A stretch of DNA of 32,067 nt from an uncultured cyanobacterium (GTDB lineage: Bacteria > Cyanobacteriota > Cyanobacteriia > CACIAM-69d). A model generated the notes under the pieces. That model saw nothing but the letters and a program-made list of their open reading frames with translations, was not told the DNA's origin and did not search any database. The position numbers were made by a program, and so were the translations under genes. The DNA is taken from NCBI GenBank assembly GCA_937883785.1, contig CALGDE010000011.1, positions 1 through 32,067 of the forward strand, given 5' to 3'. Position 1 is the stretch's first letter; every line of letters begins with the position of its first letter. Below, one piece after another: positions 1-32,067 of the stretch.

Positions 1-145
1 CTCTAAAAGCCGCTCTATGGCTACCCTTCACAGACTTGTGCCTAATGGATAGATCTCTGGGCAAGAGTTCAACTTTCTGCGCCAGGAATTACGCAGTTTT
101 GAAGTCTTAAAAACCATAAACGTCTCACCGTTTCCAATTAGCGCG

Positions 146-1213
146 GTGATGACTCGAGACAAACAATATCTACTAAGCAAACATCGGGGTAGTTGTAAGG
201 TCTGGAGCCTTAAGACCGGTGAACTGCTGCACAGTACCGAAGAATTTCCTGAATCCTGTCGCAAGATTTATCTTAGTGCGGATGAAAAGATGGTTTATGG
301 AGTGGAGAAGTCATCAGTATATTTTTGGGACTTCCCTTCCCTCAAGTTACGTAAGAAGAGTGGTGAATCACCAGCAAAAAGGCATTTGGACACCATCAGG
401 GTGTTCCCTGGGGCTGTAATGATGGAAGACAATGAGGACGAAAGGTGCAAAGAAGGGTTAATTGAGGAAGTTGTTGAGGATCCTTACCGGAAAAGACTGT
501 ACTTGGCGCGGGGTAAGTACGGCTCTCGATGTTATTGGGATTTGGAGGAAGATCAGTGGAACAGCTCCAGGGATAGTTGGTATTGGGGGGCAGAGGGTTT
601 AGGGATGAATCGGTTTGCTGTCAGTGGTGACGGTGAGATTCTTGTGGGAAGTTATGATAATCGAATCTGGCATGTATCAGAGCAGAGTGAGTCATACTCC
701 GATCACCGTCCCTACTACAAAGTATGGCAACTCTCTGCGGATCATGTATATTCATCTGGAAACAGGGCAAATATCCCGAGGGAATTGTTCAGCTTTTCGA
801 TAGACGATGTAAACCGCAGGAGCCAGAGTAAAAAGCCCTCAAAGAAAGTTATTGCTTGGACCGTTAGCCATGATGGGCAAGTCCTTTATTTGGCTTATTC
901 AGGTGGTGATAACGGTAATCGTGAAATTGAGCAGTGGACAATTGATGGTTCTAAGAGTTTAGGGTTGATGGAAGGGCATAAGGCATCCACAGCCATTCTG
1001 GCCATGCGACCTGATGATAAGGTGCTGGCTAGTTTCGGATCGGAGAGAGAAATTGAGTTTTGGGAACCTTCTACTCGAACAGAACTGCACAGAATAAAAG
1101 ACGACGATAAAATCACAAGCTTTAGATTTAGTGCAGATAGTACCCTGCTTATTACCTGTTCTCGAGACAATAAAACGATTCAGATTTGGGGACGACCTGG
1201 TGTTTTGGACTAG
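146..1213 (+). CDS. WD40-repeat protein, probably 5'-truncated
   Basis: A 355-residue product from ATG 146. Several stretches have beta-propeller blade character, for example VKVWSLKTGELL-like and IQIWGRP near the ends, with GH and W positions spaced about 40 residues apart. The family is a protein-interaction scaffold; no catalytic domain is visible. The start is doubtful. The same frame is open from base 53 and already reads like the first strands of a blade (SFEVLKTINVSPFPISAV) before ATG 146, but it is closed by TAG at 50-52 and has no ATG between. The gene may therefore be a remnant whose 5' part lies in another frame or was lost. G+C is low and no HIP1 site is present, unlike purL next door, so it may be acquired DNA. 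The family call is fairly sure; intactness is not. Confidence 0.65.
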   Translation: MMTRDKQYLLSKHRGSCKVWSLKTGELLHSTEEFPESCRKIYLSADEKMVYGVEKSSVYFWDFPSLKLRKKSGESPAKRHLDTIRVFPGAVMMEDNEDERCKEGLIEEVVEDPYRKRLYLARGKYGSRCYWDLEEDQWNSSRDSWYWGAEGLGMNRFAVSGDGEILVGSYDNRIWHVSEQSESYSDHRPYYKVWQLSADHVYSSGNRANIPRELFSFSIDDVNRRSQSKKPSKKVIAWTVSHDGQVLYLAYSGGDNGNREIEQWTIDGSKSLGLMEGHKASTAILAMRPDDKVLASFGSEREIEFWEPSTRTELHRIKDDDKITSFRFSADSTLLITCSRDNKTIQIWGRPGVLD

Positions 1214-1385
1214 GCGTCATTTCCAGCGTAGGTAGGTGGAAGAAAAGAGTATTTGAAAGAAAAGTAGGCAAGGGTTAAGAGAGAAGAACGACTTCCTAGT
1301 TATCAATACTTAGAGCGCCTGTAGCTGCTCCAAATCTCCGGTAAAATTGGGGCGCTTATTTGACAGGTTTAGCAGGTTCATTTCT

Positions 1386-3725
1386 ATGACCACAGCCCCT
1401 TTTTCCCCGGAAGAGATTGCTGCTGAGGGAATCAAGCCGGAAGAATACGAAGATATCGTTAGCCGCCTTGGTCGTCACCCAAACCGCGCAGAGCTGGGGA
1501 TGTTCGGGGTGATGTGGTCAGAGCACTGCTGTTACAAAAATTCTCGCCCGCTGCTATCCCAATTCCCCACCGAAGGACCGCGCGTTTTGGTGGGACCCGG
1601 TGAAAATGCCGGAGTGGTGGATCTGGGGGATGGGCTGCACCTGGCGTTCAAGGTGGAATCCCATAACCACCCGTCCGCTGTGGAGCCGTTTCAAGGGGCA
1701 GCGACTGGGGTCGGCGGAATTCTTCGGGATATTTTCACCATGGGAGCCCGCCCGATCGCCATCCTCAATTCCTTACGATTTGGCAGCCTGGACGATGCCA
1801 ACACCCGCCGCCTGTTCGAAGGGGTGGTCGCCGGAATTTCCCACTACGGAAACTGTGTGGGGGTGCCGACGGTGGGGGGTGAGGTGTATTTTGACCCCGC
1901 CTACAACGGCAATCCATTGGTTAACGCCATGGCGATCGGTTTGATGGAAACCGATGAAATTGTGAAAGCCGGGGCGTCGGGCATCGGCAACCCAGTGCTT
2001 TACGTAGGCTCCACCACCGGGCGCGACGGCATGGGAGGAGCCAGCTTTGCCAGCGCCGAGCTGAGCGAAGAATCCTTGGACGATCGCCCCGCAGTGCAGG
2101 TAGGCGACCCATTCCTAGAAAAATCCTTAATCGAAGCGTGCCTGGAAGCCTTTAAAACGGGCGCGGTGGTGGCGGCGCAGGATATGGGAGCGGCGGGGCT
2201 CACCTGTTCCACGGCGGAAATGGCGGCGTCCGGCGGCGTGGGCATTGACCTGGATTTGGACAAAATTCCCGAGCGGGAACCGGGGATGGTGCCCTATGAA
2301 TATCTGCTGTCGGAATCCCAAGAGCGTATGTTGTTTGTGGCGGCAGAGGGTCGGGAGCAGGAGCTAATCGATATCTTCCATCGCTGGGGTTTGCAGGCGG
2401 TGGTAGCGGGCAAGGTGATTGAAGAGCCCATAGTGCGCATTTGGTTTGAGGGAAAAATTGCCGCCGAAGTGCCTGCCAATGCGTTAAGCGACAATACGCC
2501 GCTGTATAAGCGCGAAGTGCTAGCGGAGCCTCCTGCCTATGCCCAGGAGGCTTGGAAATGGAGCGTCGACCAGTTGCCCAGTTGCGACGCTTCCGGCATT
2601 GATGGCAAGTCCTGGACTGACGTACTGCAAACCTTGTTAACTACCCCGTCGATCGCCTCAAAAAATTGGGTCTATCGCCAGTACGATCATCAGGTGCAAA
2701 ACAATACGGCGGTGATGCCTGGCGGCGCTGATGCAGCCGTGGTTCGGCTACGTCCCCAGCTTGGAGCTTCGGAGGAGGTGGGCTATGGAAAGGCGATCGC
2801 CGCCACGGTGGACTGTAATTCCCGATATGTATATTTGGATCCCTTCGGTGGCGCAAAAGCCGTCGTCGCCGAAGCCGCCCGCAATCTCTCCTGCGTTGGC
2901 GCAGAACCGATCGCCGTTACCGATAACCTCAACTTCGGCAGCCCAGAAAAGCCCATCGGCTACTGGCAGCTCGCCGAAGCCTGTCGCGGTTTATCGGAAG
3001 GATGCCGCGTATTCGACACGCCCGTAACCGGCGGCAACGTATCCCTATACAACGAAACCCTCGACGCCAGCGGCACCCCCACCGCCATTTATCCCACCCC
3101 CGTTGTGGGCATGGTGGGGGCAGTGGAAGACCTAAGCACGGTGGTCGGACAAGCTTGGCAAGGGGCGGGCAATTCCATCTATCTCCTAGGCGTTCCTATT
3201 AGCCAGATTGCTACTAACGCCGAGACAGTTACCCTGGGAGCTTCTGAATACTTAGCGCAGGTTCATGACACTATCGCCGGGAAGCCGCCCCAAGTGGATT
3301 TTGATCTGGAAAAAGCAGTGCAGGCAGTGTGTCGCGAGGGCATTCGGGCAGGCGTTATCCGGTCCGCACACGATTCGGCGGAGGGCGGCTTGGTAGTGGC
3401 TCTGGCAGAATGCGCGATCGCCGCCAACCAAGGCGCTGCCATAACCTTGGACGCTGCTGAGGGGAGTCGCCTGGACACCGTTTTATTCGCCGAGGGAGGC
3501 GCACGGATTATCGTCACCGTCGCCGCCGATCAAGCTACGGCTTGGGAAGCAACCCTCACCGACAAGCTGCCGAATCGCTGGCAACTTTTGGGAACTGTGT
3601 CTGAAGATGATGACTTTACTGTGGCGATCGCTGGAGAAACCGTGATTCAAACCACCGTCGGAACCATGGCGGAAGGCTGGAATGAGGCGATCGCTCAGAA
3701 GGTAGCCGGCGATGTTGCTCTATGA
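1386..3725 (+). CDS. purL: Phosphoribosylformylglycinamidine synthase subunit PurL
   Basis: ATP-dependent conversion of FGAR to FGAM in de novo purine synthesis, cytosolic, normally working with PurQ and PurS, which are not in this window. From ATG 1386 the product is 779 residues, the size of the small (multi-subunit) PurL class rather than the about 1300-residue single-chain enzyme. Family motifs include [15 protein letters not shown] near the N-terminus, [21 protein letters not shown] (active-site/ATP region), [29 protein letters not shown] and, in the second half-repeat, AHDSAEGGL. An in-frame TTG at 1347 would add 13 residues; I prefer ATG 1386 because [16 protein letters not shown] is where homologues usually begin. 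purF follows on the same strand after about 290 bp, a common cyanobacterial linkage. HIP1 sites are frequent. Confidence 0.97.
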
Positions 3726-3802
3726 TCAGAACCGTTGTTCGAAACGCCAATCTCAAAACCGCCGACCTTAAAGTTGCCGGTTTCAAAGCTGTCAATCGTT
3801 GA
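3722..3802 (+). CDS. Possible 26-residue basic peptide overlapping the purL stop
   Basis: ATG at 3722-3724 overlaps the purL stop TGA (3723-3725) as ATGA, the usual arrangement for translational coupling. The frame runs 26 codons ([20 protein letters not shown], then FKAVNR) to TGA 3800-3802. The peptide is basic (7 K/R), with no membrane segment. Its stop lies inside the left arm of the hairpin at 3794-3834. I recognise no family. It may be a chance frame, and ATGA overlaps arise by chance fairly often. Confidence 0.2.
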
Positions 3803-3834
3803 GTGACTCAATGCTATTCACTCAATCAACGATT
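3794..3834 (+). terminator. Imperfect hairpin downstream of purL
   Basis: AATCGTTGA at 3794-3802 pairs with TCAACGATT at 3826-3834. The inner TGAGTGA and TCACTCA offer an alternative pairing, so the stem can slip. There is no U-tract afterwards, so it could be a processing or attenuation structure between purL and purF rather than a classical terminator. Confidence 0.4.
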
Positions 3835-4017
3835 AGCCTTGAACGTGGATGCGGTACCACAGAAAACTTTCTTCGGATTTCTCGACCTAACCATAACTAT
3901 CAAGACATTTTGTTAAGAAACGTCTAAAATCTGGTTGTCTAAATATCCGGAGCATTTCAAGACCGCGCCCCAGGCGATGGTCTACCAAGCTATTGCCACA
4001 GGAGCGCACTTTTGCCC

Positions 4018-5616
4018 ATGACTTCTCCCGTTGCTGATTCCACCTCCACCCATAAACACCCCCCGGAATCTCTCCCTTACTCCCATTCTTCCAAAGCCCC
4101 CGTTCCCTCGGTCCAGCCCGACCGTCCTGACAAACCAGAGGAAGCCTGTGGCGTATTCGGTCTTTACGCTCCAGAGTCGGAAGTGGCGGCAATGACCTAC
4201 TTTGGGCTGTTTGCGCTCCAACATCGAGGACAAGAATCTGCGGGTATCGCCACCTTTGACGATAGCCGCATTCATTTATATAAGGACATGGGGCTGGTGT
4301 CCCAGGTGTTCAATGAAGACATTTTGGCGAAGCTACCTGGCTATATGGCCATCGGGCACACCCGTTATTCCACCACTGGCAGCAGCAAAATAGCCAACGC
4401 TCAGCCTTTGCAAATTGCCACGAAGCGCGGTGATTTTGCCCTCGCCCACAACGGCAACCTGGTGAACGCCGCCGAGCTACGGGCAGAACTGCGGGAGCAA
4501 GGGGTGTCCTTTGAAACCACTATTGATTCTGAGGCGATCGCCCTGGCCTTGGGTTTAGAAGTGAACGCCGGCTACGACTGGATTGAAGCCGCCTCCCGTG
4601 CCTTTAAACGATGCAGCGGTGCATTTAGCCTGGTGGTGGGTACCCCCGTTGGGTTGATCGGCGCTCGGGATCCCAACGGCGTACGTCCCCTGGTCATTGG
4701 TCGTCTGCCCCAAACGGGTCGCTACGTGCTGTCCTCGGAAACCTGTGGTCTAGATATCGTTGGTGCCGAGTACGTGCGTGATGTGCAGCCTGGAGAGTTA
4801 GTAATTATTAACGAAAGCGGGCTGGAGTCGAAGATGTGGGCCGATGAGCCCAACAAGAAAATGTGCGTGTTTGAAATGATCTATTTCGCCCGCCCTGACA
4901 GCTTGTTCAACAACGAAACTTTGTATTCCTATCGCAAGCGTTTGGGACGACAGTTGGCTGCTGAATCCAAAGTTGAGGCAGATATTGTCATTGGCGTTCC
5001 TGATTCGGGCATTCCGGCGGCGATCGGCTTTTCCGAAGCGTCGGGCATTACCTACGCCGAAGGGCTAATTAAAAACCGCTATGTGGGACGTACTTTTATT
5101 CAACCCACCCAGGCCATGCGGGAAACGGGCATCCGTATGAAGCTCAATCCCTTAAAAGATGTGCTGGACGGGCGGCGGGTGATTATCGTAGACGACTCCA
5201 TTGTGCGAGGCACCACCAGCCGCAAAATCGTGAAAGCCTTGCGAGATGCGGGGGCGAAAGAAGTGCATATGCGCATTTCGTCGCCGCCGGTGACCCATCC
5301 CTGTTTTTACGGGCTGGATACGGATAACCAAGACCAGCTTATTGCCGCCAAGTTGTCCACGGAGGCGATCGCCAAACAAATCGGCGTAGACACCCTGGGC
5401 TACCTTAGCGAAGCAGGCATGTTGGAAGTGACCCAGGACGACGTGGATGGATTCTGCACTGCCTGCTTTAGCGGTAAGTACCCCATTCCCGTACCCCAGT
5501 TACTTCAGCGCTCCAAGCTTATGTTGGAAGAGGTGGCGTCCCATCGAGTGGGGGCGATTACACCGGTACTGGAAGCTCCCATGGAAGCCACGGAGCGAGA
5601 GCCGTTGCCCGTGTAG
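4018..5616 (+). CDS. purF: Amidophosphoribosyltransferase PurF
   Basis: Catalyses the first committed step of purine synthesis: PRPP + glutamine to phosphoribosylamine. From ATG 4018 it has 532 residues. Order: a Ser/Pro/His-rich leader, the N-terminal nucleophile Cys44 (EEACGVFGLYAPE) of a class II glutamine amidotransferase, then the PRTase domain with PRPP loop VIIVDDSIVRGTTS. Four cysteines sit where the 4Fe-4S-type enzymes have them: KMCVFEM, THPCFYG and FCTACF (two). Leader removal before Cys44 is expected from the family, and the 43-residue leader is long. AGGAG at 4000-4004 lies 13 nt from ATG 4018 but 7 nt from an in-frame TTG at 4012, so TTG is a real alternative adding two residues. 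It probably shares a purine regulon with purL. Confidence 0.96.
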   Translation: MTSPVADSTSTHKHPPESLPYSHSSKAPVPSVQPDRPDKPEEACGVFGLYAPESEVAAMTYFGLFALQHRGQESAGIATFDDSRIHLYKDMGLVSQVFNEDILAKLPGYMAIGHTRYSTTGSSKIANAQPLQIATKRGDFALAHNGNLVNAAELRAELREQGVSFETTIDSEAIALALGLEVNAGYDWIEAASRAFKRCSGAFSLVVGTPVGLIGARDPNGVRPLVIGRLPQTGRYVLSSETCGLDIVGAEYVRDVQPGELVIINESGLESKMWADEPNKKMCVFEMIYFARPDSLFNNETLYSYRKRLGRQLAAESKVEADIVIGVPDSGIPAAIGFSEASGITYAEGLIKNRYVGRTFIQPTQAMRETGIRMKLNPLKDVLDGRRVIIVDDSIVRGTTSRKIVKALRDAGAKEVHMRISSPPVTHPCFYGLDTDNQDQLIAAKLSTEAIAKQIGVDTLGYLSEAGMLEVTQDDVDGFCTACFSGKYPIPVPQLLQRSKLMLEEVASHRVGAITPVLEAPMEATEREPLPV

Positions 5617-5648
5617 TGCCGTATAAAAAACATCAAGACTGATGGACT

Positions 5649-5684
5649 AAATTTTAAAACCTGGCACGTTTTAAAATTTGGCAC
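5649..5684. promoter_or_regulatory. Perfect inverted repeat plus 17-nt-period direct repeat
   Basis: AAATTTTAAAAC (5649-5660) and GTTTTAAAATTT (5668-5679) form a perfect 12-bp inverted repeat with a 7-nt loop. The same DNA is also a direct repeat: TTTTAAAAnnTGGCAC at 5652-5667 and again at 5669-5684, period 17. It follows the purF stop by 32 bp and precedes the small exported-protein gene. It could end purF transcripts or be a two-site operator. A weak promoter-like pair (TTGAGG 5688-5693, CAGATA 5711-5716, 17-bp spacer) lies right after it. Confidence 0.45.
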
Positions 5685-5759
5685 ATATTGAGGCGGGGGC
5701 CGGGAAAAGTCAGATAGGGTGAAAGTAAGCTACACACCAATCCTTCAGGGATAGTCCCT

Positions 5760-6152
5760 ATGTTTAACTTTTCTCGTCCCTTCCTCCACGTCCAAAAGTC
5801 CTTTGGTTCTCGCCTTGTGCCCTTGGCTGGAAGTCTAGGGCTAGGGGCCCTTGGTGTTTTGGCGATCGCCGCAGCCCCCGCCAACGCCCAGGGCAATGCG
5901 TCCACCTATCCCGACAGTTTTGTAAATCTATACCTTAAAGATTGCGAAACCAGAACCGCTGCCGATGCGGAGCAACTGGGTATAGAAGTTAGCAAGGTCA
6001 ACGATTTTTGCAAGTGCTCCCTAAAAGAGATGCAATATCGTTACACCTTTGAAGAGGTCCGAGCCCAATCCGGCAATATCGATATTTTAAGCATCGCCTG
6101 TGACTGTGCGAGAGAGCTCGATGTGGGCGATCTTGCAGTTCAATGCCAGTAG
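5760..6152 (+). CDS. Small exported cysteine-rich hypothetical protein
   Basis: 130 residues. The N-terminus has basic residues, then a hydrophobic stretch of Leu, Gly and Ala, and a signal peptidase I type site (PANA/QGN, about residue 44), so the mature protein is expected in the periplasm or thylakoid lumen. The mature part is about 86 residues with seven cysteines in a regular layout: single Cys (KDCE), FCKC, ACDC, and a final QC. These could form disulfides or bind metal; I do not recognise a named domain. ATG 5760 is the natural start because it opens the signal peptide. It runs toward the convergent livG-type gene, whose stop is 61 bp away. Confidence 0.75.
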   Translation: MFNFSRPFLHVQKSFGSRLVPLAGSLGLGALGVLAIAAAPANAQGNASTYPDSFVNLYLKDCETRTAADAEQLGIEVSKVNDFCKCSLKEMQYRYTFEEVRAQSGNIDILSIACDCARELDVGDLAVQCQ

Positions 6153-6213
6153 CAACAATGCCAGTGGCCAACGTAAGCAAGAAGGGGGTCGGGGAAGCTG
6201 ACGAAACTTGCGT

Positions 6214-6987
6214 CTACTCCGCATGTCCCAAATAAGCTTCTAGAACTGCCGTACTTTGCTGAATTTCGCCGGGAGTGCCATCGGCCAAATTTTGCCCCTC
6301 CGCCAGCACCCAAACGTGGTCGCACAGGGACATAATCACGTCCGTATTGTGCTCCACAATTAGGAACGTCAGTCCTTGCTGGTTCCAAAACTGGATGCGA
6401 TCGCAAATTTGGTCAATCAGCGCTGGATTTACCCCCGCCGCCGGCTCATCCAGCAAAACCAACTTCGGATCCGCCATCAGCGCCCGAGCAATTTCCAATA
6501 GTTTTCGCTGCCCCCCCGACAAAGACCCGGCGTAATCCTGCGCCTTCTGATCCAGACCCACATCAGCCAAAATGCCCATCGCTTTTTCCTTAAGCGATCG
6601 CTGCTGTCGGGTGATCAGCCCCGGCTTCAACCACACATCCCAAAATCGCTCCCCCGTTTGCTGCTGGGCTCCCAACAGCATATTTTCCAGCACCGACAGC
6701 CGCGACAATGCCCGCGCCACCTGAAATGTGCGTACCATACCCAGGCGGGCAATATGGTGGGACGGCATATCCTGCACCGCTTTGCCGTTAAACACCACCG
6801 CCCCCGAGTCGGGGTGAATAAAATTCGATAGCAAATTAAATAGGGTGGTTTTTCCAGCGCCGTTGGGACCAATTAGCCCAGTGATGCTGCCAGTGCCGAC
6901 CTGAATCGACGCCCCTTGGACGGCCTTAACCCCGTCAAAATTTTTGTGGAGATCGCGGGCATCAAGGAGGACTGGAATAGCGGTCAT
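6214..6987 (-). CDS. livG: ABC transporter ATP-binding protein, LivG/NatA-type
   Basis: 257 residues. ATPase subunit of a branched-chain or neutral amino acid (HAAT) importer, acting at the inner face of the plasma membrane. Visible motifs: Walker A GPNGAGKTT near residue 40, Q-loop VRTFQ, signature LSGGQRKLLE, Walker B KLVLLDEPAAG, and the H-loop in IVEHN. The DEPAAGVNP stretch and C-terminal ADGTPGEI...AYLG are typical of the LivG subgroup. The permeases, LivF partner and binding protein are not in the window, so the substrate is unknown; urea-type UrtD is a possible relative. ATG 6987 is in family position. A MITE-like repeat lies between it and the upstream kinase gene, so co-transcription is uncertain. 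Confidence 0.92.
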   Translation of the reverse strand: MTAIPVLLDARDLHKNFDGVKAVQGASIQVGTGSITGLIGPNGAGKTTLFNLLSNFIHPDSGAVVFNGKAVQDMPSHHIARLGMVRTFQVARALSRLSVLENMLLGAQQQTGERFWDVWLKPGLITRQQRSLKEKAMGILADVGLDQKAQDYAGSLSGGQRKLLEIARALMADPKLVLLDEPAAGVNPALIDQICDRIQFWNQQGLTFLIVEHNTDVIMSLCDHVWVLAEGQNLADGTPGEIQQSTAVLEAYLGHAE

Positions 6988-7015
6988 AGGGATAGGGAAA
7001 ACTGTGGGGGGACTA

Positions 7016-7140
7016 GGGCGTGTGCTCAGTTAGAGGCCAGAAGCTTCACGCTGGGGGGAATATACGCTCTTTTAAACTAAAAAATGCTAGGGTCTATAAC
7101 CTTGCCGCCCTTAGATGTGGCTTTTAACTGAGCACAGCCC
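7016..7140. mobile_element. MITE-like element, copy 1
   Basis: A 125-bp element bounded by GGGCGTGTGCTCAGTTA (7016-7032) and TAACTGAGCACAGCCC (7125-7140), inverted repeats matching apart from one extra base. A related copy is at 31016-31133. Nothing inside encodes a transposase. The left flank is CTA and the right flank CCA, close to a 3-bp target duplication. Best read as a non-autonomous element mobilised by a transposase elsewhere. Confidence 0.7.
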
Positions 7141-7153
7141 CCAGAGAAGCGAC

Positions 7154-8032
7154 CTAGAGAAGCGATCGCGCCATAGCACTCGCCTGACTGCCGTAGCCGC
7201 CGCCAAATAAATTGAAGTGGTTAAGGATGTGATAGAGATTGTAAAGGGTTTTGCGCTGGTCATAACCGGAATCTAGCGCCCACTCATCGTTGTAGCCTCG
7301 ATAAAATCTGGCGGGAAAGCCTCCAAATAATTCTGTCATTGCCAGGTCCGCCTCGCGATCGCCCCAGTAGGTGGCCGGATCAAAAATCACCGGTCGCCCG
7401 TCGGACGCAATTGCCGCATTACCGGACCACAAATCTCCGTGCAAAATCGACGGCTGCGGATTGTGTCCTGCCAAAAGTGTCGGTACGGCTTCCAACAAAG
7501 ATTCACCCCAAGGGAAATTGCCTCCATTACGCCGCGCCAGCTTGAGCTGAAATCCCAATCGGCGATCGCGAAAAAACTCCACCCAACTTCCCATCCATCC
7601 ATTAGGCTGCGGCGTTGCTCCAATGGTGTTATCTCGGTCCCAGCCAAAGCGAGGATTGTTTTGTTGATCCTCATTGCGCCACCGATGCATCGCCGCCAGC
7701 GATCGCCCCATCGCCTCCCACGCCTCAGGACCGCGCCCTGCCAAGTCCAACCACTCCAAAACGATGTAAGACGAACTTTCCGCCACCCCCCAACACAAAG
7801 GCGTTGGGATAGCGATCGCCCCCGCCTGGCGCATTTCCCTCAACCCCAGCGCTTCCGCCTCAAACATCCCCAAGCGCTCTGCCCGGTTCAACTTTACAAA
7901 AAACGCCCGCCTCGTCGAATCTTGCAATCGGTACGCCTGATTAATGCAGCCTCCACCCACGGAGCGGCGCTCCACATTCCCCAGCTCTTGACCCGTTGTC
8001 TGAGCGATCGCCCCTGCAATCACATCCCACAT
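7154..8032 (-). CDS. Fructosamine kinase family protein
   Basis: 292 residues from ATG 8032. Matches the fructosamine-3-kinase/ketosamine-kinase fold, related to aminoglycoside and choline kinases, which phosphorylates sugar adducts on proteins or small molecules for repair. Motifs: early SVGGGCINQAY (nucleotide loop), VKLNRAE (ATP lysine), the catalytic LHGDLWSGN, and VIFDPATYWGDREADLAMTELFGGF, where the Asp of FDP binds metal. An in-frame GTG at 8041 has AGGAGG (8047-8052) 5 nt upstream and could be the true start; ATG 8032 gives the MW... N-terminus I expect for cyanobacterial homologues and still has AAGG 8 nt upstream. The substrate is not deducible. Confidence 0.9.
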   Translation of the reverse strand: MWDVIAGAIAQTTGQELGNVERRSVGGGCINQAYRLQDSTRRAFFVKLNRAERLGMFEAEALGLREMRQAGAIAIPTPLCWGVAESSSYIVLEWLDLAGRGPEAWEAMGRSLAAMHRWRNEDQQNNPRFGWDRDNTIGATPQPNGWMGSWVEFFRDRRLGFQLKLARRNGGNFPWGESLLEAVPTLLAGHNPQPSILHGDLWSGNAAIASDGRPVIFDPATYWGDREADLAMTELFGGFPARFYRGYNDEWALDSGYDQRKTLYNLYHILNHFNLFGGGYGSQASAMARSLL

Positions 8033-8224
8033 AGTCCCCACCTTCTCCTCCTAATCCCCAGAAGCTAAACCCTAAAAACCATTTCAGGCACCATCAATAC
8101 TCCAGACGGCAAGCGCCAGCCGCCAACAGCCTTAAGAAGATAATCAGCCAAAAAGGTGACCAGGCAGCAAGACCAAGGAACAGCCGATAGGCACTGGGAC
8201 GAACATAGCCAGAATAAAACTACC

Positions 8225-8521
8225 CTACCCTCGCACGAACTCCTTCTGCCGAGGATCATCATCAGCAGTATCCAAAAGATCGGCCAAGTGAGATGGTAGC
8301 TGAGACATGTACATTTCGATACGTTCCATCCCCGCATGTAGACACCGGTCCAGGGACGGGTAACTGCGTCGATCAGAATCTATTGCATCCCAAGAATCAG
8401 GCTCAACAATAGCGAAAGAATAACCTCCCCCAAGGGCTGACAATGGGACCACCAGAAGCCCTCGATATAGACGAGACTTACTGAACAATACGTGCTTGTA
8501 CAATGAGCAACCGTGACTCAT
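8225..8521 (-). CDS. Small conserved-looking hypothetical protein
   Basis: 98 residues. The core is GGGYSFAIVEPDSWDAIDSDRRSY followed by PSLDRCLHAGMERIEMYMSQ, a beta-strand/turn then amphipathic helix with sensible protein composition. That makes this frame more credible than the overlapping frames on the same strand. I recall similar short cyanobacterial proteins with the SFAI...D...YPSL pattern but cannot name a family. No signal peptide or membrane segment. It lies about 190 bp upstream of the fructosamine-kinase gene in the same direction. Start ATG 8521 is the first in frame; a start at a later Met cannot be excluded. Confidence 0.6.
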   Translation of the reverse strand: MSHGCSLYKHVLFSKSRLYRGLLVVPLSALGGGYSFAIVEPDSWDAIDSDRRSYPSLDRCLHAGMERIEMYMSQLPSHLADLLDTADDDPRQKEFVRG

Positions 8522-9514
8522 AGGTCTAACGTAACTCCCTCAACTTAATTGCGTCGGCTTAAGCTTGCTTTCCAGCAAACTTTATAGGCGTCAAGTGTTG
8601 AATTATCCTTCAGCACCGACTCCTATTGTCGAACTAATAACTAATTTTGAAATGTCTAATGGAACATTTCTTTCTGCAGCCAACCTGAACGTCTTTATCG
8701 ACTTAAGGTGTGGCGAAAGAAAGGGAGTGCAGGGAAGTTAGCGACATTTCAATAATACAAAATCAATGGAAACAACTGGAACTAACTCAGCAGTTTGCCA
8801 AAGGTTTTAATTTAAAACAACGCCCAAAACAAAATACGACACAAATTATAGTTTCTTTCTATAAATGTTGCTAAAAATTTCAATATTTTAGAAAGCGAAA
8901 CATTTTAGATCCACTGCTACATACATTTGTGAATTGCCGTCGAGCAATAAATTTAATTCTCTATTTATACTCTTTTTCCTGGTTTGAAGCTCTTAGCAAC
9001 TGGCGGGTATTCGACCAGTCAAAGAGTGTTTGTGTCCAACAGTCTTTGGCAAGGTCCCCGTAAATCAGACAAAAACTTGTGGAGAACTGAGATCTGGCTC
9101 TAACTGTCACATTGGATCTACATAAATTAAATCTATGTAAAGTGGATCTATATGAAGCGAGATAGGGGTGATCAGGTACTGGGCAGCCAGCCATACAAGG
9201 TTTTTAGGGCAACAAATACCGAGGTTAAACCTTCTGCTGCTATTGGGTTTGAGTTTGAGGCAATGGCAGCGTCACCAGCATTAGAAATATGGGATATGTA
9301 CATGGGGTTAATGCGAAATTTTCACGGCGACAGGTGTAAACTCCTTCCCTCCCTACCAGCAAGGGGTACAACCTTCGGGTTGCTTATTTAGGGCGATCGC
9401 GAATTCCTTTTATGCATCTTATGCATCAAGTTTTTGTACAAATAATCAATGAAATAAATTGATTACGCGTCCTAAAAGGCTACAGAATAGAACTAAGAAT
9501 TTCCTGTGTGGTCT
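8522..9514. other. Gene-poor AT-rich interval
   Basis: About 1 kb without a convincing gene. Short frames on both strands lack coding character. Visible structures: GAAATGT/ACATTTC inverted repeat (8649-8670), GTTTTAA-T-TTAAAAC (8804-8818), and a direct repeat TGGATCTACATA (9113) / TGGATCTATATG (9143) around a TACATA/TATGTA inverted repeat. A UUCG-tetraloop hairpin lies at 9369-9382. One HIP1 site near 9393; none before it. Confidence 0.5.
9369..9382. other. UUCG tetraloop hairpin
   Basis: CAACC-TTCG-GGTTG, a short stem closed by the very stable UUCG loop, followed on + by CTTATTT. It may be the end of an unrecognised transcript, or folded RNA in the leader of the downstream gene at 9515. 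Confidence 0.35.
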
Positions 9515-10129
9515 ATGAATAGCGATCGCCCCTACACCACTCAAGAACTTGTCAAAATCTTGGAGGCGGAGCACCTTGCATGCATAAAAGGGCAACGCCT
9601 GGATTTAAACGCCACCGTATCCGGCAACCCTCTCGTAGACCGCATCATTAACCCAGAGGGAGCCCAGCGCTTCTCCGCATATCAAGGATTTCGACGCACC
9701 GTGCATGACTACCAACGTCGTGCCCAAATTTCTGGATTGGTGTGGCAAACAGTCAACCTGCACCAGGAGCAGCTCACTTTCCCTAGGCTGCACGAGCACT
9801 TAATTGCTCTTCCTCAAGATATTCAGACACTTCATGAATATTTCCAGCCGGTCTACCAGTTCTGGAGCAGTACAACCATCCACATGGAGCTATATCTAGA
9901 ACATGCCCAAGGTCGCGACTATCAATCAATTGACTCTGCTGAAGTTCAATATCTGGCGCGAGGAAAACAGTGGGCTAGTTTAAAAAAGCATGAACGGGAT
10001 AATTTCCTGGAAATTGTTTTACAGCTAGGCTGGGGTGACCCAGCACTAGCCAAAGATCGACGGGGCTGGCCCGATTCAGGACAGGATTATATCCATGCTG
10101 TTCGCCCAGGGTGTCAGCCTATAGCTTAA
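9515..10129 (+). CDS. Conserved-looking cyanobacterial hypothetical protein
   Basis: 204 residues from ATG 9515 (an in-frame GTG at 9506 would add three). The sequence begins YTTQELVKILEAEHLACIKG and contains AYQGFRRTVHDYQRR, SGLVWQTV and, late, LEIVLQLGWGDP. These resemble a family of unknown function I remember from filamentous cyanobacteria, but I cannot name it. Soluble, with no signal, TM or catalytic motif evident. HIP1 appears right after the start codon. It stands alone between two gene-poor intervals; a strong inverted repeat 82 bp after the stop probably bounds the transcript. Confidence 0.75.
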   Translation: MNSDRPYTTQELVKILEAEHLACIKGQRLDLNATVSGNPLVDRIINPEGAQRFSAYQGFRRTVHDYQRRAQISGLVWQTVNLHQEQLTFPRLHEHLIALPQDIQTLHEYFQPVYQFWSSTTIHMELYLEHAQGRDYQSIDSAEVQYLARGKQWASLKKHERDNFLEIVLQLGWGDPALAKDRRGWPDSGQDYIHAVRPGCQPIA

Positions 10130-10210
10130 ACCTACTGCTAGCTGGTTCAACGATCATCACTGAACCTTCCAAGTCAGCTGCTACGAGGGTTGTGCCCTTT
10201 CGGAAAGGCT

Positions 10211-10250
10211 GTGTGAGTCATTGACCCTTATCTGGGTCAATGACTCACAC
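10211..10250. terminator. Perfect 17-bp inverted repeat
   Basis: GTGTGAGTCATTGACCC (10211-10227) and its exact complement (10234-10250) around a 6-nt loop. It is the longest perfect hairpin I found in the window. It lies 82 bp after the stop of the preceding gene, without a U-tract, so it may be a terminator/stabiliser or a palindromic binding site. Confidence 0.5.
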
Positions 10251-10371
10251 GAGCAGCTATTTGTTATCCCAGCTTGCCATATCAACTTACCGCATCAGCT
10301 ATTCGTTGGAAGCTGCGCAAACCTGATTCACCAACTAATTTTAATATTTTCAAGTACTTTTCTTCTGATGA

Positions 10372-10401
10372 TTTCTATTCATAGAACACTTTGAATAGAA
10401 A
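10372..10401. terminator. Perfect 10-bp inverted repeat
   Basis: TTTCTATTCA (10372-10381) and TGAATAGAAA (10392-10401) with a 10-nt loop. It begins 28 nt beyond the stop of the minus-strand micro-ORF at 10430-10525 and could end that transcript, though no U-run follows. Confidence 0.35.
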
Positions 10402-10429
10402 CATTTCAAAGAAAGTAATTTTGATGGTT

Positions 10430-10525
10430 TCACCCCCCAGCGGCAAAAATTCCCATCACAACGGCGGAAAGCAAAAGTCCGGGGCTTAAAAGTAGAACAA
10501 GGGTGCCAAATTCGTGCAGTTCCAT
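10430..10525 (-). CDS. Probable 31-residue single-span membrane peptide
   Basis: ATG 10525 to TGA 10430. The product is MELHEFGTLVLLLSPG then LLLSAVVMGIFAAGG: a short charged N-terminus (two Glu, His) and one hydrophobic helix to the C-terminus. Size and layout are like the tiny one-helix subunits of cyanobacterial photosynthetic and NDH complexes, but it does not match PetG, PetL, PetM, PetN, PsaI, PsaM, PsbM, PsbN, PsbX or Ycf12 as I remember them. Codons are GC-richer than the flanking DNA. No Shine-Dalgarno is seen; many cyanobacterial small genes lack one. A hairpin follows. Function unknown. Confidence 0.45.
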   Translation of the reverse strand: MELHEFGTLVLLLSPGLLLSAVVMGIFAAGG

Positions 10526-11108
10526 ATTTATTTTTGAGTTTTGATATTTACATTTCAAAGCTCAAGCTCAGCGCATGGTGAGTCCAGTCAATATTGCTCG
10601 TTAGCTTCGAATATTGCGATCCTAGCACGGCTTTTTTGGAGCCTTTCCGGGGCTTCTCCGGGGCTTTTGAAAGCGGCAGGTAAGGGACTGTGTTGATGTC
10701 CGTTGAGTTTCTAGTGTTGATGGTGAGGTTCAAGCCGTTGCGCCTCAATTACAGGCTTAGTTTGTGCCTTCCTTCTAAAGATTTCTGGAAGCCTGTAGAA
10801 AGGATTTAGAAAGTGACCGTGGCATTGTTTTTTAGAGTTCAATTTTGGAGAGGGCGTATAGGTTGCTGCCAACAAATTCTTATAGAATGAATGCAGACGT
10901 ATTGTGTCGGCTCCCTCGGAATAACGCTTCGTGGTAGTTTTTGTGGTGATACAAAGAACAAAGTGTGTATCCATTAAGACATGGTAAGCCTCATAAATCT
11001 GAGCCCACCATTGGACAGCGCTTAAGCTGTCATAGGGATATGGATTTTGGGTAAATGCTGACTCTCAATGGAGTTAGATGGCCTTAGCTTCAACGTTGTG
11101 CGAAAACA
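10526..11108. other. Interval without a convincing gene
   Basis: Overlapping minus-strand frames are open here but their products have no recognisable domain or coding-like composition. A G/C-rich patch near 10640-10670 repeats CCGGGGCTT twice 12 bp apart. GACAGC/GCTGTC (about 11015-11032) can form a small hairpin in the leader of the TPR gene. No HIP1 site. Confidence 0.45.
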
Positions 11109-12224
11109 ATGGTTGTTACTGATACGCAAACAATGACAGATTCAGGGGAGCTTCCCATGGAGGAGGCGCAGAAAACCCAAAAGCTGGCAAAGCGTTTGTT
11201 GCGAGAGGGCGTAGCTTTCCACAGTGAGCGAGAGTTCGGCGCGGCGTTGAATGCTTTTTCTGAGGCACGCGGGCATTACGAGCGATTGAATATACCCCGC
11301 TATGAGAGTAAAGCGTTGCGAGGTGTGGTGCTGTGTCACTACGCGCTAGGTAATTATTCAGAGGTTGTGGAGTGGGCTGAGGTTTGGCTGGGTTTGGCTC
11401 GTCGCCATGGGGATTTGCCGTCTCAGGAGCAGGCGTTGAACCATCTGGGCAATGCGTGGCGACATTTACATGATTACCGCCAGTCTATTAAGTATCAGGA
11501 AGAAAGTCTGGGCATTGCTGAGAAGTTGGGCAATGAGGGTAGCCAGGTGGCGGTGCTGAATAATCTAGGACTGGCTTACAAGAATTTGGGGGATTTTGAG
11601 CAGGCGATCGCCGTCCAGAAAAATGGATTATCCCTGGTACGGGCGATGAAAGATGCTGAGGCAGAACAGCAGGTGTTGAAAAACCTTGGCAATACGTTTT
11701 ATGCCGCCGGTTTTTATGAGGATGCGATCGCCACCTATGAAACCTTGCTATCGAAGGCGCGGGCGATCGAGCACGATCACCTAGTAGGGCAGGTACTGCG
11801 CGGGTTAGCTAACGCGGCTTGCCATATAGGGAATTTGGATGAAGCGATTCGATATTGTAAGCAGCGGTTGTCGGTAATGCGGGCGCTGAAGGATTTGCGC
11901 GGCGAGGAGCAAACCTTGGGATCCCTTGGGGTCGCTTACGATGCTGAAGGAAATTACGGTAAGGCCATTGAATATTACCAACAGCGATTGACGGTAGCGC
12001 GGCTAATTCCAGACCTGGAAGTGGAGGCGCAAACCCTACAGAATCTGCAGGTGGCCTGTGTGGCAATGGGAGATCAAAAGCGGGCTGATGATTACCGTCT
12101 GCAGCGGGAGGCGTTGCTGGGGCAGCAGGGAAGCGATATGGATGAAGATTTAGAGTCGACGCTGGGGACGGCGATCGGCTCAACGGTAGGGCTCGATGAT
12201 CCGTCGATTAGTGGAATATCTTGA
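11109..12224 (+). CDS. Tetratricopeptide-repeat protein
   Basis: 371 residues, almost entirely TPR units of the 40-residue (TPR_12/LGN-like) type. Repeated helix signatures fall near residues 68, 116, 156, 196, 236, 276 and 316, for example LGNAWRHLHDY, LGLAYKNLGDF, LGNTFYAAGFY and LGVAYDAEGNY, giving about seven repeats. The N-terminal about 30 residues are polar and acidic, and the last about 40 are low-complexity, acidic and Gly/Ser/Thr-rich. There is no signal or TM segment, so it is probably a cytosolic protein-protein adaptor with unknown partner. ATG 11109 is the first start; ATG 11133 and 11157 are alternatives. mnmH follows on the same strand, but a 290-bp leader with its own structures suggests separate transcription. 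Confidence 0.88.
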   Translation: MVVTDTQTMTDSGELPMEEAQKTQKLAKRLLREGVAFHSEREFGAALNAFSEARGHYERLNIPRYESKALRGVVLCHYALGNYSEVVEWAEVWLGLARRHGDLPSQEQALNHLGNAWRHLHDYRQSIKYQEESLGIAEKLGNEGSQVAVLNNLGLAYKNLGDFEQAIAVQKNGLSLVRAMKDAEAEQQVLKNLGNTFYAAGFYEDAIATYETLLSKARAIEHDHLVGQVLRGLANAACHIGNLDEAIRYCKQRLSVMRALKDLRGEEQTLGSLGVAYDAEGNYGKAIEYYQQRLTVARLIPDLEVEAQTLQNLQVACVAMGDQKRADDYRLQREALLGQQGSDMDEDLESTLGTAIGSTVGLDDPSISGIS

Positions 12225-12430
12225 GGGATTTGGAAGAAAAAGATTGAAACATAGAAAGACTGAAACAGAGAAGAGATTGCCTGGATAGCCTCAGGGCGCC
12301 TTTAAACAGAAAATCTGCCGCCACACTAGATAGCTGTTTTGGCGCGGCGCTGTCCTAACTTTCCAAAATATTTTGTTTCCTGCTTCACTGCGGGACTGAC
12401 TTGAGACGGCATTTTGGTGAAGAGTGCGCC

Positions 12431-12481
12431 AATTATTTGTAAATTATTTGTAGTAACAGCAAAGGCTGATTGCTTTGCTGT
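12431..12481. promoter_or_regulatory. Tandem 11-bp repeat and 9-bp hairpin upstream of mnmH
   Basis: AATTATTTGTA occurs twice head to tail (12431-12441, 12442-12452). Directly after it, ACAGCAAAG (12456-12464) pairs perfectly with CTTTGCTGT (12473-12481), ending 35 nt before ATG 12517. Likely a leader hairpin or regulator site for mnmH. Confidence 0.4.
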
Positions 12482-12516
12482 ACCGTTAAGTATTTTTGTC
12501 GGTCTTTTTCGTCCCT

Positions 12517-13611
12517 ATGGTTGTTGCACTGTCAGTCGCTCAGTTTCTCCAGGCAGAGGGACCTATCTTTGATGTTCGTAGTCCAGGGGAGTTTGCCAAG
12601 GCTCATATCCCTGGAGCAGTGTCCCTACCGCTGTTTAACGACGACGAGCGAGCAGCGGTGGGTACCTGCTACAAGCGCCAGGGGCACGAGGCAGCGGTGG
12701 AGTTGGGACTGGGGTTTGTGGGGCCAAAACTGGTGGATTTGGTGCAGCAAGCGAAGGCGGAGCGCCAGCGATCGCAGCAGGAGATGGATTTGGAGCTGAG
12801 GGCAACAACAGCGGTGCGGGTGCACTGTTGGCGTGGGGGGATGCGTAGCTCCAGCATGGCGGCGCTGCTGGAGGCGGCGGGGATGCCGGTGGCGCTGTTG
12901 GAAGGGGGCTATAAACGGTTTCGAGGCTGGGTACGGCAGTGCGTGGGGACGTCAAAGCCGGTGATTACCTTGGGGGGGATGACGGGGACGGCGAAGACGG
13001 ATTTGTTGGGAGCGCTGGCGACGATGGGGGAACAGACGCTGGACCTGGAGGGGTTAGCAAACCATCGAGGCAGTAGTTATGGGGCGCTAGGGTTGCCTCC
13101 GCAGCCCAGTACGGAACATTTTGAAAATTTAGTGGCGATCGCCTGGGATGGATTCTCCAGCGATCGCCCCATTTGGATTGAGGCGGAAAGCCGTAATGTG
13201 GGCAGCTGTCGGGTGCCGCCGGAACTGTTTGAGCAAATGATGGCGGCTCCGGTAGTGGAGGTGCAGCGATCGCCAGAGGAACGTGTGGAATATCTAGCCC
13301 AGGTGTACGGTGAGTCGTCGGACTTGGCGGGACTATTGGAGGCTACGGAGCGGATTCGTAAGCGGTTAGGGGGAGCGCGTACCCAGACAGCGCTGGATGC
13401 CATTAAGCGAGGAGATGCGGCAACGGCGATCGCGATCGTGCTGGAATATTACGACCGCACCTATCGCTACGATTTAGATAAGCGTCCAGGTCCCATTTAT
13501 CCGGTGCCCTTGACGGGGCTTGATCATGCGGTTGGAGCGAAGGCGGTGCTGACAGCGGCGCAATCGGCAGGGCTTTTGGAGGCTTCTGAAACAGCCTATT
13601 CGGTGCATTAA
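12517..13611 (+). CDS. mnmH: tRNA 2-selenouridine/geranyl-2-thiouridine synthase MnmH
   Basis: 364 residues from ATG 12517 (a TTG at 12496 is an alternative). MnmH acts on the wobble 2-thiouridine of Lys, Glu and Gln tRNAs, through geranylation then selenation with selenophosphate. N-terminal rhodanese domain: FDVRSPGEFAKAHIPGA and the active-site Cys in VHCWRGGMRSS. C-terminal P-loop domain: LGGMTGTAKTDLL, then the family block LANHRGSSYGALGLPPQPSTEHFEN. Odd point: the P-loop reads GMTGTAKT, with Ala where the Walker A consensus has the last Gly before Lys. selD is not in the window, so selenium use cannot be judged. The leader carries a hairpin. Confidence 0.94.
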   Translation: MVVALSVAQFLQAEGPIFDVRSPGEFAKAHIPGAVSLPLFNDDERAAVGTCYKRQGHEAAVELGLGFVGPKLVDLVQQAKAERQRSQQEMDLELRATTAVRVHCWRGGMRSSSMAALLEAAGMPVALLEGGYKRFRGWVRQCVGTSKPVITLGGMTGTAKTDLLGALATMGEQTLDLEGLANHRGSSYGALGLPPQPSTEHFENLVAIAWDGFSSDRPIWIEAESRNVGSCRVPPELFEQMMAAPVVEVQRSPEERVEYLAQVYGESSDLAGLLEATERIRKRLGGARTQTALDAIKRGDAATAIAIVLEYYDRTYRYDLDKRPGPIYPVPLTGLDHAVGAKAVLTAAQSAGLLEASETAYSVH

Positions 13612-13674
13612 AGTGCGTTTTAAGGCGCACTAATAACGCAGCATTAACAACAGCCCTACCGTTTTAACGTGATG

Positions 13675-13914
13675 TTATTTCGGCTTGGTTACTTCGTTGG
13701 ACCAGCGATAATCCACGGGGAGGTTGCGACGATCACAGGCCGCTTCTAGCTGCTTTTGTTGGGCTAGGGCTTTACGCAGGGTGGCCACCAACTCCTGAAG
13801 CTGCCGTTGGTGATCAGGAAATTTATCTCGCTGTTCGTAAAGGGCGATCGCCGTTTGCTGTTCCAGAATTTGAAGCAAAAGCTCGTAGTGAATTTGGGCT
13901 GGAACAGGAACCAT
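13675..13914 (-). CDS. Small cyanobacterial protein, possibly DUF5340-like
   Basis: 79 residues, mostly helical and Gln/Leu-rich: IHYELLLQILEQQTAIAL, then a second helix QLQELVATLRKALAQQKQLE, then DRRNLPVDYRWS. The layout recalls a small cyanobacterial family I remember as DUF5340; that assignment is from memory. No membrane segment. It lies downstream of the next small gene (14044-14304) in the same direction and ends close to the convergent mnmH. Confidence 0.65.
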   Translation of the reverse strand: MVPVPAQIHYELLLQILEQQTAIALYEQRDKFPDHQRQLQELVATLRKALAQQKQLEAACDRRNLPVDYRWSNEVTKPK

Positions 13915-14043
13915 GGACCGACGGGATAATGGGGCAAACGAATCGTGTGTGCTGTGGCGCTAACAAGACCATCACAGCTATCAGCGCGCCTTTCAATCTG
14001 GTTTTTAGTGGAACTTAATCCACAAAGCTCGGAAAAGCTCGGA

Positions 14044-14304
14044 TTAGTACAGTTCGGGATCAATCTGGGCGATGGGGATAAAGCGCTCCCCCGGTAGCAA
14101 AATAGGAGACTTACAAAACACCGGCTTTCCCCGGTAAGTGGCGCCATTGATAGCAATGCCGGTGGGCTGCCGCATAATATCTGTCTGCACTTCGCAATAC
14201 AATTCGTAAATGGAGCGAGCGGCGTTCAGCAGCGCCATATCGAAGGACGAGGCAATGGGCTCGGCAGGAGCGGCGAGGTTGTAGGACAGGGCAGCAGCAT
14301 TCAT
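14044..14304 (-). CDS. Small hypothetical protein
   Basis: 86 residues. N-terminal half helical (FDMALLNAARSIYELYCEVQ), C-terminal half beta-like (GIAINGATYRGKPVFCKSPI, then PGERFIPIAQIDPELY). This frame has normal protein composition, whereas overlapping frames on the same strand do not. I do not recognise a named family. No signal or TM segment. Same strand as the DUF5340-like gene, with 129 bp between them. Confidence 0.6.
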   Translation of the reverse strand: MNAAALSYNLAAPAEPIASSFDMALLNAARSIYELYCEVQTDIMRQPTGIAINGATYRGKPVFCKSPILLPGERFIPIAQIDPELY

Positions 14305-14546
14305 AGCGGATAGCAGGATAAACGTTTACGCACGGAGTCCACGGCGGCACTGGAGACAGTTACTGCAACGGCTTTCAAGGCAGTTTGTTAAGGCCGTTCG
14401 TTAGGGGCGCGTTGAGATAACTCTGGAGTGACCTAAATAAGTACTTTTTTCAATTTCTCTCTTATTCTCGGCGAGGAGATTTTGAAAGTCCAATACAAAA
14501 ATCAAATATTAATCCGTTCCATAACCAGTTAATTGTAGACCGTGAT

Positions 14547-15059
14547 TTAGGCTCTGAGCTTTTCTAACGCTTCTGTAAAGATTGGCGGATATCGCCTCAA
14601 AACCTTGCCCCGCTTAGGATCTATCGCCGCTAGGGTCACTTGCCCTGTAACGTAGGAGCGATCGCTCCCTCCTTTCTGACGGGCACTTTTATGGACACCC
14701 GACTCAGCCCTATTGCTAGCCTCATTATCCAGTGGCTCGATGGAATAGTCCCACACTAGCCGCACTCCTTTGGTCGGCAGTAGACGGGCATAAACGATGG
14801 CGCGATCCCCCAATCGCAAACTGCGATGGTAGCGAAGCGATAAATCTACCACCGGTAAATCCACCCCTATAGCCACTAAATCCGCAAACTCAATTCCCAC
14901 CGCGGCTAAAGCCTCCACCCGCGCCGCCTCCAGCCAGGTGATGTAAGTGCCATGCCACACAATGCCGCCGTAGTCTGTGTGGTGAGGTTGCACACGAATG
15001 GGATAGCTAAACCAGCCTTGGGAAGAATTTGCGGAGGGGGAGATGGAAGGAGAAGTCAT
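14547..15059 (-). CDS. Hotdog-fold acyl-CoA thioesterase (4HBT/YbgC type)
   Basis: 170 residues. Single hotdog domain with the family signature HTDYGGIVWHGTYITWLEAAR, where the Asp is the usual catalytic residue, then VDLSLRYHRSLRLGDRAIVYARL. In cyanobacteria a thioesterase of this group hydrolyses 1,4-dihydroxy-2-naphthoyl-CoA in phylloquinone synthesis. An isochorismate synthase of the same pathway lies about 6 kb away, so that role is possible but unproven; YbgC-like or general acyl-CoA hydrolase is equally open. A polar Asn/Glu/Ser/Lys/Gly-rich insert (about residues 110-137) makes it longer than the usual 130-145. Ser/Pro-rich first 14 residues suggest the start may be slightly downstream. 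Confidence 0.85.
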   Translation of the reverse strand: MTSPSISPSANSSQGWFSYPIRVQPHHTDYGGIVWHGTYITWLEAARVEALAAVGIEFADLVAIGVDLPVVDLSLRYHRSLRLGDRAIVYARLLPTKGVRLVWDYSIEPLDNEASNRAESGVHKSARQKGGSDRSYVTGQVTLAAIDPKRGKVLRRYPPIFTEALEKLRA

Positions 15060-15479
15060 AAAAGAAAGGGACGCAAGGAAAGAGACGCCACGGTTTGCAG
15101 CTTAAGCTATACGCCCCAAGGCTTCCAACAAAACATCTTGTTGTTTGCGGCAGGTAGTTTGCGGCAAACGGCGATCAGCGCTTGTCAGCGATCTTTTCCC
15201 TTAGGAATCGAAGACGGTAGCGATTGAAACACTTGTAAAGATTTAGTTAAAAATACCTAGGCTGTTGTTACGGAAATTGGAGATGATGCAACCATGAATG
15301 TAGGAGTCGAGTCACCGCAGCAGTTACAGGCGTTTTGATTCGGTTGTTTCCTGTTGCGTACTGGGCGAAAACTCTAACGGTTGGCAAGTTTGAGAGGCAA
15401 AGCTCCGACGATCTAACGGTCTGAGGTTTGGCGCCCTTAAACGTTAAATCACACAAGATTCTCGCAGCGGGCTTTATCC
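15060..15479. other. Divergent intergenic region, thioesterase/usp
   Basis: 420 bp between divergent genes, so it should hold promoters for both. I see no gene. Small direct repeats are present: TTTGCGGCA twice near 15145-15165, and TCTAACGGT near 15373 and 15412 upstream of usp. No clean -10/-35 pair or palindrome stands out. Confidence 0.4.
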
Positions 15480-16325
15480 ATGGGTAAGAAGATTCTTTTA
15501 GCCGATTCTGGGACAGGGCAGTCCGAAGAGATGTTGAAGTATCTGATGGAGATTCCTTCTCTTAAGGAAAGTCAGGTGACGATTTTGCACGTAGTGACGG
15601 CGGAAATTTCTGCGGACTACTTAGCGGAGAAATTGAAGGAGGGTGAGGAAACTCTGAAAAAGGCGATCGCCCGCTTGGAACTGCCGGAGGGGCAGGTGTC
15701 CACCAAGCTGGTGCAAGGGGATCCGAAGCTGGTGGTGTTAGAGGTGGCTGATGAGCTGGATTCGGATTTGATTGTGATGGGCTCGCGGGGGCTGAAGCGA
15801 CTCAAGTCAATTTTGAGTAATTCCGTTAGCCAGTACGTATTCCAATTGTCATCCCGATCAATGTTGTTGGTGAAGGACGACGTTTATGTGAAGCGGCTAA
15901 ACCGAATTATGGTGGCGGTGGATCCGTCAGATGCGTCTCAGCAGGCGCTTAATGAGGCGATCGCCTATGCCCGCGACACTAAGGGGCAACAGCTCATCTT
16001 GGTGCATATCAATTCCAAGCTGAAGCCAGGGGAGGAAGTCTCCGCTGATGCTGACCCGGTGCTGCAATCGGCGATCGCTGCCGCCAAACGGTACAACATT
16101 GACGTGCGCGGTGTTTCCATCGGTGGTCGCCCCGGTCCCACCCTGTGCGCCCTAGCAGAAAACAAGAACGCCGATCTGATCTTAATGGGATCACCGGACC
16201 GCCGACCCAGCATCGCTAAGGGGTTGCCCGACTTAGATCGTCTGTTGGGAAGCTCCCTGTCAGACTATATTCGGGTTTACGCCCCCTGCCCCGTGCTGCT
16301 AAGCCGCCCCGCCAAGGTTGACTAA
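15480..16325 (+). CDS. Universal stress protein, two Usp domains
   Basis: 281 residues with two tandem UspA-type domains (about 1-133 and 141-281), giving one nucleotide-binding alpha/beta pair per chain. Domain 1: ILLADSG at the start, DLIVMGSRGLKRLKSILSNSVSQYV, SMLLVKD. Domain 2: RIMVAVDPSDAS, DLILMGSPDRRPS, LLGSSLSDYI, PCPVLLSR. The ATP-binding Gly pattern is degenerate: SNSVS replaces the usual GSVS in domain 1, and MGSPDRR departs from GxxG in domain 2, so ATP binding is uncertain. Cytosolic, with a role in stress or starvation by family. A good hairpin follows at 16342-16366. Confidence 0.9.
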   Translation: MGKKILLADSGTGQSEEMLKYLMEIPSLKESQVTILHVVTAEISADYLAEKLKEGEETLKKAIARLELPEGQVSTKLVQGDPKLVVLEVADELDSDLIVMGSRGLKRLKSILSNSVSQYVFQLSSRSMLLVKDDVYVKRLNRIMVAVDPSDASQQALNEAIAYARDTKGQQLILVHINSKLKPGEEVSADADPVLQSAIAAAKRYNIDVRGVSIGGRPGPTLCALAENKNADLILMGSPDRRPSIAKGLPDLDRLLGSSLSDYIRVYAPCPVLLSRPAKVD

Positions 16326-16341
16326 AAATAAGTCATCAATA

Positions 16342-16366
16342 GCAAGGTGCACACGACGCACCTTGC
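16342..16366. terminator. 9-bp hairpin after usp
   Basis: GCAAGGTGC (16342-16350) and GCACCTTGC (16358-16366) with a 7-nt loop, 16 bp after the usp stop. GC-rich stem but no U-run on +. On the - strand it is followed by an AT-rich stretch, so it could serve the convergent phosphatase gene too. Confidence 0.55.
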
Positions 16367-16527
16367 CAAAGCTTAGGTGACGCTCACCAGGAGCTGTCAT
16401 CAATTAAAGCCCTAAGTCAGGAGCCGTCAGGGTTTCAGTCCCTGGAATTTCATTTCTAAAGGGTATGTACTCCCCACTGCACCAGGCTTCTGGAGATTAG
16501 TTGATGGCACGCCTTAGGTTTACGTTA

Positions 16528-16587
16528 GCTAAGTTTAATCAAGCTAAGACTAATCAGGCTAAGTCTGATCAAGCTAAAACTAATCGG
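16528..16587. repeat. Four tandem 15-bp repeats across the phosphatase stop codon
   Basis: Units begin GCTAAG or GCTAAA at 16528, 16543, 16558 and 16573, each 15 bp (GCTAAGTTTAATCAA and variants such as GCTAAAACTAATCGG). The last unit contains the stop codon of the minus-strand gene. Because 15 bp preserves frame, further in-frame stop codons follow in the copies. Confidence 0.75.
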
Positions 16588-18049
16588 GCTGGATTTGAAT
16601 CACAACTGCGGTCATATCGTCGCCGTTGCTCATATCCGGTCCCATAAAGTCTTGAATCCGCCCAAAGAGCTTGTCCAAAACCGCTTCCGCTCCATTGCCA
16701 TCGGCACAAAGCTCTTCCACCACCTTCACCAAGCGTTCTTCTTCGAAGCGATCGCCCTTAGCATTCGCCACATCCGTCAGTCCATCGGTGTAATAGACCA
16801 CCGTGTCCCCTGGGTAAAGGCGTGTGGTTTTGTCCTCATATTGGCTATCAGGAGCCAAGCCAATTAGCATACCCGCCGTATCCAGCGTTTCTAAAACCTG
16901 TGCCTTCGCCCGCCAAATTAGCGGTGGATTGTGGGCAGCATTGCTGTAGGACAATAGCCCCGTTGCGGGGTCATACTCGGAATAGAACAAGGTGACAAAC
17001 CGGTGGGAATTTTCCAAATCGGCATACATCACCCGATTAAGGTGGTTTAAAATCCGTGCTGGCGAGTGACCATTTAACACCTCTGCCCGCAGCATCCCTC
17101 GGGTCATGGTCATAATTAGCCCCGCTGGCACCCCCTTGCCCATAACGTCGCCGATCGCAATTCCCCAAGGCTTATTGGCTAAGGGGTTCGGTGGCGTAGA
17201 CGTTCCCGCCGCAGGCTGAGGCGTGCGTTGGTCATGCTGGTGGGGAATAAAGTCGTAGTAGTCACCGCCCACCCGATGGGCCGTTTGACAGCGGGCAGCG
17301 ATCGCCATTTGGTCAATGTGGGGCGGTCGTCGAGGCAGCAGCCGTAGCTGGATTTCCGCGCCAATTTCCAGCTCTCGATCCAAACGCTCTTTGCGCTTCA
17401 GCTCTACGTTAAGCTCGTCATTATCAATGGCCACAGCTGTTTGGTCCGCCACCAAACACAGCAGCTTGCGTCGGGTGTCAGTCAACACAAAACGCTCGCG
17501 ATCTCCAAAAATATATAGCCGCCCGCGCTGAACGCCGTCCACCAAAATCGACACCCCGTCGATGGCGATCCCATCGGGCATTAATTCTTTAATCTGCGCC
17601 TCCAACACCTCCTCCGCCTGTCGCCCCAGCTCGTCGGGTGTCAATGTGTGAGCATTGGCGCTCAAGGTTCCCGTAGTCTGGCGGGCAGAGATTTCCAGCG
17701 ATCGCCGCATTGTTTGAGCCGCAGACTGCCCCACATTTTCAACACAGTGAAGCTGTTCCAGGCGCACTTGACCATTGGAGCGAAACAGCACCAAAGCTCC
17801 TCCGTCTGCATTACACACCCGACTGGCAATCAGGGGAATGAGCTCTAAAAACTGGTTGATGTTCTTAAAGCTGCGCAGGGCAAAGCCGAGGGAGCTTAGT
17901 AAATCTTGAACCTTATTTTGCTCGCGGCTAAGCTGGGCAACCAGTTCTTTTAGGGCAAAAACAGGCTCGCGCTCGGTTACAAGAGCGGGTCTTGGGGACT
18001 GACTTGGGGAAGTGGGGGACGGATATGCGGCAGTCATTTTGGCAGCCAC
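16580..18049 (-). CDS. GAF-PP2C (SpoIIE/RsbU-type) serine phosphatase
   Basis: 489 residues. About 50-210 is a GAF-like sensor domain (LIASRVCNADGGALVLFRSNG), 210-235 a helical linker, and 240-489 a SpoIIE/RsbU PP2C domain. The metal motifs include HRVGGDYYDF, IAIGDVMGKGVPAGLIM, NAAHNPPL, YYTDGLTDVAN and, at the end, NGDDMTAVVIQIQ, so it is probably active. Such enzymes dephosphorylate anti-anti-sigma factors in partner-switch cascades, and the cyanobacterial IcfG protein has this fold; no STAS or kinase partner is in the window. A Pro/Ser-rich N-terminus precedes GAF; ATG 18037 is an alternative start. The 3' end runs into 15-bp tandem repeats. Confidence 0.93.
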   Translation of the reverse strand: MAAKMTAAYPSPTSPSQSPRPALVTEREPVFALKELVAQLSREQNKVQDLLSSLGFALRSFKNINQFLELIPLIASRVCNADGGALVLFRSNGQVRLEQLHCVENVGQSAAQTMRRSLEISARQTTGTLSANAHTLTPDELGRQAEEVLEAQIKELMPDGIAIDGVSILVDGVQRGRLYIFGDRERFVLTDTRRKLLCLVADQTAVAIDNDELNVELKRKERLDRELEIGAEIQLRLLPRRPPHIDQMAIAARCQTAHRVGGDYYDFIPHQHDQRTPQPAAGTSTPPNPLANKPWGIAIGDVMGKGVPAGLIMTMTRGMLRAEVLNGHSPARILNHLNRVMYADLENSHRFVTLFYSEYDPATGLLSYSNAAHNPPLIWRAKAQVLETLDTAGMLIGLAPDSQYEDKTTRLYPGDTVVYYTDGLTDVANAKGDRFEEERLVKVVEELCADGNGAEAVLDKLFGRIQDFMGPDMSNGDDMTAVVIQIQPD

Positions 18050-18510
18050 GGCGGTGGCAATTAGGGGGGTGACCCTGGATAGTAGCGGAAGGTGGGAAAA
18101 ATTTGGGTAACGATTGACAGCGATCGCCGCCTTTGTAAAAGGATTAACCGGGAGAACCTAGCGAGCGAAAAGGGAGAAGCAATGACGAATTGTAGGGAGA
18201 AACCCCGAAGGTTAGGTAGATAGTAGATCAGTTTTTGAATACTGTGGGCCTTGTTTTGGATACTTTGGGAATTGGTTCGACCCTATGGCGGGTTATCACG
18301 ATGGTGGATTGGCTCCCTAGGGTTGATTTTGCACCGCGGCGGCTGGATTTTACGGATTCGTTCTTTGGATAGCAACCTTAATACGGGGGACAGGGGCGAT
18401 TTGAGAAAATTTTAGAGTTGTTGCGAAGATTAAACGGGTATCGAAATGGAAATGCTGTTTAACCGCAGAAATCCTGAAATTGAGCTCAGCTTAGAGCGTT
18501 AATTGGAGCG
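18050..18510. other. Interval between panC/cmk and the phosphatase gene
   Basis: About 460 bp on the way from panC/cmk to the phosphatase, both on -. I see no gene. A HIP1-type site lies near 18120 close to the phosphatase start. The panC/cmk end carries a 12-bp tandem duplication. Confidence 0.4.
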
Positions 18511-18517
18511 TTAATTT
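18494..18517. repeat. Tandem 12-bp duplication at the panC/cmk stop
   Basis: GAGCGTTAATTG (18494-18505) and GAGCGTTAATTT (18506-18517). The panC/cmk stop codon (TTA on +, 18511-18513) lies in the second unit and is duplicated in the first, in frame. Similar in kind to the 15-bp repeats at the phosphatase stop. Confidence 0.65.
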
Positions 18518-20100
18518 GTTGATTCGGGGTAACGGGATTTGATGGCGGCGACCACTTGATCGATGGTCATGCCGTCGGTGACTAGCTCCCAGGCATCGTC
18601 AGCTTTGCGCAGGGGGGCGATCGCCCGAGAACTATCCAAAGAATCACGCGTCTGGATTTCTGCCTCCAGGGTGCCCAAATCGGGGCTGGGCTGGTTACGA
18701 GCTTTCAGGTCCGCTTGGCGACGGCGGGCTCGCTCTGCCGGGGTGGCGGTAAGGAAGATTTTTACTTCAGCATCGGGAAATACATGGGTGCCAATATCGC
18801 GCCCTTCAGCCACTAGGCCGCCCTTTAGCCCCATCGCCTGCTGTTGAGTGACCAGTGATCGCCGCACCTCCTGGTGAGCCGCCACCGCCGACACACTGGC
18901 GGTCACCGCCGCCGTACGGATTGCCTGGGTGACGTCGTGGGTTTGTCCCTGGTAGGTGATGTTCACTTTGGCTTCGGCGGTTTCGCCCGCCCCCGGTGCC
19001 GAGAGTTGAATTTGGGCTTGGCTAACCAGATCTGCTAAGGCTAAGCGATCGCTAGGATTTTTGCCTTCGTGCAGGGCCAACCAAGTCACCGAACGGTACA
19101 TGGCGCCCGTGTCTAGAAAAATCAGCCCCAGTTCCCGCGCCACCTGGCGAGTAACCGTAGACTTGCCTGCCCCCGCCGGACCGTCAATGGCAATAATGGG
19201 CTGACGATTGCGCAAAATTACGTTGTCAATTAATCGGGCTGGTCCCACCGTTGCCGCGATCGCCAACAGCCCCACCGAGTCCACCGAGTCCAGCGGTTTC
19301 AGGGTGTCTGGATGTACCAGTTCCAAATAATCTAGGGCGATGTCTTCCTCTGCCAGCATAGTTTTTGCGACGGTAATTAATGCGGTGCTGTCGCGATCTC
19401 CGGCAGCAAAACGCTCCTGTGCCGCCCGCAGGGCTTTGAATAATGCCAGCGCCGTGTGCCGTTCTGAGTCTGACAAATACTGATTCCGGGAACTAAGCGC
19501 CAGCCCGTTTTCCTCGCGAACAATCGGACAAATAACCAGTTCCACCGGGATATTGAGGTGAGCCGCGAGGGTTTTCAGAATCGCTACCTGCTGGGCGTCT
19601 TTTTGCCCAAAGTAAGCGCGGTCCGGCTGCACAATATTGAGAAGCTTGGTGACGATGGTGGCGACGCCGGTAAAGTGCCCCGGTCGCGATGCTCCGCACA
19701 ACACCGAGGCCATAGGAGAGGGGGGCACCACCTGGGTCACTTCCCCCTCACCAACACCCAAACTTTCCACCGTGGGCACAAACACTCCGTCGACCCCCGC
19801 CGCCTCGCACAGGGCTAGGTCCGCATCCAGGGTTCGAGGGTAGCGATCCAAATCTTCGCCAGGTGTAAATTGCAGCGGATTCACAAAAATCGACACAATC
19901 ACCAACCCGTCTTGGGGGCGCGATCGCTCGATTAAACTGCGATGACCCTGATGAAGCGCTCCCATGGTGGGCACTAGCCCAACGGCGCGATCGCCAGAAT
20001 TTTGGCGAAACTGCTCCACAAAACATCGCACCGCCGCAGCGCTTCGCAAAACTTCCATGTCCCTGTCCTGAACCTCTGATAACACCGTGTAAGGGTACAT
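18511..20100 (-). CDS. panC/cmk: Bifunctional pantoate-beta-alanine ligase / cytidylate kinase
   Basis: 529 residues, a fusion characteristic of cyanobacteria. Residues about 14-290 are PanC (pantoate + beta-alanine + ATP to pantothenate): VGLVPTMGALHQGHRSLI, FVNPLQF, RPGHFTGVATIV, YFGQKDAQQ, SSRNQYL. Residues about 300-529 are Cmk (CMP/dCMP phosphorylation): IIAIDGPAGAGKSTVTRQVA, LDTGAMYRSVTWLAL, VAEGRDIGTHVFPDA, RARRRQADLK. The two domains serve coenzyme A and pyrimidine nucleotide supply. Start ATG 20100 gives about 13 residues before PanC homology; Met15 (ATG 20058, MEVLRSAAAVRCF) fits family length better and may be the real start. The upstream small membrane gene is 124 bp away on the same strand. 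Confidence 0.96.
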   Translation of the reverse strand: MYPYTVLSEVQDRDMEVLRSAAAVRCFVEQFRQNSGDRAVGLVPTMGALHQGHRSLIERSRPQDGLVIVSIFVNPLQFTPGEDLDRYPRTLDADLALCEAAGVDGVFVPTVESLGVGEGEVTQVVPPSPMASVLCGASRPGHFTGVATIVTKLLNIVQPDRAYFGQKDAQQVAILKTLAAHLNIPVELVICPIVREENGLALSSRNQYLSDSERHTALALFKALRAAQERFAAGDRDSTALITVAKTMLAEEDIALDYLELVHPDTLKPLDSVDSVGLLAIAATVGPARLIDNVILRNRQPIIAIDGPAGAGKSTVTRQVARELGLIFLDTGAMYRSVTWLALHEGKNPSDRLALADLVSQAQIQLSAPGAGETAEAKVNITYQGQTHDVTQAIRTAAVTASVSAVAAHQEVRRSLVTQQQAMGLKGGLVAEGRDIGTHVFPDAEVKIFLTATPAERARRRQADLKARNQPSPDLGTLEAEIQTRDSLDSSRAIAPLRKADDAWELVTDGMTIDQVVAAIKSRYPESTN

Positions 20101-20224
20101 TAGTCCGGTTCAAAAACGGCGCCAACATCGAGCAATCGTGCTAATAACTGGCACAAGAAAATGCCCCACCTCTTAAAAACGATTCAAGGTGAGTAGTGAC
20201 GCAAGAATGAGTAGCGATAGGAGC

Positions 20225-20446
20225 TTAGTACAGCCCAGACTGGTTAAGTAGGTTTGAGACAGCATCAAAAAAAGTTGCGCCCCATCGACCTAAGCCAACG
20301 GCGCAAAAAGTAATGATTACTGTGGCGATCGCTCCATTTATCACACCAATTTCGGGGCGAATGATGCTGTAGGGAACTGCCACAATAAATATTCCCAAGA
20401 TGACTCCTAAAAGAGATCGATACAGCCAGGATAGATTTTTTTCCAT
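20225..20446 (-). CDS. Small two-span membrane protein, hypothetical
   Basis: 73 residues with two hydrophobic segments: about 8-28 (YRSLLGVILGIFIVAVPYSI) and about 34-54 (GVINGAIATVIITFCAVGLG), then a short amphipathic tail DAVSNLLNQSGLY. The N-terminal MEKNLSWL carries the basic residue. No family recognised; predicted plasma or thylakoid membrane. No clear Shine-Dalgarno before ATG 20446. Confidence 0.65.
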   Translation of the reverse strand: MEKNLSWLYRSLLGVILGIFIVAVPYSIIRPEIGVINGAIATVIITFCAVGLGRWGATFFDAVSNLLNQSGLY

Positions 20447-20749
20447 GGGAGTTTTACCGAATCAACTATCCGCTTGAATAACCAACCTTTAAAAGGTTTG
20501 TTAATCTCCGCTTCGTATCTTAACTCTAAGGGGAAATTGAGAAATTTGGAGCAAGTCTTGTTCTATATTTCTGTAAATTTCCAAAGAACTTCCATACAAA
20601 AGCTAAGGCACTTATTCATGGAACCTTAGCCTTTAAGATCCGCTCAAATAAGGTGATTATGTTGCGCGAACCTGTATCAAAAATGCTGTCTAACGGGGTG
20701 TTTTTTTGAAATGAAAAAATTAACAAAAATCAAAAAATTAATAAACAAA
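20447..20749. other. AT-rich interval
   Basis: About 300 bp without a gene. AACCTTT-A-AAAGGTT (20484-20498) is a perfect 7-bp palindrome about 40 bp upstream of the small membrane-protein gene (on -) and is a candidate operator. The far end is the T-rich tail (on -) of the terminator at 20750-20767. Confidence 0.4.
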
Positions 20750-20767
20750 GCGCCCTGAGTAGAGCGC
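20750..20767 (-). terminator. Rho-independent terminator
   Basis: On the minus strand GCGCTCT-ACTC-AGGGCGC folds into a 7-bp stem with one G-U pair, followed by TTTGTTTATTAATTTTTTG. It starts 5 bp after the stop of the gene at 20773-21102. Classical intrinsic terminator shape and the clearest in the window. Confidence 0.75.
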
Positions 20768-20772
20768 ATCCC

Positions 20773-21102
20773 TTAGCCTAGAAAGGTCGCCAGCAAGGAT
20801 TGTTGAATGGGCGAATAGCTTGCCCAGCCTAGATCCTTGGCAATTTGTGTCCGTTGGTTTTTATTGGTTTGACCATTGGCATAGCGACCTTTCTCATTGC
20901 AGGAAACCGATGAAGCAGCTTCTTCCATTGCCTGGCTTTGGGCAGCTAGTTCTTCTAAACTTTTCCCCGAGTGACGCACAATGCTTTCACAGAAGGACAT
21001 TTTCAAGTAGACACCCAGCGCATCGGCAATGGTTTGTACTCGCTGCTCAGGGAAAGCGTTGTTAATCTCGTTGGTGGCGATCGCTTGAGAGGAAATGGAC
21101 AT
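20773..21102 (-). CDS. Hypothetical protein with its own terminator
   Basis: 109 residues, helical and polar: ANEINNAFPEQRVQTIADAL-like N-terminus (IATNEINNAFPEQRVQTIAD), then LKMSFCESIVRHSGKSLEEL, a Ser/Ala-rich segment with one Cys, and a basic NKNQRTQIAKDLG stretch before the Trp/Tyr-containing tail. No signal, TM or recognised domain. ATG 21102 is the first start; AAGG about 14 nt upstream lies inside the palindrome CGCC(C)TTAAGGCG (21111-21123). A good terminator follows the stop, and palindromic sites lie upstream, so this is probably a regulated single-gene transcript. Not recognised as a known family. Confidence 0.65.
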   Translation of the reverse strand: MSISSQAIATNEINNAFPEQRVQTIADALGVYLKMSFCESIVRHSGKSLEELAAQSQAMEEAASSVSCNEKGRYANGQTNKNQRTQIAKDLGWASYSPIQQSLLATFLG

Positions 21103-21186
21103 AGTAACGTCGCCCTTAAGGCGATAAAGATGAATCGAATCGGAGACCGAGCGAGTAAACCAAATGCGATTTACGTTGTATTTATT

Positions 21187-21312
21187 GTGTCAATTCACAC
21201 TACGGGAGCCAAGGACGGGGATCAGTAAGAACGTTAGATCTTTATCAGAAACCCTTCCGATCCGTATCCATTTTCTATCTGATCTAAATCAGTTTTTTTC
21301 GTGATCTAGATC
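21187..21312. promoter_or_regulatory. Cluster of palindromic sites upstream of the 109-residue gene
   Basis: GTGT-CAATTC-ACAC (21187-21200), GATCTAAATC (21281-21290) and GATCTAGATC (21303-21312, perfect), the last two 22 bp apart. They lie 85-210 bp upstream of ATG 21102 in a gene-free AT-rich stretch (21103-21454). Candidate operator sites; regulator unknown. Confidence 0.35.
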
Positions 21313-21454
21313 GCTACTTTATGGCAACTTCATTTTGTCTTTGTTTTAGCTTTAAACTCGAGGCGATCGCGACGATATGAAGCGCAGTAATTTTTTCTCT
21401 AAATCAGAAAAAGTTGTTCAGGAATTGTTCGAGAGTAAACGCCAACGCCTTCCA

Positions 21455-22894
21455 TCACACTAAAGCAGCCAGCAGTGCCTGAAGCTTAAGGCGCACTTCC
21501 GCTAGCTCTTTTAGGGGGTCTGACCCCACGACAATGCCGGCTCCGGCGCGAAGTTTTGCCTGATCGCCTGTGACTAACGCGGACCGAATTCCCACGGCGA
21601 ATTCTCCCTGTCCTTGGCCGTCTACCCAGCCGATGGGACCAGCGTAGAATCCCCGATCCCCCGATTCATATTGGGAAATGCGGGCGATCGCTTCGGTTTG
21701 GGGCAAGCCGGCTACGGCGGGGGTGGGGTGTAGGGCAGCGACGGCATCTAAGGGAGAAAGATGGGGGGGAAGGGGGGTGGCAAGGGGGAGATGGAGGTGC
21801 TGAATATTGGCTAGTTTGCGCAGTTGGGGTGGGGGGAGGATGTCGATTTTGATACCCAGTTGTTGCAGGCGCTCTAGGATAAATTCGGTGACGAGGTGGT
21901 GTTCGTGGCGGTCCTTTTTGCTGTTGAGCAGGCGGCTCCCCAGAATTTTATCGGCGGCGGGGGTGGTGCCTCGGGGGGCGGACCCGGCGAGGGCTTCGGT
22001 GTGGAGATAGCGTTGGTCGCCGTTGCGGTTAACGTAGGCGAGGCATTCGGGGCTGGCTCCCAGGAAAGTTTGCCCGGTGCCGGTGCTGATGGCGAAGGTG
22101 TAGCAGTGGGGGTAGCGTTGGCGCAGGTTGTGGAGCAGGGTGGCGGGGTTGGTGGGGGCGCTGAGCGGTAGATCGAGGCTGTGGGACAGGACGATTTTGC
22201 GTAGGTGGCCGTTTTGGATATCGGCGATCGCCTGACGAACGCTATCCACAAATGCTTGTCCGTCCCCCAATTGATCGTTATCCCAAGATTGAAAGGGCGC
22301 TAGGGAGATGTTGCGGTGTAGATCGGCGCTTCCCCAGGCTTGGAGCTGGTTTAGCTGGGCTTGGTATTGTTGCCACTGTTGGTCTAGGCTGTCATTAGGG
22401 GCAACGGTGCAGTTGAGAATGGCGACGGTGCGGGGGTGATCGCCGGGACTAGGATTTTTGCTTGTGTTGATCTGCCAGCGAGGTAGGAAAACGGTGGACT
22501 CGCTGGGGTGATCGAGGAAGGGGAAACCGCAGAAGAAGTGGGGTTGGGCGAGGGGATCGTTGGGGCGGGTGTGGATTAGGGTGTTGCTATTGTGTTGAAT
22601 CCAGTTGCGGACTTTTTGGAAGCGATGGGGACCGGTAAGGGTTAGTTTAATGGCGCTATCCATTGCCATCGTTGCGTATTTGCGATCGCTTTTTTCCCAA
22701 TAGAAACTGGCGATTTCCTGATGTTTTATTTGGGAAAAGATGCTAAGAGGATCGACCGTTGGAATATCGAACGCAATGGTAATTAGTTGGGGTTTAAATT
22801 GCCGCTGTGCCCTATTTTTCGCGACTTCTAGCGCTTTATACAGGTCCGATTTTGATGGACTTGGGGGTGTAAGTTGACCTATTGCGCTTAGCAT
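21455..22894 (-). CDS. menF: Isochorismate synthase
   Basis: 479 residues, chorismate-utilising (ADC synthase-like) fold. It isomerises chorismate to isochorismate, the entry to phylloquinone/menaquinone, or to catechol siderophores in other bacteria. The C-terminal about 260 residues hold the family motifs: KIVLSHSLDL, FLGASPECLAYV, TEALAGSAPRG, LLNSKKDRHEHHLVTEFI (metal-ligand Glu), LHPTPAVAGLP, ERGFYAGPIGWVDGQGQG-like GFYAGPIGW, FAVGIRSAL and RAGAGIVVGSDPLKELAEV. The N-terminal part is less conserved, as usual. ATG 22894 fits family length. A Fur-box-like palindrome lies 15 bp upstream. In a cyanobacterium phylloquinone is the expected role; the Fur-like site leaves a siderophore link open. 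Confidence 0.93.
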   Translation of the reverse strand: MLSAIGQLTPPSPSKSDLYKALEVAKNRAQRQFKPQLITIAFDIPTVDPLSIFSQIKHQEIASFYWEKSDRKYATMAMDSAIKLTLTGPHRFQKVRNWIQHNSNTLIHTRPNDPLAQPHFFCGFPFLDHPSESTVFLPRWQINTSKNPSPGDHPRTVAILNCTVAPNDSLDQQWQQYQAQLNQLQAWGSADLHRNISLAPFQSWDNDQLGDGQAFVDSVRQAIADIQNGHLRKIVLSHSLDLPLSAPTNPATLLHNLRQRYPHCYTFAISTGTGQTFLGASPECLAYVNRNGDQRYLHTEALAGSAPRGTTPAADKILGSRLLNSKKDRHEHHLVTEFILERLQQLGIKIDILPPPQLRKLANIQHLHLPLATPLPPHLSPLDAVAALHPTPAVAGLPQTEAIARISQYESGDRGFYAGPIGWVDGQGQGEFAVGIRSALVTGDQAKLRAGAGIVVGSDPLKELAEVRLKLQALLAALV

Positions 22895-22909
22895 TTAGGG
22901 GCAATTTAG

Positions 22910-22924
22910 TGAAAATTATTCTCA
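22910..22924 (-). promoter_or_regulatory. Fur-box-like 7-1-7 palindrome upstream of menF
   Basis: TGAAAAT-T-ATTCTCA on + (TGAGAATAATTTTCA on -) matches the classic 7-1-7 ferric-uptake-regulator motif TGATAATNATTATCA at all but one position in each half. It ends 15 bp before menF ATG, where a bound repressor would block transcription or initiation. Single occurrence found by eye. Confidence 0.4.
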
Positions 22925-23051
22925 ACCATTCCAGTAAAGTCCCTATCATTTGATACGGACCAGTTACTATCTTAATGGTTTCGCTAAAGTTTTGTTGCGA
23001 GTGACCGATAGCGTTACCTAATGGAATGGCGATCGCTGCACTACAGACTGA

Positions 23052-23546
23052 CTAGGTGACGCTCAATTTGCCAGCGCTGATCTGCCGTAAGCCAACGTTT
23101 ATCCCCATGGCATAAATCGACGGGCGACCCGGATCGACGGTGCGCAAGGCATCGTAGGCTTGCCAGGAGTTTTCCAGTGTCTCCCAATAGACCAAAGTCA
23201 TTCCTGACCAATAATTCAGGGGCTGTGGTGTGGGCAGATCACCAATTACCCCCAGGCGCTCTACCCCAAAATCCCTACGAAGTATTTCAGCCGCTTGCTG
23301 AGCGATCTCCCTCCATTCATCTTTCCGTTCCGCATTGTGACGTTCCCATTCCAACCGCTGGCGCAATCCCTGAATCCAAGCCTGGGGCGGCAACAGCTTA
23401 ACCACGCTGGTTAGCCCAAATGTCATCATCAGCATTGCCAACACGTTCCGCGTTCCAAGCCTCGATTCAATCAGTGGCTTCCCATCCATAAATTCAAACT
23501 TGGCTCTGGGTGCCCAACTGATAAATTCCTCAAAATTAACGGGCAC
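23052..23546 (-). CDS. Uncharacterised protein with Uma2-like N-terminus
   Basis: 164 residues from GTG 23546. It opens VPVNFEEFISWAPRAKFEFMDGKPLI, the beta-turn entry seen in Uma2 (DUF820) nucleases and relatives, then departs: TRNVLAMLMMTFGLTSVVKL, a helical WERHNAERKDEWREIAQQAA segment and FGVERLGVIGDLPTPQPLNY, W...TLVYWETLENSWQAYDAL. The second half looks like a partner or nucleotidyltransferase-like domain without its catalytic residues. The frame extends upstream to ATG 23708, but those 54 residues are Arg/His/Cys-rich and do not look coding, so I use GTG 23546 (preceded by AGGGA). Divergent from the Uma2 genes that follow. Not a confident family call. Confidence 0.55.
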   Translation of the reverse strand: MPVNFEEFISWAPRAKFEFMDGKPLIESRLGTRNVLAMLMMTFGLTSVVKLLPPQAWIQGLRQRLEWERHNAERKDEWREIAQQAAEILRRDFGVERLGVIGDLPTPQPLNYWSGMTLVYWETLENSWQAYDALRTVDPGRPSIYAMGINVGLRQISAGKLSVT

Positions 23547-23756
23547 GGGTTCCCTGTGGTGGGGACGATGGCGCTCTTGGTGTTTCCATTTTAGGCATCC
23601 ATTGAGCTGCGATAAGGTTTGGACAGTGCAATGGCATTCTGAGGACGCCTTATGTCGCCGGAGCGCTCGCGATCGCCGTGCCACCCACCGATAATCAGCT
23701 CTCAACAACCTGCACGATACTATTAGAAATATGAGTTTGCGCAGATGGGATGAGCT

Positions 23757-24320
23757 ATGACCGTTGCGATCGCCAAATGGACCGTTGAAGAATACTTGCA
23801 GTTGGTGAGAACTGGCTTATTGGACGAGAAGCCTGTGGAGCTGTTGGCGGGGGATTTTGTTGAGATGGCACCAGAAGGTCCGCTGCATAGTAGCCGTATT
23901 AAAAAGAGTTCACGGGTTTTGCGCAAGGTTGTACCACCTGAGTTTGAAGTTAGCGAAGCCCATCCCATTACCCTTGCGCGGTCAGTGCCAGAGCCAGATT
24001 TGGCAATTGTTGTGTTAGACGAGACTAACGAGAACGATTTCCGCCACCCTAATGCCTCTGAAACCAAGTTGGTTATCGAGTTCGCGATGTCTAGTTTGGA
24101 TAAGGATTTGGGACCAAAGCGATCGCTTTATGCAGAGGCGGGGATTCCAGAATATTGGGTGGTGGATTTGGCGGAAGATGTGGGCGATCGCCGAGTGATT
24201 GTGCTGACGGAGCCGAAGGATGGGGATTATGCGCAAGAGGAGATTTTGAAGGCGGGGATGGTGCGATCGCGAATGTTGCCAGGGGTGGAAATTGCCGCCA
24301 GCATTTTATTGGGGAATTAG
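23757..24320 (+). CDS. Uma2 family endonuclease (DUF820)
   Basis: 187 residues, PD-(D/E)XK-like nuclease fold abundant in cyanobacteria, biological role unknown. VEEYLQLVRTGLLDEKPVELLAG at the start, catalytic Asp in PEPDLAIVV, Glu in LVIEF, Lys in LGPKRSLYAEAGIPEYWVVD, so the metal-binding set is complete. The usual VSxSS after the Glu reads AMSSLDKDLG. Start ATG 23757 is supported by the Uma2 N-terminal helix. A second, distinct Uma2 follows 107 bp later on the same strand, possibly co-transcribed. Confidence 0.88.
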   Translation: MTVAIAKWTVEEYLQLVRTGLLDEKPVELLAGDFVEMAPEGPLHSSRIKKSSRVLRKVVPPEFEVSEAHPITLARSVPEPDLAIVVLDETNENDFRHPNASETKLVIEFAMSSLDKDLGPKRSLYAEAGIPEYWVVDLAEDVGDRRVIVLTEPKDGDYAQEEILKAGMVRSRMLPGVEIAASILLGN

Positions 24321-24427
24321 TGGAGGAGTTAGGAGAGTGGATGGGATGTAGGGGCGATCGCTCAAACCTTTACTGTTGTGGATCGCTAGTATTTAGGTGG
24401 GATTGCTGAGGAGTTACGGACGGTTTT

Positions 24428-25048
24428 ATGACGTTAGCAACGGCGCGATCGCGAGTTCAGACCCATACGGCGGAGGCTTATTTGGCGGCGGAGGTGCAGT
24501 CAGAGTTGCGCCATGAATATCGCGATGGAGAAATTATTCCTATGACAGGCGGTACTCCCAATCACAATAGGCTCAGCGGGACGTTGCTCTTTCTGCTGAT
24601 GTCTAAGTTGCGGAAACAGCCCTATGACATTTTTGTGACGGATCAGCGGCTTTGGATTCCTGAGCGAAATATGTTCACTTATCCGGATGTGATGGTGATG
24701 GGGCGACCGGCGGAGTTGATGTCGGGGCGGAGGGATACGGTGGTGAATCCGTTGGTAGTGGCGGAGGTGTTGTCGTCGTCGACGGAGGGGTATGATCGCG
24801 GTGAGAAGTTTTCGGCTTATCGCACAATTCCCTCGTTTCAGGAGTATTTGTTGGTGGCGCAGGATGGTCCGGTGGTGGAGCGCTATGAAAAGCGATCGCC
24901 GTCGGAGTGGGTATTGACGGAGTGGCGCGGGATGGAGGCGGTGGTGCCGGTGGTGTCGTTGGGGGTGGAGCTACCGTTGGTGGAGTTGTATGAGGCGGTG
25001 GAGTTTGGGGAGGTGGGCGGTGGCGTGGAAGGTGTCGCTGAGGGTTAG
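24428..25048 (+). CDS. Uma2 family endonuclease (DUF820), second copy
   Basis: 206 residues, Uma2 fold but from a different subgroup than its neighbour: YLAAEVQSELRHEYRDGEIIPMTG, HNRLSGTLLFLL, catalytic Asp in YPDVMVM, Glu in VVAEVLSSSTEGYDRGEKFSAYR (Lys in GEKF), and a terminal VELPLVELYEAVEF. All PD-(D/E)XK residues are present. The 3' third is very G-rich (Gly/Val/Glu codons). Its stop overlaps the stop of the convergent STAND gene: TTAG at 25045-25048 serves both. Possibly co-transcribed with the upstream Uma2. Confidence 0.88.
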   Translation: MTLATARSRVQTHTAEAYLAAEVQSELRHEYRDGEIIPMTGGTPNHNRLSGTLLFLLMSKLRKQPYDIFVTDQRLWIPERNMFTYPDVMVMGRPAELMSGRRDTVVNPLVVAEVLSSSTEGYDRGEKFSAYRTIPSFQEYLLVAQDGPVVERYEKRSPSEWVLTEWRGMEAVVPVVSLGVELPLVELYEAVEFGEVGGGVEGVAEG

Positions 25049-28000
25049 GTGTTCTGGCGGGGGCGGTTGGGGGTGACTTTGCAATATTGCTGGAGGGTTT
25101 CGGGGGCGTTGGAATCATGAGTGAGATAGTCCTGCAACCACTCACAGCCTTTTTTCATTAAATTGTCCGTTGTTGTTAGTGGCCACAATTTGACTAGGCC
25201 ATCATCCGAAGCAGTAAGAATAAAGCGTCCATCCGGGCTGAATACTGCACTCCTAACAAAATCTCGATGCCCATTAAAGTCTTGTATCTTGCCACCTTTT
25301 TTGTCCCAGAGAGACATCGCCCCATCATCCGAAACCGCAGCGATATACTTCCTATCCGGGCTTAAATCTGTACTCAAGCCCCAATATTGGCTTATCTCAA
25401 ATGTTCGAAGTATGGTGCCTTGAAAATCCCACAGTCTAATTACGCCGTTGTGCGAAGCAGTGGTCACGGTCTCACCACCCGCTCCAAAGTTTGCATCTAG
25501 GACCCAGCCACCATGATTTCCAAAAGACCTAAGCTCATCACCTTTTGAGTCCCATAGCTTTACTGTTCCGTCACGGGATGCCGTTATCAGTAACTGTTCA
25601 TCTGTACTGAATGTAGCTGTTGTGACCGCATCTTCGTGCCCTCGTAATACTCGAAGCTCCCTACCTTTTGAATCCCATAGCTTTGCGGTCCCATCAGATG
25701 AAGTGGTAATAACTCTGCTGCTCTTAGGGCTAAAAGCGGCGCTCAGTACCTCAGACTGGTGTCCTTCTAAAGATTGAAGCTCATTTCCTTCAAGATCCCA
25801 TATCTTTGCAGTGCCATCTGACGACGCTGTAATGATTAAACTTCCTGCTGGATTGAAATTTGCACTTAAGACACTGGACTTATGCCCTTCTAAGGATTGA
25901 AGCTCATTCCCTTCAAGATCCCATATCTTTGCAGTGCCATCTGATGACGCTGTAACGATCAAACTTCCTGCTGAATTGAAATTTGCACTTAAGACACTGG
26001 AACTATGCCCTTTCAAAACTGTAAAGCTCTCAGCACTTTTTATGTCATCTCCGCTACCAAAAGCTATTAACTGGTTGTAAAGAGCATTTCTAAGAGGCAA
26101 GGGAATTGGTTCCTGGCGAAGTAGCAAAACTGATCGCATGATCAGAGATACAAGCTCAATGTTGTCTACTCGAAGCGTTTCTGTTATCTCACCAATACGC
26201 CTCATCCTCTCTAAATTCGGCTCTAATTCAGCAGCAGCCAATTCAGCTTTAGCTTCTCGTAATTCTGCGTTTCTGCGTAGAGTATCTGCATTTTCCTTCT
26301 GTATCTCAGCTTGGACCCTTTGTTGCTCAGCAAGAGTTTTCTGTTGCTCAGCAAGAATTCTCTGGCTCTGTGCAGCTTCCATCTGAAGCTTAGTCTGTTT
26401 AATAACGAGGTAAGACCACAGAAATGCAGAGCAGCCGACAAATCCTAGCAAGACTAACACTCTTACTGCTGTCTCATTAGCTTTTTGCAGCCTTTTACGC
26501 TCTCTAGTCGCATCTTTTACATCTGCATTAACTAAAGCCAAGCGACGTTCTGCTTCTTGCCGTTGCCGTTGTCCTTGAACCTCAGCAGCTTTCATTTCGT
26601 GCTGGATATAGGCTAACTGCCGTATTGCAGTATCTTTTTCCTTCAATGCTGCCTTACATTCATATGCCGCGGTTAGGGCATCTTTTTGTGCTTCTTCACG
26701 TTTTTGACGCTCTTGCTTCAGGACCTGTTGGAATAGGGGTTGTTCGTTGTCACGGATAAATTCGGCTAGGTAATCGTGCACCAGTTGGAATTTGGGCTCG
26801 GGCTCTCCCGGTAATTCAAAGGCAATGCCCGCCCCCACAAACACCTTTAAAATCCACGCCAAGTCGTTATCCTGCGCCACCAGGTCATACTCCGCCAGCT
26901 CTGACCGTAGCTGCGATCGCCCCTTTGCCGGACGTAACCCCCGCCGCGCATCCCCCACCATCAGTACCAACACATCCCCCGCCAGCTCCACTAACCGGGG
27001 ACCACAATCCTGCTTCACCTCATTTAAATAATTCCGCACCAGCGCCAGCTTGCCGCCCTTTTCCCGATACTTCGCCAGCGATCGCACCCCCTCCGCCTCC
27101 AACTGCGCCCCCACCAACTGCAACTCAATGGGACGTACTTTTGCAGTTTCCCCCTCGCCGATCGCCAAATCGTCAACGATACCCGTCAAGCTAGGGGAAT
27201 CAATGCCAAAATCCACCTGCTCACACAGGCGCTGCATCACCGCGATCGCCCGGTCCCGCGAAAAATCATCCACCAAAAACAACGCCTGGTCGCTCAGGGT
27301 GCCATCCCCCGCCGCCCGCGCCAACATTGGCCAATCCAGCAAATGGTGCACATAATCCCGCCGGATAGAGATCACAATATCCAGCGACTGCGCCGCCTTT
27401 AAACACTGCCCCAAGAAGTTAAACAGAGGTTCATGGTCCCGGCGATCGCTGCGATGGGTAAAAAAGTCCTCAAACTGGTCAAAGATTAATATTGGTTTGA
27501 AATTTTGACCGTTATCTTCACTGCTGGCTGCACACAGTTTCAAAACTTGTAAAACAATGTCTTCTTGGGAAGCATGACTTTGTTCCCTATTAAGAGCAGA
27601 AGGTGGACGAAGGAGATTGGAACACAGCTCTAAACCCAAAGCAATTGCTATTTCTTCCCTCCAATCTTCATAGCGCCGAATCACAACAGGAAAACCGCGC
27701 CGCACTAAGTTGCCAAATTTTTTCGCTGTAATTGCTGGTATCAATCCTGCTGACACCAGGGAACTTTTACCCACCCCAGAGAAACCACAAATCACCGTCA
27801 GCCGCGTCTCCGTATTTTCCAACCGCAGCATTAGCTGATCCACATCTTCCTGCCGCCCCGACGCCCGAATTTCCTCCGACACTGCCCCCCGTGCCCCAGA
27901 CTGCATCCCCCGCTCCAGCTGCTCCACCCGCATCGCCCGCACCTGCCCCGCTCCTACAAAGGCTTTTAGGCGAAACTGCTGTTCGATGGACCGGCGCGAT

Positions 28001-29376
28001 CGCTTAATCCGAAACGCCTCCTCAAAATTCTCGTCTTCGTAAAGAAAATCCCGCGCTTGATTTAAAATCGCCACCGTCAACCGTGGACCCCGCGCCGGTT
28101 CCGGTTCCATCTCATCCCGCGCTAGCTGAATATTCTCCAGCGCCTCCCCTCGCCGGTCCAACTGCCACAATGCCCGCGATCGCGACAACATCAACCACGC
28201 CCAATAAACCCGCCGCTCCTCCGACAGATCTACGTATTCACCCAACGCCTCAAAGGATTTCTCGAATAATCCCCGCGCCTCTTCCCACTCCTGTCGCTTC
28301 AGCGCCGCCTTGCCCAAAAATCCATACCCCTGCGCCAACCGAAACCCATCCGCCAGGGGACCCAACTCGCTCAGCCCCAACAATTCCTCCGCCACCGTCG
28401 TCAACCGGTCCCATTTCCCCAGCCGCTGAAGCTCATCCCCCAACCCCGGCAAAAACCGCGCCACCGCCGACAGCTCTCCCGCCTCTCGAAACGTCGCGAT
28501 CGCCCAATCATTCCACTCCAGCGCCGTTTCCCAATAGTCGAAATACTTCCCCCGCGCCAACTTCCCTCGCGATCGCCACAGCTCCGCCAACCAAATTTGC
28601 ACCACCCCAGCCCGCTGCCAAACCTGCGAATCCCCATCGCTAGCATCCAACCAAAGCTCCAGCGATCGCCCATAAGCCACCGCCGCCCGCTCCACCAAAC
28701 TCTTCTCCGTGGGATCCCGCAGCCACTCCAACCAATTGGCCCGCCCCTCTAACACCAACACATCCGCCGCCTCTTCCCCCGACAGCTCACCCCTTTCCAG
28801 CCCATCCTCCCCGCCCAACGTACGCACCGCCCCCTTCCACTGGGCGATCGGCGTTGGCATTGAACCGCCCCCCAGCACCATCCCCACCAACCCATCCACC
28901 TGCGATCGCACCCACCCCAACAAATCCCCGCGATCCAGGTCAAACCCCAACGACGCCCCGGTGCTCAGGCTCTCCAAATCGCTAGCCGCATCCATAAACA
29001 CTGCCTCAGCAGCATCATCCAACCACAGCACAATGGGTCGTTTGATGCGATCGCGAAACACCTCCCGCGCCCGATTCGCCGCCCCAAAAATCTGCGTCAA
29101 CACCTCCCGATCCATCCCTGCCGCAAACCGCACCACCACACAGCCCGCCTCGGGTTTCTGCTCCACCGCCTCCGTCACCCGCTCCAAGACGCTACCTTTG
29201 GCATCCACCCACACCGACACCAGCGTCACCGGGCAAATTTCCGTCAATTGCGCCATCACCGCATCCACCAGCGGCTTGTAATTGCAACGCACCACCATCA
29301 GCTTGAACTGCCCCTGCCCCATTTCAATGGCAAAGGATAGGCGTTCTAGCGATCGCGGGTCGGGACTAAATTCCAT
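25045..29376 (-). CDS. STAND NTPase with TPR-like, transmembrane and WD40 regions
   Basis: 1443 residues. Order: 1-170 an alpha/beta domain without a P-loop (LMVVRCNY, VVVRFAAG, RPIVLWLDD); 190-470 TPR-like helical repeats; 500-830 an nSTAND/NACHT-type NTPase with Walker A GFSGVGKSS (Lys537) and Walker B ILIFDQFEDFF (Asp633); a winged-helix-like tail (FQLVHDYLAEFI); coiled coils flanking one transmembrane helix (about 971-991, VLVLLGFVGCSAFLWSYLVI); then seven WD40 blades (about 1119-1410). NLR-like layout: sensor propeller, ATP-driven switch, N-terminal partner-binding part. No obvious toxic effector domain, so output may go through the adjacent P-loop ATPase. Composition is mosaic: about 65% G+C in a sampled N-terminal line, 41% between the Walker motifs, about 45% in the WD40 half. 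Blades 1 and 2 are a recent duplication. Confidence 0.88.
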   Translation of the reverse strand: MEFSPDPRSLERLSFAIEMGQGQFKLMVVRCNYKPLVDAVMAQLTEICPVTLVSVWVDAKGSVLERVTEAVEQKPEAGCVVVRFAAGMDREVLTQIFGAANRAREVFRDRIKRPIVLWLDDAAEAVFMDAASDLESLSTGASLGFDLDRGDLLGWVRSQVDGLVGMVLGGGSMPTPIAQWKGAVRTLGGEDGLERGELSGEEAADVLVLEGRANWLEWLRDPTEKSLVERAAVAYGRSLELWLDASDGDSQVWQRAGVVQIWLAELWRSRGKLARGKYFDYWETALEWNDWAIATFREAGELSAVARFLPGLGDELQRLGKWDRLTTVAEELLGLSELGPLADGFRLAQGYGFLGKAALKRQEWEEARGLFEKSFEALGEYVDLSEERRVYWAWLMLSRSRALWQLDRRGEALENIQLARDEMEPEPARGPRLTVAILNQARDFLYEDENFEEAFRIKRSRRSIEQQFRLKAFVGAGQVRAMRVEQLERGMQSGARGAVSEEIRASGRQEDVDQLMLRLENTETRLTVICGFSGVGKSSLVSAGLIPAITAKKFGNLVRRGFPVVIRRYEDWREEIAIALGLELCSNLLRPPSALNREQSHASQEDIVLQVLKLCAASSEDNGQNFKPILIFDQFEDFFTHRSDRRDHEPLFNFLGQCLKAAQSLDIVISIRRDYVHHLLDWPMLARAAGDGTLSDQALFLVDDFSRDRAIAVMQRLCEQVDFGIDSPSLTGIVDDLAIGEGETAKVRPIELQLVGAQLEAEGVRSLAKYREKGGKLALVRNYLNEVKQDCGPRLVELAGDVLVLMVGDARRGLRPAKGRSQLRSELAEYDLVAQDNDLAWILKVFVGAGIAFELPGEPEPKFQLVHDYLAEFIRDNEQPLFQQVLKQERQKREEAQKDALTAAYECKAALKEKDTAIRQLAYIQHEMKAAEVQGQRQRQEAERRLALVNADVKDATRERKRLQKANETAVRVLVLLGFVGCSAFLWSYLVIKQTKLQMEAAQSQRILAEQQKTLAEQQRVQAEIQKENADTLRRNAELREAKAELAAAELEPNLERMRRIGEITETLRVDNIELVSLIMRSVLLLRQEPIPLPLRNALYNQLIAFGSGDDIKSAESFTVLKGHSSSVLSANFNSAGSLIVTASSDGTAKIWDLEGNELQSLEGHKSSVLSANFNPAGSLIITASSDGTAKIWDLEGNELQSLEGHQSEVLSAAFSPKSSRVITTSSDGTAKLWDSKGRELRVLRGHEDAVTTATFSTDEQLLITASRDGTVKLWDSKGDELRSFGNHGGWVLDANFGAGGETVTTASHNGVIRLWDFQGTILRTFEISQYWGLSTDLSPDRKYIAAVSDDGAMSLWDKKGGKIQDFNGHRDFVRSAVFSPDGRFILTASDDGLVKLWPLTTTDNLMKKGCEWLQDYLTHDSNAPETLQQYCKVTPNRPRQNT
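25775..26020. repeat. Near-identical 123-nt duplication of WD40 blades
   Basis: The first two blades (41 residues each) are almost identical in DNA as well as protein; both encode the tract TASSDGTAKIWDLEGNELQS. Differences are a few substitutions, so the copy is recent compared with the other five blades. Confidence 0.75.
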
Positions 29377-29427
29377 CGTTTCAATCGTTCTCTGGGACGA
29401 TCATGGCATAAAAAAATCGATCAAAAG

Positions 29428-29542
29428 CCCCCCTTACCAAAGGGGGTTGGGGGGATCTTCTGAAACTTGAGACGCCCACTAATCTCTAACCGTGGTTGAC
29501 CGATGGTAGGGATCCCCCCTCGGTCCCCCTTGGTAAGGGGGG
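29428..29542. repeat. Inverted-repeat (MITE-like) element between the ATPase and STAND genes
   Basis: CCCCCCTTACCAAAGGGGG at 29428 and its near-complement ending in TTGGTAAGGGGGG at 29542 form about 30-bp arms around about 55 bp of unique DNA. Each arm can also fold on itself (CCCCC/GGGGG). Similar G/C-run repeats are scattered in many cyanobacterial genomes. It begins 7 bp after the ATPase stop, so it probably also acts as terminator or RNA stabiliser between the two genes. Confidence 0.7.
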
Positions 29543-29549
29543 AAGCGGA

Positions 29550-30932
29550 CTAAGCTTGCATTTCCGGCGCTTCCAACAGCAGCGGATTCACCTCAAACCA
29601 CGACTCATCGTCTTCGATATATTCAAAAACAAATCGACTTTGGATCAGGCGATCGTAATTATCCTCATCGTTCACATCTTGCTCCGCGCTCACCTTTCGC
29701 AACAGCGCCCACTCCTCCTCGTTCAGAGCCCGCTTCCGCTTATTTTGCTTTGCCCGAATCACCCGTTCTAAAGACTTCTGGCTAAGGGGCAACCCCATCT
29801 CCTCATTCAGCCACTCATTCAATAGCGCCAACAATTCCCGGGGGTGACCTCCACTCACCGCACACAACCGATCCAAACTTTCCGGCTCCGCCACAATCTG
29901 CCGAACGTGGGCATCCCAGGTGGCATCGTCCGCCATATCATCAAACTCTGGAAACGCCCGCCGCAACACCAACAGCCGCAACAACCGCATCCCCTCCTCG
30001 TGCACCCGCCCATCTCGATATCGCACCGGCACCATGGGCAACACCTCTGGATCGCGCCCCCCGAACACCTGGCTAATTTGGTTGCTGCTATCCACAAACA
30101 ACAGCCGCAGGGGCATTGTAAACACCATATGGCAGTTGAGCTGGGAGAGCGATCGCCCCCGATCAATAAATAGATACTCCTGCTGGTTGCGCCCGGTGGA
30201 CATGGCCAGGTTGTCCATTTTTTCCAGATTGTCTGCCACCACCACCAGCCCCTTTTTCCCTTTGGCTTTGAGTTTGGCGATCGCTGGCTCAATCAATTCT
30301 TCGTTAATCGCCCGCAATAAATCCCCTGTGCGTGTGCCTAAACACTGATGCAACTGTTCCCGTAGACGCGGGCTGTGGCGCACCTGCAACATCAATTCCG
30401 CCACCATCAAATTCACCGACACCTTCCCCGACTCATCTGCCTTTAGCTGCGGTCCCTTCGGCGGTCCCAAGGTTGCCCCCTTCAAATCAATCTCGGTGGT
30501 TAGCAACTGCTTCGCCTCATCCACCAGTCGCCGAAATCCCTTCGGTTCCTCCAGCTCCAGCCCATCCAATGTTTCTCCTAATTGCCGGGCGATCGACAGC
30601 AACACATCCCCCACATCCACATCGCCCATATCCAAGTCCTCATCCACGGAAAAATACACTACGTGGAACCCTGCCCCCTCCAACCGCTCCACCAACTGCT
30701 GCAATTCCGTCGACTTCCCACAGCCCACATGCCCCGTAAACAAAGTGCAGGTGGGCGAATCGCCCTTAAGACTAATGCGGTTGAACATGCGTCGAATCAC
30801 CGCCCCGCCCCGCACCGCTGCAAAATCCACGTACCATTTCGCCTGCCGCGCGTCGGATAAATTCAGTCCCGTTTGCCCCGGCTCCGTCGATAAATAAAAC
30901 TCGCGAAAATCAATGCTGCTGGCAGAGGACAT
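29550..30932 (-). CDS. P-loop ATPase paired with the STAND gene
   Basis: 460 residues from ATG 30932; GTG 30941 and TTG 30944 are also in frame. AAA-like P-loop NTPase: Walker A FTGHVGCGKSTEL (Lys73), strand VVYFSVDED, Walker B-like GLVVVADNLEKMD, a sensor-like region around LNCHMVFTMPLRLLF, then an arginine-containing SGGHPRELLALL helix (sensor 2-like) and a C-terminal winged-helix-like part ending YIEDDESWFEVNPLLLEAPE. The pattern resembles KAP/STAND-related ATPases of unknown role. It is the upstream gene of the pair, 173 bp from the STAND gene on the same strand, so it probably acts with it. No membrane segment or nuclease motif. Confidence 0.8.
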   Translation of the reverse strand: MSSASSIDFREFYLSTEPGQTGLNLSDARQAKWYVDFAAVRGGAVIRRMFNRISLKGDSPTCTLFTGHVGCGKSTELQQLVERLEGAGFHVVYFSVDEDLDMGDVDVGDVLLSIARQLGETLDGLELEEPKGFRRLVDEAKQLLTTEIDLKGATLGPPKGPQLKADESGKVSVNLMVAELMLQVRHSPRLREQLHQCLGTRTGDLLRAINEELIEPAIAKLKAKGKKGLVVVADNLEKMDNLAMSTGRNQQEYLFIDRGRSLSQLNCHMVFTMPLRLLFVDSSNQISQVFGGRDPEVLPMVPVRYRDGRVHEEGMRLLRLLVLRRAFPEFDDMADDATWDAHVRQIVAEPESLDRLCAVSGGHPRELLALLNEWLNEEMGLPLSQKSLERVIRAKQNKRKRALNEEEWALLRKVSAEQDVNDEDNYDRLIQSRFVFEYIEDDESWFEVNPLLLEAPEMQA

Positions 30933-31015
30933 ATGGTTCACCAAGGCTCCCGCTCAAGGATTCTATAGACTCTGCCAATTTAGCCAATCCACCCAAACTG
31001 TTCCAAGGATCCCTA

Positions 31016-31133
31016 AGGCGTGTGCTCAGTTAAACGCCAAAAGCTTAATGTAGTGAACATTACACGCCCTTTCAGATCAAACAAGCTAAGGGCTATAACC
31101 CCAGTTGCTATTGGGTTTGAAGTTTTAAAGCCC
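31016..31133. mobile_element. MITE-like element, degenerate copy 2
   Basis: AGGCGTGTGCTCAGTTA at 31016 matches the left end of the copy at 7016, and internal blocks AAGCTT, TACACGCYC-like and GGGCTATAACC align with it. The right end reads TTTTAAAGCCC, lacking CTGAGCACA of copy 1. CTA flanks both ends (31013-31015, 31134-31136), consistent with a 3-bp target duplication. The rest of 30933-31225 shows no gene. Confidence 0.65.
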
Positions 31134-31225
31134 CTAGTCAGGACGAACTGCCACGGTTATTAACCCACTCCCTGCTGACAACCAAGACAGGCAAAAATTG
31201 CTGGCTATTTTGTACCCGAATATCA

Positions 31226-32005
31226 TCAGCTAACGGAGGTGGACTCAGGGGCGATCGCCAATGGTGATACATCCTCTTCCCACTTTTTGCCCAGCAGCCA
31301 ATAGGTTTTCATCTCCCCTTTACCCTTGACCTCAACCACACCGCGCTCCTTCAGGGTGTACCGATCCTTAAGGCGTTGATAGGTGCTTTCAGTAACCTGA
31401 ATTTGCCCTGGCGAACTAGATGCCTCCATCCGCGACGCAATATTAACCGCATCGCCCCACAGATCATAAATAAATTTATGGATGCCAATCACCCCCGCCA
31501 CAACCGCTCCCGTATTAATGCCAATGCGGATCCGTAAAGGATTATCCGGGTCCGTATCTAACTTGGCGATTTCCGTCTGCATCGCCAACGCCACATCTGC
31601 CACAGAGTCTGCATGATCGTCCCGCACCGTTGGCAAACCGCCCACCACCATGTAGGCATCACCAATAGTCTTAATTTTCTCCAGCCCGTGATGGCGGCTG
31701 AGGCGATCAAAGGTGGAAAAAATCCGATTTAGCCGCTCCACCAGCTCCAACGGCGCAACGGATGATGCAATCCCCGTAAACCCCACAATATCGGCAAATA
31801 AAATGGTCACCTCATCAAAGCGATCCGCGATGGGACTGTAGTCCACCTTGAGCTGAGCCGCAATTTCCGGCGGCAGGATATTCAATAGCAACTGCTCCGA
31901 GCGATCGCGCTCTGATCGCAACTCCTGGGTACGCCGCTCCACCCGAATTTCCAGCTGATCATTACTTCTGCGCAGCTCATCCTTTGTAATTTGCAGCTCC
32001 TGCAA
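31226..32005 (-). CDS. Class III adenylate cyclase domain protein, 5' end apparently truncated
   Basis: 259 residues from TTG 32005. Starts with a coiled coil (RRTQELRSERDRSEQLLLNILP), then a class III nucleotidyl cyclase domain. Metal Asp in LFADIVGFTG and IKTIGDAYMVVGG, transition-state Asn/Arg in DAVNIASRME. Specificity residues are Lys (LEKIKT) and Asp (LWGDAVN), the adenylate-cyclase pair. The frame continues upstream of TTG 32005 as coding-like, membrane-edge sequence (PPLAFLLFRRPLRRYLQELQ) but stops at TAA 32051-32053. Homologues usually carry an N-terminal membrane sensor (for example CHASE2), so this is probably a truncated or frameshifted remnant, or an unusual short soluble form. 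Confidence 0.8.
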   Translation of the reverse strand: MQELQITKDELRRSNDQLEIRVERRTQELRSERDRSEQLLLNILPPEIAAQLKVDYSPIADRFDEVTILFADIVGFTGIASSVAPLELVERLNRIFSTFDRLSRHHGLEKIKTIGDAYMVVGGLPTVRDDHADSVADVALAMQTEIAKLDTDPDNPLRIRIGINTGAVVAGVIGIHKFIYDLWGDAVNIASRMEASSSPGQIQVTESTYQRLKDRYTLKERGVVEVKGKGEMKTYWLLGKKWEEDVSPLAIAPESTSVS

Positions 32006-32067
32006 ATATCGCCTGAGAGGACGTCTGAAAAGTAAGAAAGCTAACGGAGGTTAATCTGTAATTACGA

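Follow-up and report, generated by a model that had tools for sequence, protein, structure and literature searches.

The window, the whole stretch of 32,067 nucleotides of DNA analysed here, comes from an uncultured cyanobacterium and carries a very small gene on its minus strand, with candidate elements on either side:

10430..10525, minus strand: norf4 coding sequence, 31 amino acids (ATG at 10525-10523, TGA at 10432-10430), from translation, homology and codon pattern
10619..10624, minus strand: putative -10 element TAGGAT in the block AAAAAAGCCGTGCTAGGATC, common to a genome of the same genus, about 100 nt ahead of the ATG
10371..10402, minus strand: downstream hairpin (arms 10371-10380 and 10393-10402) of nine Watson-Crick pairs and one G-U pair

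Translation of 10430-10525 on the minus strand gives the peptide MELHEFGTLVLLLSPGLLLSAVVMGIFAAGG, 31 residues followed by a stop. AlphaFold2 models the peptide alone as a single helix, H3-30, with a mean pLDDT of 94.9, and the highest 19-residue Kyte-Doolittle mean is 2.43, with one transmembrane region. The N-terminus is acidic, with Glu2 and Glu5. The first-pass annotation had proposed a 31-residue, one-helix membrane peptide with an acidic N-terminus in an otherwise empty interval. The peptide is borne out by the model and the hydropathy and, as described below, by homologues and purifying selection; the interval is empty insofar as 10130-11108 contains no open reading frame of 100 amino acids. 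The source genome (4.84 Mb) holds one copy of the gene and gave no other match. No Shine-Dalgarno-like word was found ahead of the ATG in the window, and such a word is present at 62 of the 202 loci collected below.

The block containing TAGGAT is common to the window and to G293, the only genome of the same genus compared, and could be the norf4 promoter. The word GCTAGGATC also occurs 53 nt ahead of the ATG in another genome of the family (G135, locus L039), and it is absent at three further loci of this family, those of the g2 genomes (L031, L032 and L259). The hairpin downstream had been described earlier as a perfect 10-bp structure. It does exist, and is more stable than shuffled sequences (z -4.1), but one of its ten pairs is G-U and it is not conserved: in G293, where the peptide is 97% identical, a gap of 15 nt takes out one arm. 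It was consequently rejected as part of the conserved feature and, as G293 does without it, is probably no part of Norf4 function. No terminator-like site was called there. Between two converging genes, at 10211-10250, lies a stronger inverted repeat, perfect over 17 bp around a loop of 6 nt (z -7.7 when folded as RNA); it might terminate transcription in both directions, but no terminator was called at this position either. The plus-strand gene at 9506-10129 codes for a protein of 207 amino acids with no Pfam match, and homologues stand in the same converging position in two family members (L031 and L032).

The peptide is not new. Norf4 of Synechocystis 6803 was named by Baumgartner et al. 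(BMC Microbiol 2016; PMC5126843), and the available portion of that paper describes a protein of 31 amino acids with one transmembrane region, detected as a FLAG fusion and of unknown function. Its transcript overlaps gap1 on the opposite strand and is co-regulated with it, and expression changes on nitrogen removal. Both published norf4 probe primers match a locus of Synechocystis salina (L181) without mismatch, at the two ends of a 31-amino acid gene, and the neighbour of this gene on the opposite strand is gap1, coding for glyceraldehyde-3-phosphate dehydrogenase. The L181 peptide aligns with that of the window without gaps. On the exact primer match, the gap1 neighbour, the same length and the single transmembrane region, the window peptide can be identified by sequence as an orthologue of Norf4. 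Neither Pfam, NCBIfam nor PHROG gave a credible match for 59 members of the family (weak, scattered hits) or any match for the window peptide, and none of the PDB sequences was a credible match; PDB 8iey_A (E 0.35 over 17 residues) was taken as a chance hit. The remark that the peptide resembles one-helix photosynthetic subunits and matches none agrees with the Pfam, NCBIfam and PDB results. In the open-licence literature on cyanobacteria, Norf4 was found in PMC5126843 alone.

The tBLASTn search proposed in the first-pass annotation was run against 292 genomes of the phylum. Matches, all at E 0.022 or better, were obtained in 124 of 139 genomes of Cyanobacteriia, including all six of the window's family, and convincing matches in none of the 153 genomes of other classes (ten partial ones at E 0.11 to 0.98); the division into 139 and 153 assumes that the 138 unlisted misses belong to other classes, which is what a list ordered by kinship would imply. 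A profile search of a more even draw of 388 genomes of the class, at least 95% complete, found norf4 in 277 and left 111 misses, some of which may be false, as only 20 candidates were scored in some large genomes. Every match in the genome table had E 2.7e-10 or better, and since the limit was 0.01, presence looks two-valued. The 111 genomes without a match make Norf4 an optional protein; it cannot be a subunit that a universal complex requires. The misses presumably include Thermosynechococcus, Gloeobacter and Gloeomargarita. The 15 genomes of the class that lacked a tBLASTn match were also searched by profile for hidden or frame-shifted copies, which gave, at best, partial matches with E values no better than 0.2. 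In G051, a genome without norf4, the gene next after norf4 in G233, of the same genus, likewise has no match at E 1e-20; this speaks for loss of the entire stretch and not for decay.

A degenerate DNA pattern run over the genome collection matched at least 120 stretches, all from records with cyanobacterial titles among the matches listed; at least 45 of those listed are from Prochlorococcus. The family f19, which matched by tBLASTn in 35 of 35 genomes, is taken as the picocyanobacteria, and has peptides identical to those of named records (L158 and L040). The gene is therefore present in Prochlorococcus and marine Synechococcus, contrary to PMC5126843, where, in the text available, homologues are reported to be lacking in the alpha-cyanobacteria. 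Norf4 is among the shortest conserved cyanobacterial proteins, and it occurs in Prochlorococcus, yet none of the family libraries searched has an entry for it.

In all, 202 loci were compared (61 from the first search, 18 from a later one and 123 from pattern scans, with some species represented twice). A stop codon directly follows residue 31, with none inside, at all 202; the stop distance is built into the pattern for 123 of them, and the other 79 are free of this constraint. The prospect of missing homologues or a broken frame in relatives, raised in the earlier annotation as grounds for doubt, was thus not what the genomes showed. The start site common to the family is TTG in one locus (L053). 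Seven residues, Leu9, Leu13, Pro15, Leu19, Ser20, Gly30 and Gly31, are invariant in an alignment of 59 rows. Between the window and G293 pS is 0.479 and pN 0.038, and between L031 and L259, of the same family as the window, the values are 0.587 and 0.015. Over 1707 pairs with pS of 0.2-0.6, pN/pS has a median of 0.31 and reaches 0.97 at most; these pairs take in the loci selected by pattern as well as diverged comparisons, and they form the weaker test. Of the differences, 32%, 15% and 53% fall on the first, second and third codon positions. The gene is under purifying selection and is conserved as a protein. The homology and the codon pattern exclude a chance open reading frame, and Norf4 is a real gene for a strongly conserved cyanobacterial membrane protein.

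The conservation has a direction around the helix. In the 73 distinct peptides that were not chosen by pattern, it repeats with a period of 98-99 degrees (p 0.011-0.017 against shuffles, for three choices of segment). The near-unchanging face is formed by Leu9, Leu13, Gly16, Ser20 and Phe27, together with Pro15, Leu19, Ala28 and the terminal Gly-Gly, and none of the 73 peptides has a charged residue at positions 9-24. The acidic N-terminus noticed in the window is a family trait: Asp or Glu occurs within residues 2-8 in 71 of the 73, at residue 5 in 62, and the N-terminus is basic in one. The C-terminal end carries Lys or Arg in 21 of the 73 and Asp or Glu in three. This distribution of charge suggests that the C-terminus is cytoplasmic. 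Norf4 would then be a single-pass peptide with a helix from residue 3 to 30, its N-terminus on the outer or lumenal side and its Gly-Gly end in the cytoplasm. With this conserved face the peptide may dock on a membrane partner that is itself conserved, in the manner of other one-helix accessory subunits of thylakoid complexes. Docking is the most likely use of the helix because one face is almost unchanging. The signal for a single face is modest, however; helices rich in leucine resemble one another, and docking is therefore a generic reading.

The gene also occurs in viruses. Two DNA patterns found it in the same three uncultured viral contigs:

L229, 1883-1978: phage-borne norf4, found by DNA patterns
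L230, 1637-1732: phage-borne norf4, found by DNA patterns
L231, 868-963: phage-borne norf4, found by DNA patterns

The first two contigs have different metagenome numbers, identical norf4 DNA and flanking open reading frames in common. The L229 contig codes for a ribonucleotide reductase 69-71% identical to those of Synechococcus phages S-CRES1-3 and S-CBS2, as well as a portal protein and a dCTP deaminase. The copy in L231 is different, and its contig carries a terminase and a structural protein that shares 51% identity with one of Synechococcus phage S-EIVl. The contigs, from uncultured cyanophages, thus represent two lineages that carry norf4. In both, the last 14 nt of the upstream reading frame overlap the start of norf4, and the phage peptides are identical to the host copies compared at 24 of 31 positions at most. 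A fourth viral contig (L280), matched by a looser pattern, has in-frame stops and was set aside as a chance match. Among isolate cyanophages, the profile search gave a credible copy in none of ten records, with one partial match at E 0.03; searches of isolate phages by protein, by DNA and by neighbouring protein gave no copy, the protein search masking low-complexity sequence and saying little by itself. The copies in cyanophage contigs suggest an effect on host energy metabolism during infection.

The gene neighbourhood is variable. Within 2.5 kb of norf4 at 61 loci we found DUF3082 (13 loci), DUF760 (13), ScpB (10), Methyltransf_28 (8), an NAD-binding oxidoreductase (8), an ABA4-like gene (6) and a gene read by eye as pdhB (11); the Pfam names come from one representative each, and secD/secF and ndhH were, like pdhB, read by eye. 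A conserved operon was rejected as a clue to function, with no single partner among the 61 loci and neighbours that vary by lineage. The ABA4-like gene adjoins norf4 in L036, L053 and L066 and lies about 1.2-1.5 kb off in L080, L083 and L084, in contexts otherwise different, and this is possibly an old linkage.

The variable context, together with the absence from many genomes, could also be expected of a protein that is not a stable subunit. Norf4 might regulate or chaperone the turnover or insertion of membrane proteins (Sec, FtsH, YidC) or act in membrane stress, in which case the copies in phages would serve to adjust the membranes of the host during infection. Phage carriage and the change of expression on nitrogen removal are in line with this, as are the genes read as secD/secF near norf4 at 14 of the 61 loci (cluster C0). 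However, seven invariant residues and a fixed length exceed what a loose regulator usually needs. We regard this explanation as the most serious rival to docking on a stable complex, although a minority one.

A second rival would make Norf4 an overlooked small subunit of photosystem I or II. Its size is like that of PsbT, PsaM, PetL and PetN (31, 31, 32 and 29 amino acids, as given in the accessible text of PMC5126843), and its matches lie in Cyanobacteriia, with none convincing in the 153 genomes of other classes. Three genomes of genus g45, two of them from known diatom endosymbionts, speak against this. The two, G147 (2,794,318 bp) and G183 (3,020,309 bp), agree exactly in size with the spheroid-body genomes of Epithemia turgida and Rhopalodia gibberula in Table 1 of PMC5638926, as does contig G143:C3 with Cyanothece PCC 8801. 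The third, G268, is likewise without photosystems. No psaA/B is left in G147, and what remains of it in G183 and G268 is fragmented, mostly with stops; psbA/D have no match in G183 and leave only fragments in G147 and G268. Nevertheless norf4 is intact in all three, with 31 amino acids, and pN remains well below pS: 0.030 against 0.263 between G147 and G183, and 0.015 against 0.662 between G268 and PCC 8801. Cytochrome f is retained as an open frame of 338 amino acids in each of the three. Conversely, all 15 genomes of the class without a tBLASTn match to norf4 have psaA/B matches. In a separate case (G280:C5:11966-14114, family f18) a psaA/B-type gene is split into two parts and contains an internal stop, either an assembly error or a real break.

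Atelocyanobacterium is, we assume, the organism called UCYN-A. The gene is reported from Atelocyanobacterium in the available text of PMC5126843, and UCYN-A has lost photosystem II and kept photosystem I according to the portion of PMC11070190 at hand. The same source states that diatom symbionts of the above kind no longer have the photosystems but retain their thylakoids and the whole of respiratory electron transport. As norf4 persists after the loss of both photosystems, with pN well below pS, Norf4 is probably not a part of either, and the photosystem role suggested by its resemblance to photosynthetic subunits is not supported. Together with the lack of a credible match to a known subunit in Pfam, NCBIfam or PDB, this makes a missed photosystem subunit, kept in non-photosynthetic symbionts only by delay, improbable.

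It was suggested in 2016 for Synechocystis under nitrogen stress that the transcript acts as an antisense RNA on gap1; the peptide would then be the secondary product of a dual-function transcript. The overlap and co-regulation of the two transcripts (PMC5126843, in the text available) speak for this, and in two members of the window's family a gap gene lies about 0.9 kb downstream of norf4 and converges with it (L031 5253-6254 and L032 4708-5715), which recalls the Synechocystis arrangement. Nevertheless a gap match was found at only 6 of 199 loci, adjoining norf4 in two (L181 and L273) and farther off in L088 and L170, and there is no gap gene in the 32-kb window. What is conserved is the protein, and the family as a whole would be left unexplained. 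The antisense role could still hold in Synechocystis; it is very unlikely as a general explanation. A hydrophobic peptide toxin or a leader peptide would be equally short, at 31 amino acids, and is just as implausible in view of the single match in the source genome, the purifying selection, a C-terminus conserved to its final residue, the lack of a constant neighbour and the FLAG-tagged form expressed in Synechocystis (PMC5126843, accessible text).

We therefore favour, with some reserve, an accessory helix that docks by one face on a complex other than the photosystems, most likely one of the respiratory or plastoquinone chain. Survival in symbionts without photosystems narrows the search for a partner to membranes of this kind. 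The partner may be a respiratory or plastoquinone complex that these endosymbionts kept. NDH-1, cytochrome b6f or an oxidase lead the choice, because Norf4 outlives the photosystems and stays with respiratory membranes. NDH-1 would be our first, tentative choice; cytochrome b6f comes second with a lower likelihood, and then a terminal oxidase, ATP synthase or a membrane-biogenesis factor. The preference for NDH-1 comes from weak hints. A Methyltransf_28 gene lies directly upstream of norf4 at eight of the 61 loci, and in four of these a gene read as ndhH is found farther upstream. The Methyltransf_28 family serves the assembly of complex I in mitochondria. This hint stems from one group only, because gene neighbours differ between lineages. 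In addition, cyanophages are reported, in the part of PMC10452541 available, to carry ndhI, ndhD and ndhP.

The docking reading can be extended. Norf4 might be an unrecognised one-helix accessory subunit of the respiratory and cyclic electron-transport machinery (NDH-1 or b6f) that is independent of the photosystems and predates the picocyanobacterial split. It would be missing from particular lineages, presumably including Thermosynechococcus, from which the solved structures of cyanobacterial NDH-1 come, and for this reason would have stayed out of sight in them; in phages it would be an uncatalogued auxiliary gene. We consider this combination speculative, and less probable than docking as such. 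The presence in picocyanobacteria, the retention without photosystems and the copies in cyanophage contigs are added here; neither picocyanobacterial and phage copies nor retention without photosystems beyond Atelocyanobacterium were found in the open-licence literature.

It is useful to compare Norf4 with the known one-helix proteins. NdhP and NdhQ are one-helix subunits of thylakoid complexes, and the one-helix set spans about 29-45 amino acids. PsbT, PsaM, PetL and PetN share with Norf4 the single hydrophobic helix and, by the lengths quoted above from PMC5126843, almost the same size. However, Norf4 differs from the one-helix thylakoid subunits in having no credible sequence match in Pfam, NCBIfam or PDB, in its patchy distribution and in being kept without photosystems. 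SliP4/HliR1, from the same 2016 study, is also a small one-helix protein that acts on electron-transport complexes; it has 37 amino acids and, according to the portion of PMC12850537 available, helps NDH-1 to associate with the photosystems. The closest counterpart is the Synechocystis Norf4 of PMC5126843 itself, which has the same 31 amino acids and single transmembrane region and whose primers match a homologue of the window's gene exactly. The two differ in that gap1 stands beside the Synechocystis gene, whereas the window has no gap gene, and the accounts of the family differ in that alpha-cyanobacterial homologues, not reported in that paper, were found here.
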